Origin: Algoriphagus hitonicola
GTDB taxonomy: Bacteria; Bacteroidota; Bacteroidia; Cytophagales; Cyclobacteriaceae
NCBI RefSeq assembly: GCF_900113375.1
Contig: NZ_FOPC01000001.1
Span: 434,001-498,000 of the forward strand
Length of the DNA stretch: 64,000 nt
Direction: 5' to 3'
Under the pieces are notes generated by a model. The model was not told the origin of the DNA. It ran no database searches and saw only the letters and a list, made by a program, of their open reading frames with translations. Both the position numbers and the translations under genes were made by a program. Every line of letters starts with the position of its first letter. The stretch's first letter is position 1. Shown here one piece after another: positions 1-64,000 of this stretch.

Positions 1-2805
1 TTCCTGAGGGATGACTCGTCTTACATAATGATTTCTCCTATCCTCTCTGCTGATATTTGGTGGTACTCCTGGACCGTTTTCACGGTAAAAAATATTATCA
101 ATATTGTACCAGGCTAATCGAGCTCTACGGTAAGTGGTTCCTAGATTGTCTTCAGTCTGAAAACTCAGGTCAAAGCGATTGTCTTCAGTTTGGGGAGTCG
201 AGGCCAGCTTCCAGTTTTGATTGGCTGCCCCACCCAGATTGAAGGGCGTGATGGCTGCTTCAAAATCATCTATATATGATGCTTGTTCTCCATTGACCCG
301 ATTGGATGTACCTGGAATAAGATGGGCAAATTCCCCACTGATGGTGACTTGAGACGGCTCTTTGGTATCAGTAAATGGCAACGCATCAGCCAGTCGAGTC
401 AATAGTCGGGATTCATCGCTGAAATTGGCATCCAAGCCCCATAGACTGTTGCGTAGCGTTTCATTGCCCGTGGCGATACGGGTGACATTGGGACGCTCAT
501 TCAAATACAAAAATGTACCTCCGATATTGAAATTTTCATTGAAAAGGTAATCCAGACGGGTTCCCAGCAAACTCCGTGTCTGAAAAGAAACCAAGTCAGC
601 TTTTTCAAAACTGACATTAATTTGTTTGCCGGATTGAAGTATGGCATCATTAATAATTACCAATCGACCTACATTATAATCGATCGTGTAGTCTACCCCT
701 TCGGTCAGGGGAATATTCCCCGCTTGTACAATCACCGACCCTGGAGAAATATTCAATCCGGGCAATTGGATTTCACTGGCTGATCCGGCAGTAAGTCGGC
801 CTTTGATAAAAAACTTATTGAGGCGAGTGACTAGTTCTGCATCTGCCTGAGTGGTTTCATAAAGGGTATCGTACACATATTTTTCCCTGAGAACTTCCTC
901 CGTCGGCAAAAATCTCCGCTCCAAATTTGATCCAAATGGCTCCAACACCGGGAAAATCAACAGACCTCGATTGGAAATCATCGTGATTCCTTCTACAAAG
1001 TCAAAATTCCCATCCGGGGCTGGGTCATTTTGCGGATTGAGATTATCGAGTCCGGTTAATCGGATTAAAGGAACATCTTTTACATTTTCTCCTTCGAGAA
1101 GGGAGGGATTATCCAGTCCAGTACGGTCGTCCCGATAGATTACCTGAAGCTGAAAACCGTCCCTCAATATCTGAGATGCATTGAGGCTGTAGACGTTTTT
1201 CATCATCAAGTCCCAAGTTGGCACTTGTGTACTGATTCGGGCAGGTCGGAGTAGTTTAAGGAAAATCAACTCATCTTCTTGCCGGTTTTGATAATCTTCC
1301 GTCAATTCACCGACTTTATACACCTGACCATTGTAGGTATATTCATAGGACACTGCCAAGACTTCGTCATTCTGAAGTCGACGGAAAAGCGAAAGAAATC
1401 CCAGTTGTTTGTTGAAAAAGAACTCGGTTTCATCCAGTTTTCTTGCACCATTGATTTGTTCAAAATCCACGCCTTTTCGGATACCAAGCGCATCTTCCAT
1501 GGATCTGGATCCCGTATCGAAAGGCCTGAAAGATGGATTTCCTGTGATGTTTTGAAACAGGCTGTTGGCAGTATTGCTTGCCGGATCATTGGGGTTTCCA
1601 GGACCGATATTAGGATTATCAGGATTGAGTAAAACTCGGCCTTCCCCCAAATCCATAAAAGCGGCAAAGTTTCTGAGTGTCTCGGTATTGGCAGCCCGAT
1701 TCATGATGTAAACCTCTATTCGGGTGATATTTACTCCGGATAAAACCTGAGGCAGTCCTCGCAACCAACGTTCGTAATTTTCTCTGAAAAAATGGGAAAG
1801 AAAGAAATGCCGATTTTCATCGTATTTTGAAGCTTGAATATCAAAACTCCTGCCTTGTCCATTCGCATCGATGACCAGATTGTCCCTCCGGCCACGTTGA
1901 GTAGAAGCTACCGCTGTGACGCCAAGTTTACCAAATTGCATTTGGGTTTTGACCCCAAATAAATTCTGTGCACCCTGAATCAATCGATTTTGTACGGGCA
2001 TGGAGACATTACCGATTTCGACCGATTTGATGATGTCTTCTTCAAAACCATTAAACTCAAGTTTGAGCTGATTTTGAAAATCAAAGGAATTGTTGGAGTC
2101 GAAATTGGCTCCGATTTTCATTTTCTCACCCAAAGTACCATTGACGGCCATTTGGATTTGCTGATCAAAATTGAATCCCCCGTTTCTTTGCTGTCTAATG
2201 GGTAAGGTGGGATTATCTATTCTTCTGAAAATGGCTCCAAAATCGAGGTTAACATATCCTGTGGGTTCAATATTTATCTCGCTTCCGCCAAAAATCCGAT
2301 CAAACTGGGGGCTGACAGTCAATGGGGGAATTAATCCCCGTCCCTCAACGGCACTTTCGCCATCACCGCCTCGAGCGCGATTTCTCCAATAATCCTGCCT
2401 GATCTTGTATTCCTTAATTCTTGAAAATTGCTCAAAATCGTATTCCTGTTCATTTCCCATCCGGGTCGTATCCAGTTGATCGAAGACACTGTATTTAAGG
2501 GTAGAATCGATTTTTACTTCTATGGATTGGGAAATCGAGGGATTGGGAGTAAAGGGAGACTGAGGTTTTAAAAAAGGGTTGGTGAAGGGGAAGAGCGGAT
2601 TGGTTCTCAAATTTTGCCATAGCAAAAATGAGCGGGATAAACGCCGCTGATTTAAGGTGTCGAGTCGGGTTTGCGTGGTGTCAGTGGCTGTTTGCTGAGA
2701 TTGGGCAGTTTGGTAGCTAAGAATTAAACCAAACAGGATGAGACCAGCTGGCCAACTGCCTCGGAACCTTCTCCTGCAAAAAGTCAGTATCTTCCGGAAG
2801 TCCAA
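1..2805 (-). CDS. sprA: Cell-surface protein SprA (Sov), type IX secretion outer-membrane translocon, N-terminal part
   Basis: The minus strand is open from 2805 to the window edge, so about 935 residues are seen and the C-terminal part lies outside. The product is the giant beta-barrel protein through which type IX cargo crosses the outer membrane; in gliding Bacteroidetes it is also needed for motility. Visible signs are an arginine-rich signal peptide (residues 1 to about 37, ending near QTAQSQ), then long beta-rich text with SprA-like stretches such as VNLDFGAIFRRID and MKIGANFDSNNSFDFQNQLK. The order malic enzyme, ruvA, sprA is familiar from other Bacteroidetes. No ATG exists before the signal peptide: the frame runs straight back into the ruvA stop (2818-2820), so the start must be non-ATG. 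TTG at 2805 is the best choice. Family assignment is firm, the exact start is not. Confidence 0.9.
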   Translation of the reverse strand, partial: MDFRKILTFCRRRFRGSWPAGLILFGLILSYQTAQSQQTATDTTQTRLDTLNQRRLSRSFLLWQNLRTNPLFPFTNPFLKPQSPFTPNPSISQSIEVKIDSTLKYSVFDQLDTTRMGNEQEYDFEQFSRIKEYKIRQDYWRNRARGGDGESAVEGRGLIPPLTVSPQFDRIFGGSEINIEPTGYVNLDFGAIFRRIDNPTLPIRQQRNGGFNFDQQIQMAVNGTLGEKMKIGANFDSNNSFDFQNQLKLEFNGFEEDIIKSVEIGNVSMPVQNRLIQGAQNLFGVKTQMQFGKLGVTAVASTQRGRRDNLVIDANGQGRSFDIQASKYDENRHFFLSHFFRENYERWLRGLPQVLSGVNITRIEVYIMNRAANTETLRNFAAFMDLGEGRVLLNPDNPNIGPGNPNDPASNTANSLFQNITGNPSFRPFDTGSRSMEDALGIRKGVDFEQINGARKLDETEFFFNKQLGFLSLFRRLQNDEVLAVSYEYTYNGQVYKVGELTEDYQNRQEDELIFLKLLRPARISTQVPTWDLMMKNVYSLNASQILRDGFQLQVIYRDDRTGLDNPSLLEGENVKDVPLIRLTGLDNLNPQNDPAPDGNFDFVEGITMISNRGLLIFPVLEPFGSNLERRFLPTEEVLREKYVYDTLYETTQADAELVTRLNKFFIKGRLTAGSASEIQLPGLNISPGSVIVQAGNIPLTEGVDYTIDYNVGRLVIINDAILQSGKQINVSFEKADLVSFQTRSLLGTRLDYLFNENFNIGGTFLYLNERPNVTRIATGNETLRNSLWGLDANFSDESRLLTRLADALPFTDTKEPSQVTISGEFAHLIPGTSNRVNGEQASYIDDFEAAITPFNLGGAANQNWKLASTPQTEDNRFDLSFQTEDNLGTTYRRARLAWYNIDNIFYRENGPGVPPNISREDRRNHYVRRVIPQE

Positions 2806-2817
2806 TCCAATTGTTAA

Positions 2818-3414
2818 TTATGGTGTCTTTAAAGATGCTTTAATTAAATCTTCTAAAGAAATTTCTCCATTGGTTTTTTTCAGCACCTGTGCAATATTTT
2901 TCTCAGCCGCGGCTTTGGGAAATCCTAAAGTAATTAGCGCTTGTAACGCTTCTTCACGGATTTTATTGCTTGATTTCAAAAACCCAAGCTGTGTTGGGCT
3001 ACTTTCAGAACCCGATTTCCCCACTTTGTCTTTCAGCTCTAAAATGATGCGTTGTGCAGTTTTGGCACCTATCCCCTTGACATGCTGAATAGTAGCGACA
3101 TCCCCGTCCAAAATTGCCTGCTCTATCTCTGCGGTGCTTAGTGAAGAAAGAATCATCAAACCGGTGTTTGGCCCCACTCCATTGATAGAAATCAACAATA
3201 AAAAAAGCCGCTTTTCCTCTTCGTCCTTAAAGCCGTAAAGGGTGTGCGCGTCCTCTTTGATATGCAGAAAGGTGAGGAGCCTGATTTGCTCCTCATCCTT
3301 GATTTTACTGTAAGTTTGAAGGGATATTTTGACCTGATATCCTATTCCGCCGACATCAATGATCACATAAGTAGGATCTTTGAATACCAGCTTGCCTTGT
3401 AGATAGGCGATCAT
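2818..3414 (-). CDS. ruvA: Holliday junction branch migration protein RuvA
   Basis: DNA-binding subunit of the RuvAB branch-migration motor, which moves Holliday junctions during recombinational repair; RuvB is not in this window. The 198-residue length is normal. Residues 1 to about 62 form the OB-fold domain (opening [10 protein letters not shown]). Two helix-hairpin-helix motifs follow, GVGPNTG at 79-85 and GIGAKTA at 114-120, the second leading into QRIILELKDK. After a linker, the C-terminal RuvB-contact domain ends at KTP. The start ATG overlaps the last bases of the malic enzyme gene by 4 bp, so the two are probably translationally coupled. The stop is only 12 bp before the proposed sprA start, in the same reading frame. 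Confidence 0.97.
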   Translation of the reverse strand: MIAYLQGKLVFKDPTYVIIDVGGIGYQVKISLQTYSKIKDEEQIRLLTFLHIKEDAHTLYGFKDEEEKRLFLLLISINGVGPNTGLMILSSLSTAEIEQAILDGDVATIQHVKGIGAKTAQRIILELKDKVGKSGSESSPTQLGFLKSSNKIREEALQALITLGFPKAAAEKNIAQVLKKTNGEISLEDLIKASLKTP

Positions 3415-5681
3415 GAGGCAGAGGCGGTCTGGGCATCTACGACTGCGATCGCAACCATATTGACAATCTCTCGGATCGAACTTCCCAGCTGAAGAATATG
3501 CACGGGCTTGTTCATCCCTAAAAGAATAGGACCAATTGCTTCAGCATTTCCCAATTCAGCCATGAGTTTGTAGGCGATGTTTCCAGAGCTTAGATCTGGG
3601 AAAATCAAGGTATTTGCCCGCTTATTGACCAATTTGGAGAAGGGATACATTTCTCGCTGAATCTCTTCATTCAAGGCAACGTTTGCCTGCATTTCCCCTT
3701 CGATAATCAGATCTGGATATTTGGCTTTAGCCATTTCTGTGGCTTTTGCAGTTTTGGAGGCAATGTCTCCTTTTGCCGATCCAAAGTTGGAATAGGAAAG
3801 AACAGCGATTCGTGGTTCGATATTGAAAAACTTAACTGCATCCGCTGTCAGGCCAATGATTTCGACCAATTCTTCAGCGGTTGGATTGAGATTGACCGTC
3901 GCATCGGCAAAGAAAAATGGACCTTTGTCAGTGTTCATGATGTACATTCCTGCGACACGGTTGGTGCCAGGTTTGACTCCGATGGTGTGCAGAGAAGGCA
4001 GAATGGTTTTGGGATAATCCCTAGTCAATCCTGAAATAAAAGCATCAGCATAGCCGGTTTCGACCATCATGGCTCCGAAGTAATTTCGCTGAGTTACAAG
4101 TCTGCTGGCGTCGGCAAGTGTCATTCCTTTTCGCTGTCGCTTCTTATAGAGGATTTCGGCAAACTGATTGGTTTTATCTTTTTCCTCCAGCGGATCGATA
4201 ATGGTGACATGCTGCAGGTCGAGCGAATTTTCTTCGATGAGATGGAGGATTTTTTCCCGATTTCCCAACAAAATCGGATTGGCGATTTTTTCATCCCGAA
4301 TGATCTGAGCGGCCTTGAGGATTTTTCGATTATCAGCTTCACCAAATACCACTCGCTTTGGATCCTTTTTCGCCCGGGCGATGACTACCGACATCAATCG
4401 CTGATCGATACCGATTCGTTCCTGTAATTCGAGTTCGTACGCATCCCAGTCCTGGATGGGATGTTTGGCTACACCAGAATCCATAGCTGCCTTGGCCACG
4501 GCCGGAGCTATGGTCGTGATAAGCCGTGGATCGAGTGGTTTTGGAATCAAATACATTCTGCCAAAACCCAACTTACTTTCACCGTAGGCCTTATTGACTA
4601 TATCCGGAACCGGCTCTTTTGCAAGCTTAGCAATGGCTTTTGCAGCTGCCAGTTTCATGGTTTCGTTGATTGCTGTGGCCCGTACGTCCAAAGCCCCTCT
4701 AAAAATATAAGGGAAACCCAACACATTATTAACCTGATTAGGGTGATCGGATCTTCCTGTGGCCATAATGACATCCTTTCGGGCAGCAATGGCTAAATCA
4801 TAGGGAATTTCGGGATCAGGATTGGCGAGCGCAAAAACAATTGGGTTTGGCGCCATCAATACGATTTGATCCTGGGAGACGATATTTCCAGCAGAAAGTC
4901 CTAAAAACACATCTGCGTCCTTGAGCGCATCACTAAGTGTGAGAATATCTCTATCTGTAGCAAATTCCGCTTTGATGTCATCAAGGTTTTCCCGGTCTTT
5001 TCTGATCACACCTTCTTTATCGCACATGATCAAATTTTCGCGCTTGACACCAAGAGACATATAAAATCGAGTACAAGATACCGCAGATGCGCCGGCACCA
5101 TTTACGACTAGTTTGATCTCGGTAATATCCTTTTCGACGATTTCCAGCGCATTGAGAAGTGCTGCACCGGAAATAATCGCAGTCCCGTGCTGATCATCGT
5201 GCATGACGGGAATGTTCATCTCCCGCTTTAAAGTCTGCTCGATCTCAAAGCATTCTGGCGCTTTGATGTCTTCAAGATTTACCCCGCCAAAAGTTGGCTC
5301 GAGAGATTTAATAATCTGAATAAGTTTTTTGGGATCCTTTTCGTTGATTTCGATATCAAAAACATCTATGCCCGCAAATTTTTTGAACAAGACACCTTTT
5401 CCTTCCATCACTGGTTTGGAGGCATCAGGTCCGATATCTCCGAGGCCCAAAACTGCTGTTCCGTTAGAAATGACCGCCACGAGGTTTCCCTTGGCCGTGT
5501 ATTTATATACGTTTTCGATATCTGCTGCAATTTCCTTGCAGGGTTCAGCCACTCCAGGGGAATAGGCTAGCGCAAGATCCATCTGACTGGATAAGGGTTT
5601 GGTGGGAACTACTTCAATTTTTCCCGGAGAGCCTTGAGTGTGATAATTGAGTGCGTCTTCCTTTCGAATTTTAATTGCCAT
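3411..5681 (-). CDS. maeB: NADP-dependent malic enzyme with C-terminal phosphotransacetylase-like domain
   Basis: Oxidative decarboxylation of malate to pyruvate with NADP, giving pyruvate and reducing power. The 756-residue product is the long hybrid MaeB type. Residues 1 to about 430 are the malic enzyme part, with [16 protein letters not shown] in the N-terminal domain, the metal and substrate region [11 protein letters not shown], and a dinucleotide-binding stretch [11 protein letters not shown]. Residues from about 430 to the end are phosphate acetyl/butyryltransferase-like ([30 protein letters not shown]). In characterised hybrids this tail is regulatory, binding acetyl-CoA, rather than an active acetyltransferase; that is family knowledge. 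A separate true Pta is encoded at 26.2 kb. The gene overlaps ruvA by 4 bp. Confidence 0.95.
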
Positions 5682-5703
5682 AAAAAGCTGAATTATTTGG
5701 GTT

Positions 5704-6801
5704 TTAGGCTCCCGTTTCTGGTGTCCAGCTTACATCTGTTTTAAGTAAAATAGTCTCTATCTCCCGAAGTGCGTCCCGATGAACTTCATTCGGGTAATAC
5801 ACAAATCCTTCGATGTAATAAAGTTTCCCTTTTTCCTTATCCACCATGAGGTATCCGAGATAGGATCCGCCCATGCTGATGTTGTTGGTTTTCCAAGAAG
5901 CCCTGATTTCGGTAGTAAAATTATCATTTATCACCATGTTTTGGAAAGCAGGGACGATTTGTTTTTCAGTTACTACATAAGAGGTAGGGTCTTCGGGATC
6001 CCCAAAGATGTGTTGCCTGGTGATTGAGTCCCTCAGAGTCAGGATGTTCTCAGGAAAAGTTTGCTCTTCGGAGACATAATCTTCCACGTGAAAAAACAAG
6101 CTGATATCTGCACGGTTTCCAGTGGGAGTAGGCTGGCGAACCCACAAGAATCCCGGTTCGGACTTCGCAACCTGATAAGAGGCAGGTACATTAATTTCTA
6201 TGCCTAGGTTATCTTTGGCTTCTGCATTGGCAGCGGTATTTTTCCTTGCCAAAATTGCCTTTTCCAACCGGCCTCTTTCCCGAATCTCAAATAGATTCTC
6301 CAGTCGGTCTCCGTTTTTCTCCAAGTTTTCGATCAGCTGCTGCTCGGTATTCCCGAAGAGGTACAGGACTTCTTGTCCCACTGCATATTCATCCTCGACG
6401 CGAAGGGAATAGAGGTTTGGATCATTCAGGGCTTTTTCTTTGGATTCTTTCGAAAATTGGGCATTGATCACCTGACTGGCAGCTCCGCGATCATCGAAGG
6501 TGGTGACATAGATCAGGTTGGTAGACATGCGGAGCATTCGGGTCATGGCACGCGGGTCCACGCGATTGACTTTGAATTTGGCTTCGGATCGAATCATTCC
6601 CGGAAGGTCGGATTCGAAAATATCCCGAATCGCCTCTCCCACAGGTCCTGCATATTTTGCAGAATCCATGACTAAAATAATTTCGCCGATGGACCCTCGG
6701 GCTTTTGGTTTGGAGCTGTTGGAGTTACTGCCATCTGAATCACAAGCAATCCAGAGTGATGCGATCAGTATTACAGAAAAGATCCGGAAAATGGTTTTCA
6801 T
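5704..6801 (-). CDS. DUF4837 family lipoprotein
   Basis: A conserved Bacteroidetes lipoprotein of unknown function. With the ATG at 6801 the product has 365 residues and begins with a textbook lipoprotein signal: MKTIFRIFSVILIAS, then the lipobox LWIAC with the acylated cysteine about residue 20, followed by a Ser/Asn-rich linker and GEIILVMD. An ATG ten codons upstream (6831) would only add a polar tail in front of the signal, so the shorter form is preferred. The mature protein should face the periplasm. It lies 22 bp upstream of the malic enzyme gene on the same strand and downstream of the lytic transglycosylase, within a run of envelope genes. I know of no reaction for this family; the DUF4837 call rests on overall appearance and context. 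Confidence 0.85.
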   Translation of the reverse strand: MKTIFRIFSVILIASLWIACDSDGSNSNSSKPKARGSIGEIILVMDSAKYAGPVGEAIRDIFESDLPGMIRSEAKFKVNRVDPRAMTRMLRMSTNLIYVTTFDDRGAASQVINAQFSKESKEKALNDPNLYSLRVEDEYAVGQEVLYLFGNTEQQLIENLEKNGDRLENLFEIRERGRLEKAILARKNTAANAEAKDNLGIEINVPASYQVAKSEPGFLWVRQPTPTGNRADISLFFHVEDYVSEEQTFPENILTLRDSITRQHIFGDPEDPTSYVVTEKQIVPAFQNMVINDNFTTEIRASWKTNNISMGGSYLGYLMVDKEKGKLYYIEGFVYYPNEVHRDALREIETILLKTDVSWTPETGA

Positions 6802-6942
6802 TCGAATGTTGGTTTGATTCTTTGGGTGCATACAAAATAAATACTTTCCCCGCGCAAACCTTGTTTCCTCGATCTCTTTTGGCGTTTGTTAAAAAAAATT
6901 AACAGATTATCTGTTTTTAGGAGCCAGTTTTCAAATAGTAAC

Positions 6943-8340
6943 CTATCCGATGATCAGTTTTTGACCGGGTTTGATATTATTAGTGTTCAGATTATTTAGT
7001 CTTTTGATTTGCTCGACGGTTAATCCGGCATGTCTTTTTGAAATAATCCAAAGCGAGTCTCCCGGTCTGACGGTGTAGAGTTTTTGTCCATTCGAATTTG
7101 TCTGCACCTGAGCTACCGAAGCCGCGGCGTTTGATGAATAAATCGTTAATTTCTGTCCAACTCGAATCAAATTTGAGCTCAGACCATTCCAAGCCTTGAG
7201 TTGAGCGACGGAGACTCCGTGATTTCCGGCGATTCGACCAAGTACATCCCCGGATCTTACGCGATAGCTGATACCGTTTCGCTGGATCTCTTGAGCTAGG
7301 CTTTCGACCGGTTGAACCTGTACCTTATCAGAAGCTAAAAAAGAAAGCGGGGCATTTCCCAGAGAATCACTAATCCAAGCTAGATTTTCTTTTACGAAAG
7401 GCATTTTGGCCTTAGGAATCCGAACAGCCATACTTCGGTTTGCTTCTGGTATTCTTCGGTTTTTTACTGATGGATTTAGCTGTTCCAAGTCACTGACGCA
7501 AAGGTTTGTCAGCTCCGCAAGCTTGTCCAGACTCATGGCTTGATCAAATCGGATCTTTTCATAAGCCAAAGAATAGGTAGGATCTTCCGGGTGAAAATTA
7601 TGCTCATCAAGATGATTGAGTATGTAGAGCATCGCTTGTACTTGAGGCACGTAGCTACGCGTCTCACGGGGCAGGTAATTATAGATTTCCCAGAAAGTCT
7701 TTTTTCCACCAGATCTACGGATCGCTTTTCGCACATTTCCCGGCCCGCAGTTGTAGGCAGCCATAGCCACTTCCCAATCCCCAAACATGCGGTAAAGGGA
7801 TTTCAAATACTTGGCAGCTGCATCGGTGGACATTTCCGGGTCCATCCGATCATCTACTTCTGGATTGACATTCATGCCGTACATTCTTCCGGTGGCAGGC
7901 ATAAACTGCCAAAGCCCCATCGCACCTACTCTTGAGCGAATCTGTGGATCCAATCCAGATTCAATAATCGAAAGGTATTTGATCTCTTCGGGCATTTCAT
8001 GTTTTCGGAGGGTTTCGTCAAACATGCCAAAAAAGTGATCTTTTCTGGCCAAGACCATTTTGGTGTAATCTCTGTTTCTGACCGTGAAATACTGAATAAA
8101 TGAAAAAATTCGGTCATTTAATTCAAAAGGCATTTCGGTATCCATTTCCTGAATCCGTTTCTCGACTTCAGCATAGGTGAAATCGGGGATGTATTCGTAA
8201 TGGTAATTGGGTTGAACTTCCTCCTCAGAAAAAAGCGAAGGTGCTTCAAGAGTTTCTTCTACTTGAGCAAAAGCTTTGGGCAGGACAAGTAAGCCAGTCA
8301 GGCTGAATACTGTAAATAAGCTGCGCAAAGTTTTTTTCAT
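6943..8340 (-). CDS. LysM-containing lytic murein transglycosylase (MltD-like)
   Basis: Periplasmic enzyme that cleaves peptidoglycan glycan strands to 1,6-anhydro-muramyl products. A signal peptide (residues 1-26, ending PKAFAQ) precedes an SLT family 1 domain at about 105-230. Its catalytic glutamate is E127 in LSIIESGLDP, followed by the family signatures GAMGLWQFMPATGRMYGM and AMAAYNCGPGNV. Two LysM modules that bind peptidoglycan sit at about 355-400 (YRVRSGDVLGRIA) and 420-465 (YTVRPGDSLWIIS, ending PGQKLIIG). Length 465 fits MltD-like proteins of Bacteroidetes. It is 4 bp from gatA and within the same strand block as EnvC and TatA, consistent with cell-wall remodelling. About 110 bp without a gene separate it from the DUF4837 gene. 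Confidence 0.95.
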   Translation of the reverse strand: MKKTLRSLFTVFSLTGLLVLPKAFAQVEETLEAPSLFSEEEVQPNYHYEYIPDFTYAEVEKRIQEMDTEMPFELNDRIFSFIQYFTVRNRDYTKMVLARKDHFFGMFDETLRKHEMPEEIKYLSIIESGLDPQIRSRVGAMGLWQFMPATGRMYGMNVNPEVDDRMDPEMSTDAAAKYLKSLYRMFGDWEVAMAAYNCGPGNVRKAIRRSGGKKTFWEIYNYLPRETRSYVPQVQAMLYILNHLDEHNFHPEDPTYSLAYEKIRFDQAMSLDKLAELTNLCVSDLEQLNPSVKNRRIPEANRSMAVRIPKAKMPFVKENLAWISDSLGNAPLSFLASDKVQVQPVESLAQEIQRNGISYRVRSGDVLGRIAGNHGVSVAQLKAWNGLSSNLIRVGQKLTIYSSNAAASVAQVQTNSNGQKLYTVRPGDSLWIISKRHAGLTVEQIKRLNNLNTNNIKPGQKLIIG

Positions 8341-8344
8341 AGTT

Positions 8345-9772
8345 TCAAGGGGTTAGGTCTTTTAGGTAATTGCTAAATGCATAAAGTTCCGCTTCTTTAA
8401 ACGAATTGCTCATAATCTGAAGCCCAATAGGCATGCCATTCTTGTCTTTTCCATTAGGGATCGAAATGGCCGGAACTCCGGATACGGAAGCTTGTACAGT
8501 AAACAGATCCTCAAGATACATCGCTACAGGGTCATCCCTATGCTCTCCAAATCTAAACGCTGAAGTTGGCGTAGTCGGCATGATAATATAATCAAAATCT
8601 GATAAAAGATCCTCCGTAAAGTCTTTTATCATTCTTCTGACTTTTTGCGCCTTCGTGAAATATGCGTCGTAATAGCTCGCAGAAAGCACAAATGTTCCCA
8701 GCATGATGCGTCGCTTTACCTCTTCGCCAAAGCCTTCGGATCGGGTCAATTTATACATACTTTCCAGATTGTGAGCATTCGGACTACGATAGCCGTATTT
8801 GGCTCCGTCAAATCGCGAAAGATTGGAACTTGCCTCAGCCGTGGTCAGGATGTAATAAGTAGGAAGAATGTATTCCAGCATCGGGAAACTTACTTCCTCG
8901 ACCTCGTGTCCTTCTTCTTTTAATTTATCTAAAATAGCGAACGTGTTTTCTCTAATCTCCGGCTGCAAAGCATGAGATTCCAACGTTTCTTTTAAATAAG
9001 CGACTTTGGTTTTTTTCTCAAAATGAAGCAGCTGACTGTAGGAAAGAATGGGCTTTCGAGAAGAAGTACTGTCAAATTCATCATGTCCGGCTATGGTTTC
9101 CATGATTAGGGCGTTGTCTTTGACCGTACGTGAAAAAATACCAATTGTATCAAAAGAGGAAGCGTAGGCAATCAATCCCCATCGCGAAACCCGAGAGTAG
9201 GTGGGTTTCATTCCGATTACTCCTGTAAACGCGGCAGGCTGTCGGACTGATCCTCCGGTATCTGTGCCCAAAGAAGCTGTGCAAAGATTGGCCTGAACGG
9301 CCACCGCTGATCCCCCCGAAGAACCTCCCGGGACACGGTCTTCATCTAAGGCATTGAGTACTTTGCCGTGAGCGGAATTCTCATTGGAGCTTCCCATTCC
9401 AAATTCATCGCAGTTTAACCGACCGATGATAATAGCATCCTGATCGATCAATCGCTGAACAGCAGTGGCAGTGAATTGGGCTTCGTAGCCTTTTAAAATT
9501 TTTGAGGAGGCATTGGATTCATGGCCTTGGTAGCATAGCACATCTTTTATTCCGATGACCATGCCTGCCAGTTTTCCGGCATTTCCGTTGGCTAATTTTT
9601 CGTCAATCTCCTCGGCCTGCTTCAAAGCGGACTGCCCATAAACTTCAACGAAGGCGTTGAGATGCGCCTTCGTTTGAATGTTATTGAGATAATGACTAAC
9701 TATAGCTTGACAGGTAGTCTGTTTTTTCTCGAGTGATTTTTTAATTTCCTCGAACGAAATAAATTTTTCCAA
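8345..9772 (-). CDS. gatA: Asp-tRNA(Asn)/Glu-tRNA(Gln) amidotransferase subunit GatA
   Basis: Glutaminase/amidase subunit of GatCAB, which converts misacylated Glu-tRNA(Gln) or Asp-tRNA(Asn) to the correct aminoacyl-tRNA. All three amidase-signature catalytic residues are readable: K76 in VIGIKDVL, the cis-serine S151 in VPGGSSGGS, and the nucleophile S175 in TDTGGSVRQPA; the spacing matches known GatA. The 475-residue length is right. gatB and gatC are not in the window. The only start that keeps the whole N-terminal helix (EKFISFEEIKKSL) is a TTG at 9772; the next in-frame ATG would remove about 70 residues. It lies 21 bp after tatA and 4 bp before the transglycosylase gene. Confidence 0.96.
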   Translation of the reverse strand: MEKFISFEEIKKSLEKKQTTCQAIVSHYLNNIQTKAHLNAFVEVYGQSALKQAEEIDEKLANGNAGKLAGMVIGIKDVLCYQGHESNASSKILKGYEAQFTATAVQRLIDQDAIIIGRLNCDEFGMGSSNENSAHGKVLNALDEDRVPGGSSGGSAVAVQANLCTASLGTDTGGSVRQPAAFTGVIGMKPTYSRVSRWGLIAYASSFDTIGIFSRTVKDNALIMETIAGHDEFDSTSSRKPILSYSQLLHFEKKTKVAYLKETLESHALQPEIRENTFAILDKLKEEGHEVEEVSFPMLEYILPTYYILTTAEASSNLSRFDGAKYGYRSPNAHNLESMYKLTRSEGFGEEVKRRIMLGTFVLSASYYDAYFTKAQKVRRMIKDFTEDLLSDFDYIIMPTTPTSAFRFGEHRDDPVAMYLEDLFTVQASVSGVPAISIPNGKDKNGMPIGLQIMSNSFKEAELYAFSNYLKDLTP

Positions 9773-9793
9773 AGCGGTTAGCCTTTATGAGGA

Positions 9794-9991
9794 TTACTTT
9801 TTCTTGTCTTTCAATCCTTCTTCGAGGTCGTTTTGAATGTCTTTGGTCGCGTCTTTGAATTCTCTGATTCCTCGACCTAGTCCCCTTGCGAGTTCAGGGA
9901 TTCGTTTAGCACCAAATAAAAGGAGGATGACTAGGATGATCAGAATGATCGAGCCTCCGCCCATATTTTGAATAAAACCCAATGTTGTCAT
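9794..9991 (-). CDS. tatA: Sec-independent translocase TatA/E family subunit
   Basis: Small pore-forming component of the twin-arginine translocase, which exports folded proteins across the inner membrane. The 65-residue product has the standard plan: short periplasmic N-terminus, one membrane helix (SIILIILVILLLFG), the hinge and amphipathic helix AKRIPELARGLGRGIREFK, and a charged acidic-then-lysine tail ending KDKKK. The open frame extends 42 codons further upstream (to 10117), but that text is polar and cysteine-containing and unlike TatA; ATG at 9991 is the obvious start. TatC is not in the window. A candidate Tat-type leader is seen on the metallophosphoesterase at 45 kb. Confidence 0.95.
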   Translation of the reverse strand: MTTLGFIQNMGGGSIILIILVILLLFGAKRIPELARGLGRGIREFKDATKDIQNDLEEGLKDKKK

Positions 9992-10103
9992 AATTACTTT
10001 TGTTTTAGGGTAAATGTGGTCACAAAGATATAACTGTCCTTCGCTTACACAAAGAAGCGAAGCTCTAGTATGAATCTTTTTCTTAAATATACGAAATATT
10101 AGC

Positions 10104-11348
10104 CTACTTGGGTGCAATCCATGTTGAAGGATTCATTTTTTGGAGACCTTTCCAGGTTTGGAAATGTACCTCTGATTCCCCGTTGACATCGACTGCTACC
10201 TGCCCAATTACGTCTTTTGCCTTAACTGTCTGACCGGTTTTTACAGTAATGGTTTTTAGCTTGCTGTATAAGGTATAATATTCTCCGTGTTTGATGATGA
10301 CCGTCTCTCCATAGCCGGGCATGGTAGCGACCTTGGTGACCGTCCCGTCAAAGACCGATCGCACGCTGGCATTCGGTTGGGTTCTGATATTTATCCCGTC
10401 ATTGGGCACGCTGATGCCTCTCAGGGTAGGGTGGGGATTATCTCCGTAAACCTCCGTGACAAAACCGGTTTCCACTGGCCAGGGGAGTTTACCACGGTTT
10501 CCAGCAAATGAACTGGACAATGCGGCAACCTCAGGCGTCATGGGCATGGAACTTCCCGCGGATTTGGTAGCCGTACTGTTGTCTTTTTTGGCGGCAGCCT
10601 CTGCCAATCGGATTTCCTCTTCGATTACCTGTCTGATGAGTGATTCGAGCTGGGCTTGTTGTTTTTTGGTAGCCGTGATTTTTCGCTTGATTTCAGTCTC
10701 TCTCTTGGTAAGATTTTTCACCATTCCCTGCTGCTCACTTCGGAGGCGTTCAAGTTTTCTTCGTTCCTCCTGAGCCTCAGCCAAGACTTTCACTTTTTCG
10801 TCTTTTCGAGAATCCAGCTGTATGCGTTCCTCAGCCAATTGAAGAGTGACTTCCTCGATCTGTGCGGCCTGTTGTTTTCGACTGTCGGTATATTGCTTGA
10901 GGTATTTCAGGCGCATGTAGAGCTGATTGAAGGTGCTCGAACTGAATACAAAAGCGACGATAGAAATACTTCGGTTGAGTTTGGAAGTATTGTATATCAT
11001 CCGCGAATACTCCGCTTTCAAATCGATGAGTTCCTGCTCCATCTTCTTTATTTTGGATTCAGTCTCATTGATTTCCTGATCGATTAGGCGCACTTCCCGG
11101 TCTAGGGTATTGACTAGACGGTTTTGGGTTTGAAACTGCCGCGTAATGGCATTCAGTTCGCCGATGGTGGTTCTTTTGGTAGCCGTAGTTTTTTTGAGAA
11201 TCGCGTCAAATTCCCGAAGTCGGGCCTGGACTTCTGCTTTTTCTCTTTCTAATTCTTCCCGACTCTTTTTGGTCTGCGAAAAAGAATCCGTCACTGACCA
11301 GCTTATCAGCATCCAAAGCAAGCCTGAAAATAAGAGTAGTTGACGCAT
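10104..11348 (-). CDS. EnvC-like murein hydrolase activator (coiled coil plus degenerate M23 domain)
   Basis: Likely activator of cell-wall amidases at division, by analogy with EnvC. After a signal peptide (residues 1 to about 25, ending DSFSQ) comes a long coiled coil, about residues 27-250, rich in K, E, R and Q. The C-terminal LytM/M23 domain covers about 290-414 (PWPVETGFVTEVYG, DGTVTKVATMPGYGETVIIKH, VHFQTWKG). The metal ligands of active M23 peptidases are not in place: the HxGIDI position reads NDGINI, and the HLH position reads YSKL. It therefore probably activates a partner rather than cutting peptidoglycan itself; that is inference from EnvC and NlpD. It is 7 bp after the DUF4292 gene and followed by tatA. 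Confidence 0.92.
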   Translation of the reverse strand: MRQLLLFSGLLWMLISWSVTDSFSQTKKSREELEREKAEVQARLREFDAILKKTTATKRTTIGELNAITRQFQTQNRLVNTLDREVRLIDQEINETESKIKKMEQELIDLKAEYSRMIYNTSKLNRSISIVAFVFSSSTFNQLYMRLKYLKQYTDSRKQQAAQIEEVTLQLAEERIQLDSRKDEKVKVLAEAQEERRKLERLRSEQQGMVKNLTKRETEIKRKITATKKQQAQLESLIRQVIEEEIRLAEAAAKKDNSTATKSAGSSMPMTPEVAALSSSFAGNRGKLPWPVETGFVTEVYGDNPHPTLRGISVPNDGINIRTQPNASVRSVFDGTVTKVATMPGYGETVIIKHGEYYTLYSKLKTITVKTGQTVKAKDVIGQVAVDVNGESEVHFQTWKGLQKMNPSTWIAPK

Positions 11349-11355
11349 GCTTGAT

Positions 11356-12096
11356 TTAGTATCTAAAAGGAAAACTCAAGGGTGAGGAATTACGATCTAT
11401 GGAAATCCACTCCACATGAATGATAGTATTCTGGGAACCATCGGAGGTTTGATAGACTAATTTATAGAGGGTTTCGGCAGGGAAAGGCATCTCGTCTATG
11501 TTCTGGAAATTCGCAAAGCTGGCCAATAAGCTACCTCGATCATCGAGCGAGTTGCTGACCAGTTCGGTCACTTTGGCTTCACTGACTCCTACTTTGCTGA
11601 AATATCGGGCTTGATCTCGCACTTGCGTGAGCTCATAAACTTTACCCACTTTTACCAATCTGTCTCGGTAATCGAATCGAAATGGGGGATTGGCCCAAAG
11701 GATATTTTGAAAAAGATCTAGGGATAAATTTAATCCGTACAAGGATTTGAATTCTTCAAAGCTCATATTGATGTCCTCTTTTCCGATTCGATCCTTGATC
11801 AAAATTTTTTCTTCGGAAATCAATCCGCGAACCGCTTCCATACCCAATCCCGGTGAGATAGTAAACCATAAGAGGCTGTCTTTTTTTGCCCGAAGATTTA
11901 AGGTGCCTCGCGTGATTTTTCCAGATCCCTCTTCGATGACCACCTTGGCTCGGGCACTCAAATAATCAAAATCGGCATATTCGGGAGTGAATTCCTTCAT
12001 TCGCTTATTGGATTCAAAAGGAATTACTCGCTTGGAACATGCATTGAGAAGGATAACCCCCATCAACACCAATCCCAGCCTCAAAAATTTATTCAT
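11356..12096 (-). CDS. DUF4292 domain-containing lipoprotein
   Basis: A 246-residue lipoprotein: signal MNKFLRLGLVLMGVILLNAC with the lipobox LNAC and the acylated cysteine at residue 20, then CSKRVIPFESNKRMKEF. The body is a mostly beta protein with the recurrent phrases SARAKVVIEEG, LNLRAKKDSLLWFTIS and GMEAVRGLISEEKILIKDR, as in DUF4292. The LolA/LolB-like fold often proposed for such proteins is inference. The gene overlaps the end of the TPR gene by 8 bp and stands 7 bp before the EnvC-like gene, so the trio is almost surely one transcript. TPR, DUF4292 and M23 genes side by side recur in Bacteroidetes, which suggests a shared envelope role that is not established. Confidence 0.88.
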   Translation of the reverse strand: MNKFLRLGLVLMGVILLNACSKRVIPFESNKRMKEFTPEYADFDYLSARAKVVIEEGSGKITRGTLNLRAKKDSLLWFTISPGLGMEAVRGLISEEKILIKDRIGKEDINMSFEEFKSLYGLNLSLDLFQNILWANPPFRFDYRDRLVKVGKVYELTQVRDQARYFSKVGVSEAKVTELVSNSLDDRGSLLASFANFQNIDEMPFPAETLYKLVYQTSDGSQNTIIHVEWISIDRNSSPLSFPFRY

Positions 12097-13819
12097 GGTA
12101 TTTACCGTCTTTTATTTTCAAAGGCAACTTTTCAGAAGCTTCAGGGCTTTCTGCGGCCTTTTTCCAGAAACTCAATGCCTCGGATTTTTGTCCTAAATGA
12201 TAAAGTATGTCCCCGTAGTGCTCCAGCATCACCCCACTCGGCTCTACTTCATATTCGATGGCTTGATTCATATAATATTTGGCGCCTTCATAATCTCCCA
12301 TCTGAAACAATACCCAAGCGTGGGTGTCAAGAAAAGTGCCATTATTTGGAAATCGTTTGACAACTTTTTCCGACATAGATTTCGCTTTTTGGAGATTTTT
12401 CTTCTCCAAAGAAAGGAAGTAGGCATAATTATTCAATACCTGCTCGTCATTTGGGTTGATTTCCAAGGCTTTGTCAAAATAGTGAAAAGCCGAATCTTTT
12501 TTCCCCAGATTATAAAATGAACTGCCCAAAGAACCGAAGGCGACTTGATCCAATTGCTTATTTTGTCCATTGTTGAGCTCTAAGGCTTTCTGCAGCGAAG
12601 TCACAGCAAGACTGTCGTTTTTACGGGCAGATTTGACCACGCCGTCATAAAACCAGAATTCCTGATTTTCCGGAAATTCATCCACCCCCATGATGGTGAA
12701 TTCCTCGAGTTCCTCAAAATCCGCATCTTCGCCAAAAGATCCCAAGATGACTTTTTCAAGGATTGGGGCATTTTTTGGTTGTAGTTCCAGTGATTTTTTA
12801 AAGTAATCAATGGATTTCTCCTGATTTCCGACTTGCCCAGCTCGCTCTCCGAGGGCTTCAAAAATAGCCGCATTTTCAGGTGAATTTTTGACCATTAAAA
12901 CCTCCAATGAATCCAACATCATCTCACGTTCTTGAGTTTTGATTTCATTCATCAAACCCATAAAAGCTCTGGCCTTCACTTCCGGATCAAGTTCGGTGCT
13001 TTTAAATGCAGAAAACAAATATTGATTGGATTGCTCCAGATCGCCTTTTTCTTTGTAAAGGCTATGGGCGGCCATCTGTAGCTCGGGTTGATTGGGGTAT
13101 TTTTCAATTTCCCCTAAAACCAACTCTATAGCATCTTCCAGTCGATTATTGTTAAATAAAATCTCGACTAAGTTGAGAACATGATTTGGATTGCCAGGTT
13201 GGGCTTCGATCAGTTTTCTGCCTTCTTCGATGGCTTTATCGAGTTGATTTTTCCGAAGGTAAATTCGTTGCTTCTGAAGAGTAATAGGTTCGAGAATCCC
13301 GTAGTACTGTTCTGCTCGGTCCAGTGCGATCAGCGCTTTATCAAACTCATTGGCATTCAGATAAATCGAAGCCAAATCCAGATTATACTGTTGATTGCTT
13401 TGACCATCAGAAGTCAACCGATCTAGAATCTCTGCTGCCTTCATAGGCTGATTAAGTTTGGTGTAGATCTCGGCCACCATCAGCGCGTAATATTTGTTTT
13501 CCGGATCGAGTGTTACTGCTTTTTCGGCAAAGGGAAGTGCTTTTTCAGCTTGATCGGCTTTGGCATAGAGCTCCGCTATTTTGTAGTGGATCGCAGGTTC
13601 CTCCGTCTCCAGTTCGAGGGATTTTTGAAAATAAAAGTAGGATTTCTCCAAATCACCCAGATTCATCTGCTTGGTGCCTTCGATAAAATACCGACTGGCC
13701 AAGGCTTCTTTTTCCTGAGCCTTGCGCTCTTTTTTACTGAGTTTTTTTTGTGCTATCGCCTCTCCTGATAGTACTATGATCAAAAACAGGAAAGTATATA
13801 TGGTTATTCTTGAAATCAC
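12089..13819 (-). CDS. Tetratricopeptide repeat protein, exported
   Basis: A 576-residue solenoid of about a dozen TPR units, for example YFYFQKSLELETEEPAIHYK and AFHYFDKALEINPNDEQVLN, preceded by a signal peptide (ISRITIYTFLFLIIVLSG, cut near EAIAQ) and a short basic stretch KKLSKKERKAQEKE. TPR proteins are scaffolds; no enzymatic role is seen. There is no ATG near the N-terminus. Candidate starts are GTG at 13819 and TTG at 13843. A -7 element (TATGTTTG) lies at 13848-13855, so transcription would begin at about 13841, on top of the TTG; GTG therefore fits better and gives a clean signal peptide. The gene overlaps DUF4292 by 8 bp. Confidence 0.88.
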   Translation of the reverse strand: MISRITIYTFLFLIIVLSGEAIAQKKLSKKERKAQEKEALASRYFIEGTKQMNLGDLEKSYFYFQKSLELETEEPAIHYKIAELYAKADQAEKALPFAEKAVTLDPENKYYALMVAEIYTKLNQPMKAAEILDRLTSDGQSNQQYNLDLASIYLNANEFDKALIALDRAEQYYGILEPITLQKQRIYLRKNQLDKAIEEGRKLIEAQPGNPNHVLNLVEILFNNNRLEDAIELVLGEIEKYPNQPELQMAAHSLYKEKGDLEQSNQYLFSAFKSTELDPEVKARAFMGLMNEIKTQEREMMLDSLEVLMVKNSPENAAIFEALGERAGQVGNQEKSIDYFKKSLELQPKNAPILEKVILGSFGEDADFEELEEFTIMGVDEFPENQEFWFYDGVVKSARKNDSLAVTSLQKALELNNGQNKQLDQVAFGSLGSSFYNLGKKDSAFHYFDKALEINPNDEQVLNNYAYFLSLEKKNLQKAKSMSEKVVKRFPNNGTFLDTHAWVLFQMGDYEGAKYYMNQAIEYEVEPSGVMLEHYGDILYHLGQKSEALSFWKKAAESPEASEKLPLKIKDGKYHE

Positions 13820-13847
13820 GTGTCTCGAATTATGGGGGATCAAATCA

Positions 13848-13855
13848 CAAACATA
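13848..13855 (-). promoter_or_regulatory. Candidate -7 promoter element for the TPR-DUF4292-EnvC genes
   Basis: On the minus strand this reads TATGTTTG, a full match to the Bacteroidetes -7 consensus TAnnTTTG. No TTTG is present 19 bp upstream, so only half of the promoter is recognisable. Transcription would start near 13841, leaving a leader of about 20 nt before the GTG start. Confidence 0.4.
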
Positions 13856-13936
13856 ATGCCTTTTAACCTAAAGCCCTTGCTAAAGATTCTAAAAGCCACT
13901 CAGATGCATAACGATCCTAGCTCAAAAATGATCCTT

Positions 13937-15439
13937 TTAGGTTTTTATTTTTGTCTTCAATTTGGATAAAAATGACTTTTCACCCAATAAAATCATAAGA
14001 ATGAAGGGAATTAGAAGGGAATTTCGGATGATGAAGTCTAGCCAGGGATGATCCAAACTCAGGTAAAAACCACCATAACTCAGCAAAAAAGCAAACAAAA
14101 GATAGCTAATCCCTTTTTTGCTTTGATATGGGACCGGGTAATAACGCTGCCCAAAATAATAACAGACTATACTCATTACCAGATAGCAGGCCAAAGTGCT
14201 CATCGCACCTCCCATATATCCCCAAACCGGCACCAGGAATACAATCACTCCGATACTGACTAAGGCGCCAAGCAAGGTAATCCAAAAGCTATAGTGGGTT
14301 TTGTCGGTGACTTTAAACCAAATCGACAGGTTGAAGTAAATTCCCAACAGCAAATAGCCCATCAATAAAACAGGAACAATAAATAAGCCTTCCTCGTACC
14401 CTGGACTTCTCAGGAATAAAGGACCAATCCAATTTAAATTTACTGAAATTGCGATCATCAATACGCTACAGAAAATGATAAAGGCATGCATCGCCTGAGC
14501 ATAGAGTTTAGGAGAATCTTTATTTTCAGATTCTTTAAAGAAAAAAGGCTCAGCAGCATACTTAAATGCCTGAATCACCAGATTCATCAAAATTGCCAGT
14601 TTGAAATTGGCGCCAAAAACTCCGCCTGCTTCTCGGCTACTGAGTCCAGGGTAGAAATTCTCCGGCAGAATATATTCGAAAAGCATTCGTGACAGCAACT
14701 CATTGGTCACTCCAGCCAAGCCCATAAACAGCAAGGGCAGGGAATAGTCCCACATGGGCTTGAGCAGGGTCTTTTCCACTCCAAAAGAGAAAAAGCCTGC
14801 TTTCCACCAGACGAAAGGAATAATCAATCCATTGGCGATTAGATTGGAAAGTAAAATATATTCGACTCCCCAGTCCAGTTGGTAGCCAAGAAAATTTTCC
14901 GGTAAGATTCCGGTTTCGATCCAGTGTGGAAATCCAATAATGAGCAGGATATTCAAACCGACATTGAGAAAAATTGTGATCAATTTGGCTGAAGCAAAGG
15001 TCAAGGCTTTGTTTTCTAACCTTAGCTTGGCAAATGGAATCGCCAAAACGGCATCAAAGGTCAGAATCAGAGCGGTCCATCGAAATAGGTAGGACTGTCC
15101 GGGATATTCCATCCAATCGGCCAGCACTGGTGCAGCCAAATAAAGACCTGTTCCCATGATCAAGCTACTAATGATCAGAAGAGATTGACTATGAGAATAA
15201 ACCTTGTTGGAGTCTAGATTTTTTCCCGTAGCAAATCGAAAAAAACTGGTCTCCATTCCATAGGTGAAGACAATATTCAAAAAGCCGATCAAGGCATAAA
15301 TCGCCGTAAACGAACCCAAGGACTCCTTGCTGAGATAGGCCGTATAGACCATGATCAGTAAAAAATTAATGGACCTGCCCAGAATGCTGCTCAATCCATA
15401 AATTGCCGTTTGCCCGGCGAGTTTTTTGAGATTACTCAT
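13937..15439 (-). CDS. Oligosaccharide flippase / polysaccharide biosynthesis protein (MATE-like, Wzx type)
   Basis: A 500-residue integral membrane protein with about 14 predicted helices. It opens with LAGQTAIYGLSSILGRSINF, the standard beginning of Wzx/O-antigen flippases, and continues MVYTAYLSKESLGSFTAIYAL and GMETSFFRFA. Such proteins turn lipid-linked sugar units across the inner membrane for surface polysaccharide assembly; the substrate cannot be read from sequence. It starts 13 bp after the enoyl-CoA hydratase gene and is probably co-transcribed with it, although the two have no evident shared chemistry. A glycosyltransferase and a sugar aminotransferase are encoded 2.5 kb away on the other strand and could supply the glycan, which is speculation. 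Confidence 0.9.
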   Translation of the reverse strand: MSNLKKLAGQTAIYGLSSILGRSINFLLIMVYTAYLSKESLGSFTAIYALIGFLNIVFTYGMETSFFRFATGKNLDSNKVYSHSQSLLIISSLIMGTGLYLAAPVLADWMEYPGQSYLFRWTALILTFDAVLAIPFAKLRLENKALTFASAKLITIFLNVGLNILLIIGFPHWIETGILPENFLGYQLDWGVEYILLSNLIANGLIIPFVWWKAGFFSFGVEKTLLKPMWDYSLPLLFMGLAGVTNELLSRMLFEYILPENFYPGLSSREAGGVFGANFKLAILMNLVIQAFKYAAEPFFFKESENKDSPKLYAQAMHAFIIFCSVLMIAISVNLNWIGPLFLRSPGYEEGLFIVPVLLMGYLLLGIYFNLSIWFKVTDKTHYSFWITLLGALVSIGVIVFLVPVWGYMGGAMSTLACYLVMSIVCYYFGQRYYPVPYQSKKGISYLLFAFLLSYGGFYLSLDHPWLDFIIRNSLLIPFILMILLGEKSFLSKLKTKIKT

Positions 15440-15452
15440 GCGAAAAGGGAAT

Positions 15453-16238
15453 TTACTCTCCCTTGAATACTGGCTTGCGTTTTTCTAAAAATGCAGAAGT
15501 CCCCTCCTTATAATCTCCCGATTTGACACAACGCGCAAAACTGTTGGCTTCGGTTTGGAAACCATTTTCGTCTGCCAAATAAGCCGCGTTGACACAATCT
15601 ACCACCATACCGATGGCTAAAGGTGCTTTAGACATGATTTTACTGACGATTTCTTGGGCTTTTGCCATGGCGTCATCCTTGGTAGGAAGGACATGATTGA
15701 CCAAACCTAATTCTCGGGCTTCTTCTGCTCCGATCATATCTCCGGTCATCATGAGCTCATTGGCTTTTCCCCGGCCAACTAATATTGTCAATCGCTGCGT
15801 TCCTCCATATCCAGGAATGATTCCCAGATTCACCTCTGGCTGGCCAAATTTTGCATTCGCCGAAGCAATCCGCATATGGCAAGCCATGGCTAGTTCACAG
15901 CCACCACCCAGCGTATAACCATTGGTGACGGCGATGACCGGCTTGTGGCAGTTTTCGATCATGGCAAAAATCTCCTGCCCATTTTCAGCGAATTTTCGCG
16001 CATTCACCTCATTGAGCTCGGCGATTTCTTTAATATCCGCTCCCGCAATAAAGGCCTTTTCCCCTGCTCCAGTCAGAATCACCGCTTTGATGGCCTTGTT
16101 ATCGACCACTTCATCGAAAATTTCCCGGAGTTCTTCCAGCGTGTCATAATTAAGCGCATTCATTTTGTCTTGCCGATTGATGGTCAAAAACAAAACGCCT
16201 TCTTTTTCTTCAGCGAGGATATTTTTAAAATCGTCCAT
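15453..16238 (-). CDS. Enoyl-CoA hydratase/isomerase family protein (crotonase)
   Basis: Hydrates trans-2-enoyl-CoA to 3-hydroxyacyl-CoA in fatty acid or related acyl-CoA degradation. The 261-residue product carries the crotonase signatures: the oxyanion-hole stretch KAFIAGADIKEIAE, and YTLGGGCELAMACHMRIAS holding the first catalytic glutamate. The second glutamate is in FGQPEVNLGIIPGYGGTQRL. Both acidic residues being present favours a true hydratase over an isomerase or decarboxylase. The ending FLEKRKPVFKGE is the usual tail of this family. The gene is first in a likely two-gene transcript with the flippase and has a perfect consensus promoter directly upstream. Confidence 0.95.
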   Translation of the reverse strand: MDDFKNILAEEKEGVLFLTINRQDKMNALNYDTLEELREIFDEVVDNKAIKAVILTGAGEKAFIAGADIKEIAELNEVNARKFAENGQEIFAMIENCHKPVIAVTNGYTLGGGCELAMACHMRIASANAKFGQPEVNLGIIPGYGGTQRLTILVGRGKANELMMTGDMIGAEEARELGLVNHVLPTKDDAMAKAQEIVSKIMSKAPLAIGMVVDCVNAAYLADENGFQTEANSFARCVKSGDYKEGTSAFLEKRKPVFKGE

Positions 16239-16261
16239 AGAGATTGCTTGTCAGTAGTGAA

Positions 16262-16292
16262 CAAATATACAAGTCGGGTTTTCATTCCCAAA
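16262..16292 (-). promoter_or_regulatory. Consensus Bacteroidetes promoter of the enoyl-CoA hydratase gene
   Basis: Reading the minus strand, TTTG (16289-16292) is followed after exactly 19 bp by TATATTTG (16262-16269). This is a complete match to TTTG-N19-TAnnTTTG, the promoter recognised by the primary sigma factor of Bacteroidetes. The start codon lies 24 bp below the -7 element, leaving a leader of about 17 nt. The same spacing recurs at the TetR promoter at 54.76 kb. Confidence 0.75.
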
Positions 16293-16399
16293 TTAAGTCT
16301 TTGGAAAATCCAATTTACAAACACTATCCAAAGGCTTTCTTATGATATGCATTAATCTAAAATGATCATTTTCAAACCCTCCTTCTGGCTTTTTTTACT

Positions 16400-16407
16400 T
16401 ACTTTTG
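16400..16407 (+). promoter_or_regulatory. Candidate -7 promoter element for isocitrate dehydrogenase
   Basis: TACTTTTG matches TAnnTTTG and sits 34 bp before the ATG of the dehydrogenase gene. No TTTG occurs 19 bp upstream; the spacer lies in a C/T-rich stretch. The gene pair here is divergent, so the 200 bp between them carries both promoters. Confidence 0.4.
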
Positions 16408-16441
16408 CGAAACAAAATTTTAAACTAAACCCACAAAATAT

Positions 16442-17896
16442 ATGTCTTCAAAAAGAAAGATTACCGTTGCATACGGAGATGGAATCGGCCCCGAAATCAT
16501 GGATGCTACCCTTCGAATCCTCGATGCTGCCGGTGCCCAACTCGAATATGATGTGATCGAAATCGGGGAAAAAGTTTATCTCAAGGGGATTTCCTCTGGG
16601 ATGGAAGCCAATGCCGTCGATTCACTCCGAGAGACCAAAGTCTTTTTGAAGTCACCAATCACTACTCCTCAGGGTGGAGGATTTAAGTCACTCAACGTGA
16701 CCACCCGAAAATCCTTTGGACTTTATGCCAATGTCCGTCCTTGCAAGGCTTTTTCACCGTTTATCCAAACGCATTTTCCTGAGACTGATTTAGTCATCAT
16801 TCGCGAAAATGAAGAGGATCTCTATGCGGGAATTGAGCATAGACAGACGCAGGAAGTATATCAGTGTTTGAAATTGATCTCTGAGCCAGGATCCGAAAAA
16901 ATCATCCGATACGCTTTTGAATACGCCAAAAAATACGGTCGCAAAAAAGTGACCTGTATGACAAAGGATAATATCATGAAATTGGCCGATGGTCTTTTTC
17001 ACAAAAAGTTTATCGAAGTTTCTAAGGAATATCCCAATATCGAGGCTGATCATAAAATTATCGATATCGGAACTGCCTTGATTGCGGATCGTCCGGAGAC
17101 TTTTGATGTCATCGTGACCTTGAATCTATATGGAGATATCATCTCTGACGTGGCAGCTCAGGTGACTGGTTCAGTTGGGCTAGGCGGCTCAGCAAACGTG
17201 GGTGAAGAAGTAGCCATGTTTGAAGCGATTCACGGATCTGCTCCGGATATTGCAGGAATGGGAATCGCCAATCCATCAGGTTTGCTCAATGGCGCCATTA
17301 TGATGCTGGTTCATATCGGTCAGCCTGAAGTGGCGGAGAAAATCTCCAATGCATGGATGAAAACTCTGGAAGACGGTATCCACACCGGAGACATTTATCA
17401 GGAAGGACTTTCCTCTAAAAAAGCCGGTACCAAAGAATTTGCCGACGCGGTGATTGAGCGTTTGGGCCAAAAGCCGGCGACGATGACTCCTGCGGTATTT
17501 GGAGAAGAGGCGACCAAGCCTATGAATATCAAAGTCACTCCTAAAACTAAAGCCAAAAAGGAATTGGTCGGAGTCGATGTATTTATTGATTGGGACGAGG
17601 ACAATCGTGATCCCAATGTCATCGGAGAGCGCTTGCGCAAAGCCAATGCCGATGGACTGCAGCTTCATCTGATCACCAACCGAGGAGTAAAAGTATTCCC
17701 GGAGGGACTTCGCGAGACTTTCTGTACCGATCACTGGAGATGTCGATTCAAAACGGACGATCAGCGGGCGATTTCTCACGAACAAGTGCTGGACTTGTTG
17801 AAGCAAATCAAGGATCTCGGATTTGATTTTATAAAGACCGAGCACCTGTGTGTTTTTGATGGTCAAAGAGGTTATTCACTTGCACAGGGTGAATAA
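16442..17896 (+). CDS. icd: NADP-dependent isocitrate dehydrogenase, long form
   Basis: TCA cycle enzyme: isocitrate to 2-oxoglutarate and CO2. The 484-residue product belongs to the beta-decarboxylating dehydrogenase family, with the N-terminal nucleotide-fold start VAYGDGIGPEIM, the substrate stretch ANVRPCKAFSPF and IIRENEEDLYAG. The metal and cofactor region is NLYGDIISDVAAQVTGSVG, then EAIHGSAPDIAG. Beyond the usual ~340 residues there is a C-terminal extension (about 340-484, including VGVDVFIDWDEDNRDPNVIG and CRFKTDDQRAISHEQVLDLL), as in the Thermus/Rickettsia-type enzymes of about 490 residues. Cofactor preference for NADP is taken from those relatives. The gene stands alone, with a candidate -7 element upstream and a strong terminator downstream. 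Confidence 0.94.
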   Translation: MSSKRKITVAYGDGIGPEIMDATLRILDAAGAQLEYDVIEIGEKVYLKGISSGMEANAVDSLRETKVFLKSPITTPQGGGFKSLNVTTRKSFGLYANVRPCKAFSPFIQTHFPETDLVIIRENEEDLYAGIEHRQTQEVYQCLKLISEPGSEKIIRYAFEYAKKYGRKKVTCMTKDNIMKLADGLFHKKFIEVSKEYPNIEADHKIIDIGTALIADRPETFDVIVTLNLYGDIISDVAAQVTGSVGLGGSANVGEEVAMFEAIHGSAPDIAGMGIANPSGLLNGAIMMLVHIGQPEVAEKISNAWMKTLEDGIHTGDIYQEGLSSKKAGTKEFADAVIERLGQKPATMTPAVFGEEATKPMNIKVTPKTKAKKELVGVDVFIDWDEDNRDPNVIGERLRKANADGLQLHLITNRGVKVFPEGLRETFCTDHWRCRFKTDDQRAISHEQVLDLLKQIKDLGFDFIKTEHLCVFDGQRGYSLAQGE

Positions 17897-17940
17897 AGCG
17901 ATTTACGATTTTTGATTTACGTTATAGTCAGTTAGAATGG

Positions 17941-17966
17941 GGGGAGAGGAAACTTTCCCCTTTTTT
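17941..17966 (+). terminator. Intrinsic terminator of isocitrate dehydrogenase
   Basis: GGGGAGAG, loop GAAA, CTTTCCCC, then six T. The stem is 8 bp with one G-U pair and a GAAA tetraloop. It lies 45 bp after the stop codon and about 50 bp before the glycosyltransferase start, so the two genes are separate transcription units. Confidence 0.9.
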
Positions 17967-18014
17967 CATTTCAAACTTGCGCTTTGTCCTCGTTAACCAG
18001 TATTTTGTAGGTTC

Positions 18015-19304
18015 ATGCAAAAGAGAGTTCTCATCATCACCTATTATTGGCCACCGAGTGGAGGTTCGGGCGTACAGCGCTGGCTCAAATTCGCCAAGTA
18101 CCTTCCGGATTTCGGCTGGGAACCGGTGATTTTCACTCCCGAGAATCCTGATTTTGACCTGAAAGACCCATCTCTGGAAAAGGAAGTCAGCCCCAGGCTT
18201 GAAGTAATCAAATTTCCGATTTGGGAACCGTATTCGATTTTTGGGAAATTAAGGGGAAAGAAAAAGAGTCATCCTTCCCGTATTTTGGAACAACGGGAAA
18301 AGTCGCTGTTGGAAAAAGCCGGAATCTGGGCAAGAGCTAATTTGCTGGTTCCCGATCCTAGGGTTTTTTGGGTCAAGCCTTCAGTTAAATTTCTACTTGA
18401 TTTGGTGGAAAATGGGCAGTTTCAGGCTGTGATTACCACGGGACCACCCCATTCCATTCATTTGATTGGAAAAGCTTTAAAAGAAAAAACCGGAATAAAT
18501 TGGTTGGCGGATTTTCGAGATCCTTGGTCTGAATGGGAGTTTCTGGACACCTTACCTATGCGGAATAAAATCAAGGAAAAACATCAGGAGCTTGAGCAGG
18601 AGGTTTTGGGAAAAGCAGATCGTATTTTGACCATCTCACGGACATTTCAATCGGATTTTGAGCGACTTTCCAAGCGGAAAATTGACCTGCTAACCAATGG
18701 ATTTGACTGGGATGATCTTCCTAGGGATTTTGAAAACAGAAAACAGAAAAAGTCGGATTTGCATTTGGTTTATACCGGAGTGATCGACTCGATTCGCAAT
18801 CCCATACCCTTATTAAAAGCGTTTCGTGAGGAGTTTGTCGATACAGATCAGGTAGTTCGGATTTCATTTGTAGGAAAAGTGAGCGAGTCAGTACAGGGTT
18901 TTGTAGCTCAGGATTCTTGGTTGGCGGATAGGATATCCTTTCCTGGATATGTGCCACACGAAAAAGTCTTTGATTTTTATGCCAATGCGAGTGGCTTGCT
19001 TTTGATTTTGACGGATACCAAAAACGCCCAGGGAAATATCCCGGGGAAGGTTTTCGAGTATCTTTCTACGGGAATTCCCATTTTGGCGATCGGTGATCCC
19101 AAAGGGGATACGTCTAAAATTCTACAGGAAACCGGCGCGGGGGAGGTAATTCCGCATTTTGATCAGGTCAAAATGCAGGTAGCCTTACGCCGGATTTGTG
19201 AAAGGAAAGTTACTCCTGCAAATCCTGAATTGATTGCGAAATTTTCCCGAAAAAATCTTACTCAACAACTAGCCAAAATCCTCGATGAATATTCCATTTC
19301 TTGA
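18015..19304 (+). CDS. Glycosyltransferase, GT4-like (GT-B fold)
   Basis: A 429-residue cytoplasmic glycosyltransferase. The N-terminus RVLIITYYWPPSGGSGVQRW is the usual opening of the GT4-type 'glycosyl transferase family protein' set, with a Rossmann start and glycine-rich loop. The C-terminal half has the donor-binding region: LVYTGVIDSIRNPIPLLKAF, FPGYVPHEKVFDFYANASGL, then IPGKVFEYLSTGIPILAIGD, where the acidic residue E in VFEYL is the family's nucleotide-sugar contact. Donor and acceptor cannot be told. The last 20 bp overlap the sugar aminotransferase gene, so the pair is very likely translated from one message and may add an amino sugar to a surface glycan; that link is inference. 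Confidence 0.9.
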   Translation: MQKRVLIITYYWPPSGGSGVQRWLKFAKYLPDFGWEPVIFTPENPDFDLKDPSLEKEVSPRLEVIKFPIWEPYSIFGKLRGKKKSHPSRILEQREKSLLEKAGIWARANLLVPDPRVFWVKPSVKFLLDLVENGQFQAVITTGPPHSIHLIGKALKEKTGINWLADFRDPWSEWEFLDTLPMRNKIKEKHQELEQEVLGKADRILTISRTFQSDFERLSKRKIDLLTNGFDWDDLPRDFENRKQKKSDLHLVYTGVIDSIRNPIPLLKAFREEFVDTDQVVRISFVGKVSESVQGFVAQDSWLADRISFPGYVPHEKVFDFYANASGLLLILTDTKNAQGNIPGKVFEYLSTGIPILAIGDPKGDTSKILQETGAGEVIPHFDQVKMQVALRRICERKVTPANPELIAKFSRKNLTQQLAKILDEYSIS

Positions 19305-20379
19305 TTTGTCCAGGATAAGTCCAGTGCTGAAAAATCGTTTGGAACGGAAATTTTCTGAGTTGCTGGAGTCAGGTATTTTTTCCGGAGGGGAAGAAGTAGA
19401 AAAACTCGAAGTCCATATTCAGCAACTCCTCAAAACTCGGTTTACCATTCCTTGTGCCAACGGAACGGATGCCCTTGAGCTTGCGCTTCGAGCCTTACAA
19501 ATTGGACCAGGAGATGAGGTGATTGTGCCGGCATTGACTTGGGTGAGTACCGCAGAAGCGGTTGTTTTAGTGGGAGCCAAACCGATATTTTGGGATACCG
19601 ATGAGGAAGGATTGCTGCGGCCGGATTGGGATAAAGCGGTGACGGAACGAACCAAAGCCGTGATTCCCGTGCATTTGTATGGGAAAATGGTGAAGATGGA
19701 GCAGCTCCTTGAGAAAGCGAAAAAGCTTCGGCTTTTTGTGATCGAAGATGCTGCACAAGCTTTCGGAACAACACAGGATGATAAAGCCGCTGGAACTTGG
19801 GGGGATATAGGCTGCCTGAGTTTTTATCCGACCAAAAATCTCGGAGCCCTCGGGGAAGCGGGAATGTGCCTGACACAGGATGAAAATCTGGCTCAGAAAA
19901 TCCGCTTGCTCTCTAATCATGGGCAGCCGATTCGTGATCAGCACGAATTGATCGGACGAAACAGTCGAGTCGATAGCCTGCAAGCAGGATTTATAAATGT
20001 GATGCTGGAAGAGTTTGAATCCAACCAAAAAAAGCGAAAAGCTCTTGCCAAGCAGTATATAAAAGAGCTTTCGGGAGTTTCCGAACTTATTCTTCCCAAA
20101 GGACTATTGGAAGAAGATCATAATGCCCACTTATTTGTGGTTCAGACCAAGAAGCGAGATCAATTGCAGGTATTTTTGGCAAAAAATGGGATAGGGACTG
20201 CTATTCATTATCCTCGGATTATTCCCGATATGAAGCCCTATCGTGTTGATGGTGATTTTGTAACTGCCCGAAAACTAGCTCATGAAGGTCTCTCTTTGCC
20301 TTTGAATCCCTATTTGAAAGCAGAAGAGGTGGATTGGATAGCGGATAAAGTGGAGGAGTTTTTTGGGCTGATTGCATAA
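19285..20379 (+). CDS. DegT/DnrJ/EryC1/StrS family sugar aminotransferase
   Basis: A 364-residue PLP-dependent enzyme, probably transferring an amino group to a nucleotide-linked keto-sugar. The opening MNIPFLDLSRISP is typical. Key regions are CANGTDALELALRALQIGPG, VPALTWVSTAEAVVLVGA, DAAQAFG, and the PLP-lysine stretch SFYPTKNLGALGEAG. Loop GRNSRVDSLQAGFI and ending HEGLSLPLNPYLKAEEV are also family signatures. The ATG lies inside the end of the glycosyltransferase gene (20 bp overlap, another frame). Amino-sugar synthesis for LPS or capsule is the common role; the exact sugar is unknown. Right after its stop begins the repeat-rich region. Confidence 0.93.
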   Translation: MNIPFLDLSRISPVLKNRLERKFSELLESGIFSGGEEVEKLEVHIQQLLKTRFTIPCANGTDALELALRALQIGPGDEVIVPALTWVSTAEAVVLVGAKPIFWDTDEEGLLRPDWDKAVTERTKAVIPVHLYGKMVKMEQLLEKAKKLRLFVIEDAAQAFGTTQDDKAAGTWGDIGCLSFYPTKNLGALGEAGMCLTQDENLAQKIRLLSNHGQPIRDQHELIGRNSRVDSLQAGFINVMLEEFESNQKKRKALAKQYIKELSGVSELILPKGLLEEDHNAHLFVVQTKKRDQLQVFLAKNGIGTAIHYPRIIPDMKPYRVDGDFVTARKLAHEGLSLPLNPYLKAEEVDWIADKVEEFFGLIA

Positions 20380-20394
20380 AAAAAAGCAAGCCCC

Positions 20395-20577
20395 TCCGGC
20401 TGAGTGTAGTTTTAGGTTGAATTTTAAAAGAGACGTTGCCTAGGTGTAATTTGTAATTACGCTTTCGTATCAAAACAAATTTGTAATTTGCTGATGATAC
20501 AAGAGTTGAAGAAATATATCCAATTGCAAATTGGTGAGGATATACGGGTGAAGTTTCAAACTTCACCCAGTCCAACG
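20395..20577. repeat. Dispersed repeat copy B1 with REP-like palindromes
   Basis: The first ~45 bp (20395-20440) and the last ~23 bp (20555-20577) match a contiguous block at 24637-24698, with shared text such as TTGAATTTTAAAAGAGA and CAAACTTCACCCAG. Between them this copy has about 110 extra bases holding three palindromes: GTAATT-TGT-AATTAC (20446-20460), CAAATT-TGT-AATTTG (20476-20490) and a perfect 23-mer with 11-base arms starting GGGTGAAGTTT (20546-20568). The CAAATT...AATTTG motif also ends the two copies of the other repeat (near 21405 and 24428). Nothing coding is visible in 20380-20680 beyond this. Confidence 0.75.
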
Positions 20578-20687
20578 CTACGATTTGACTACGCAAAGAA
20601 GGAGAAATAATCAAGGAAAGGTTTAGGGTGAGACGGGTATGGTTTAAATTTTTCTTTTGCCTATTACTCTGAACCTTTTCATTTAAA

Positions 20688-20718
20688 TTAGTGTACCAAA
20701 TTGTGTACACTAAATTTG
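20688..20718 (+). promoter_or_regulatory. Promoter and palindromic operator of the antitoxin-toxin pair
   Basis: The -7 element TAAATTTG (20711-20718) is preceded, after 19 bp, by TTAG (20688-20691), one base off the TTTG consensus. Between and around them lies a perfect inverted repeat, TAGTGTAC (20689-20696) and GTACACTA (20705-20712) with 8 bp between. An antitoxin bound here would block the promoter, the usual autoregulation of YefM/Phd systems. Only 5 bp separate the -7 element from the ATG at 20724, so the transcript may be leaderless or nearly so. Confidence 0.6.
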
Positions 20719-20723
20719 AAATC

Positions 20724-20975
20724 ATGGTAGTAATTAGCACAAGAGAGTTTCGGCAAAATCTCAAAAAATATTTGGACCTGATAGATAAGAATGAGCGGGT
20801 GATTATTCAACGGGGCAAGGACAAAGTGTATGAAATTTCAAAGGATGTGAAAAATGACCGATTCTTTGATGATCCAGCGGTACAAGAGCGATTAGTCAAA
20901 AGTATTCAATCCTACTCCGAGGGTAAAACGGTGAAATTGTCTGATGACCAATTGAAGGATCTACTTGGTATATGA
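20724..20975 (+). CDS. Type II antitoxin, YefM/Phd family
   Basis: An 83-residue antitoxin. The N-terminal DNA-binding fold reads VVISTREFRQNLKKYLDLID, the normal Phd/YefM opening, followed by NERVIIQRGKDKVYEISKD; the C-terminal part (FFDDPAVQERLVKSIQSYSE and on) would wrap the toxin. A longer frame from GTG at 20691 would start inside the operator and promoter, so ATG at 20724 is chosen. The stop codon overlaps the toxin ATG by 3 bp (ATGA arrangement). The coding sequence is intact although its toxin is broken, so it may now act only as a DNA-binding repressor or persist as a recent relic. Confidence 0.9.
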   Translation: MVVISTREFRQNLKKYLDLIDKNERVIIQRGKDKVYEISKDVKNDRFFDDPAVQERLVKSIQSYSEGKTVKLSDDQLKDLLGI

Positions 20976-21250
20976 CATTTGAGATTGAATATACATTTGA
21001 AGCACTAGAAGATATTGAAAAGCTGAAGAAAACAGGAAATAAGTCGATTTTAAAGAAGTTTTTCTCTTTGATTCAGTAACTTAAAAAGCATCCAGAGACT
21101 GGGACAGGAAAACCTGAAAGGCTCAAACACTTTCAGCAAAATACTTGGTCGAGAAGGATTGATAAAAAGCACAGGCTTGTATATCTGATCGATGGAACAA
21201 AAATTGTCGTGACAATTTTAGGTGCATATGGGCATTATGGTGATAAATAA
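20972..21250 (+). pseudogene. YoeB/Txe-family mRNA interferase toxin, broken by an internal stop
   Basis: Read through, the frame encodes 92 residues: MTFEIEYTFEALEDIEKLKK, then SLIQ, a stop TAA at 21077-21079 (codon 36), then LKKHPETGTGKPERLKHF, WSRRIDKKHRLVY and AYGHYGDK. The family normally has E or D at the stop position, so a single change GAA to TAA explains it. Everything needed for RNA cutting lies after the stop: the WSRRI arginine and the terminal His-Tyr pair (YoeB R65, H83 and Y84 equivalents). The 35-residue product should be inactive. The remainder is undamaged, pointing to a recent loss, a stop that is bypassed, or a base error. Confidence 0.88.
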
Positions 21251-21263
21251 AGCCAGCTTTAAT

Positions 21264-21407
21264 CCCCCGCTGGGAGTAGCAGAATTATGGTTAGAACTTG
21301 GTGTAGTTTGACTGCCCTGCAAACCGGCTTCTTGCTAAAAAGCTTTACTAAGGCTTTTTCTGACGCACGACTTTACCTATGTGTTCATACAAATTTCTAA
21401 TTTGCAG
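21264..21407. repeat. Dispersed repeat copy A1
   Basis: About 144 bp starting CCCCCGCTGGGAGTAGCAG and ending CAAATTTCTAATTTGCAG. It matches 24296-24428 nearly base for base apart from one 11 bp indel and scattered changes; identical blocks include CAGAATTATGGTTAGAA and CTGCAAACCGGCTTCTTGCT. The orientation is the same, so the two copies form a direct repeat around the FtsX-type permease gene. No open frame of note is inside. Confidence 0.85.
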
Positions 21408-21438
21408 AAGTCCTAAAAAAATTATGGAAGAAGATTAA

Positions 21439-21576
21439 ATACATAGGTGTTTGGTTTTTGGAGTGGAATTGCAAATACTATCCAGCTCCCACTTGAACTC
21501 CAGGGCTGTTGAGGAGACTTTTCGCTTAGTGGAGAAAGCATGGCTGGAGTCCAATCGGTTTATTGTGAAGTTTTAA
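21439..21576 (+). other. Short open stretch, possible C-terminal gene remnant
   Basis: The 216 bp between repeat A1 and the permease stop contain an open stretch of 45 codons without a start codon, ending SRAVEETFRLVEKAWLESN and RFIVKF before TAA. It reads like a protein C-terminus (amphipathic helix, no low-complexity bias), but I do not recognise the family. It could be what is left of a gene destroyed by rearrangement at the repeat, or chance. Confidence 0.25.
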
Positions 21577-21623
21577 TGGCAAAACAAGATTAACTTAAAC
21601 TATCTCCATTTAACTCAAAACAG

Positions 21624-24098
21624 CTATTCGGTTTTGATCGATTCCACGGGATTGGCTATGGCGGATCGCCAGGATTGCCAACTCACGGTGATCCAGGCAA
21701 AAAGCAAACTTATCAAGGCTGTCAATACAAAATACCAAACGGAGATGCTGAGCTTATTGGCGAATTGTTGCAGCCACTGATTCATCAGGTAAAATCCGAT
21801 GGGGAGTGCAAGGATCAATGCCATCAAAATTGGAGAAAGAAATTCTCGGGAAAGTTGAAGGACTATTCCATTTACTGAGGCTCCTAACACCTTTCTGACT
21901 CCAATTTCCTTGCGCTTACTCTCTGCGGTGAAAATCGACAAGCCCAACAAACCCATGCAGGAGATCAATAGGGTAAGCCATGCAAAAGCCCCGAGTAAAT
22001 TTCCTGTTCTTGCTTCCTGCGCATAGCTCAGGGCTAGGCTACTTTCCAGAACATCGTAGTCAAAAGGCAACCCAGGAACAATTTCGTTCCAAGCGTTTTT
22101 TAATTGCAGAATTTCTCCCTGGCCAAAATCCCTTTCCAGCCTAACCAAGAGCACATTGCTGGCATCGGCGGCCGCATTTTGAGCAGGTAGAAAAATGGTG
22201 GGTTTAATCGAATTTCTCAGGTCCTGGGCATGATAGTCTTGGACTACACCAATGATCTTACCGGAATAATCCGAAAACAGCAGACCGTTTTCTTCAGTAA
22301 ATACCCTTAAACCTACACCCAATGGTTCCGAATGGGTTTGAGCGATCCATTTCGCAGCGGATTCATTGATGATTATTCCGAGATTTTCAACTTTTGGAAA
22401 CCGATCCCTCATCATTTCTGTCAGTTCACCCTGATCTTGATAGTCAGGTGAAAACTCCCTTCCGAATTTTAAGGAGACCCCCAGGTTTCGGAAATATTCC
22501 TCATCCACATATTGTACAAAAACGGAGAAATCAGCATCTTCCTGCATTCCATCATAGGCTACAGAAGGTTTCCATCCTCCCCCCAAACCTGGAGGAGTGG
22601 AAATTGAATTGACAGATTGTACAGAGGAAATCTTTTTCATTTCCTGCTTTATGTTTTCAAGATTTGCTTTGGCAACATTTCCAAGTTTGACCGTAACCAA
22701 TCCCTCTTCGTCAAATCCCATTTCGGATTCCTGTAGAAACCGATGTTGCATATAGGCTACCGTGGCGCAAAACACCAAAAGTGCGGATAAGGAAAACTGG
22801 AAGATGACGAGGGATTTACGTATCAAAACCTTGCCCCCGGGAAATGATGATTGTTTTAGAATCAAATCTGGTTTTAGTCCGGAAAGATAAAAAGCTGGGA
22901 AAATTCCTGCGAGTAGGGATGTCGTCACCCAGACCAGGACAACCAGGCCGAGTAAATTTTCATCTTGGAATAAATCAAATGGGAGTTCAAGGGATAATAT
23001 CTTCGAAAATAAGGGGAGAAAAAGATAAACCAGAAGAATTCCAATAATCAAGGCGATTCCGTTGAGCAGAAATGATTCTGCAAGAAATTGAAAAATGAGT
23101 TCTCCTCTTTTTGCGCCATTCACTTTTCGCACCCCGATTTCTTTCATCCGATGTACTGCCCGAGCTGTGGCCAGGTTGATAAAATTGATGCAGGCCAACA
23201 ATAAGACAAATACGCCTATCGAAAGAAATATCAAAAGCGTTTGTGAATTAATTCCCACGGACCAGTCTCCGCTGAAATCTTCAGTTAAATGAATGGATTG
23301 GATGGGCTGCAGAAAGTAGGTGTAATTCTTAGCTTCTTCGGGGTTTCGGTAGTTGGCGTTGATTTCAGGGATCTTTTTGCTGATTTCATTGGGATCCAGT
23401 CCCTCTTTTACCTTCACGTAGGTGTAGGTTTGTGGCCACCAAAATGAGCCGAAATCAGCATTTTGAGGAAATTCATTTAAGTTTTTGAAGGTGGCCACCG
23501 AGGACAAAAAGTCGAATTTCATGTGGGTATTTTCCGGTAAATCAGCGATTACTGCTTTGACCTCAAAGGCCACATCTCCAGTGGCAAGGAGAATTTTGCC
23601 AATGGGACTTTCTTCTCCAAAATATTTTTTGGCTTTAGTCTCTGTGAGAACCAGTCCAAAAGGTTCCTCAAAAAACCCGTTTAAACTCCCCTGAAGAATT
23701 TCAAGTCCTGCGATTTGCTCAAATCCAGGTTCTGCATAATAAAAATAATCCTCCCGAAAGCTTTCCCCAGGCTGTAGGCCTTCGGTGGTTTTGAGGTAAG
23801 TGTTGATTCCGATTACACTGACGACCGATTCCAGTTGATCTTCAAACTCTTTGCGAAGCATCGGAGCCACGGCTCCCCCTGCCCAGGCCGAATATTCCTG
23901 TCCTCGGAATTGTTGTGAAACCCGGAATAATCGATCGGAATCTTCCTGAAACGAATCATAGGACCGCTCAAATTTTACATAAGATGCCAACAAAAGAAAA
24001 CAAGCCAATCCAATGGATAGACCAAAAATATTGATGAGTGAAAAAATCCGTTGGCGGAGAAGATTTCTCCAGGCGATTTTAAAGTAATTGATAATCAT
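21624..24098 (-). CDS. ABC transporter permease, FtsX/MacB type
   Basis: An 824-residue inner-membrane protein with the duplicated plan common in Bacteroidetes. The first helix is in IFSLINIFGLSIGLACFLLL, followed by a MacB-like periplasmic domain to about residue 285. A three-helix FtsX block comes next (LLIFLSIGVFVLLLACINFI, then the coupling motif RMKEIGVRKVNGAKRGELI), then a second periplasmic domain. The final FtsX block carries the matching motif ESKRKEIGVRKVLGASVNGI. No ATPase gene is adjacent, so it must pair with one elsewhere; the substrate is unknown. It stands alone between two direct copies of repeat A, unlike the dense operons around it, which fits a lineage-specific or mobile insertion. 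Confidence 0.93.
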   Translation of the reverse strand: MIINYFKIAWRNLLRQRIFSLINIFGLSIGLACFLLLASYVKFERSYDSFQEDSDRLFRVSQQFRGQEYSAWAGGAVAPMLRKEFEDQLESVVSVIGINTYLKTTEGLQPGESFREDYFYYAEPGFEQIAGLEILQGSLNGFFEEPFGLVLTETKAKKYFGEESPIGKILLATGDVAFEVKAVIADLPENTHMKFDFLSSVATFKNLNEFPQNADFGSFWWPQTYTYVKVKEGLDPNEISKKIPEINANYRNPEEAKNYTYFLQPIQSIHLTEDFSGDWSVGINSQTLLIFLSIGVFVLLLACINFINLATARAVHRMKEIGVRKVNGAKRGELIFQFLAESFLLNGIALIIGILLVYLFLPLFSKILSLELPFDLFQDENLLGLVVLVWVTTSLLAGIFPAFYLSGLKPDLILKQSSFPGGKVLIRKSLVIFQFSLSALLVFCATVAYMQHRFLQESEMGFDEEGLVTVKLGNVAKANLENIKQEMKKISSVQSVNSISTPPGLGGGWKPSVAYDGMQEDADFSVFVQYVDEEYFRNLGVSLKFGREFSPDYQDQGELTEMMRDRFPKVENLGIIINESAAKWIAQTHSEPLGVGLRVFTEENGLLFSDYSGKIIGVVQDYHAQDLRNSIKPTIFLPAQNAAADASNVLLVRLERDFGQGEILQLKNAWNEIVPGLPFDYDVLESSLALSYAQEARTGNLLGAFAWLTLLISCMGLLGLSIFTAESKRKEIGVRKVLGASVNGIVLQLSREFLSPILMALILALPIGFYLMNQWLQQFANKLSISVWYFVLTALISLLFAWITVSWQSWRSAIANPVESIKTE

Positions 24099-24295
24099 GA
24101 TTTTTCGGTTAAAAGTATACTCCTCAACTTAATATTAACAACCCATCATTTAAGGATTCTGTCTTGGTATCTTCATTCTAGGATAATGCCAATTCAAAAT
24201 ATCCGATAGGAGGCTTGAAACAAAGATTTTGGTTTTTCTTCTTTTAAAGTACCGAACAATATTGCACGAATTCGGGCGATTGGTCAATTTTTTTT

Positions 24296-24428
24296 CCCCC
24301 GCTGGGTGTAGCAGAATTATGGTTAGAATTTGGTGTAGTTTGGCTGCACTGCAAACCGGCTTCTTGCTAAAAAGCCTTTTCTGACGCTCGATTCTACCTT
24401 TCTATACAAACAAATTTGTAATTTACTG
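24296..24428. repeat. Dispersed repeat copy A2
   Basis: Direct copy of 21264-21407 located upstream of the permease gene: it starts CCCCCGCTGGGTGTAGCAG and ends ACAAATTTGTAATTTACTG. Compared with A1 it lacks 11 bp (TTTACTAAGGC region) and has isolated substitutions. Both copies carry GTAG shortly after the C-run. The 700 bp gap 24099-24838 otherwise holds the transposase fragment and repeat B2, and no intact gene. Confidence 0.85.
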
Positions 24429-24566
24429 CTATCGTCAAACATTGTTTTATGGGGGAGGTCTATCAAATAAGAGATCAAGAAATCCAGCAGAACTTAAACA
24501 AAATTTTATAAAAATAGCACTTGAGAGATTCCAAATTCCCATTAAAACTTATTAGAACCATTTGAA

Positions 24567-24662
24567 ATGCCCTATTTCCTTACTTTTCAGGTTGTAGGTT
24601 GGGCGGATGTATTTACCAGAAAAGTATATCGGGATCTCTGGCTGAATATGGTTTTAGTTTGA
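24567..24662 (+). pseudogene. N-terminal fragment of a REP-associated tyrosine transposase (RAYT, IS200-like)
   Basis: ATG at 24567 opens MPYFLTFQVVGWADVFTRKV then YRD, the characteristic start of Bacteroidetes RAYT transposases (Y1/IS200 superfamily; normal length about 180). After YRD, at about 24637, the text turns into repeat B2 and stops within nine codons (TGA 24660-24662). The catalytic HUH motif (HxH) and the tyrosine are missing, so no activity is possible. Recognition rests on about 23 residues, but these are highly typical. RAYTs mobilise or domesticate short palindromic repeats, which matches the palindromes around it. Confidence 0.7.
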
Positions 24663-24698
24663 ATTTTAAAAGAGAAGTTGCAAACTTCACCCAGCCCA
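24637..24698. repeat. Dispersed repeat copy B2
   Basis: Contiguous version of the repeat seen in two pieces at 20395-20440 and 20555-20577: it starts TCTGGCTGAATATGG, continues TTTGAATTTTAAAAGAGA and ends CAAACTTCACCCAG. Its left end coincides with the point where the transposase reading frame is lost. Confidence 0.7.
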
Positions 24699-24838
24699 AG
24701 CTTTCCCTGCCTTTTAATCCATACTTGACTCTGATTGAATTGAATGGATAGAAGGGAGGGTGATCGGATTTTTGGATAAGAAAAAACCGCAAACCCTTTT
24801 TGCAATTATATTTTCAAAAAAATCCCCTATTTTCCCTG

Positions 24839-25972
24839 ATGAACTTTACGCAGGAACCGCTATTTATTGCCGCTACACTCTGTGTTTCGGTGTTTTTTGC
24901 GATCTGGCTGACGCGCTTTTCTTGGGGAAGGAGGATCGGAACGCCGATTTGGGTAATTCTGATCTGTGCGCTTTTGGCCAATGTGGGGGTGATTCCCTCG
25001 GCTATGGAAGGCAGCCCGATTTATGATGGGGTGTTTCGTTATTTGGCGCCTCTGGGGATTTTTATTGCCCTGCTCGATGTGGATTTGCGAAGCTTGAAAA
25101 ATGCCGGAATTCCCATCCTGCTGATGTTTGGAATCGGTACCCTCGGTACCGTGGTGGGGGTTTTCGTTTCTTGGTTTTTGGTTCGTCCCGAGCTTGCGAT
25201 TGGAGAGATGGCGTCAGCCGTTGCAGGAATGTACACCGGCACCTATATCGGAGGAAGCATAAATTTTAATGCCGTTGCTCTGAGCTATGGAGTGAATGAA
25301 AACGGGCCGCTGTTTGCTGCCACTACGGTGGTGGATAATCTGATCGGAACGCCTTGGATAATCGCTACGCTGATTTTGCCTCGCTATTTGCAGAAGCTTT
25401 TTCACAGGAAAAAATTAGCCTCCGCTGAGCAGGCTGAAAAAGCGAGTTCCTTGGAATTTATCTCTATGTCCTCCCTTGCTTCAGTTTTAGCCTTGGGATT
25501 TTTGGCGATGGTGCTGAGTCGGGTAGTGGAAAGTTATTTTCCCCAGATTCCAGAAATCATCACCTTGACCACAATTGCCCTGATTTTGGCGCAATTTCCA
25601 GCCGTGCAGCAGCTACAGGGTAAGCAGACTTTGGGGTTTTTTATGATTATGATTTTCCTCGGGGTGATCGGTACGCTATGCGATCTCGGAGCATTGGCCG
25701 GGGTAGGGGATTTGGCCGTGACCTTGATTTTATTTGTAGGATTGTTGGTAGCGATTCACGGATTGTTTGTGTTTGGAATCGGTTCCTTGCTGAAAATGGA
25801 TTGGGATGTGATCGCTGTAGCTTCCCAAGCCAATATTGGAGGAAATACCACTGCGATCGCTGCAGCAGAAAGCCTGAATCGACCCGATTTGTTGATTCCT
25901 GGCGTCTTGGTTGGGAGTTTGGGAAATGCCTTGGGAACGTATATCGGTTTTTTGGTGGCGGGGATACTTTGA
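24839..25972 (+). CDS. DUF819 family integral membrane protein
   Basis: A 377-residue membrane protein with about ten to eleven helices, of the DUF819 (YjcL-like) family. Typical stretches are IGTPIWVILICALLANVGVI, GIFIALLDVDLRSLKNAG, and a glycine-rich segment AGMYTGTYIGGSINFNAVAL. A related motif recurs near the end (ASQANIGGNTTAIAAAES), as in transporters with two inverted halves. The function is not established; related folds move anions or organic acids. A TTG at 24800 would add 13 residues of no evident worth; ATG at 24839 is preferred. It is a single gene, upstream of and separate from pta. Confidence 0.9.
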   Translation: MNFTQEPLFIAATLCVSVFFAIWLTRFSWGRRIGTPIWVILICALLANVGVIPSAMEGSPIYDGVFRYLAPLGIFIALLDVDLRSLKNAGIPILLMFGIGTLGTVVGVFVSWFLVRPELAIGEMASAVAGMYTGTYIGGSINFNAVALSYGVNENGPLFAATTVVDNLIGTPWIIATLILPRYLQKLFHRKKLASAEQAEKASSLEFISMSSLASVLALGFLAMVLSRVVESYFPQIPEIITLTTIALILAQFPAVQQLQGKQTLGFFMIMIFLGVIGTLCDLGALAGVGDLAVTLILFVGLLVAIHGLFVFGIGSLLKMDWDVIAVASQANIGGNTTAIAAAESLNRPDLLIPGVLVGSLGNALGTYIGFLVAGIL

Positions 25973-26116
25973 GGATATTTATAGAGAGAAGAGGTTAGAG
26001 ATAAGAGACAAGAAAAGCAAACTGGCCATAAAATAAACTCAGCAATCCTTTTTATAAATTACCTTAATTCATTCCCTCAACTGATTTTTATCAGCTAATT
26101 TCAGGCTAAGCCATTT

Positions 26117-26124
26117 TACTTTTG
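26117..26124 (+). promoter_or_regulatory. Candidate -7 promoter element of pta-ackA
   Basis: TACTTTTG matches TAnnTTTG, 31 bp before the pta ATG. There is no TTTG 19 bp upstream. The same octamer stands before isocitrate dehydrogenase and the CrtO-like gene. Confidence 0.4.
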
Positions 26125-26155
26125 GCTCATCAAATTTTGAAAATAATTATTTGCA

Positions 26156-28246
26156 ATGACCAACGCGATTTATCTGACGACGACCGAACCCTTTTCTGGG
26201 AAGTCCATTTTTGCCCTTGGGCTGATGCATATGCTGGCAAGTAAAACGGACAAACTCGCCTATTTCAAACCGATTATCAGCGGGATAAAAAAGAATAAGG
26301 ACCGGAGGCTGGATTTGCTCGCCAAGCAGTTTAACCTTTCCCAAAGCTATGAGGAAATGTATGCGTTTACCCGGAAAAATGCCCTGAAGGAAATCAATAA
26401 GCGCAATGAGGCTTTTCTGATTGATACCATTATCGAAAAGTTTAATTCCCTGCGGGAAAATGCAGATTTTGTCGTGGTCGAAGGAACGGATTTTACCGAT
26501 ATAAATACCAATGTGGAGTTTGATGGGAATGTATCCATCGCCAAAAACCTGGGGATTCCTGCGGCCATTATTCTCAATGCCGCTGGAAGGACTACCTCGG
26601 AGATTATTGATTTGGCCTTGGCCAGTACAAATAGCTATTTGAGTAGGGGAGTTCAGGTTCTTACCCTGATTGCCAATAAGGTGGAACAAGGTAAGTTGGA
26701 AGAAGTGCTCAGACGGCTTCGATTTGTCTTGCCTGCGAGCATTTTGATCAATGCCATTCCTTCGCATGAGCAATTGAGCAATCCGACTATGGGTGAGATT
26801 ATGGATTCCTTAAATGCCAAATTGCTGTTTGGAGGGCAGTTTCTGACCAACCGCGTGGATCATTCTATCGTGGGGGCCATGCAGCTGCATAACTTTCTTG
26901 CTCGATTATCCAACAATACGCTAGTCGTAACGCCCGGTGACCGGGGTGATATTTTGGTGGGTTCGCTTCAGGCTAATATTTCTAGGAATTTTGGGAAAGT
27001 AGCCGGAGTTATCGTGTCAGGAGGGATGTTGCCCGAGGGGACCATAGTGAAGTTGATCGAAGGTTTGGAGACAGTAGTTCCCGTGCTTCAGGTAGAGGAC
27101 GGGACATTTATGGTAGTCACAAAGGTTAATCAAATCCGTGCTCGTATCGCTCCGGAGGATACCGAAAAAATCGCTTTGGCGATTAAGCTTTTTGAAGATT
27201 ATGTTGATGAAAAAGCACTGGAAGAGCGGATAATTTCTTTCAGTTCGGATATTATGACTCCGAGGATGTTTCAGTATCAAATCGTTCGTCGCGCCAAAAG
27301 TCATAAAAAGCACATCGTATTGCCTGAGGGAAATGATGAACGAATCTTAAAAGCTGCCGACATGCTGATTCGGCAGGATGTTGTGGATTTGACGCTTTTA
27401 GGCAATCGGGAAGAAATTCACAATATGGTGGCTAAACTCAATTTATCCATGGATTTGGATAAGGTTCAGATTGAAGATCCAGCAAGCTCCATCCGATTTG
27501 ATGATTATGCTCAGACGCTTTATGAGCTTCGGAAAAATAAAGGACTGACCTTGGAGGTTGCGAGGGATTTGATGATGGACGTGTCCTATTTCGGGACGAT
27601 GATGGTGCACAAGAAGCATGCAGACGGGATGGTTTCGGGGGCAGTGCATACGACTCAGCACACGATTCGACCGGCTTTGCAATTTGTCAAAACCAAGCCA
27701 GGAGTCAATACCGTCTCATCGGTTTTTTTTATGTGTTTGCCCAATCGGGTATCGGTTTTTGGGGATTGTGCCGTAGTTCCCAATCCAAGCTCAGAACAAC
27801 TGGCGGACATTGCGATTTCTTCAGCAGAGTCGGCTATGATGTTTGGAATAGAACCTAAGATAGCCATGTTGTCTTATTCTTCGGGAACTTCAGGTGCAGG
27901 CGAGGAAGTCGAAAAAGTCCGAAAAGCAACTCAAATTGTCAAAGAGCGAAGACCCGAACTCAAAATCGAAGGTCCGATTCAATACGATGCTGCGGTGGAC
28001 CCGATCGTGGGGATGCAGAAGCTTCCCAATTCTGAGGTAGCCGGTCAGGCAAGCGTCTTGATTTTCCCCGATCTCAATACCGGAAACAATACCTACAAAG
28101 CGGTTCAGCGGGAAACCGGTGCCATTGCCATCGGTCCGATGCTTCAGGGACTCAATAAACCCGTAAATGATCTCAGCCGAGGTTGTACTGTGATTGATGT
28201 GTTTAATACGGTGGTCATCACCGCCATCCAAGCTCAAGAATTCTAA
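26156..28246 (+). CDS. pta: Phosphate acetyltransferase, long form
   Basis: Interconverts acetyl-CoA plus phosphate and acetyl phosphate plus CoA. The 696-residue protein has three parts. An N-terminal P-loop domain (about 1-210) starts IYLTTTEPFSGKSIFALGL. A DRTGG domain covers about 215-330 (NNTLVVTPGDRGDILVGSLQ). The catalytic PTA_PTB domain runs from about 370 to the end (IVLPEGNDERILKAADMLIR, KIAMLSYSSGTSGAGEEVEK, PDLNTGNNTYKAVQR). This matches the long E. coli-type Pta, in which the N-terminal part has a regulatory role. Only 3 bp separate it from ackA, so the pair forms one operon for acetate activation or overflow. Confidence 0.96.
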   Translation: MTNAIYLTTTEPFSGKSIFALGLMHMLASKTDKLAYFKPIISGIKKNKDRRLDLLAKQFNLSQSYEEMYAFTRKNALKEINKRNEAFLIDTIIEKFNSLRENADFVVVEGTDFTDINTNVEFDGNVSIAKNLGIPAAIILNAAGRTTSEIIDLALASTNSYLSRGVQVLTLIANKVEQGKLEEVLRRLRFVLPASILINAIPSHEQLSNPTMGEIMDSLNAKLLFGGQFLTNRVDHSIVGAMQLHNFLARLSNNTLVVTPGDRGDILVGSLQANISRNFGKVAGVIVSGGMLPEGTIVKLIEGLETVVPVLQVEDGTFMVVTKVNQIRARIAPEDTEKIALAIKLFEDYVDEKALEERIISFSSDIMTPRMFQYQIVRRAKSHKKHIVLPEGNDERILKAADMLIRQDVVDLTLLGNREEIHNMVAKLNLSMDLDKVQIEDPASSIRFDDYAQTLYELRKNKGLTLEVARDLMMDVSYFGTMMVHKKHADGMVSGAVHTTQHTIRPALQFVKTKPGVNTVSSVFFMCLPNRVSVFGDCAVVPNPSSEQLADIAISSAESAMMFGIEPKIAMLSYSSGTSGAGEEVEKVRKATQIVKERRPELKIEGPIQYDAAVDPIVGMQKLPNSEVAGQASVLIFPDLNTGNNTYKAVQRETGAIAIGPMLQGLNKPVNDLSRGCTVIDVFNTVVITAIQAQEF

Positions 28247-28249
28247 TCA

Positions 28250-29449
28250 ATGAATGTTTTTGTAATTAATTCCGGCAGTAGCTCTATCAAATATCAATTG
28301 ATCAAAATGCCTGAGGAGCAAGTGATCTGCTCGGGAATCGTGGATCGAATCGGACAGGAAGGGGCCCGGGTAGAATATAAAGCGACTTTGTCAGGGAATG
28401 AAATCAAAGAAATAAAGCTGATGCCTATTCCTGACCATTCGGTGGGACTACAGGCGGTTGCGGAATTTTTAACCGAATCCCAAATTGGGGTGATCAATAA
28501 TCCTGATGAAGTAGAAGTCGTGGGACATCGAGTAGTTCATGGTGGTGAAAAATTTGCCAGTACTCAGTTGATTTCCGAAGAGGCAAAGCAAAAAATCAAA
28601 GAACTGTTTCCCTTGGCGCCGCTTCATAATCCGGCAAATTACCTGGGGATCGAAGTGGCCGAAAAGATATTCAAAAAAGCCCGTCAAGTGGCTGTTTTTG
28701 ACACGGCCTTTCATCAAACCCAGCCTGAAGTGGCTTATCGGATGGCTATTCCCAATGAATTTTATGAAAAGCATGGAATCCGAAATTATGGCTTTCACGG
28801 GACGAGTCATAAATATGTCTCCGAGCGAGCTGCGGAATACCTGGGAAAAGCGGACCTGAAGCTCATCACGGTTCACTTGGGAAATGGCTGCAGTATGGCG
28901 GCAATCCAGGAAGGAAATTGTGTGGATACGAGTATGGGATTGGGTCCAATGAATGGCCTGATTATGGGAACGCGAGCGGGAGATATTGACCAGTCGGTGA
29001 TCTTTCATTTGGTCAATCAGTTGGGTTATTCCCTGGACGAGGTCAATACGATTTTGAATAAAAAAAGTGGAATGCTGGGGCTGACCGGATTTAGCGATAT
29101 GCGGGATATTCAGCAGCAAATTGAAAAGGGAAACCCCGAAGCTAAACTTGCTTACCAGCTTTATGCCTACCGCATCAAAAAATACATTGGTTCTTTTGTG
29201 GCAGCTATGAATGGATTGGATGCAGTAATTTTCACCGGAGGAGTGGGCGAAAATGATCGTATGACCCGACAATTGGTTTGTGAGGAAATGAATTTTTTGG
29301 GAATTCAAATAGATCAAACAAAAAATGAAAGCCCAAAGCAGACAGTTCAGGAAATCCAATCTGATGATTCTAACGTCAAACTGCTCGTTATTCCCACCAA
29401 TGAGGAGCTTGAAATTGCGAAGCAGTGTTTTGGATTGCTTGGAAATTGA
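28250..29449 (+). CDS. ackA: Acetate kinase
   Basis: Transfers phosphate between acetyl phosphate and ADP, forming acetate and ATP, or the reverse. The 399-residue length is standard for the ASKHA fold. Readable signatures are FVINSGSSSIKYQL at the N-terminus, GHRVVHGGEKF, VAVFDTAFHQTQP with the catalytic Asp, RNYGFHGTSHKYVS, VHLGNGCSMAAI, and IMGTRAGDIDQSV; near the end IFTGGVGEND binds the nucleotide. It is translated directly after pta. Expression probably follows the promoter before pta, as there is no room for one between the genes. Confidence 0.97.
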   Translation: MNVFVINSGSSSIKYQLIKMPEEQVICSGIVDRIGQEGARVEYKATLSGNEIKEIKLMPIPDHSVGLQAVAEFLTESQIGVINNPDEVEVVGHRVVHGGEKFASTQLISEEAKQKIKELFPLAPLHNPANYLGIEVAEKIFKKARQVAVFDTAFHQTQPEVAYRMAIPNEFYEKHGIRNYGFHGTSHKYVSERAAEYLGKADLKLITVHLGNGCSMAAIQEGNCVDTSMGLGPMNGLIMGTRAGDIDQSVIFHLVNQLGYSLDEVNTILNKKSGMLGLTGFSDMRDIQQQIEKGNPEAKLAYQLYAYRIKKYIGSFVAAMNGLDAVIFTGGVGENDRMTRQLVCEEMNFLGIQIDQTKNESPKQTVQEIQSDDSNVKLLVIPTNEELEIAKQCFGLLGN

Positions 29450-29484
29450 AGGTGTAACGAAAAAAGATTCTTGTCTAAAATTAT

Positions 29485-30024
29485 TTAAAACAGTCCCATC
29501 TGATCTTTATTCGAAATCACCCTCGCGTTTTCTAATTTCAACAACCTTTTTTTTGCATCCAATCCACCCGCGTAGCCCACCAAACTTCCATCCGAACCGA
29601 TGACTCGGTGGCAAGGAATGATAATGGAAATGGCATTTGCTCCATTGGCAGTAGCGACGGCACGGATTGCATCAGGATTTCCCAGTTCTTTCGAAAGTCC
29701 CAAATAGGTTCTTGTTTCCCCAAAGGGGATTTCTCCTAATTTTTCCCAAACCGAACGCTGAAATTCACTACCAACGAATAGCAGTGGGATATCAAATACT
29801 TTTCGCTTTTGCTCAAAATACTCTTCAAGTTGCCGAATCGTCTGTTCGATTACTTCACTTTTTCCGGGTTCAAATTCTGCTTTTAACCCATTTTGAATTC
29901 GAGAATCCACGGCCTTCCGCATCTTCCGAAAAGCCCATTCACAGAGACAAAGTCGCTCTTGATAAGATCCCAAAACCAATTCGCCGATGGGGCCTTTGTA
30001 TGTATGAATCTGGATTTTTTCCAT
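29485..30024 (-). CDS. ogt: Methylated-DNA-protein-cysteine methyltransferase
   Basis: Suicide repair enzyme that takes the methyl group from O6-methylguanine onto its own cysteine. The 179-residue product carries the active-site motif IIPCHRVIGSDGSLVGYAGG and the preceding helix-turn-helix text NPDAIRAVATANGANA. The N-terminal domain opens EKIQIHTYKGPIGELVLGS. ATG at 30024 is preferred over a TTG five codons upstream. It is convergent with ackA (35 bp between stops) and next to, but not clearly joined with, the CDF transporter gene on the same strand. Ada-type regulatory domains are absent, so it is probably constitutive. Confidence 0.95.
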   Translation of the reverse strand: MEKIQIHTYKGPIGELVLGSYQERLCLCEWAFRKMRKAVDSRIQNGLKAEFEPGKSEVIEQTIRQLEEYFEQKRKVFDIPLLFVGSEFQRSVWEKLGEIPFGETRTYLGLSKELGNPDAIRAVATANGANAISIIIPCHRVIGSDGSLVGYAGGLDAKKRLLKLENARVISNKDQMGLF

Positions 30025-30093
30025 AAGATGAAAATACAAAAAGTAGGGATGAAACGTGGAGTTAATCTCACTTTTGACGTGGATTGTCGGGGA

Positions 30094-30963
30094 TTATTCA
30101 GAGGGCTCAATGTGAATCAAAACATGCCCTAATTCTGGGATTTGATTACGTAGCGTATCCTGCAAAGCATGGGCGATATCATGCCCTTCGCGGACGGTGA
30201 GTTCCCCATTCACATGCGCATGTAGATCCACATGGTATTTCATGCCGGCCTTTCGGATGTAGCATTTTTCAGTTTCAAGGACGCCGGGTACGGTCAGCGA
30301 AATTTTACGAATATCCGCGGTCAATTCCACATGATTGTCCTCATCCATCACTTCCCCTAAGGCAGGTCTGAAAATTAAATAACAATTGTATAAGATAAAT
30401 AAAACAGCAACCAATGCTGCATAGTCATCGGCTACTTCGAAACCTTCCCCGCCAAAAATTGCGATAACTATTCCGATGAAAGCCGCAATGGAAGTCAATG
30501 CATCGCTCCGGTGATGCCAAGCCTCGGCTTTTAGGGAAGAGGAATTGAGACGTTTGCTTCGGGATAGCACCCATTGAAAGGAGATCTCTTTCCAAAGGAT
30601 AATCGCCCCCAAAACCCAAAGTGTCCAATTTTCCGGGCGGGGATGTGGAGTATTAATGTTTTTAATCGCTTGATAGGCAATCGTAGCCGCCGAAATAATC
30701 AAAAATCCCACGACCAAAAAAGTAATCAAAGGCTCGGCTTTTCCATGCCCATAGGGGTGGTTTTCATCTGCCGGTCGCTCCGCATAGCGCAAGCCAATCA
30801 AGACCAAAATACTGGCAAATACATCCACCAATGACTCGATCGAATCCGCTATCAGCGCAAAGGAATTTCCGAAAAAACCCGCCAAAAACTTGATAACCGC
30901 CAGCCCGGCATTGCCGATCATGCTGAATAAGACTGTTCGTATGGCAAGCTTACTCTTGGACAT
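30094..30963 (-). CDS. Cation diffusion facilitator family transporter
   Basis: Proton-coupled exporter of divalent metal such as Zn, Mn or Fe from the cytoplasm. The 289-residue protein has six membrane helices, with the transport-site residues in ALIADSIESLVDVFAS (helix 2) and HHRSDALTSIAAF (helix 5). A histidine-bearing loop ENHPYGHGKAE lies before helix 3. The cytoplasmic C-terminal domain (about 210-289) is ferredoxin-like: KYHVDLHAHVNGELTVREGH and LGHVLIHIEP. Metal preference cannot be fixed by eye. The start is ATG at 30963; a TTG two codons earlier is possible. It heads toward ogt and is followed upstream by other transporters on the same strand. Confidence 0.93.
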   Translation of the reverse strand: MSKSKLAIRTVLFSMIGNAGLAVIKFLAGFFGNSFALIADSIESLVDVFASILVLIGLRYAERPADENHPYGHGKAEPLITFLVVGFLIISAATIAYQAIKNINTPHPRPENWTLWVLGAIILWKEISFQWVLSRSKRLNSSSLKAEAWHHRSDALTSIAAFIGIVIAIFGGEGFEVADDYAALVAVLFILYNCYLIFRPALGEVMDEDNHVELTADIRKISLTVPGVLETEKCYIRKAGMKYHVDLHAHVNGELTVREGHDIAHALQDTLRNQIPELGHVLIHIEPSE

Positions 30964-31011
30964 GATCAAAGGTACAATTATTGGAGCAAAAGGATACTCC
31001 GGCTGCGTTCT

Positions 31012-32319
31012 TTACTCTTGATTTTGCTTCTTCCCAAACCGATAAAGTAGGCCACCGATGGCTATGAAAATTGCCGTCATCCATACGGAATTCCAGCTTA
31101 CCTGCATCATCAGCCATAAACAGGCAAGTATTCCCAAAATGGGAATAAGATATCCTCCCTTGAGAATAAATTTTCCCGGGCCACGAAATCTGGATCGGAG
31201 TGCAGGTACTGCTGCGCAAGTCATGATAAATAGAAATAATCGAGAAAGAACCGTCATGGCAGCCAATACCCGAAAGGAACCCATGGCAGCGAGTGCAAAG
31301 GCAGCGATACCAAAGAATATTACTGAATTGGCCGGGGTAAGAAACTTGGAGTGAACTTTTCCAAACCAAACTGGCAATGAGCTATCTAACGCCATGGCAT
31401 AGGTGACCCGAGTGGCCGAAAACATCGAACTGATCAAATTGGCGATCACTGAGGTTGCCACCCCGATCATTAAGGCATAGGCTCCAAATTCTCCAAATAG
31501 GGCGGAGGAAGCATCCAAAAGCGGGGTATTGGAATCTTTTAAATTGGGGACTGCTGCCATGGTGACTAATTGAATCAGCATGTATAATATCACGACAATG
31601 AGCAATCCTAAGATCAAACCAAGCGGCATGTCCCGTTCCGGCCTTTTGGCTTCTCCTGCGGGAACTACCGCTCCCTCAAAACCGACAAAGGCATAGATCA
31701 GCAGCAGTGCGGCCGCTCCCAAATCCGAACCTGGAGGAATGGGTGTGTCAAACTGTGGAAGGACCGATTCACCCAATAGGAAAAATCCGCCCAAAACCAA
31801 TCCAATTAATACGGTAAACTTGATCACAGTGAACAAGGTCATGGATTTGATCGATTGACTGGAGCCCAAGGTGTTGACTATGCTTAGAAGTAAAATTGTC
31901 AAAAAGACGGTAACCAATCTTCCACTTCCGACTCCTGCAGCCGGGATAAAATACGCGATGCTGTCAGTCAAAAGGACGGTATTGGCGGCAAAGGAAATAA
32001 GCCTAGCCAGGTAATACAGCCAACCTCCCTGAAAACCGACAAATCCACCAAAAGCCAAGGTTCCATATTTGATTGGGCCGCCTGTGCCTCGAAAATAACT
32101 CCCTAGTTCTGCAAAGCTCAAAATCACAGGAAGCATCAGCAGGGCGCAAAACGCATAAATCCAGACACTGTATTCCCCAGCAAGGGCGGCTGCACCTGAG
32201 GGAAGTCCAAAAATTCCTGCTCCGATCAATCCGTTTACGACCAGCATCCATACGCCCCAAAGGCCTAGATTCCGTGGTAATTTCTCTTGTTTTTCTTCCG
32301 TGGAAATGGGTTTAGACAC
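31012..32319 (-). CDS. APC family amino-acid permease
   Basis: A 435-residue secondary transporter with about 12 helices. The N-terminus LGLWGVWMLVVNGLIGAGIF has the GxxIGxGIF-type unwound substrate segment of the amino acid-polyamine-organocation superfamily; FVGFEGAVVPAGEAKRPERD is the conserved helix 6 to loop region. The substrate is unknown. The start is GTG at 32319 (SKPISTEEKQEKLP follows), with no nearby ATG ahead of the first helix. It lies 59 bp from the calcium ATPase gene and 48 bp from the CDF gene, all minus strand, so these transporters may share a transcript. Confidence 0.92.
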   Translation of the reverse strand: MSKPISTEEKQEKLPRNLGLWGVWMLVVNGLIGAGIFGLPSGAAALAGEYSVWIYAFCALLMLPVILSFAELGSYFRGTGGPIKYGTLAFGGFVGFQGGWLYYLARLISFAANTVLLTDSIAYFIPAAGVGSGRLVTVFLTILLLSIVNTLGSSQSIKSMTLFTVIKFTVLIGLVLGGFFLLGESVLPQFDTPIPPGSDLGAAALLLIYAFVGFEGAVVPAGEAKRPERDMPLGLILGLLIVVILYMLIQLVTMAAVPNLKDSNTPLLDASSALFGEFGAYALMIGVATSVIANLISSMFSATRVTYAMALDSSLPVWFGKVHSKFLTPANSVIFFGIAAFALAAMGSFRVLAAMTVLSRLFLFIMTCAAVPALRSRFRGPGKFILKGGYLIPILGILACLWLMMQVSWNSVWMTAIFIAIGGLLYRFGKKQNQE

Positions 32320-32378
32320 GCTTTATTTTTTTGATCGATTTTTTGAGAATTGGAAGATAAGCAGATTGGGCAAAGATT

Positions 32379-34943
32379 CTAATCAATTTTTGATGGCTTT
32401 TGCCAAAGCTTCTTGACCCACTTTTCGATCTCCACGGCATGAAATACCACCAACCCCATTCCGGCACAATAAATTAATTCAGTGAGATTGAGTGGTTCGG
32501 TGTGAAATAATTCATTGAAAAAAGGGAGGTAAATCACCATCAACTGAAGCAGCAACGTGACAAAAACCGATAGCAAAAGTGGAGCATTGCTCAGCAATCC
32601 TTGGCGAAACAAAAAGGTCCGGTCGCTTCTCACCGCCATCACATGTCCGAGTTGAGAAAAGGCCAAAACCGTAAAAACCATCGTTTGCCAATGCCAGTCG
32701 TTTTTGATGGCCCAATATTGAGTAAAAAGCGTTACGCCAGCCATCAAAATTCCAACCCAAATGATGTGAATTCCCACTCCGTCTGCAAAGAGACTTTGTT
32801 GAGGCGGTCTTGGCGGACGGTTCATGATGTCTTTCTCTGGACGCTCACCTGCCAATGCCAAAGCGGGTACTCCATCGGTAACCAAATTGATCCAAAGAAT
32901 ATGAATCGGAAGCAAAGGAATCGGCAATCCCAAAATTGGCGCCATGGCGATCGTCCAGATTTCCGCGCCGTTGCAGGTCATGATGTACTTGATGAATTTG
33001 CGGATGTTATCAAAGATCCTTCTACCCTCATGGATTGCCCGCACGATCGTAGCAAAATTATCATCCAGTAAAATCATGTGGGCCGCCTCTTTGCTCACAT
33101 CTGTTCCTGTGATGCCCATAGCTACTCCGATGGTACTGGCACGAAGGGACGGAGCGTCATTGACTCCATCTCCTGTCATGGCTACATAGTGCCCTTTTTT
33201 CTGGAGGGCTTTGACTATCCGAAGTTTTTGATCCGGTGCTACCCTGGCATATACCGCGATATTCTCAACTTGTTTTTCAAATTTTTCATCGTCCAGTTCC
33301 AGTAATTCTTTCCCTGTAAGCACCTGATCATTTTCTTCAAGAATCCCTACTTCTTTAGCGATGGCCTTTGCAGTCTCCGGATGATCTCCGGTAATCATAA
33401 CCGGTTTTATTCCTGCGGTTTTGCACTCTTCGATCGCGGCTTTGACTTCCTCTCTCGGAGGATCGATCATTCCCGCTATCCCCAAATAATCCAAGTCAGC
33501 TTCCAAATCCGTCCAATCCTTTTCTCCAGGTAACCGGTCGATGATTTTTGCTGCGAAAGCTAAAACCCGTTCCCCCTCCGAAGCCCATTTTTTGGAATCT
33601 GAATTTATTCCTTGAATATCTGTTTGGGGTTTCAAAATCTGAATTATTGACTCTGTTGCTCCTTTGCATAAAATCAATACTTTTCCACCAAAAGAATGAA
33701 ATGTGCTCATTCTCTTTCGCTCCGAGTCAAAGGGGATCTCACCAATTCGGGGTAATTCAATCTGTATTTGGGCTAGTTTTTCCTTTCCCTCTTTTTTGAT
33801 GAAATAATGAACCAAAGCCAATTCCGTTGCTTCCCCTGCCAACTGGCCATTTTCACCGGACTTGATGTCATGGTTTAGCGCCATGGCCAAATGGAGATTG
33901 CTGAAATCCGGGGAGTAATTTTCGATTTCGGATTTCGACTCTCGAACGACAGTCATCTCATTTTTGGTCAAAGTACCTGTCTTATCCGAGCAGATATAGG
34001 TGATCGATCCGAGACTTTCGACCGCAGGGAGCTTTCGGATTAAAGCCTCTTTTTTGGCTAATCGGGCCGCCCCCAGAGAAAGCGCGATCGTAATCAATGC
34101 CGGCAAAGCTTCCGGAATAGCTGCGACTGCCAGACTCACCGTGACCAAAAGTAGAGGCAGAGGTTCTTCACCACGAAGGATTCCCATTCCGAATAGGATC
34201 AGACAAATCAGCAAAATCAAATAGGAAATGACCTTACTGAATTTTTTCATTCGGTTTTGCAGAGGTGTCTCAGGACGGGTGTTCTGGAGCAGATCAGCGA
34301 TTTTGCCCAACTGCGTATCCATTCCTGTGCGGAGGACGATTCCCACAGCTCGGCCATTGGTGAGCACAGTTCCCTTAAAAACTTGGTGTGTACTGTTGAT
34401 GTCGGAATGCGTTTCAATGGATTGACTGGCAGTTTTTTCTACCGGTATGGATTCTCCTGTTAGCGAAGCTTCATCCACTTTGACTGCAAAGGCTTCTAAA
34501 AGCTGAATATCCGCTGGAATCATATTTCCGGCTTCCAAAAGAATGATGTCACCCGGCACCAAATCTGAGGATGGAATTTGACTGGTTTGCCCTGATCGCC
34601 TGACTTGACTTTGGACTTCACTCATCTTTTTGAGGGACTCCAGCGCTTTTTCGGCTCGATATTCTTGGACAAAACCCATCACGGCATTGAGCACGACAAT
34701 GATCAAAATAATAATGCTGTCAGTCAGATCTCCTGCCACTCCCGAAATCAAGGCCGCACTTAAGAGAATGAGGATCATGAAATCCTGAAACTGCCCTAAA
34801 AACTGTTTCCAGGCCGGTTTTTTCTTTTTTTCTTTTAAGGTGTTTTTCCCAAAAATAGAACTGCGCTCAGAAATCTCATCTTGGCTGAGCCCTTGATTTA
34901 TGGGAGTTTGTAAAAATTTAGAAAAATCAGAAACAGAACTCAT
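32379..34943 (-). CDS. P2A-type calcium-translocating ATPase
   Basis: Pumps a cation, most likely Ca2+, out of the cytoplasm at the cost of ATP. The 854-residue product has the cation ATPase N-terminal region and the actuator motif DEASLTGESIPVEK. Helix M4 carries AIPEALPALITIALSLGAAR (PEALP, close to PEGLP of SERCA). The phosphorylated Asp is in ICSDKTGTLTKNEM, the hinge is MITGDHPETAKA and MTGDGVNDAPSL. Helices M5 and M6 have NGAEIWTIAMAPIL and LWINLVTDGVPALALAGE, the calcium-site residues N, E, N and D. These point to a P2A or P2B pump rather than heavy-metal P1B. The ATG is at 34943; it is 56 bp from the TonB receptor gene. Confidence 0.94.
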   Translation of the reverse strand: MSSVSDFSKFLQTPINQGLSQDEISERSSIFGKNTLKEKKKKPAWKQFLGQFQDFMILILLSAALISGVAGDLTDSIIILIIVVLNAVMGFVQEYRAEKALESLKKMSEVQSQVRRSGQTSQIPSSDLVPGDIILLEAGNMIPADIQLLEAFAVKVDEASLTGESIPVEKTASQSIETHSDINSTHQVFKGTVLTNGRAVGIVLRTGMDTQLGKIADLLQNTRPETPLQNRMKKFSKVISYLILLICLILFGMGILRGEEPLPLLLVTVSLAVAAIPEALPALITIALSLGAARLAKKEALIRKLPAVESLGSITYICSDKTGTLTKNEMTVVRESKSEIENYSPDFSNLHLAMALNHDIKSGENGQLAGEATELALVHYFIKKEGKEKLAQIQIELPRIGEIPFDSERKRMSTFHSFGGKVLILCKGATESIIQILKPQTDIQGINSDSKKWASEGERVLAFAAKIIDRLPGEKDWTDLEADLDYLGIAGMIDPPREEVKAAIEECKTAGIKPVMITGDHPETAKAIAKEVGILEENDQVLTGKELLELDDEKFEKQVENIAVYARVAPDQKLRIVKALQKKGHYVAMTGDGVNDAPSLRASTIGVAMGITGTDVSKEAAHMILLDDNFATIVRAIHEGRRIFDNIRKFIKYIMTCNGAEIWTIAMAPILGLPIPLLPIHILWINLVTDGVPALALAGERPEKDIMNRPPRPPQQSLFADGVGIHIIWVGILMAGVTLFTQYWAIKNDWHWQTMVFTVLAFSQLGHVMAVRSDRTFLFRQGLLSNAPLLLSVFVTLLLQLMVIYLPFFNELFHTEPLNLTELIYCAGMGLVVFHAVEIEKWVKKLWQKPSKID

Positions 34944-34999
34944 TTGCGTAGGATTGATATCAAAAATACCATTCTTGGTGATGTGAAAAATCTTTCGGA

Positions 35000-37408
35000 C
35001 TAAAATTTATAACTGAGAGAAATCAGCAAATTCCTGCCTGCACCGGAAATTCCCGAACTATAAGGCCGGTAGCTTTGATCAGTTAGGTTTTCGAGACCTA
35101 TGACAGCCTGAAAATTGTGATGAAACTGATAGCTAGCTTTCAGATTAGCGGTGTACCATGCTGGAGCATAATTGTTTCCATTTTGGTCTTTTGCATAAAT
35201 CTCATCTTTGTTTCGCTCCTCAAAAGCCAAGTTTTCAAAACTTCGCTCGCCCTGATAGATGAAGTAAACTTGGCCTTTGAACAGATTATTTTTGTATTCC
35301 AATCGGCTGACTCCAAAAAGTGGTGCTGCATGTCGGGATGGGCTGATGCTTCCATCGTTGAGTTCTTCCTTTCCATTTTGGAAATTGAGATCTGTAGTGA
35401 AATCAAACTGGGGTGATAATCGCATCTCCAATCCCAATTGTAGCCCAAAAACGCGGGCATGTGCTGCGTTTTGAATCGCCTGAACTTGACTCAATTCACC
35501 TTGATAACTGATGCTGTCTGCTCCGTTTAAAGTGAAGTTTCTTCTTACCAAGGCATGATCTAAAATAGTGTAGTAAGTACTGATGTCAATTTTGGCCAAG
35601 TCTCCAATTTTTTTGGCCACACCAAAATCCAAGCTGTAAGCATATTCAGGTCTCAATTCAGGATTTGGGACCGTAACCGCTCCAGGCTCAGAGTCAAAAA
35701 CTTTCCCCAAATCATCCACATTAGGTGCTCGAAATGCTGTTCCGAAGTTGCTCTGAATTACCCAATCCGAACTCGGTCTGATCGCCATGCCCAAGCTCCC
35801 GGTCAGCGCGCCTTCATCCAGTTCACTTTCCTCAAAGGGGAAGGGATAAAATTCATCCAAAAATCTTGCAAAAACCTGGTATCTACTGTACCGCAGCCCT
35901 GCCTGAAGATTCGCTTTTCCGGTTAGTTTGAGCTCTTCATTGAGGTAAATTCCCCAAGTGGACCAATCCGCATTTGGGTATCGGGAGGGACCTTTTTGGG
36001 TTTGGCCGGTTTCGATTTGCTCAGTTTTTCCGGTGGAACTCACTTGGTTTTTGACCCACTCGATTCCATAACTGAGCGTATGTTTTTCATCCATCAGCTT
36101 GTGAAAATCCCAATTGAAAGCATAGGTATCAACTAGCTCTTCCTGAATAGTTCTCAATGGATTCTGAAAATTCCGGTCAATTCTGCTTTCCTTAAATTGC
36201 TGCTGTGAGGCTTTCAGACTCATCTGATCAAACATCCCTCGGTCTGCGGTGTATTTGATACTGAGTAGATTCATTTGCCAAAGCTGAGGACCATAATCCC
36301 ATTCTGCGTAGCGGGGAAGGTTATTTTGGATTCGGTTATGGCGGTCATATCGACCATAGGGAGAGGTTTGTGATCGATGAAATCCGTATTGAAAATCCCA
36401 TTTGGAATTGGGTTTGAAACGGATTTTTTGCATCAGATTGTATTGGGAATACGAAGAGGGAATTTGCTTCAGTCCGGGATTTTCTTGGTAGATGACTTGA
36501 TCGGAGCCATTAATTCGCTCTACATAAAATGGCTTCAAATATTCATCAGGTCCGTTTTTCCCTTGTTTGAGGTGATCATAATCCCAATTAGAAAAGCTGG
36601 TAAGTAAGCCCCATTTTTTCCAGCCCAAATTGACATCAGCATGGATAGTTTTCTCCTGATTGGCAGATGAGTATCGGCTGGTCAGATTCCCCGAAACTGA
36701 AAAGTTCTTTTCCTGAGAAAATGTTGGATTTCGCGTTTGAAAACTCATCACTCCACCAATCGCATCACTCCCATAAATCACCGAGCCCGGACCGAATAGC
36801 ACCTCAGTTTGTTCCATAATAAAGGGATCCAAATTGATCACATTTTGGAAATTTCCACCACGGAAAATCGCCGAATTCATCCGCACTCCATCTACTACAT
36901 ACAAAAGCCGGTTGGTGGCAAAACCCCGAATCATGGGACTGCCACCACCTTGTTGGCTTTTTTGAATGTATACTTTTCCCGAAACTCCCAACAAATCCGC
37001 TGCAGTTTGCGGATTTTGAAAGGCGATTGTCTCAGGGGAAATCGAACTGATTTTGATCGGAAGATTGGCAGATTGCTGATTCCATTTGGTTCCTGAAATG
37101 ACTATTTCGCTGAGTTGGAGATTGGTGGGAACGAGTGCGAGCCGAAAGTTCCTATTTTGCAACTGATCAAAAGAAAGCTGCTCGGTTTCGTAGCCCATCA
37201 GACTGATCAAAATTGATTTTGATCCGGCAAAAGGGGAAAGGTCGACCTCTCCAGAAGGATCGCTAAGTGAAACAGATTCCGAAGATTGACTGATGAGAGT
37301 CACCCCTTCAAGTAGTTTTCCGGTGTTTTGATCCGTTATTATTAAAGTTTGGGCATAGGCAAAACCCACCCATCCAAGCATGCAAAGGAGCATGAATAGC
37401 TTTTTCAT
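35000..37408 (-). CDS. TonB-dependent receptor, heme/hemoglobin receptor-like
   Basis: Outer-membrane gated channel of 802 residues. A signal peptide (ending FAYAQ) is followed by a carboxypeptidase-D-like regulatory domain (about 21-100), the plug (about 105-230) and a 22-strand barrel ending in the C-terminal aromatic NLLISLSYKF. Plug and barrel signatures resemble the hemoglobin/heme receptor group: YIQKSQQGGGSPMIRGF, LYVVDGVRMNSAIFRGGN, YGSDAIGGVMSF, and in the barrel FGTAFRAPNVDDLGKVF followed by NPELRPEYA. Heme as substrate is inference from these motifs; siderophore or other ligands remain possible. The small gene 87 bp upstream is probably co-transcribed. KatG, a heme enzyme, is encoded 2.7 kb away. 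Confidence 0.88.
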   Translation of the reverse strand: MKKLFMLLCMLGWVGFAYAQTLIITDQNTGKLLEGVTLISQSSESVSLSDPSGEVDLSPFAGSKSILISLMGYETEQLSFDQLQNRNFRLALVPTNLQLSEIVISGTKWNQQSANLPIKISSISPETIAFQNPQTAADLLGVSGKVYIQKSQQGGGSPMIRGFATNRLLYVVDGVRMNSAIFRGGNFQNVINLDPFIMEQTEVLFGPGSVIYGSDAIGGVMSFQTRNPTFSQEKNFSVSGNLTSRYSSANQEKTIHADVNLGWKKWGLLTSFSNWDYDHLKQGKNGPDEYLKPFYVERINGSDQVIYQENPGLKQIPSSYSQYNLMQKIRFKPNSKWDFQYGFHRSQTSPYGRYDRHNRIQNNLPRYAEWDYGPQLWQMNLLSIKYTADRGMFDQMSLKASQQQFKESRIDRNFQNPLRTIQEELVDTYAFNWDFHKLMDEKHTLSYGIEWVKNQVSSTGKTEQIETGQTQKGPSRYPNADWSTWGIYLNEELKLTGKANLQAGLRYSRYQVFARFLDEFYPFPFEESELDEGALTGSLGMAIRPSSDWVIQSNFGTAFRAPNVDDLGKVFDSEPGAVTVPNPELRPEYAYSLDFGVAKKIGDLAKIDISTYYTILDHALVRRNFTLNGADSISYQGELSQVQAIQNAAHARVFGLQLGLEMRLSPQFDFTTDLNFQNGKEELNDGSISPSRHAAPLFGVSRLEYKNNLFKGQVYFIYQGERSFENLAFEERNKDEIYAKDQNGNNYAPAWYTANLKASYQFHHNFQAVIGLENLTDQSYRPYSSGISGAGRNLLISLSYKF

Positions 37409-37495
37409 GGTATTCTATTGATAAATCCAATTCGATAGGATATAAGCAGTTAAAGCTTTTCCGGAAACCGAAAAAGCGTCAAATGCAAGCGGGAT

Positions 37496-38029
37496 TTATC
37501 TCAAAGAATTCGGTGGGGGAGTAGGGGGCGACTTTTGGAGGGAAGAAAGCGTTATGGACGGGTTAAAGTCCAGTTTTTCCAAAGGAATACAATTTGGATT
37601 GGATACCCAGTTTTCGCTGGTAGACTGAAAAAGCTGATAGTGAAAATCCGTTCTGATTCTTTGATCGTCACAGGGTTCATCATCCAATTCTCCCTGCAGT
37701 AGATGAGCCATTTTTATTTTTAGCTTGGTTTCCTCATGATCCGCATACACGGTAAGCTCCACTAATCCATCGACGGTTTTTCGCTCAATGACGTCAAACA
37801 TTTGCCCTTTGTATTCAAATTCCCGGTCATGCTCCCAGCGGAGGTTTTCTTGGATTTCTCTTTGTGTAAACCGAAAAGTCTGAATTCGGTCCTCCTCAAA
37901 ACCTTCCTCGTATTTTCTTTCTACAGATTCTCGGACTTCCAGGATTTGGGATTTCAGCACTAGAAATAGCAATAGCATGGGCGCAGTCAGCGCCAAAAGA
38001 AAAATAATGCCGTAAACTTTCCTTTTCAA
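37496..38029 (-). CDS. Small membrane-anchored protein of unknown function beside the TonB receptor
   Basis: A 177-residue protein I do not recognise. One N-terminal membrane helix (VYGIIFLLALTAPMLLLFLV) is followed by an extracytoplasmic domain with charged beta-rich text (REFEYKGQMFDVIERKTVDG, LVELTVYADHEETKLKIK), an isolated CDD motif and a proline-rich end (KSPPTPPPNSLR). The helix is not followed by a cleavage site, so it looks like an anchor. The start is TTG at 38029; no ATG is available before the helix. It lies directly upstream of the receptor gene on the same strand, a place where Bacteroidetes often keep a partner of the receptor, but no partner family can be named. Confidence 0.7.
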   Translation of the reverse strand: MKRKVYGIIFLLALTAPMLLLFLVLKSQILEVRESVERKYEEGFEEDRIQTFRFTQREIQENLRWEHDREFEYKGQMFDVIERKTVDGLVELTVYADHEETKLKIKMAHLLQGELDDEPCDDQRIRTDFHYQLFQSTSENWVSNPNCIPLEKLDFNPSITLSSLQKSPPTPPPNSLR

Positions 38030-38178
38030 GAGTGCCTAATCAAGTGGGTTCAATTGTTAAAATTGGAAAAATCCAGATCCAAAACCAGCGTATTTGACAT
38101 GCTTTGTTTAAAAATGATTTTAGCGGAATGATGATGAATTAAAAGGCGAAAACCAAAAGATCAACTTCGATGAGGGAC

Positions 38179-39510
38179 TTAACCCAAGATCAGACTAAAA
38201 ACAAAAATAATTCCGATCGCTGTCCAGCCCATAATCAATGTGCCCAAACTGTGGGATTTATTGCCTTCCCGAATACTCATACCCGAAAGCTGTGTGACCA
38301 CCCAATACGCGCTGTCATTGGCATGGGAAATGCCCAGCGATCCGGCACCAATGGCAAGAGCCGCAAATACCCGCATCAAATCCGTATCCAATCCCAAAGG
38401 ACTGAGAAGTGGAGCCACTATCGAAGCGGTAGTAATCATGGCGACAGTGGTTGATCCTTGAGCGGTTTTTAGTGCAAAGGCGATCAAAAAAGGAAGAAAA
38501 ATACCCCAGTTGGCATCGCTCATACCAGTACTGACCAGTTCGCCGACTCCGGAATTTTGAAGCATTTTGCCAAATACTCCACCGGCGCCAGTGATAAAAA
38601 TAACCGGAGCAGCTATCCGGAGGGATTCTCCCAGCCAGCCGCTGGAGGCTAACATTTTGCGGTCGAATTTTTCGGGCAAAGTAAACGAAAGGACTGCTCC
38701 AATCAGTAAGGCAATTACTGGAGAGCCGATAAACAATATGACCTTTTGAAAATTACCCGTACCCAGTGGTGCGGAAGGATAATTAGCGATTGAGGCCAGA
38801 ATGATAAGAATCAAAGGAATAAGTATGGGCAAAAAAGAATGAAAAGCCGAAGGGAATTTGGAAGCGTCCAGTTTTTCTTCATTTACTGCTAAAGTTGGTT
38901 TCAACTGAATTTTTGAAACTACGCGGTTCACAAAAATATAAGCAGGAATCAAGGTTAAAAGTGAAACGATCATACCCCAAAATATCATTTGGGCCAGATC
39001 TGCTCCGAGAATTCCAGCCGCCGCAATCGGTCCAGGAGTGGGAGGAACAAGCGAATGACTGCACATAGCACCCAGCGAAAGTGCTACTATTGTGGCTGCA
39101 TAAGATTTTGAGCTTTTAAGTGCCAGTGACTTGGCAATCGGGTTCATCATGATGATAGTCGAATCTCCAAAAACGGGTATCGACAATACATAGCCTCCAA
39201 GCATCATCGTAAGGTTGACAGACTTTTTACCGATCCAGGTTAAAATCCGCTCGGCAATGACAATGGCTCCTCCTGTTTTTTCCAAAAAGGTCCCTAAAAT
39301 CACCCCAAATAAAATGAGCAAACCAACCGAGCCCAAAACCCCTCCAAAACCGTCTGTGATGGATTGCAGAATAAGTTCGGATCTCATTCCCGCCAAAAGT
39401 CCATAAAAAACAGCCCCGACAAAAAGTGCCAAAAATGGATGGATGTCCCATTTAATAATGGCAAGAAGAATGATGGCCAAGACAGCAAAAATTGTAAAAA
39501 TAAGAAGCAT
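38179..39510 (-). CDS. GntP family permease (gluconate or related organic acid)
   Basis: A 443-residue proton symporter with about 12-13 helices. Family signatures are TDGFGGVLGSVGLLILFGVI, LEKTGGAIVIAERIL, a loop SIPVFGDSTIIMMNPIAKSL, the conserved SHSLVPPTPGPIAAAGIL, and near the end GSLGISHANDSAYWVVTQ. GntP members carry gluconate, glycerate or serine; the substrate is not decidable here because no kinase or other catabolic gene is adjacent. It is divergent from katG across a 578 bp gap and 149 bp from the small anchored protein gene, so it is probably its own unit. Confidence 0.92.
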   Translation of the reverse strand: MLLIFTIFAVLAIILLAIIKWDIHPFLALFVGAVFYGLLAGMRSELILQSITDGFGGVLGSVGLLILFGVILGTFLEKTGGAIVIAERILTWIGKKSVNLTMMLGGYVLSIPVFGDSTIIMMNPIAKSLALKSSKSYAATIVALSLGAMCSHSLVPPTPGPIAAAGILGADLAQMIFWGMIVSLLTLIPAYIFVNRVVSKIQLKPTLAVNEEKLDASKFPSAFHSFLPILIPLILIILASIANYPSAPLGTGNFQKVILFIGSPVIALLIGAVLSFTLPEKFDRKMLASSGWLGESLRIAAPVIFITGAGGVFGKMLQNSGVGELVSTGMSDANWGIFLPFLIAFALKTAQGSTTVAMITTASIVAPLLSPLGLDTDLMRVFAALAIGAGSLGISHANDSAYWVVTQLSGMSIREGNKSHSLGTLIMGWTAIGIIFVFSLILG

Positions 39511-42356
<2,846 letters not shown>

Positions 42357-42377
42357 TCCACTCAAGCCTATAAACCT

Positions 42378-42410
42378 AAAAGGCAGTCTGGAAACGGGCT
42401 GCCTTTTTTT
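42378..42410 (+). terminator. Intrinsic terminator of katG
   Basis: A 13 bp stem built on AAAAGGCAG and CTGCCTTTT, extended by TCTG/CGGG with two G-U pairs around a GAAA tetraloop, and ending in seven T. It lies 22 bp after the katG stop. Confidence 0.9.
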
Positions 42411-42460
42411 ACAGCAATTTGTGAAATTTAATTGAGACACTCATTTTTGGATTAAATGGG

Positions 42461-42468
42461 TACTTTTG
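42461..42468 (+). promoter_or_regulatory. Candidate -7 promoter element of the CrtO-like gene
   Basis: TACTTTTG matches TAnnTTTG and lies 25 bp before the GTG start, downstream of the katG terminator. No TTTG is found 19 bp upstream. Confidence 0.4.
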
Positions 42469-42493
42469 AAGAGAGACATCATTAAAATAAGCC

Positions 42494-42970
42494 GTGAGTA
42501 CTATTTTTTTTATTTCCTTTTCGATTTCGATAACTTTTACCTCCATGATTTTAGGGTTTTTGGTGAATGAACGGATTAAAGGAAATCAATTATACCATCG
42601 AATTTCCAGACTTGAATTCATCAAAAATGACCGGATCAATCAGTGGATTGGGGTGGGGGTGATGAAGTTTTTGGTTTCAAAGACGTTTTGGGGAAAATTC
42701 AATACAAAACTGAAAATCGAAGGAAAGCCAGCGTTGAAGGAAATGATTTTGCTGAAGGAAGAAATGACCTCGGCTGAAATCAGTCACCTAATTGGATTTT
42801 TAGCGGTTCTCCTTGTTTCATTTGGGCTAACGGTAACCAAAAACTATGAATTTGGCCTCGTTCTCTTGATCATAAATATTATTTTCAACCTTTATCCAAG
42901 CCTTCTTCAGCAACAAAATAAAAGGAGGATTACAGGAATTATAGAGCGGTTTTACTCAGAAATATATTGA
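42494..42970 (+). CDS. CrtO-like membrane protein (glycosyl-4,4'-diaponeurosporenoate acyltransferase family)
   Basis: A 158-residue membrane protein with helices at about 3-23 and 100-135. Its closing stretch NLYPSLLQQQNKRRI resembles the conserved N-P-(I/L)-(L/M)-Q-R-x-N-R-x-R end of the CrtO family, and the central EMTSAEISHLIGFLAVL corresponds to the helix entry AEIGHWLGF-type motif. In Staphylococcus CrtO puts a fatty acid on the carotenoid staphyloxanthin; small CrtO homologues are spread in Bacteroidetes without a known substrate, and no carotenoid genes are seen nearby. The start is GTG at 42494. It is convergent with the ankyrin gene, 8 bp between stops. Confidence 0.65.
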   Translation: MSTIFFISFSISITFTSMILGFLVNERIKGNQLYHRISRLEFIKNDRINQWIGVGVMKFLVSKTFWGKFNTKLKIEGKPALKEMILLKEEMTSAEISHLIGFLAVLLVSFGLTVTKNYEFGLVLLIINIIFNLYPSLLQQQNKRRITGIIERFYSEIY

Positions 42971-42978
42971 GAGATTTT

Positions 42979-43620
42979 TTATTCGAGGTCTTCGAAAAGA
43001 TCGGGGAATCCACTTTCTCTTCCAAGATCCATTGGACTCTTGCCGTTGTCCATTTTTGCATTGGGATCAGCACCATATTTGAGTAATAATTTTACCAATT
43101 CCTTTTTCCCATGATGTGCTGCAGAATGGAGAGGAGTGACGCCATTTTGTTGTTTTGCATTTACTTCGGCCCCATTTTTTAATAGGCGTTCGGCAATTTC
43201 ATAATTTGAAATCGCACAGGCAGAATGGAGTGGAGTGACACGGAAGGAATTATTAGAAGGAATGTTTGGGATTGCACCGTGTGTCAAAAGTAATCGGACA
43301 AGTTCGATATGTCCAAAATAGGAAGCCAAACCCAAGGGTGTAAATCCATCGGCGGAAAAGTCATTTATCAATTCTGGATTTTTTGAAAGGGTATTTTTTA
43401 TTCCATCCAACTCCCCAATACATGCTGACTCATGAAGGGTTAAATCGGATAAATATTCTTTCAGGATGTCAATGGCCTGTTGATTTTTGCAGTAAGCGGC
43501 AAACTGAATTAAATAAATCCCCGATTCGGTTTTTTCCTTTGCCAGCTCAGGATTTGAGCTGAGCCGAGAAGCCAAATAATCGGTTTCCCCCTTTTGGATG
43601 GATTCTAAAATAGCCTTCAT
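42979..43620 (-). CDS. Ankyrin repeat protein
   Basis: A 213-residue cytoplasmic protein with about five ankyrin repeats: DGFTPLGLASYFGHIELVRL, then RVTPLHSACAISNYEIAERL, NGVTPLHSAAHHGKKELVKL and NGKSPMDLGRESGFPDLFED. The first ~60 residues form a more divergent repeat-like part. Ankyrin proteins act by binding partners; nothing enzymatic is seen. The ATG overlaps the stop of the DUF2254 gene by 4 bp, so it is translated together with that membrane protein and could dock on it. Ankyrin genes are known beside catalase genes in Pseudomonas; here katG is near but on the other strand and not in the operon. Confidence 0.92.
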   Translation of the reverse strand: MKAILESIQKGETDYLASRLSSNPELAKEKTESGIYLIQFAAYCKNQQAIDILKEYLSDLTLHESACIGELDGIKNTLSKNPELINDFSADGFTPLGLASYFGHIELVRLLLTHGAIPNIPSNNSFRVTPLHSACAISNYEIAERLLKNGAEVNAKQQNGVTPLHSAAHHGKKELVKLLLKYGADPNAKMDNGKSPMDLGRESGFPDLFEDLE

Positions 43621-44936
43621 TTTTTTGTTAGGGATAGGATTTTTTCGGCACGCTCTTCCAGATCTTTCAGGTCATGTTTCTCTTTGATCGTTTCTCGGCC
43701 TACTCTCAATACCATTTCAGCATGTTTGATGATGGCTTCTTGGTGTGTTTTTTTCTTAGCAAACTCATTAATAGTTATAAAGGCCTCCATCATACGGATT
43801 AAGACTGCGGGAATTGCTCCCGCGAATTGTCTGATTTGGTTAAAAGCCGCATCCATCATTCCCTCAAAACCCAAATTATCCGCGATGATTCGCAGCGTTT
43901 GATTGGAATCATAGCGATATTTTGAAGGCAGGCGGGATTGAGTCAAATAGCTCATGGTTGTGGACAAATTGTCAATGCAAGAAATTGCGGTATACGGGTC
44001 ATTGATGCCCGGTGAAAGTGCACGCACCGCGATTTCGACCATTTGATGGATCGAATGCTCGAGATCTTGCTGGGCGGTTTTTGTTTTTCCGATGACGAAA
44101 TGGTCAATCAGTTGTTCCAAATCATCTTTTTCCAATTCTTTCTGAGAATAGATTTTTGCCAGTTCCATCCCAATGACCAAATAGCTTCCCGGCCGATAAT
44201 ATAAATTCATCATAATATTCTTTTCTTCGGCAGACTCCATCAGGGCCGCGCTGTCCACATATTGCAGGTATCCGCTTTTTGGGGATTTTAGGGAAAATGA
44301 TTTTGAATATTGATTGATGGTTTGGTCTAGGTCAAATTCAGGTTCTTCTTCGGGATCATCGCCCATTTTTTCAGGAAAAAGAGTCTGGACCTGTTTGGAA
44401 ATAAAAACCGAAATATCCGAAACTACTTTGTCAGCTTGAATGCTGATGGCGATTTTATGGATGAAAAAGATGAGCAGGACGATATTGGCTATCGTCGCAA
44501 AAACGGCAAATAGGATCGAAATGGAGGGAATAAAAACATAATCCTCCTGATCCTTGATCGAACTCAAAACCAAAAGGCAAAAGAGAAATGTAGCGATATA
44601 GGCACCCAATACGACTTGATTGAGTCGGATATCCATGAAATTTTTGATGAGTCGGGGGCCAAATTGCGAAGCTGCCAAAGTCAATACGACTAAGGTTACA
44701 GAGAAGACTGTACCCGCCACCCCAATCATGGCAGATGAAATGGTAGTCAGGATGCTTCGGGCTGAATCCAGATTTTGGACGAAAAAAAAGCGTAAGATCC
44801 CATTTTGATCGATGCTGATTAAACTGTCTAAATAAACCAGGCCAACAGCTAAGAGGATTCCCAGAAGAATCAGTAAAACAGGAATAAACCAAAAGGAAGC
44901 TTTAAGTTCGTTCCAAAAAAACAGGAGCTTCTTCAT
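43617..44936 (-). CDS. DUF2254 family membrane protein
   Basis: A 439-residue membrane protein. Four helices occupy about 15-165 (SFWFIPVLLILLGILLAVGL, SAMIGVAGTVFSVTLVVLTL, VVLGAYIATFLFCLLVLS and IANIVLLIFFIHKIAI), and the remainder is cytoplasmic. The family hallmark ARSILTTISSAMIGVAGTVFS and the later RALSPGINDPYTAISCIDNL are both present. The function of DUF2254 is not established. It is the first gene of a pair with the ankyrin protein (4 bp overlap) and begins 14 bp after the metallophosphoesterase stop, so all three may be one operon. Confidence 0.92.
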   Translation of the reverse strand: MKKLLFFWNELKASFWFIPVLLILLGILLAVGLVYLDSLISIDQNGILRFFFVQNLDSARSILTTISSAMIGVAGTVFSVTLVVLTLAASQFGPRLIKNFMDIRLNQVVLGAYIATFLFCLLVLSSIKDQEDYVFIPSISILFAVFATIANIVLLIFFIHKIAISIQADKVVSDISVFISKQVQTLFPEKMGDDPEEEPEFDLDQTINQYSKSFSLKSPKSGYLQYVDSAALMESAEEKNIMMNLYYRPGSYLVIGMELAKIYSQKELEKDDLEQLIDHFVIGKTKTAQQDLEHSIHQMVEIAVRALSPGINDPYTAISCIDNLSTTMSYLTQSRLPSKYRYDSNQTLRIIADNLGFEGMMDAAFNQIRQFAGAIPAVLIRMMEAFITINEFAKKKTHQEAIIKHAEMVLRVGRETIKEKHDLKDLEERAEKILSLTKK

Positions 44937-44950
44937 AAGTATTCATTGAT

Positions 44951-45757
44951 TTAAAGGTTGTGGCCATTGAGAATCATCCCTTCCTTGACAGTTTTGAGGT
45001 AAGTGGCTGTTTTGCCATCATCACCTATTTCGCAGACCCGATAAGAAGGGAATGGATTACCCCATGAGCCTCCAAAATGTCCAGACCAGAGAAATGGCTT
45101 CTTTTTATACAACATCTGCCCATCCACATCATGGTCATGTCCGTGAAAGGTTGCCTTGACATTAGGGTAGCTGGTCACTAAATCAAGAAAGTCTTTGCAT
45201 GCCACACCGTGACGAGTCCAGTCATTTTGGGAAATATGGATAAAGACAAAGACCTGCTCCATGCTTTTAAACTCCTCTAGTTTGGCAGTAGCAAACTCCA
45301 AATCTGCACAGAGGTATTCTCCGGTTTCATTGGAACAGTCCAGCAAAATTATTCCCAGAGATTCCTGATGGACAAAAGCGTAATTGCTGGGTCTGCCCCA
45401 GATTTCCTCCCAAGCTCCGAGACTTACCCGATCGTGATTTCCTCTACAGGTAAAGTAGGGGACGGAAAGTTGATCATAGACTTTTTTGACCTCAGGCATC
45501 CATTTTGGGTCATCATGAATAAGGTCTCCATTGAAAACCACAAAATCCACGCTCTCCTCCTGATTGATCGCATCAATCAGCTGCTGATGTGAAGCTTCAA
45601 AATCGGTGTCAGGTTGCCCAAAATGGCCATCAGAGGCAGTTATAAATTTGATTTTGGTGGTTTTCGGGAAATCCATTTTCCCATAGAGCAAAAAGGGCAT
45701 AGTCATAAGCGAGGAACCAATTAGGCTGATTTTTTGGAGAAAAGGTCTGCGTTGCAT
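44951..45757 (-). CDS. Exported calcineurin-like metallophosphoesterase
   Basis: A 268-residue phosphoesterase with a two-metal site. Motifs in order are ASDGHFG (D-x-H variant), FNGDLIHDD (GD), CRGNHDRVS (GNHD), a histidine in FVFIHISQND, and FHGHDHDVDG (GHxH). The N-terminus QRRPFLQKISLIGSSL has paired arginines ahead of a hydrophobic stretch, so export by Tat is likely and would put it in the periplasm. The substrate is open; relatives hydrolyse phosphodiesters or nucleotides. It lies upstream of DUF2254 and ankyrin on the same strand and is divergent from the glycine-rich surface protein gene. Confidence 0.9.
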   Translation of the reverse strand: MQRRPFLQKISLIGSSLMTMPFLLYGKMDFPKTTKIKFITASDGHFGQPDTDFEASHQQLIDAINQEESVDFVVFNGDLIHDDPKWMPEVKKVYDQLSVPYFTCRGNHDRVSLGAWEEIWGRPSNYAFVHQESLGIILLDCSNETGEYLCADLEFATAKLEEFKSMEQVFVFIHISQNDWTRHGVACKDFLDLVTSYPNVKATFHGHDHDVDGQMLYKKKPFLWSGHFGGSWGNPFPSYRVCEIGDDGKTATYLKTVKEGMILNGHNL

Positions 45758-45882
45758 GAATACAAGTTATTTTAAAATGGGGGAAAGAAATAGTTTCCGT
45801 TGGAATTTTGGCTTTCAGAATTTAATAGAGGAGTGTAAAGTTTGAAATTATGAGTTGATAATTAATCATTTAACAAATAATT

Positions 45883-45914
45883 TTTGGAGATAACTGATCT
45901 GTGGCAGATCTTTG
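45883..45914 (+). promoter_or_regulatory. Candidate promoter of the glycine-rich surface protein gene
   Basis: TTTG (45883-45886), 20 bp, then GATCTTTG (45907-45914), one base from TAnnTTTG and one bp from the ideal spacing. It lies 25 bp before the ATG. The rest of the 182 bp divergent gap is A/T-rich with nothing else recognised. Confidence 0.45.
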
Positions 45915-45939
45915 CAAATCCTAAAAAAATAAATATTAA

Positions 45940-48189
45940 ATGCCGACTAAGCTTTGGTCTTTTATTTTACCATTTTTTCTTTTTTTAGGTTTAAATTACT
46001 CACTGATTGCTCAATGCACGGATTGTGATGTCACGGTAGATGGGAATAACGCACCTGTCGGCACTTTTTCGAATGGAGCGAAAGTTTGTATTACAGGTAA
46101 TCGTACCACTCAGCTCAATTTTAATAATAGAAACAATATTCAAATCTGTATTGCTGATGGATCTTCCTGGAACGGAGATTTTAACCAATTATCCGGCCTA
46201 GGCGAAATTCAAAATTTTGGTTCATTGACCTTTAATTCCAATCCTAATGGAAACTGGACGATCACGAATTATGGATCGTTAGAATTCAATCAAAACCTAA
46301 ATTCCAACAAGACCATCTTTAATTTTGGTCAAATGACCGTGAATGGTGATTTTAATGTGAATTCAAATGCCAGATTTGAAAGCAACGGGACATTTTCGGT
46401 AAGTGGAAATACCAACTTTAACAGTAATGGGAAAGTGGTTTTAGTCGGGGAAACTTTCATAGGAGGATCCGTGGTGGTCAATTCCAATACTGACATCAAA
46501 ATGTCTGGAAATCTTGAAATTTCTGGGGCACTCCAGCTCAATTCCAATAGTTCTATCTCAGGGATTAATTCCAATTTTTGTAATTTATTATCCGTCGGAG
46601 GAGCTTTTTCTAATAATGGTCAAATCAGAGGAAATGGCCTCGAATCACCTAATTCTATATTATATGTAAATAAAACTCCTGGGGGAACGGCACTTTCTGA
46701 AGGTGCCGAAGTGGGTACTTGTCCGGGTTTTGACTGTGTGGAAACCTATTCTGTTACGACTACCAATGGGTTTGATGAAATTTATATTTTTCATTGTTCG
46801 GATATTTTGACGATTCCCGACCTATTGGCAGATGAAGAAATTTTGGATGTTGAAGTTGCTTTGGTAGCTGGAGCTGGTGGAGGTGGTTTTGGTGAGGCTG
46901 CCGGTGGTGGTGGAGCAGGTGGTGTAGTGACGGCGAATGGAATCTCTCTGCAAGTTGGCCAAGTTTATCCTGTGGCTGTAGGACCTGGTGGGTATGGGTC
47001 CAATCAAGCCAATAGTCAAGGCACTAGTGGCTACCCCTCTGTCTTTTTTGGATTGATCGCCAATGGCGGCGGCGGTGGAGGATCACAATCTCAAGCTCAT
47101 AGAAATGGTCTTCCCGGTGGAAGTGGTGGTGGAGCAGGTTCATTTAACCAAGGAAATAATGGTTTCCCAGGAAATGGAGGATCTAGTGCCCTCAATCAAG
47201 GTGGAAATGGAGGAAATGGTAGGGCTCAGAATAAAAACCAATTAGTAGGAGGTGGAGGAGGGGGCGCTTTTCAAGCTGGTCAAGAAGGTAATAATAATAA
47301 TCCAGGAAATGGAGGATCGGGGGTTCCTCTTTCTATTCTAAATGGATTCCCTGCCATTCCCAATGCCTTTGCCGGTGGTGGTGGCGCTACAGGTCGAAAT
47401 CCCGCTCAAGAATACGGTAAAGGCACCGGTGGATTTTATTCTGGTACAAAACTGGGAGGAGATGGAGATCATTTGGATCCCGGGGAATCTGATTCTGATG
47501 GAATCGGTCAGGAAGGTCGTCCTAATACCGGTTCGGGTGGAGGTGCTGGAAGTGTCCGAGGTGGGGCTGGTTCTGCAGGGAAAGTGATAATCCGGATTTC
47601 TTACCGGATTTTGCCCTTGGAATTTTATCGGATTGATGCAAAGTATGACGAAAAAGAGAAAAGTGTTACCATCGATTGGTCCATGTTTGCCCAAGAAGAT
47701 GAATTAAGTTTAACGGTTCAGCGATCTTTGAATCAAACCAAAACTTGGGAGGATATTCAACAGATCGATACCTTGGTGATCGATTCTTCAGATTTGTCAT
47801 TTTCTGTGAAGGATAATGAATTAGGCACAGCTCAGGAGTTGATTTTCTATCGGATCAAAGCGGAAGATTCCAAAGGTAAAACAGGCTATAGCACTTTAGT
47901 TTCCGTAAATCTGCCAGCCCGATTTGAAGGATTACTTTGGAAAGTTTTTCCCAACCCAATAGGCTCATCTGAGATTCAGACTATTCCCACAGGTTTGACG
48001 CGAGAGTTGGAAGATGAGATTGGAATTGCAATTTCTGATTTTTCCGGAAAAACCTTTAGCTTCACTGCAACCGATCACGTGGAATTATCTCAGAAGCTAA
48101 ATGAATATATTAAATCAGTTAAAAAAGGAGTTTATATTCTTCGGCTTTCTGACTCGAGAGGTCAAACTGTAATCAAGCTGATTAAATAA
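45940..48189 (+). CDS. Secreted glycine-rich surface protein with Asn-rich repeats and type IX sorting tail
   Basis: A 749-residue exported protein of unusual build. A signal peptide (ending NYSLIAQ) is followed by about 230 residues of short repeats rich in N, S and G (TFNSNPNGNWTITNYGS, FNVNSNARFESNGTFSVSGN), likely a beta-solenoid. Residues about 300-545 are a glycine-rich domain (VALVAGAGGGGFGEAAGGGG, VGPGGYGS, GGGAGSVRGGAGSAGKVIIR) like those in phage-tail and surface adhesins. An Fn3-like domain (about 550-660) follows. The tail from about 665 (WKVFPNPIGSS to GVYILRLSDSRGQTVIKLIK) is a type A sorting domain for secretion through SprA-type translocons. Its job is probably adhesion or matrix formation; that is inference. 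It is transcribed alone. Confidence 0.85.
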   Translation: MPTKLWSFILPFFLFLGLNYSLIAQCTDCDVTVDGNNAPVGTFSNGAKVCITGNRTTQLNFNNRNNIQICIADGSSWNGDFNQLSGLGEIQNFGSLTFNSNPNGNWTITNYGSLEFNQNLNSNKTIFNFGQMTVNGDFNVNSNARFESNGTFSVSGNTNFNSNGKVVLVGETFIGGSVVVNSNTDIKMSGNLEISGALQLNSNSSISGINSNFCNLLSVGGAFSNNGQIRGNGLESPNSILYVNKTPGGTALSEGAEVGTCPGFDCVETYSVTTTNGFDEIYIFHCSDILTIPDLLADEEILDVEVALVAGAGGGGFGEAAGGGGAGGVVTANGISLQVGQVYPVAVGPGGYGSNQANSQGTSGYPSVFFGLIANGGGGGGSQSQAHRNGLPGGSGGGAGSFNQGNNGFPGNGGSSALNQGGNGGNGRAQNKNQLVGGGGGGAFQAGQEGNNNNPGNGGSGVPLSILNGFPAIPNAFAGGGGATGRNPAQEYGKGTGGFYSGTKLGGDGDHLDPGESDSDGIGQEGRPNTGSGGGAGSVRGGAGSAGKVIIRISYRILPLEFYRIDAKYDEKEKSVTIDWSMFAQEDELSLTVQRSLNQTKTWEDIQQIDTLVIDSSDLSFSVKDNELGTAQELIFYRIKAEDSKGKTGYSTLVSVNLPARFEGLLWKVFPNPIGSSEIQTIPTGLTRELEDEIGIAISDFSGKTFSFTATDHVELSQKLNEYIKSVKKGVYILRLSDSRGQTVIKLIK

Positions 48190-48191
48190 AA

Positions 48192-48220
48192 TCCCTGCCC
48201 GATTATGCATCAAGCAGGGA
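48192..48220 (-). terminator. Hairpin between the convergent surface protein and purL genes
   Basis: TCCCTGC and GCAGGGA form a perfect 7 bp stem with a 15 nt loop. On the minus strand it is followed by ATTTTATTTA, so it best serves purL; it may also stop the plus-strand gene, which lacks its own T-run here. Confidence 0.55.
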
Positions 48221-48243
48221 CTCATTGAGTATACGGAGTATTT

Positions 48244-51200
48244 TTATTTGTTTTCTTCCACCCATTTTCGAGCATTGACAAATGCTTCTAACCATGGCGT
48301 AAATTCGTCATGCCTTTCGCTTGGATAATGCGCCCAATTCCACGGCTTCAGACTTCGCTCGATATGAGGCATAATCGCTAAATGTCTTCCATCTTGAGAG
48401 GCGATACCGGCGACGGAATAATCCGATCCATTGGGATTGCCAGGATAGGAACTATAGCTATATTTCATCCCGATATGATAGGCGTTTTCTGCTTCTGGCA
48501 GTTGGAATTTACCCTCGCCGTGAGCTACCCAAACGCCCAATCGCTGACCGCTTAGTTTTCCAAGCATCACCGTGTCGTTCTGTGGGATGCTTACGTTGAC
48601 AAAAGCGGATTCGAATTTATGGCTTTCGTTGTGTAGCATTTTAGCTTTGGAGGAATTGGTTTTTCCTACCAATCCTAGCTCGACCATAAGCTGACAGCCA
48701 TTGCAGACTCCCAAGCTGAGTGTGTTTTTCCGAGCGTAAAACTTGTCCAAGGCTTCCTTGGCTTTAGCATTGTAAAGAAAAGCTCCTGCCCAGCCTTTGG
48801 CCGAACCCAAAACATCTGAATTAGAGAATCCACCTACAAAGACAATCATTTGCACATCAGAAAGATCCTCGCGTCCCGAGATCAAATCGGTCATGTGGAT
48901 GTCCTTCACTTCAAATCCGGCCAACCAGAGTGAATAGGCCATTTCGCGGTCTCCATTGACTCCTTTTTCCCGAATGATGGCTGCTTTGGCCTTACCGGTA
49001 TTTTTTCGATAGGGGTCCAGTCCAGACTTCTTGAAATTCCCTTCCCAATTCGGGGCGAAATTGTAACTCAAAGCCTGGTTCCTGTAATTTTCAAATCGAT
49101 CATTGGCGAGCTTTTCTCCACTTTGTTTTCTATCCAAGAGATAGGAAGATCGATACCAAGTGTCCCGCATTTCAGATACTTCTAAGCTCAACCCTAGTCC
49201 ATCGAGATTTACTTCACCACTGCTATTGACGTCAGCGATGGAGATAAAGTCCACATCGTAATTATGAAGAATAGCACGTACTTTCTCTGTGTCATTTACT
49301 TGAATCAATATCCCCGGATTTTCGGCAAAAAGCGCTTTGACCATATCCCGTTCTTGGAACCGGTCTGCTTTGACTTTTAGCCCAATTTGAGTGCTTGGGA
49401 AACACATTTCCAAAAGTGCGGTGATCATTCCACCTGCCGAGATATCGTGACCTGCCAAAACTAATCCTTGCTCGATCAGTTTTTGCACAGCCATAAATGC
49501 ATGGCTGAAATAATCAGAATCTTGGACAGTAGGCGTTTCTACGCCAATTTTGTTCAAAATCTGGTAAAAACTCGAACCTCCGAGTTTTGGCGAATCCTTG
49601 GAGAAATCAATCCAGTATACTTTGGAACCTTCTACCGGTTGAAGTGCAGCTTTTACGGTTTTATTGATGTCTGAGCATTCTCCGACCGTGGAAATGATCA
49701 CAGTTCCCGGAGCATAGACCACTTTTCCATCGGGATACTTTTGAGTCATGGATAGGGAATCTTTTCCTGTCGGAATATTGATGCCCAGCTCGATGGCAAA
49801 TTGGGAAACCGCTTCCACTGCACGGTAGAGTCGGTCATTTTCCCCTTTGTTTTTAGCAGGCCACATCCAGTTTGCGGAGAGGGAAATTCCTTTTATTCCA
49901 TCTGTGATCGGAGCAAAAACCAGATTGGTCAATGCCTCAGCTATTGCCAGACGACTTCCAGCCTCAGGATTTGCCAAAGCCGCCACAGGTGCATGTCCGA
50001 TTGAGGTGGCGATCCCTTTGTTTCCGGTAAAATCCAATGCCATCACAGCTACATCATTGAGTGGTAACTGTATCTCACCGACGGTTTGCTGAGTGGCCAC
50101 TCGTCCGGTAACTGATCGGTCTACTTTATTGGTCAACCAGTCTTTGCAGGCTACCGCCTCAAGCTGAAGTACTTCTTCTATGTAGGATTTTAACTTGCTG
50201 ACTTGATAGTCTCCTTCGCTGAAATTGGCTTGCGAATGGGAATCTTCCAAAATAGTTTTAGGAGACGAACCAAACATATACATCAAATTCCAATCGACAG
50301 GTTTCTCCCCTGTTTTTTGATTCTCAAACTTGAAGTGCATGTCTCCTGTGGTCTCACCGACTACATAAAAAGGAGCTCTTTCCCGTTCAGAAAGTTGCTT
50401 TAGCGTAGGGATGTCTTTTTTGTCGACAACCAATCCCATTCGCTCCTGGGATTCGTTTCCGATGATTTCCTTAGCAGAAAGTGTGGAATCGCCCACCGGA
50501 AGCTGATCAATATGGATGGTTCCTCCGCTGTTTTCCACCAGTTCAGAAAGGCAATTTAAATGACCGCCTGCTCCATGATCGTGAATTGAGATAATGGGGT
50601 TTTCTTCGCTTTCGGCCATCGCTCGGATGACATTGGCTACCCGTTTTTGCATCTCGGGATTGGAGCGCTGTATGGCATTGAGTTCGATGGCGTTGGATAG
50701 CTCACCGGTATTCAATGAGGAAACAGCCGATCCGCCCATGCCGATCCTGTAGTTGTCTCCGCCCATGATGACGATTTGATCCCCGGTTTTAGGTTCAGAT
50801 TTTTTGGTGTATTTGGCATTGGTAAAGCCCACACCACCAGCCAGCATGATGACCTTGTCAAAACCAAACAGGGTACCGTTTTCCTCATGCTCAAAGGTCA
50901 AAAGTGAACCAGAAATCAACGGTTGTCCAAATTTATTTCCAAAGTCAGAAGCGCCATTTGAAGCTTTGATCAGAATGTCCATGGGAGTCTGGTAGAGCCA
51001 AGGTCTTTCGGTAAGTTTCTCTTCCCAAGATCTGTTTTTTTTACTTCTGGGATAGGAGGTCATGTAGACAGCCGTTCCTGCCAGAGGAATCGAGGCAGTA
51101 CCGCCCGCCATTCGATCTCTGATTTCTCCTCCAGAGCCGGTTGCCGCACCATTGAAAGGCTCCACGGTGGTCGGGAAATTATGAGTTTCCGCTTTGAGCG

Positions 51201-51924
51201 AAATAACCGTTTCGATCTCCCGCTGCTCAAAAAAGTCGGCTTGATGCTGTGTTTTGGGTGCAAATTGGAATGCTTTGGGTCCCTGAACAAAAGCAACATT
51301 ATCCTTATAAGCGGAAGCGATTCGGTTGGGATTTTTCTTGGAGGTTTCTTTGATCAGCTGAAAAAGCGTCATAGGCTTCTCTTCTCCATCGATCACGAAA
51401 GTTCCATTGAATATTTTATGACGGCAATGCTCGGAATTGACCTGGGAAAATCCAAATACCTCTGAGTCAGTTAACGGTCTTCCAAGTTGCTTGGCTACAT
51501 TTTCTAAATACGCTACTTCCTCCTCGCTAAGTGCCAGTCCTTCTTGTTGGTTGTATGTTGCAATATCATTGACCTCTTGGATGGGTACCGGCTTCAGGTC
51601 AATCGCAAAAATCTCCTGATTGAGCCCTTCGTAAGCTTTTTGAAGCATGGGGTCAATTTCATCGTTTTCGCCTAGTGGCAAAAATTCTTCGATTCGCTGG
51701 ATTCCGAGGATCCCCATGTTTAGGGTGATTTCTACGGCATTGGTGGACCAAGGTGTGATCATTTCCTTTCTAGGGCCGGAAAATTTCCCATTAACTTGGG
51801 CATCGTTTAAGGCCCGGGCTTCTCCAAATAGCCAGGAGAGTTTATCGATGTCTTCGGGTGCGAGAGGTTGGTGAGTTTGTACAGCGTAAACGCTTTTTTG
51901 AGGGGATTCAAAGAAGAAAATCAT
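48244..51924 (-). CDS. purL: Phosphoribosylformylglycinamidine synthase (FGAM synthase), single-chain
   Basis: Fourth step of purine synthesis: FGAR, glutamine and ATP give FGAM. The 1226-residue chain is the large fused form found in proteobacteria and Bacteroidetes. It starts IFFFESPQKSVYAVQ. The AIR-synthase-like halves carry FGFSQVNSEHCRHKIFNG, SLKAETHNFPTTVEPF, and HDHGAGGHLNCLSELVE. The C-terminal glutaminase domain has its nucleophile in LGVCNGCQLMVELG and the His/Glu pair near MPHIERSLKPWNWAHYP. The open frame reaches 51981, but a -7 element at 51945-51952 and the normal protein start argue for ATG at 51924. No purine riboswitch was seen upstream. Confidence 0.96.
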   Translation of the reverse strand: MIFFFESPQKSVYAVQTHQPLAPEDIDKLSWLFGEARALNDAQVNGKFSGPRKEMITPWSTNAVEITLNMGILGIQRIEEFLPLGENDEIDPMLQKAYEGLNQEIFAIDLKPVPIQEVNDIATYNQQEGLALSEEEVAYLENVAKQLGRPLTDSEVFGFSQVNSEHCRHKIFNGTFVIDGEEKPMTLFQLIKETSKKNPNRIASAYKDNVAFVQGPKAFQFAPKTQHQADFFEQREIETVISLKAETHNFPTTVEPFNGAATGSGGEIRDRMAGGTASIPLAGTAVYMTSYPRSKKNRSWEEKLTERPWLYQTPMDILIKASNGASDFGNKFGQPLISGSLLTFEHEENGTLFGFDKVIMLAGGVGFTNAKYTKKSEPKTGDQIVIMGGDNYRIGMGGSAVSSLNTGELSNAIELNAIQRSNPEMQKRVANVIRAMAESEENPIISIHDHGAGGHLNCLSELVENSGGTIHIDQLPVGDSTLSAKEIIGNESQERMGLVVDKKDIPTLKQLSERERAPFYVVGETTGDMHFKFENQKTGEKPVDWNLMYMFGSSPKTILEDSHSQANFSEGDYQVSKLKSYIEEVLQLEAVACKDWLTNKVDRSVTGRVATQQTVGEIQLPLNDVAVMALDFTGNKGIATSIGHAPVAALANPEAGSRLAIAEALTNLVFAPITDGIKGISLSANWMWPAKNKGENDRLYRAVEAVSQFAIELGINIPTGKDSLSMTQKYPDGKVVYAPGTVIISTVGECSDINKTVKAALQPVEGSKVYWIDFSKDSPKLGGSSFYQILNKIGVETPTVQDSDYFSHAFMAVQKLIEQGLVLAGHDISAGGMITALLEMCFPSTQIGLKVKADRFQERDMVKALFAENPGILIQVNDTEKVRAILHNYDVDFISIADVNSSGEVNLDGLGLSLEVSEMRDTWYRSSYLLDRKQSGEKLANDRFENYRNQALSYNFAPNWEGNFKKSGLDPYRKNTGKAKAAIIREKGVNGDREMAYSLWLAGFEVKDIHMTDLISGREDLSDVQMIVFVGGFSNSDVLGSAKGWAGAFLYNAKAKEALDKFYARKNTLSLGVCNGCQLMVELGLVGKTNSSKAKMLHNESHKFESAFVNVSIPQNDTVMLGKLSGQRLGVWVAHGEGKFQLPEAENAYHIGMKYSYSSYPGNPNGSDYSVAGIASQDGRHLAIMPHIERSLKPWNWAHYPSERHDEFTPWLEAFVNARKWVEENK

Positions 51925-51944
51925 GTCCTTGAGCTGGTAAGCTG

Positions 51945-51952
51945 CAAAGGTA
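51945..51952 (-). promoter_or_regulatory. Candidate -7 promoter element of purL
   Basis: TACCTTTG on the minus strand matches TAnnTTTG and places the transcript start near 51938, some 14 nt before the ATG at 51924. The upstream TTTG is not at the ideal distance (26 bp instead of 19). Confidence 0.4.
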
Positions 51953-52025
51953 AGGAATTGGTAGAAGGAATGGAAAAGCAAAAGATCAGAAAATCGATGA
52001 CTTTTCCATTCTTTGGGATAAAGGC

Positions 52026-53696
52026 TTAGAATAAGCCAGTAATGGTACCATCTTCTTCGATGTCAATCAATTCGGCCGCAGGCACCAAAGGCAAACCGGG
52101 CATTCGTAGTATTTCTCCAGCTATGGGGATAATAAAACCTGCACCGGCCGCTATTTCGAAATCCCGAATCTGGACTTCAAATCCTTGAGGTCTTCCTAGT
52201 TTTTTCTCGTCGTCACTCAGACTTTTTTGCGTTTTTGCAATGCAAATGGGGAGATTACTATAGCCCAATTCTTCGAAACGTTTGAGTTTGTTTTTGGCAG
52301 CATTGGTGAGAACGACCGAATCAGCTCCATAGATCTTTTTGGCTACTTTCTCGATTTTGGTGAATGGACTGTCTTCAAGTTGGTAGGTGAAATTCAGTTC
52401 TTTGGAATCGTTTTGCTCGGTAGTTTCGACTACTTTTTGGGCCAGCTCTATGCAGCCTAATCCGCCTTTTGCCCACCCTTCGCTGATAGCAGCTGGTATT
52501 CCCTGTTTTTCGCAATAGTCTAAAAGAAGTGATTTTTCTGCATCGGTGTCACTGGAAAAGACATTGATAGAAATCACCACAGGTACCCCGAATGATTTCA
52601 GTGCAGCAAGATGACCATCGAGATTTGCAAATCCCCGCTCTAAAGCTTCTGTATTTTCTATTTCCAATTCTTTGAGGGTTTGACCACCATGGTATTTGAG
52701 AGCTCTGATGGTCGCCACTAATACAATTGCTTTTGGTGCAATCTGGGCTTCTCGGCATTTGATGTTCAGAAATTTTTCAGCCCCCAAGTCAGACCCAAAT
52801 CCTCCTTCGGTTACTACGTAGTCGCTGAGGCTCATTCCGATTTTAGTGGCCAAAATGGAGTTGGTTCCTTGGGCGATATTGGCAAAAGGCCCTCCGTGAA
52901 TGATGGCTGGATTATGCTCAAGAGTTTGCACCAAGTTGGGCTTGATTGCCTCCTTCATCAAAGCTGCCATGGCTCCTTGAGCATTGAGGTCTCGGGCAAA
53001 AATGGCTTGACCTGATAGTGTATCACCGATATAAATATTTGCAAAGCGCTCCTTCAGGTCGCTGATACTTTTGCTTTGGCAGAGAATAGCCATGACTTCA
53101 CTAGCTGCGGTAATATTGAATCCGCTTTCTCGGGGAATTCCTCCGTTGGTTCCTCCCAGTCCCAACACGATATTGCGAAGGGCCCGATCATTCATGTCCA
53201 AAGTGCGTTTCCAAAGTACTTTTCGTGGGTCCAACTGAAGGCTTCTCTTTTTACTCTGCATATTGTTATCGATCAAAACAGCCAGTAGGTTGTTAGCTTT
53301 TTCGATAGCAGAGAAATCTCCCGTGAAGTGCAAATTGATGTCCTCCATGGGAATGACTTGACTACGGCCTCCTCCAGCCGCTCCTCCTTTGATTCCGAAA
53401 ACAGGGCCAAGGCTTGGTTCTCGAATGACAGCGGTACTTTTTTTACCGATTTGATTCAGCGCGTCTACCAGGCCAATCGTAGTGGTAGTTTTGCCTTCTC
53501 CTGCCGGGGTAGGAGTGATCGCAGTGACTAGGATGAGATTACTCTGGGCTATTTGTGCTTCATTGATCAGCGTGAGGGGAAGCTTGGCCTTATATTTTCC
53601 ATAATACTCCAGCTCCTCTTCGGCAATGGAAAGCTTCTCGGCAATTTCTCGGATGGGGGCCGGAGTGGTCAGGTTTGCAATTTCGAGATCGGTCAT
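52026..53696 (-). CDS. fhs: Formate-tetrahydrofolate ligase
   Basis: Makes 10-formyl-tetrahydrofolate from formate, THF and ATP, feeding purine and methyl metabolism. The 556-residue length is standard. The P-loop is in TAITPTPAGEGKTTTTIGL. Other signatures are REPSLGPVFGIKGGAAGGGR, HFTGDFSAIEKANNLLAVLI, and VVTEGGFGSDLGAEKF. Near the C-terminus GFIIPIAGEILRMPGLP closes the protein. It lies 101 bp upstream of purL on the same strand; the link to purine synthesis makes co-regulation plausible although each seems to have its own promoter. TAccTTCG just above its ATG is one base off the -7 consensus. Confidence 0.97.
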   Translation of the reverse strand: MTDLEIANLTTPAPIREIAEKLSIAEEELEYYGKYKAKLPLTLINEAQIAQSNLILVTAITPTPAGEGKTTTTIGLVDALNQIGKKSTAVIREPSLGPVFGIKGGAAGGGRSQVIPMEDINLHFTGDFSAIEKANNLLAVLIDNNMQSKKRSLQLDPRKVLWKRTLDMNDRALRNIVLGLGGTNGGIPRESGFNITAASEVMAILCQSKSISDLKERFANIYIGDTLSGQAIFARDLNAQGAMAALMKEAIKPNLVQTLEHNPAIIHGGPFANIAQGTNSILATKIGMSLSDYVVTEGGFGSDLGAEKFLNIKCREAQIAPKAIVLVATIRALKYHGGQTLKELEIENTEALERGFANLDGHLAALKSFGVPVVISINVFSSDTDAEKSLLLDYCEKQGIPAAISEGWAKGGLGCIELAQKVVETTEQNDSKELNFTYQLEDSPFTKIEKVAKKIYGADSVVLTNAAKNKLKRFEELGYSNLPICIAKTQKSLSDDEKKLGRPQGFEVQIRDFEIAAGAGFIIPIAGEILRMPGLPLVPAAELIDIEEDGTITGLF

Positions 53697-53773
53697 GGGT
53701 TTAATTTTTACCGAAGGTAAGGTGGAGATTATGAAATTAATTGGTCAATAGTTTGTTTAAAAAATGATATAAA

Positions 53774-54586
53774 TCAGTAGAAAATCCCCGAATTTTTTGA
53801 GTTGAGAAATTGGGATGTTGCGTTGATTAATCCTCCATGTCCCACAGGAAGTATAATGGATTTTGCGGTGGGGATTTTTTTACTAAAAGCAGAAAGACTT
53901 TTTGGAGATATCATCCGGTCATGAGCACCTGTAAATAAACTAATGGGCGTTTTAAGTTTATTGGCATTTCGGCTGATTTTCTTTAGGTCCAAATGGATTT
54001 CTCCAAAAACCCGCCAGGTAAAATAGACCTGAGCTCGCTGTGACCTTGTTTTCATCTGGGTAGTGATAAATTTTACCAGACTATTTTCCACTATTCCCAC
54101 CTTATTTAATTTCGCAACCAGACCAAAAAATAGCTGAGGTCTGAATACGATGCGTTTGAAGAAAGGATGAAAGTAAGTCGGATAACTGCTGATGCTGTAT
54201 TCGGCTCCGGTTTTGATCCCGTCAGGTGCCAAGAGAGTCAAACTTTTAACCTGATCCGGAAATAGTTCATAAGTTAAAAGTGAAAATTTTCCTCCCATGC
54301 TGTAACCGATCAGGTGAAAGTTCGTGAAACTCTCTTGCTGCATAAGTTTTTGAATAAGCCACTTCCAGTGATTTTTGGAGAGAGGAGTGGAAGCCTGAAA
54401 CCATTGACTTCGTCCATGGTAAAAAAGGTCGATCAAGTGGAAGGTGTAATTTTCATGATGAAGTTTGGTAAACGGCAGCATGTATTGATGATTTTGGCCA
54501 AAACCGTGAAATAAAAGTACATGATCAGGTCCGGATCCTAAAGTGGTGTAGTGTAATCTGCCCTGATGGGTTTCAATAATTTTCAT
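53774..54586 (-). CDS. Alpha/beta hydrolase
   Basis: A 270-residue serine hydrolase of the alpha/beta fold. The oxyanion loop is VLLFHGFGQNHQYML. The nucleophile elbow is LIGYSMGGKFSL (G-Y-S-M-G), the acid probably lies in LFTGAHDRMISPKSL, and the histidine is in ILPVGHGGLINATSQF. There is no signal peptide. The substrate is unknown; ester, lactone or C-C hydrolases share this plan. It is divergent from the TetR gene across 226 bp and on the same strand as fhs, 77 bp away. A target of the same TetR regulator is possible but unproven. Confidence 0.9.
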   Translation of the reverse strand: MKIIETHQGRLHYTTLGSGPDHVLLFHGFGQNHQYMLPFTKLHHENYTFHLIDLFYHGRSQWFQASTPLSKNHWKWLIQKLMQQESFTNFHLIGYSMGGKFSLLTYELFPDQVKSLTLLAPDGIKTGAEYSISSYPTYFHPFFKRIVFRPQLFFGLVAKLNKVGIVENSLVKFITTQMKTRSQRAQVYFTWRVFGEIHLDLKKISRNANKLKTPISLFTGAHDRMISPKSLSAFSKKIPTAKSIILPVGHGGLINATSQFLNSKNSGIFY

Positions 54587-54754
54587 TCAATTGAAATTGT
54601 TTTTAAAAGATAAGTAAAACAAGAAGTTGTTAAGAAAATAGGGTTAGAAACAAAATAAAATATTTTAAAATCAATTAATTGTAGATGAAAAATAGTTTGA
54701 TTAGTTGCTTTAGGTATTTTCTCAAAATAATATTTGATTAAAAACTGCGGGAAC

Positions 54755-54785
54755 TTTGTGACTACAAATAGTTTCCATAGTTTTG
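54755..54785 (+). promoter_or_regulatory. Perfect consensus promoter of the TetR-efflux operon, with possible operator
   Basis: TTTG (54755-54758), 19 bp, TAGTTTTG (54778-54785): an exact match to TTTG-N19-TAnnTTTG. The transcript should begin near 54792. An imperfect inverted repeat, AACTTTGT-GACT-ACAAATAGTT (54752-54773), covers the upstream element and spacer, a natural site for autorepression by the TetR protein. The promoter lies on top of a TTG (54783) that would otherwise be a candidate start, excluding it. Confidence 0.8.
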
Positions 54786-54812
54786 CATCTCAATTCAAAT
54801 GATCGTGTGGAG

Positions 54813-55415
54813 ATGAGAGAGAAAATATTGGATGTGTCGATGGAGCAGTTCGCCCGCTTTGGAGTCAGGAATATTACCATGGACGACTTAGCAAGGCAAG
54901 TAGGGATATCCAAGAAAACACTTTATCAAGAATTTAAGGATAAAAAGGAGCTGGTCATGGAGGCCTTTCATCGAATGCTTTCTTTGGATCAGGAGAAAAT
55001 GTGCTTTATCATGGAGTCTGAAGATGGCGTCATTGAGCACCTGGTCAATTTGTCAAAAATGATGCGGGAGCGGCTGAGCGGTATTAATCCGATTGCCATT
55101 CTGGAGGTCCAGAAATATTTTCCGGAGGCTTGGGCGATATTCGAGAAGCATAAAGAAGAAGTGATCCTATTGGATCTGGTCAATGTTCTGGAGAAGGGCA
55201 AGAAACTAGGCTATTTCAGAAAGGAAATAGATTCCACTATCTTGGCTCGACTCCGAGTTAATCAAATCACTTCTGCATTGGAGCAAACTAATTCCCATAC
55301 CCAGACACATGACCTAGTGGAGGTCCAAATGGAAATGATGGATCATTTTCTTCATGGGATTTTCACCGAAAAAGGGCGGGAAGCCTTTTACAGCCAACAG
55401 AAAAAACAAGATTGA
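54813..55415 (+). CDS. TetR/AcrR family transcriptional regulator
   Basis: A 200-residue repressor. Residues 1 to about 50 form the TetR DNA-binding domain: REKILDVSMEQFARFGVRNI, then TMDDLARQVGISKKTLYQEF with the recognition helix, then DKKELVMEAFHRML. The rest is an all-helical ligand domain without conserved sequence. It is the first gene of the efflux operon and most likely represses it until an inducer binds; the inducer is unknown. ATG at 54813 is chosen because the upstream TTG is inside the -7 promoter element. The next gene starts 11 bp after its stop. Confidence 0.93.
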   Translation: MREKILDVSMEQFARFGVRNITMDDLARQVGISKKTLYQEFKDKKELVMEAFHRMLSLDQEKMCFIMESEDGVIEHLVNLSKMMRERLSGINPIAILEVQKYFPEAWAIFEKHKEEVILLDLVNVLEKGKKLGYFRKEIDSTILARLRVNQITSALEQTNSHTQTHDLVEVQMEMMDHFLHGIFTEKGREAFYSQQKKQD

Positions 55416-55426
55416 ATCTTATAGTA

Positions 55427-56785
55427 ATGAAAAAAAACCTTTTTGCCTTTTTGCTTATTTTCTCATTTTCTTTCGCCCTTCAGGCTCAGGAACAGGTGAG
55501 AATGACCTTGGAAGAGGCCCTATCACTTTCTCTGGAGAATAATGTAAATGTCAAAAACGCCCAATTGGAGACGATGATCTCTAAGGCTACGATCAAGGAA
55601 ACCACCGCCAGTGGATTGCCTCAGATCAATGGAGCTTTTGATTTGAATTATAATCCGGCGATCCCAGTGGTTTTTCTGCCTAACGAACCGCCATTTGGTG
55701 ATCCCAGCATTCCATCAGACGTGATTCCAGCACGATTTGGCGTGAGTTTTACCTCTTCACTCAGTGCCAATGTTCGCCAGATGATTTTTGACGGATCTTT
55801 CTTTGTGGGACTTCGGGCGGCCAAAACCTATAAGCAACTGACTGATTATGATTTGGAAAAAACTGAAACCGATGTGATCGAGTCCGTCAAAAAGGCTTAT
55901 TTCGGGGTGTTGGTCAATCAAGAGCGAATTCGATTGGCCCAGTCCAACTTATCCCGGGTTGATACCCTTTTGAATGAAACCCGTGCATTGAATGAAGCCG
56001 GTTTTGCCGAAAAAATCGACGTATCCAGAATCCAAGTTCAGCGAAACAATACCTTTACCCAGCTGGAGCGCAGCCGAGCAGCGTTGGAAATCTCCATGCA
56101 AGTCTTGAAATTACAGATTGGTCTGCCGATGGAATATGACCTTGACTTGGAGGAGAATCTGGAGGAGTTCAATAGCCTGGAGGAAGTTTCTGCATTGTTG
56201 GAAGATCCTGGAAATGAGCGAATTGAGGTTAAGCAGCTGAATACCAATATTGAGTTGGTCGGATTGGATATTAAAAATAATCAATCCCAATACATGCCCT
56301 CGATTGATTTTGTAGGCAATATTCAGCGGGCCGGGGCAGGGAATGAACTCAATTCGGTATTTAATAGTCAGAATTGGTTTGGTAGCTCGCTTTTAGGAGT
56401 AAGTATGACGATTCCGATTTTTGACGGATTCCTGAAAAGCGCCAAAATCCAAAAGAACAGAATACAGATTCAGCAGCTCGAAAATCAACGAAATTACATT
56501 CGGGAGAGCATCAGAAGCGAAGTATTTTCAGCCAAAACCAATCTCAAAAATGACCTGAGTTTATTACAGGTTCAGGAAGAAAATCTAGAATTGGCCCGGG
56601 AGGTCTTTGACATGGCCCGAATCAAATATACCGAGGGTGTCGGCTCCAATCTCGAGGTAGTAGAAGCCGATGCCGCCCTTATCGAGGCGGAGATCAATTA
56701 CCTGTCGGCTTTGTATGACGGACTAGTTTCCAAGGTGGACTTGGAAAAAGCCCTGGGCATCTTAAAAACATCAATAGAAAACTAA
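55427..56785 (+). CDS. TolC family outer-membrane efflux protein
   Basis: Outer-membrane channel of a tripartite pump. After a signal peptide (KKNLFAFLLIFSFSFALQAQ) the 452-residue protein shows the OEP repeat organisation: MTLEEALSLSLENNVNVKNA at the start of the first half, and long amphipathic helices with ALNEAGFAEKIDVSRIQVQR. The second half repeats the plan with QYMPSIDFVGNIQ, LLGVSMTIPIFDGFLKSAKI and ARIKYTEGVGSNLEVVEADA. The start is ATG at 55427 rather than the TTG at 55412. It sits between the TetR gene and the adaptor gene (49 bp to the latter). Confidence 0.95.
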   Translation: MKKNLFAFLLIFSFSFALQAQEQVRMTLEEALSLSLENNVNVKNAQLETMISKATIKETTASGLPQINGAFDLNYNPAIPVVFLPNEPPFGDPSIPSDVIPARFGVSFTSSLSANVRQMIFDGSFFVGLRAAKTYKQLTDYDLEKTETDVIESVKKAYFGVLVNQERIRLAQSNLSRVDTLLNETRALNEAGFAEKIDVSRIQVQRNNTFTQLERSRAALEISMQVLKLQIGLPMEYDLDLEENLEEFNSLEEVSALLEDPGNERIEVKQLNTNIELVGLDIKNNQSQYMPSIDFVGNIQRAGAGNELNSVFNSQNWFGSSLLGVSMTIPIFDGFLKSAKIQKNRIQIQQLENQRNYIRESIRSEVFSAKTNLKNDLSLLQVQEENLELAREVFDMARIKYTEGVGSNLEVVEADAALIEAEINYLSALYDGLVSKVDLEKALGILKTSIEN

Positions 56786-56834
56786 ACCAACTATTTCTCC
56801 TTCTTTTTGAAGGAAAATAATCGTAAAAATAACC

Positions 56835-57968
56835 ATGAAAGGAACCTTGAAATTTTTACCCATCAGCTTAGCGATGATTTTGGCATTTAGCTGTGCCGAA
56901 AATGACAGCGTAGAGGCAAAAAAGGCTGAGTTGGAAAAACTCAAAGCCGAAGTAATTGAGCTCAATGGCACGATTCGCGAGTTGGAGTCGGAGCTCACTC
57001 AGTTGGATTCCGGATTTGCCCAGCAAAATCAAAAGTCCATCCTCATCACCACCGCGGATGCCCGAAAAGGAAACTTTGAGCATTTTGTAGAAGTGACAGG
57101 AGCAGTTCTGTCCAAGAAAAATGTGAGTATTTCCGCCGAAACAGCTGGAAGAATAGTAGAAGTCCCAGCAATTGAAGGAATGCGCGTCAGTAGAGGACAG
57201 GTCCTAGCCGAAATCGATTCTGAAAGCATTCAGCGAAATATCGAGGAAATTGAAAATTCCCTGGACTTGGCAAGAACACTTTTTGAAAAGCAGGAACGAC
57301 TTTGGAAACAGCAAATCGGAACTGAGGTACAATACTTGGAAGCGAAAAGTCGAAAAGAAGGATTGGAGCGCAATCTGAATTCTTTGAAAACCCAATTGGA
57401 TAAGGCATTCGTTAGGGCGCCGTTTGACGGTACGATCGAAACGGTACAAGTGCGATTAGGAGAACTAGTCCAGCCCGGAGCCCCGATGTTTCAGTTTGTG
57501 GGCGAAAACGACCTCTTTATTGAAGCGGATATCTCAGAATCCTATGTGGGAGTCTTGGGCAAAGGCGATTCAGTGCGGGTGAGTTTCCCTTCTATTGGAC
57601 AGGAGATCAAGACACGGGTATCCTCAGTAGGTTCTATCATCAATCCAAACAACCGGACTTTTAAAGTGGAGGTATTTATGCCAAAACTGGATTTGGTCAA
57701 ACCGAACATGCTGGCCGTAATGAAAATCAAGGATTATGAGAATCCTGAAGCCGTAGTGGTCCCCTCCAAATTGGTCTTAAGTGATAATCGAGGAGATTAT
57801 GTGTTTGTGGTGGAAGAGGGGAAAGCCCAAAAAATCTATGTCAAACGAGGAAAAACTTTTCAGCAGGATGCCGAGATTTTGGAGGGGTTGGCTGGAAATG
57901 AACAGTTGGTGGATAAGGGCTTCCGAGAAGTAGGAGACAATTTTAATGTGAACATCGCGCAGCAGTAA
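56835..57968 (+). CDS. RND efflux periplasmic adaptor (HlyD/MFP family)
   Basis: A 377-residue adaptor that links the inner-membrane pump to the TolC-type channel. The lipoprotein signal LPISLAMILAFSC puts the lipid on a cysteine near residue 20. It is followed by a short coiled coil (about 25-62, KKAELEKLKAEVIELNGTIR). The lipoyl/biotinyl halves read GRIVEVPAIEGMRVSRGQVL and FVRAPFDGTIETVQVRLGEL, flanking the alpha-hairpin (about 135-190). The C-terminal beta-barrel and membrane-proximal domain complete the chain. Only 3 bp separate it from the pump gene. Confidence 0.95.
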   Translation: MKGTLKFLPISLAMILAFSCAENDSVEAKKAELEKLKAEVIELNGTIRELESELTQLDSGFAQQNQKSILITTADARKGNFEHFVEVTGAVLSKKNVSISAETAGRIVEVPAIEGMRVSRGQVLAEIDSESIQRNIEEIENSLDLARTLFEKQERLWKQQIGTEVQYLEAKSRKEGLERNLNSLKTQLDKAFVRAPFDGTIETVQVRLGELVQPGAPMFQFVGENDLFIEADISESYVGVLGKGDSVRVSFPSIGQEIKTRVSSVGSIINPNNRTFKVEVFMPKLDLVKPNMLAVMKIKDYENPEAVVVPSKLVLSDNRGDYVFVVEEGKAQKIYVKRGKTFQQDAEILEGLAGNEQLVDKGFREVGDNFNVNIAQQ

Positions 57969-57971
57969 ATC

Positions 57972-60900
57972 ATGGCCGAAGAAGCAAAGTCAAAAACAAT
58001 AAGAGAGTTTGGGTTAACCAGTGCGAGTGTGGACAATTCCACCTCTGTCATTATCCTGACGCTGATTATTACCGTTTTGGGATTGGGGGCTTACCGTACC
58101 ATGCCCAAGGAAAGTTTTCCAGAGGTGGTTATTCCTACGGTCTATGTGGGCACTCCCTATCCGGGAAACTCCCCCGTGGATATGGAAAACCTGATTACAC
58201 GTCCGATTGAGAAAGAACTGAAGTCTCTCAATGATGTGAAAGATATCAAATCCACTTCGGTTCAGGATTTTTCTTCGATTGTGGTGGAGTTTAATCCAGG
58301 CGTGGAGATTTCCAAGGCGATCCAGGATGTCAAAGATGCGGTGGATAAATCGAAGAGCGAATTGCCTTCCGATCTGGATCAGGAGCCCAATGTCTTGGAG
58401 GTGAATACTTCCGATTTCCCGATTATGAATGTAAATATTTCGGGAAATTATTCGGAAGCTGAGCTTAAGAAGTTTGGAGAATACCTGGAGGATGAAATCG
58501 AAAAGCTACCCGAAATCTCCAAAGCAGATCTGGCAGGTACCGTGGAGCGAGAGATTCAAATCAATGCCGATCCTTATAAAATGGAATCTGTCGGGGTAAC
58601 TTTTGATGATATTGCCAATGCGGTAAGGTCAGAAAATGTGACCATCTCAGGTGGAAGTATCAGAGGAGGGGATTTTCAGCGGACTTTGCGTGTGGATGGG
58701 GAGTTTACCGATCCAGCGCAGATTTTGGATGTGATTGTCAAAACTGACAATCAAAAAATCGTCTATCTCCGGGATGTGGCTGAGGTAAAAGATACTTATA
58801 AGGATCGGACTTCTTATGCGCGGATGAAAAACCTCCCCGTTGTCACGATCAATGTGGTCAAGCGGAGCGGAGAAAATCTCTTGTTTGCCGCTGATAAAAT
58901 CAAAGAAATCATTGAGGAAACCAAAGCCAACAGATTTCCGCAGGATTTGGAAATCACGATCAACAATGATCAAAGCAAAACTACGCGTACGCAGGTCAGT
59001 GATTTGGAAAACTCCATCATCTTCGGAGTGATCCTCGTTGTGTTGGTTTTGATGTTTTTCTTGGGATTCCGAAATGCGCTTTTTGTAGGGTCGGCTATCC
59101 CGCTTTCGATGTTTATTTCCTTCTTGGTGTTGAATGCATTTGGGATTACCCTTAATCTCATGGTGCTATTCTCCTTGATTTTGGCTTTGGGGATGCTTGT
59201 GGATAATGGAATCGTAGTCGTGGAGAACATTTATCGTCTGATGTCTGAAGGAAAATCTCCTATAGTCGCTGCAAAAGAAGGCGTCGGAGAGGTGGCGTGG
59301 CCGATCATTACTTCTACTGCTACGACACTTGGAGCATTTCTGCCTTTGGCATTTTGGCAGGATACAATCGGAGACTTTATGAAATATCTTCCGATTACCT
59401 TGATTATCGTATTGTCTTCATCGCTATTTGTGGCCTTGGTGATCAATCCTGTGATGACTGCGATGTACATGAAAATAGAGGATGTCACCAAGGAAAAACC
59501 CAAACAGCGATCAATTATCGTCGCAGGGATTTTCTTGGTATTGTCCACTATTGCATATTTGGTAGGGTGGATGGCAATGGGTTCCCTGACTCTGGTCGCT
59601 TGTGTATTGACCCTGTTCAATGTCTTTTTGTTGAGAAAAGCGATCAGATGGTTTCAGACCGTGTTTTTGGTACGATTGGAAAATAGCTATGAAAGGATTT
59701 TGGAATTTTCTCTCCGAGGCAAAAACCCCTATTATTTATTCGGAGGAATCAATTTACTCTTAATCTTCTCCCTTGGATTGCTTTTCATCAGAGCCCCCAA
59801 AGTACTTTTCTTTCCAGATAATCAACCACAGTTGATCAATGTCTATGTCGAGTTTCCGATGGGAACTGATATCGAAGCGACCAATGAGTTTGTGGATGAA
59901 TTTGAGGATGAGATAGCAGTAAGTTTGGGTGAATACAACGAGATTATTGAATCGGTAATTTCTCAGATTGGGGAAGGGACAAGTGACCCAACCGAAGGAT
60001 CAACCGGTGAAGCTACGCCTCATAAAGCAAAGATCACGATAGGATTTGTGGATTATATTGATCGTCAGGGTGTCAATACCAACAAGGCCATGGAAGAAAT
60101 CCGTGACCTCGCCGAAAACTATGCCGGTGTTTTGATCACAGTCGATAAGCAAAAAGCCGGTCCTCCTGTCGGTAAAGCGATTAATATTGAGTTTTCGGGC
60201 GAAGATTATGATCAGTTGATCAGCTATGTCAATCGTTCAATGGAATTTCTCAATAGCAAGAATGTTCCTGGCGTCGAAGAATTAAAAACGGATTTGTCTT
60301 TAGGTAGCCCAGAACTAATTGTGGATATTGATCGCGATAAAGCCCGCAGATTTGGTTTATCCACCTCAACTATCGCCACCGAAATGAGGACTTCTCTTTT
60401 CGGCCTGGAAGTGTCCAAATACAAGGAAGGTGAAGATGATTATCCGATTCAACTTCGGTTGACTGAAGATTACCGGTACGATGTCAATGCGCTGATCAAT
60501 AAAAAAATTGGGTTTCGGGATAAATTTGGTGAAAAACGCGAGGTTCCGGTTTCTGCCGTAGCAGATATCGAATATGGATCTACTTATGGTTCGGTGAAGC
60601 GAAAAGATCTTGAGAAGGCCATAACTATTTATTCTAATGTGTTGGATGGGTTCAATGCTACTGAAATCAATACCGCACTTCGTGACTATATGGCTGGATT
60701 TGAGGTTCCGGATGGGATTACAGTGAAGTTTACCGGGGAGCAAGAGGAGCAAGCCAAATCGATGGAGTTTTTGATCCGTGCGCTTGGGATAGCTGTTTCC
60801 TTGATCTTCCTGATCATCGTCGCACAGTTTAATTCTGTGACGACCCCGTTTATCATTATGGCATCGGTGGTTTTAAGTACGATCGGAGTGTTTTTGGGAT

Positions 60901-61376
60901 TGGTGATTTTCAATATGGATTTTGTGGTCATTATGACCGGGATTGGGATTATTTCCTTAGCCGGAGTGGTAGTGAATAATGCGATCGTATTGATCGATTA
61001 TACCAACTTGGTTCGAGCAAGAAAGCGGGAAGAATTGGGAGTTCCTGATGATCAGTTTTTATCTTTTCCGGATTTGGTGGGAAGTATCGTCGAATCAGGA
61101 AAAACCCGTCTAAGACCCGTCTTATTGACGGCGATTACCACAGTTCTGGGATTGATCCCGCTTGCTATCGGAATGAACATCAATTTCGGTACCTTATTGA
61201 GTGAATTTGACCCTCAATTTTATGTCGGAGGAGATAATGCAGATTTTTGGGGTCCAATGGCTTGGACCGTAATCTTTGGGCTAACCTTTGCGACCTTCCT
61301 TACGTTAGTGATCGTACCAGTCATGTATTTGCTGGCAGACAAATTAAATATGAAGCTGCGTAAGTTGAAAGCATGA
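57972..61376 (+). CDS. Efflux RND transporter permease subunit (AcrB/HAE1-like)
   Basis: A 1134-residue inner-membrane pump with 12 helices and two large periplasmic loops. The start STSVIILTLIITVLGLGAYR leads into PKESFPEVVIPTVYVGTPYP, usual for the family. Helix 4 reads LALGMLVDNGIVVVENIYRL: one Asp of the AcrB Asp-Asp pair is kept, the other is Asn, as is common in the SwrC-like branch. A stretch of about 70 residues (about 490-580) between the two halves has extra hydrophobic text. The matching second half has GIGIISLAGVVVNNAIVLID and TRLRPVLLTAITTVLGLIPL. Substrates, probably drugs, detergents or lipids, cannot be read from sequence. The operon ends after this gene with a terminator. Confidence 0.95.
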   Translation: MAEEAKSKTIREFGLTSASVDNSTSVIILTLIITVLGLGAYRTMPKESFPEVVIPTVYVGTPYPGNSPVDMENLITRPIEKELKSLNDVKDIKSTSVQDFSSIVVEFNPGVEISKAIQDVKDAVDKSKSELPSDLDQEPNVLEVNTSDFPIMNVNISGNYSEAELKKFGEYLEDEIEKLPEISKADLAGTVEREIQINADPYKMESVGVTFDDIANAVRSENVTISGGSIRGGDFQRTLRVDGEFTDPAQILDVIVKTDNQKIVYLRDVAEVKDTYKDRTSYARMKNLPVVTINVVKRSGENLLFAADKIKEIIEETKANRFPQDLEITINNDQSKTTRTQVSDLENSIIFGVILVVLVLMFFLGFRNALFVGSAIPLSMFISFLVLNAFGITLNLMVLFSLILALGMLVDNGIVVVENIYRLMSEGKSPIVAAKEGVGEVAWPIITSTATTLGAFLPLAFWQDTIGDFMKYLPITLIIVLSSSLFVALVINPVMTAMYMKIEDVTKEKPKQRSIIVAGIFLVLSTIAYLVGWMAMGSLTLVACVLTLFNVFLLRKAIRWFQTVFLVRLENSYERILEFSLRGKNPYYLFGGINLLLIFSLGLLFIRAPKVLFFPDNQPQLINVYVEFPMGTDIEATNEFVDEFEDEIAVSLGEYNEIIESVISQIGEGTSDPTEGSTGEATPHKAKITIGFVDYIDRQGVNTNKAMEEIRDLAENYAGVLITVDKQKAGPPVGKAINIEFSGEDYDQLISYVNRSMEFLNSKNVPGVEELKTDLSLGSPELIVDIDRDKARRFGLSTSTIATEMRTSLFGLEVSKYKEGEDDYPIQLRLTEDYRYDVNALINKKIGFRDKFGEKREVPVSAVADIEYGSTYGSVKRKDLEKAITIYSNVLDGFNATEINTALRDYMAGFEVPDGITVKFTGEQEEQAKSMEFLIRALGIAVSLIFLIIVAQFNSVTTPFIIMASVVLSTIGVFLGLVIFNMDFVVIMTGIGIISLAGVVVNNAIVLIDYTNLVRARKREELGVPDDQFLSFPDLVGSIVESGKTRLRPVLLTAITTVLGLIPLAIGMNINFGTLLSEFDPQFYVGGDNADFWGPMAWTVIFGLTFATFLTLVIVPVMYLLADKLNMKLRKLKA

Positions 61377-61404
61377 TTGATTTAAGGTTGGTGGTTTTTT
61401 AGAC

Positions 61405-61436
61405 AAAACCTCCGGAACCATGTTCCGGGGGTTTTT
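61405..61436 (+). terminator. Terminator of the efflux operon
   Basis: AAACCTCCGGAA and TTCCGGGGGTTT form a 12 bp stem with one G-U pair around the loop CCATG, followed by TTTTT-rich sequence. It lies 28 bp after the pump stop codon. Confidence 0.88.
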
Positions 61437-61504
61437 AATTTTCGGAGGATTGCCAATTTCCACTCTTTATTGGAAAAGACTGCAGAAAATTGGCATGAAT
61501 AAAA

Positions 61505-61540
61505 ATCAAAAAAGCCCAGTTTTCCCTGGGCTTTTTTGAT
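61505..61540. terminator. Bidirectional terminator, mainly for ssb
   Basis: ATCAAAAAAGCCCAG and its exact complement CTGGGCTTTTTTGAT make a 15 bp perfect stem with a 6 nt loop. T-runs are present on both strands. It lies 19 bp beyond the ssb stop on the minus strand. Confidence 0.88.
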
Positions 61541-61558
61541 TTCAGTCAAGCAGGTATT

Positions 61559-61957
61559 TTAAAAAGGAAGGTCGTCTTCACTGGTCTCAGCCATTTCTGG
61601 TTTTGGAGCAGGTTGAGAAGAATTTCTTCTACTCAAGAACGTAAAATCATTCACCACAATTTCGGTGGTGTATCGCTTATTACCGTCCTTGTCTGTGTAG
61701 CTGCGATTGGAGATTTTACCCTCGACGGCGACTTCTGAACCCTTGTCGGTGTATTTTTGGAGGATTTCGGCTTGCTTTCCCCAAAGCACCAATCGATGCC
61801 ATGTGGTATTGTCCACACGTTCGCCTTTTTGGTTTTTGTAGGTTTCATTAGTTGCGATGGACACCCTTCCGAGGATTTGACCGGAATCAAGATTTTTGAT
61901 TTCTACTTTGTCACCCAAGTGACCGATTAGCTGTACTTTGTTTCTTAGCGCATTCAT
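61559..61957 (-). CDS. ssb: Single-stranded DNA-binding protein
   Basis: A 132-residue SSB. The OB-fold spans about residues 1-105 (NALRNKVQLIGHLGDKVEIK, TTWHRLVLWGKQAEILQKYT, GSEVAVEGKISNRSYTDKDG). A short linker leads to the acidic tip EDDLPF, through which SSB recruits repair and replication proteins. The length and tip are those of a main or close paralogous cellular SSB rather than a phage one. It is convergent with the efflux operon and divergent from the broken UPF0158 gene. Confidence 0.97.
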   Translation of the reverse strand: MNALRNKVQLIGHLGDKVEIKNLDSGQILGRVSIATNETYKNQKGERVDNTTWHRLVLWGKQAEILQKYTDKGSEVAVEGKISNRSYTDKDGNKRYTTEIVVNDFTFLSRRNSSQPAPKPEMAETSEDDLPF

Positions 61958-62100
61958 GATTTTTAGAATTTAAGTGAAAGATTAATTTTTGATTTCGCTA
62001 GAGGTAAATCGTTGAGCCAAAGTTGCATCCCCGGCCAAAAACTAGTCGGGTGACAGTCGACAGTATCCGTTAGTAGTCGTTTGCTGTCGGATAAATTTGA

Positions 62101-62130
62101 CTGAATGATCAGATTGTCATTCAGGTTTTT
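62101..62130 (+). other. Terminator-like hairpin inside a divergent gap
   Basis: CTGAATGA and TCATTCAG form a perfect 8 bp stem with loop TCAGATTG, followed by GTTTTT. The 303 bp between ssb and the UPF0158 gene start hold no other gene. A plus-strand terminator is not expected there, since both neighbours read away from it, so a short transcript ending here is possible; a regulatory palindrome is the alternative. Just upstream, TAAATTTG (62092-62099) is a -7 match but lies too close to start such a transcript. Confidence 0.35.
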
Positions 62131-62234
62131 AATAAATTTATTTTTGATAAGATGATTGGATTAATCCTAAGAAATCGAGCATGACTTTAATCGGCACAGT
62201 CAAGGATGATTAATAGTCGAGCGAGATTTCAGTT

Positions 62235-62242
62235 TACCTTTG
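62235..62242 (+). promoter_or_regulatory. Candidate -7 promoter element of the UPF0158 gene
   Basis: TACCTTTG matches TAnnTTTG and ends 18 bp before the ATG at 62261. It overlaps a TTG (62240) that would otherwise be a longer start. No TTTG lies 19 bp upstream. Confidence 0.35.
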
Positions 62243-62260
62243 AAAATCAATTATAGACAC

Positions 62261-62692
62261 ATGAAGCTGCAAATTACTGATCAAATGGTTCGGGAAATAG
62301 CCGAAGATTTGGATGCCGGTATGACCTGCTATGTGGATAAAAATACCGGTGAAATAGAAAGTCTCCCGGATACGCTGAGTCCTTATTTTGACTCGGAATT
62401 ATGGCAGGATTTAATCGATAAAATTGATCGGAATATGGGAGAATACTGGATCATTGAGCCGATGGAGTCCTGGGAAGCATTTCAGGTGATGGATGATTTT
62501 GTCGATTCTTTAGGAGACAACAAAGAAACTCGACGCTTGATATCTAGCCTTCAACACCCAAAACCCTTTTAGCATTTTAAGCAATTGATTCATGAATCTG
62601 AACTGCGGGAAGATTGGTTTTCTTTCAAGCAAAAACGCTATGAGGATTATGTCCGAAATTTACTCCAAGATTATTTACAGCGTGAAAAGTAA
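62261..62692 (+). pseudogene. UPF0158 family protein, interrupted by an amber codon
   Basis: The frame encodes 103 residues to TAG at 62570-62572, then 39 more to TAA at 62690-62692. Together they match the plan of UPF0158: MTCYVDKNTGEIESLPDT near the N-terminus, WIIEPMESWEAFQVMDDFVD in the middle, LISSLQHPKPF before the stop. After it come HFKQLIHESELREDWFSFKQ and KRYEDYVRNLLQDYLQ. In relatives the text runs KPF-x-FK without a break, so one substitution made the stop. The family has no established function. A truncated 103-residue protein could still be made. Confidence 0.75.
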
Positions 62693-62710
62693 AAGCTTGT
62701 GCGTTTGCTT

Positions 62711-62718
62711 TATTTTTG
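62711..62718 (+). promoter_or_regulatory. Candidate -7 promoter element of the GNAT gene
   Basis: TATTTTTG matches TAnnTTTG and overlaps the TTG at 62716 that begins the longest open frame. A transcript would start near 62725, which supports the downstream TTG at 62758 as the true start. Confidence 0.4.
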
Positions 62719-62757
62719 AAACTCAAATCAAATTCGAACCACTGCTTTTCATTTTCC

Positions 62758-63276
62758 TTGAAAAAAATCACTATTGTTCCCGCTGAAACTGAAGATTTGC
62801 CTGAGTTGCTTAGGATGGCAAGGACAGCCTTTATCCAAGCGTTCACCATCGGAAACAAACCCGAAAATGTGGAGCATTACCTAAATGAAGCTTTTACCTT
62901 GCCCCAGTTTGAAAAGGAATTTGAAACCCCCTCATCCTATTTTTTTCTGGCAATAAGTGAAGATAAAATCATCGGATACCTAAAGGTCAATGAAACCCCT
63001 TCGCAGACTGACATTCACGATCCAGAAAGTCTGGAGATTGCAAGATTATATGTACTGGAAGAATTTCTAGGAAGGGGAGTGGGGCCTGAGTTACTAAATT
63101 TTGCGATCGAATTGGCCAAGCAAAAAGCCAAGAAATATCTGTGGCTTGGAGTCTGGGAGAAAAATGCCCGAGCGATCCGATTTTATGAAAAAAATGGCCT
63201 CCGAAAATTCGGAAGCCATCCATTTCCCTTTGGGGATGAAGTTCAGACGGATTATCTGATGCGAATTGATTTTTAA
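62758..63276 (+). CDS. GNAT family N-acetyltransferase
   Basis: A 172-residue acetyltransferase using acetyl-CoA. The start VPAETEDLPELLRMARTAF is the typical first strand and helix. Acetyl-CoA-binding motif A is LYVLEEFLGRGVGPELLNFA, with the pyrophosphate loop lying in FLGRGVG. Motif B is WLGVWEKNARAIRFYEKNGL, and FPFGDEVQTDYLMRIDF closes the fold. It resembles spermidine- or ribosomal-protein-type GNATs, but the substrate is unknown. No ATG is available; TTG at 62758 (MKKITIVPAE) is chosen because the other TTG lies in a -7 element. Its stop overlaps that of the OmpA gene on the opposite strand. Confidence 0.9.
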   Translation: MKKITIVPAETEDLPELLRMARTAFIQAFTIGNKPENVEHYLNEAFTLPQFEKEFETPSSYFFLAISEDKIIGYLKVNETPSQTDIHDPESLEIARLYVLEEFLGRGVGPELLNFAIELAKQKAKKYLWLGVWEKNARAIRFYEKNGLRKFGSHPFPFGDEVQTDYLMRIDF

Positions 63277-63947
63277 GAACCCAATTCTCCTCTTTTAGCC
63301 ATGCGTTGCATCTTTTTGTTGGCATAGATGGCTACTTCGACCCGTCTATTTTGAGCTCGATCCATATCGGTTTCATTGCTGTCTAGCGGCATGGATTCTC
63401 CATAGCCTGTGCTAGTCATTCGTGGGCTGGAGACTCCTAGGTTTCCCAAGTAGCTTTGTACTGAATAGGCCCGGTCTCTGGAGAGCGAAAGGTTATAATC
63501 TTCTTCTCCCACGGAGTCTGTGTGTCCCTCGATCATAATATTGGTGTCTTCGTATTTCTTCAGCGTGGTGGCTAGATTTTGAAGATTTGTCGTGGCCTCA
63601 GGACTGAGTGTAGATTGATCAAAGCCAAATAGAAGTCCTGAATCAAAGGTGATTTTGATGCCTTCCCCAACTCGTTCCACTTTTGCGCCTTCCAGATCTC
63701 TACGAAGTTCCTCGGCTTGTTTATCCATTTCTCGGCCGATGATCGCACCCGCAGATCCACCGATGGCCGAACCAATAATAATTCCTGTTGCTGTTTTATC
63801 CTTTCCGGCGATAAGTCCCCCGAGTATTCCGCCTGCAGATCCACCGATGGCTGCTCCTTTGACGGCATTGCTGGTTTTGCAGGAAGGTGTTCCTATCAAT
63901 AACCCAATGATTCCTAGTCCTAGTAAAATCCTGTTTGAAGTTTTCAT
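63273..63947 (-). CDS. OmpA family lipoprotein with glycine-zipper domain
   Basis: A 224-residue outer-membrane lipoprotein. The signal SNRILLGLGIIGLLIGTPSC ends in an acylated cysteine near residue 23. A glycine-zipper segment follows (GAAIGGSAGGILGGLIAG, GIIIGSAIGGSAGAIIGREM), predicted to lie in or on the membrane. The OmpA C-terminal domain (about 100-215) binds peptidoglycan: GFDQSTLSPEATTNLQNLAT, MIEGHTDSVGEEDYNLSLSR and NRRVEVAIYA. The layout equals YiaD-like proteins. ATG at 63947 and at 63953 are both possible. It is convergent with the GNAT gene and the two stop codons share TTAA. Confidence 0.94.
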   Translation of the reverse strand: MKTSNRILLGLGIIGLLIGTPSCKTSNAVKGAAIGGSAGGILGGLIAGKDKTATGIIIGSAIGGSAGAIIGREMDKQAEELRRDLEGAKVERVGEGIKITFDSGLLFGFDQSTLSPEATTNLQNLATTLKKYEDTNIMIEGHTDSVGEEDYNLSLSRDRAYSVQSYLGNLGVSSPRMTSTGYGESMPLDSNETDMDRAQNRRVEVAIYANKKMQRMAKRGELGS

Positions 63948-64000
63948 GTGCATATAATTTTACTTGTGGGCTGCATGAAATCCCGCACAGTCGTCCCGAA

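Follow-up and report, generated by a model that had tools for sequence, protein, structure and literature searches.

The window, a stretch of 64,000 nucleotides from Algoriphagus hitonicola (contig NZ_FOPC01000001.1, positions 434,001 to 498,000), carries at positions 45940-48189 of its forward strand a single open reading frame (ORF) of 749 residues, with the ATG at 45940 and the stop codon at 48187-48189. It is kept as one ORF in three Algoriphagus relatives. The product consists, in order, of a hydrophobic leader, Asn-rich repeats of 20 residues, a Gly-rich domain, an Fn3-like sandwich and a type IX (type A) sorting tail. The leader (residues 1-24; 45940-46011, forward strand), recognized by eye, is presumably a signal peptide; the mature protein would begin at Gln25, in line with the Q-rule of Bacteroidetes signal peptides (PMC5837995), and this glutamine is conserved at 90% or more among 32 aligned proteins. 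The tail (residues 669-749; 47944-48186, forward strand) is matched by the NCBIfam model TIGR04183 with 28.8 bits against a cut-off of 23, and by the Pfam tail model PF18962 with 23.6 bits, just below its cut-off of 27. By this tail the protein can be classed from its sequence as a type A cargo of type IX secretion, as the original prediction had it, and it resembles the type A surface proteins of Bacteroidota both in the sorting tail and in the presence of SprA and PorU genes in the same genome. The SprA gene (type IX outer-membrane translocon; TIGR04189, 2443 bits, G000:C10:429684-436538), part of the export machinery and separate from the cargo, occupies positions 1-2538 of the window on the reverse strand and extends past its left edge, the window beginning at 434001. 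The PorU gene (NF033707, 1069 bits) lies on the same contig about 15 kb before the window. The promoter and terminator scan gave values close to those of shuffled sequence, and the search for anti-phage defence gave no PADLOC match.

Residues 25-262 (46012-46725, forward strand) constitute an Asn/Ser-rich region, with 20% Asn and 12% Ser over residues 25-238, to which the Pfam family DUF5649 aligns with 33.9 bits (cut-off 25). The tripeptide NSN occurs at residues 121, 141, 161, 181 and 201, i.e. at an exact spacing of 20 residues, and two further copies, at residues 99 and 210, are out of this register. The self-identity of residues 71-240 at a lag of 20 is 0.21, versus 0.19 at the 99th percentile of the best lag (8-39) of 500 shuffles. 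The full-length model shows a beta-helix, spanning approximately residues 48-232, in which each rung of 20 residues, marked by the NSN step, holds about three short strands, with block pLDDT values of 72-84 over residues 81-190; the solenoid expected from the Asn/Ser-rich repeats is thus supported by the prediction. Comparison of model residues 35-262 by VIA with the parallel beta-helix WceF gave a Z of 10.6 (211 residues aligned, rmsd 4.5), the parallel beta-helix matches comprising 6tgf_D (Z 10.6) and 9rkv_M from the tail fibres of phage 7-7-1 (Z 10.5).

The head of the protein follows. It begins with leading strands at residues 262-300 (46723-46839, forward strand), placed at residues 6-13, 16-23 and 27-30 of the head model m9ad5393a6f43, and continues with the Gly-rich domain at residues 301-556 (46840-47607, forward strand), in which 83 of the 256 residues (32%) are glycine. 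A profile search for glycine-rich tail-fibre domains, suggested with the original prediction, returned the Pfam family Gly_rich_2 (PF21722) with 40.4 bits against a curated cut-off of 24.3, over profile positions 14-225 of 226, and the PHROG family phrog_2295 on residues 75-569 with an E-value of 6e-44. The domain is accordingly listed here, by its sequence, as a Gly_rich_2 member; phrog_2295 matches 31 of the 32 aligned proteins. The names of the two families, 'Glycine-rich domain' and 'unknown function', are silent on function. Among 14 control genomes, that of the archaeon Methanosarcina acetivorans was the sole one in which both PF21722 and phrog_2295 matched.

Conservation within the head is concentrated on glycine: 53 of the 83 glycine positions are glycine in at least 90% of the 32 aligned proteins, versus only 2 of the 173 other positions conserved to that degree, and 75 of the 83 are invariant among the four orthologues. 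The conserved glycines would fit packed extended glycine segments of polyglycine II geometry. The most variable stretch, residues 399-433 (47134-47238, forward strand), is probably a loop, judging from the orthologue alignment and the model; only 7 of its 35 positions are invariant among the four orthologues, it has inserts of 34, 6 and 1 columns and contains all head indel columns among these proteins, and two model blocks within it have pLDDT values of 67 and 59. The orthologue of the metagenome-assembled genome (MAG) MSM8 (L012:4403-6775) has a long Gly-Asn run in this stretch, likely a site of replication slippage.

Tblastn-confirmed searches with the head domain revealed no viral relatives in viral_contigs or the phage collection, where glycine runs are probably masked by low-complexity filtering. 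At least 120 viral stretches were located through a DNA pattern representing the end motif of the domain, and a profile made from the 32 aligned bacterial domains matched 71 of the 80 loci listed, giving 121 viral domain matches with a median of 63.9 bits and a lowest score of 19.9; selection by end motif biases these loci towards profile matches. The profile reported none of 1210 plain shuffles and two of 121 reversed sequences, the latter below zero bits. Shuffles keeping the glycine positions were reported in 594 of 1210 cases. The best of them, at 34.9 bits, outscored the weakest real match, so the glycine register contributes to the profile score and could be sufficient for the weakest matches, whereas a typical match scores higher than it can account for. 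Ninety-two of the 121 matches remained after filtering by length, coverage, score and redundancy; the model of the head was made with the first 76 of these, which come from 48 loci. A fold search of the viral library gave 236 matches at E ≤0.001; the best 50 of these are mostly named glycine-rich domain-containing protein, and many of them come from uncultured Caudovirales phages. On a tree of 108 domains (32 bacterial), with 49 of 105 inner branches weak and an uneven letter make-up, the bacterial and viral labels need two changes versus a mean of 27.8 when shuffled, so the bacterial domains appear as nearly one group; a single old origin or transfer, in either direction, is possible.

The first model, made for the full length from four sequences, had a mean pLDDT of 53.6 and left the Gly-rich part unresolved (20-35 in most blocks), whereas the model of residues 262-562 made with 80 rows, 76 of them viral, had a mean pLDDT of 91.8 and a pTM of 0.90. 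Since the four-row model left the head unresolved, the confidence of the head model rests on the viral homologues. Disorder throughout, named in advance as the outcome that would speak against the original prediction, did not occur. In VIA, the head model matched the Pam3 tail fibre with Z values of 14.8 (rmsd 3.0, 186 residues aligned) and 14.2 and a tail-tip chain of mycobacteriophage Bxb1 (PDB 9d93) with 14.1 (rmsd 3.4, 183 aligned), the three alignments covering 179-186 residues. After the phage chains came twelve entries of the glycine-rich (TG) ligand-binding domain of ALK/LTK (7nx0, 7nx3, 7lir, 7n00 and others), a weak fold match to an animal receptor at Z 6.1-6.9, a range that overlaps a cupin (6.2), with other folds at 5.8 or lower; the ALK/LTK entries aligned over 123-147 residues versus 59-89 for the other non-phage folds (cupin: 76). 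The phage match of the model is therefore well above all other folds, and the ALK match is not so by Z alone. Foldseek against solved structures ranked the Pam3 fibre (E 7.1e-6), the Bxb1 tail tip (9.5e-6) and Pam3 again, the next 12 rows all being ALK/LTK (E 9.4e-4 to 4.9e-2); its TM-scores were low, with TMq 0.36 at best, and the Pam3 superposition had an rmsd of 11.6 over 313 columns. S16 gp38 and antifreeze proteins were absent among the Foldseek and VIA matches listed.

The PDB entries 7ypx and 7yfw, listed as 'Cyanophage Pam3 fiber', are taken to be gp24 of PMC9608196. That source describes TNF-like strands extending into a lattice of stacked glycine-rich segments, with conserved glycines and variable tips, and it proposes that the polar loop tips bind the host receptor. 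The predicted head appears to share this TNF-like/glycine-lattice tip fold, so that the phage-tail-like character originally ascribed to the Gly-rich domain has support at the level of fold. The original remark that the protein calls up no homologue of known role was not supported, as Gly_rich_2 is a named family and a role in phage host recognition has been proposed for the nearest relative of solved structure. The Pam3 fibre differs in belonging to the virion, where it forms a trimer on an alpha-helical shaft, and in having its own chaperone, and the Bxb1 chain is likewise a virion component, whereas in the window the head is part of a type IX cargo, with a beta-helix before it and an Fn3-like domain after it. 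The resemblance to ALK is already pointed out in the Pam3 paper, for the elegans ALK (7LIR), and PMC13243192 (PolyProline Predictor) treats S16 gp38, ALK and sfAFP as glycine-rich bundles. At the level of sequence, membership of the head in the ALK/LTK glycine-rich domain was considered and rejected: the Pfam scan at E up to 10, with filters that drop most weak matches, contained no ALK/LTK family, PDB sequences searched with the four-row profile to the same E limit yielded no ALK chain, and searching solved structures by sequence, with either the whole protein or the four-row profile, gave chance-level matches only.

Residues 557-663 (47608-47928, forward strand) are clearly predicted as an Ig-like beta-sandwich, with block pLDDT values of 72-85 over residues 561-660. 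VIA matched this domain to FN5-FN6 of NEO1 (Z 10.7, 94 residues aligned, rmsd 2.4) and, among further FnIII domains, to Ihog (10.2 and 10.0) and fibronectin (10.0), these being tied with factor XIII, GH2 sandwich domains and other Ig-like folds; the Pfam scan contained no Fn3 match on these residues. The Fn3-like domain anticipated before the sorting tail is thus seen as a predicted sandwich with FnIII matches at Z of about 10 that share their rank with other Ig-like folds.

The named relatives of the protein belong to Algoriphagus (Cyclobacteriaceae), namely A. faecimaris (L011; 73% identity in the best segment), the MAG MSM8 (L012; 87% over residues 1-370 and 79% over the full length) and the MAG CROMO_A_58 (L013; 48%). 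Both flanks of the gene carry the window's genes in A. faecimaris and MSM8 and other genes in the more distant CROMO_A_58; the ten flanking genes scanned in the window (peroxidase, CrtO-type, ankyrin, DUF2254, phosphoesterase, FGAR-AT (purL), FTHFS, alpha/beta hydrolase, TetR and outer-membrane efflux) are of ordinary chromosomal types and include no phage family. Across the genus, a relative of the protein at E ≤1e-10 is present in at least 40 of 59 genomes and at least 37 of the 39 good ones, own genome included, some being matched through the Fn3-like and tail region alone. Of the 19 genomes with no match, 18 are of 2.2-3.4 Mb, most of them less than 90% complete, and one is of 6.4 Mb. A Gly_rich_2-type domain was found in at least 30 of 148 genomes of the family and at least 11 of 198 of the phylum, which are lower bounds, as these multi-genome searches recovered only two of the four domains seen in the own-genome search and missed the one in the window.

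The alignment of 32 rows (A3) is composed of the window protein, its three orthologues and 28 of 49 extracted ORFs; of the 21 left out, two came from genomes already included (L015, L016) and 19 were truncated where the fetched stretch ended, for which reason long proteins are under-represented. Gly_rich_2 is present in all 32 proteins, partly by choice, since 21 of the rows were fetched via the Gly_rich_2 search itself. A region comprising the Fn3-like domain and the tail is common to 31 of the 32, window protein included; among the 28 relatives outside the profile-building set, 27 have this region and 26 the tail by itself. TIGR04183 alone detects 16 of the 32 at E ≤0.01. Because only 12 of the same 28 relatives keep a recognisable solenoid, the N-terminal part is judged, from these alignments, to be exchanged across the wider family. 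Both this exchange and the near-universal Fn3-plus-tail region are independent of the domain-based sampling.

The own genome contains, on contig C17 at about 29-41 kb (L062:7356-19077), a tandem group of type IX-type genes next to rho, recO and tdk-like genes (named by visual inspection), consisting of a 440-residue frame with the Fn3/tail region and two proteins of 485 and 2646 residues, with one and two Gly_rich_2 domains, respectively. In two other genomes (L067 in G040 and L068 in G014), relatives with 35% and 37% identity to the window protein adjoin the same rho/recO/tdk-like group, so the copy in the window may have been relocated to the site beside purL. In several genomes, relatives within the genus sit in open frames of 3856-4409 residues.

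Selection was estimated by simple Nei-Gojobori counts against the orthologues of A. faecimaris and MSM8, where dS is mostly above 1 and the ratios are hence rough; against CROMO_A_58, dS was mostly saturated. The dN/dS values, given for A. faecimaris and MSM8, respectively, were 0.066 and 0.049 for the solenoid (residues 25-262), the lowest of the protein, 0.070 and 0.298 for the 38 codons of residues 263-300, 0.113 and 0.134 for the Gly-rich domain, 0.343 and 0.181 for the Fn3-like domain and 0.108 and 0.176 for the sorting tail. By these counts, residues 25-749 are under purifying selection with respect to both orthologues, and a chance ORF is ruled out because of the low ratios in the solenoid and the Gly-rich domain together with the conserved glycine positions. 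The identities to the same two orthologues are 86% and 89% in the solenoid, 78% and 81% in the Gly-rich domain and 50-69% in the Fn3-like domain and the tail.

A rough probability of 0.55 may be given to the reading that the protein binds a ligand, adhesin being the likeliest kind, and reaches the cell surface by type IX secretion. To judge from the fold relatives and the loop variability, its likeliest role would be to bind a ligand or to adhere by means of the variable loops. The protein would carry a Sec signal and be cleaved before Gln25, pass through SprA, have its tail removed by PorU and become attached to the cell surface, displaying the N-terminal beta-helix, then the head and then the Fn3-like domain as a spacer. 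In the head, TNF-like beta strands would carry a rigid lattice of glycine segments, the conserved glycines holding the scaffold and the variable loops forming the binding face, as proposed for Pam3 gp24. The variability at the non-glycine positions may, alternatively, be drift rather than selection for new binding. Since the head is flanked by the solenoid and the Fn3-like domain and does not form a free end as in a tail fibre, the solenoid could be the binding part instead.

Less plausible, and on balance doubtful, is a matrix or surface-coat protein in which the solenoid and the glycine lattice would be passive stiff blocks of the envelope or biofilm, acting without a specific ligand. The solenoid and the Gly-rich domain are indeed better kept than the Fn3-like domain and the tail, and such a structural role would suit the 2646-residue paralogue with its two domains and the very long frames of other genomes; the nearest solved folds, however, are a phage fibre and a tail tip, followed by the ligand-binding ALK/LTK domains, and the variable stretch is probably a loop. 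It is improbable that the beta-helix is the working part, used for binding or cleaving polysaccharide or for binding ice, with the Gly-rich domain as a spacer. In the solenoid, dN/dS is lower than in any other part of the protein, and its model matches the glycan-active beta-helix WceF, but parallel beta-helices match one another easily, no carbohydrate-active family was found by Pfam, and the solenoid is recognisable in fewer than half of the 28 relatives as against Gly_rich_2 in all 32 proteins, 21 of which were chosen by it. That the protein is disordered and of low complexity, its Gly-rich part being a product of slippage, is very unlikely and largely refuted by the prediction: the poor four-row model and the glycine-asparagine run of one orthologue would suit it, but the 80-row model is confident, most glycine positions are conserved, the dN/dS of the Gly-rich domain is only 0.11-0.13 and the run falls within the variable stretch. 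Least credible of all is an origin by capture of a phage tail-fibre gene or as the remnant of a prophage. Although the predicted fold and the family are common to phage proteins, the gene has a type IX tail, no phage family beside it, the same neighbours in A. faecimaris and MSM8 (not in CROMO_A_58) and a domain that groups with the other bacterial ones on the tree, a recent prophage being in any case unlikely.

A wider and decidedly tentative proposal is that the type IX-displayed proteins form a multi-copy family of Cyclobacteriaceae with heads that correspond, on the cellular side, to the receptor-binding tips of phages. Each head would be a rigid glycine lattice with evolvable loops, by which the bacterium would recognise phages or other cells, and would share ancestry with the domain that binds ligands in animal ALK receptors. 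If this is true, a single fold would be employed by phages to recognise hosts, by animals to receive cytokines and by bacteria for display at the surface. The family Gly_rich_2 is already named and the fold-level resemblance to ALK is in print; what appears new is a type IX cargo family with the Gly_rich_2 domain for its head, as a literature search of open-licence papers showed, among the papers listed, none plainly on a type IX protein with such a head. The compact head, with its confident model, makes the ligand of cellular Gly_rich_2 heads a testable question, and an answer could give a function to a domain named only by its composition and found in the tandem group and in very long proteins of Cyclobacteriaceae. 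In two genomes, a relative of the window protein adjoins a lipoprotein-like frame of 536-537 residues with solenoid-like repeats at its end (L065:7346-9007 and L067:10732-12348, the latter on the reverse strand).
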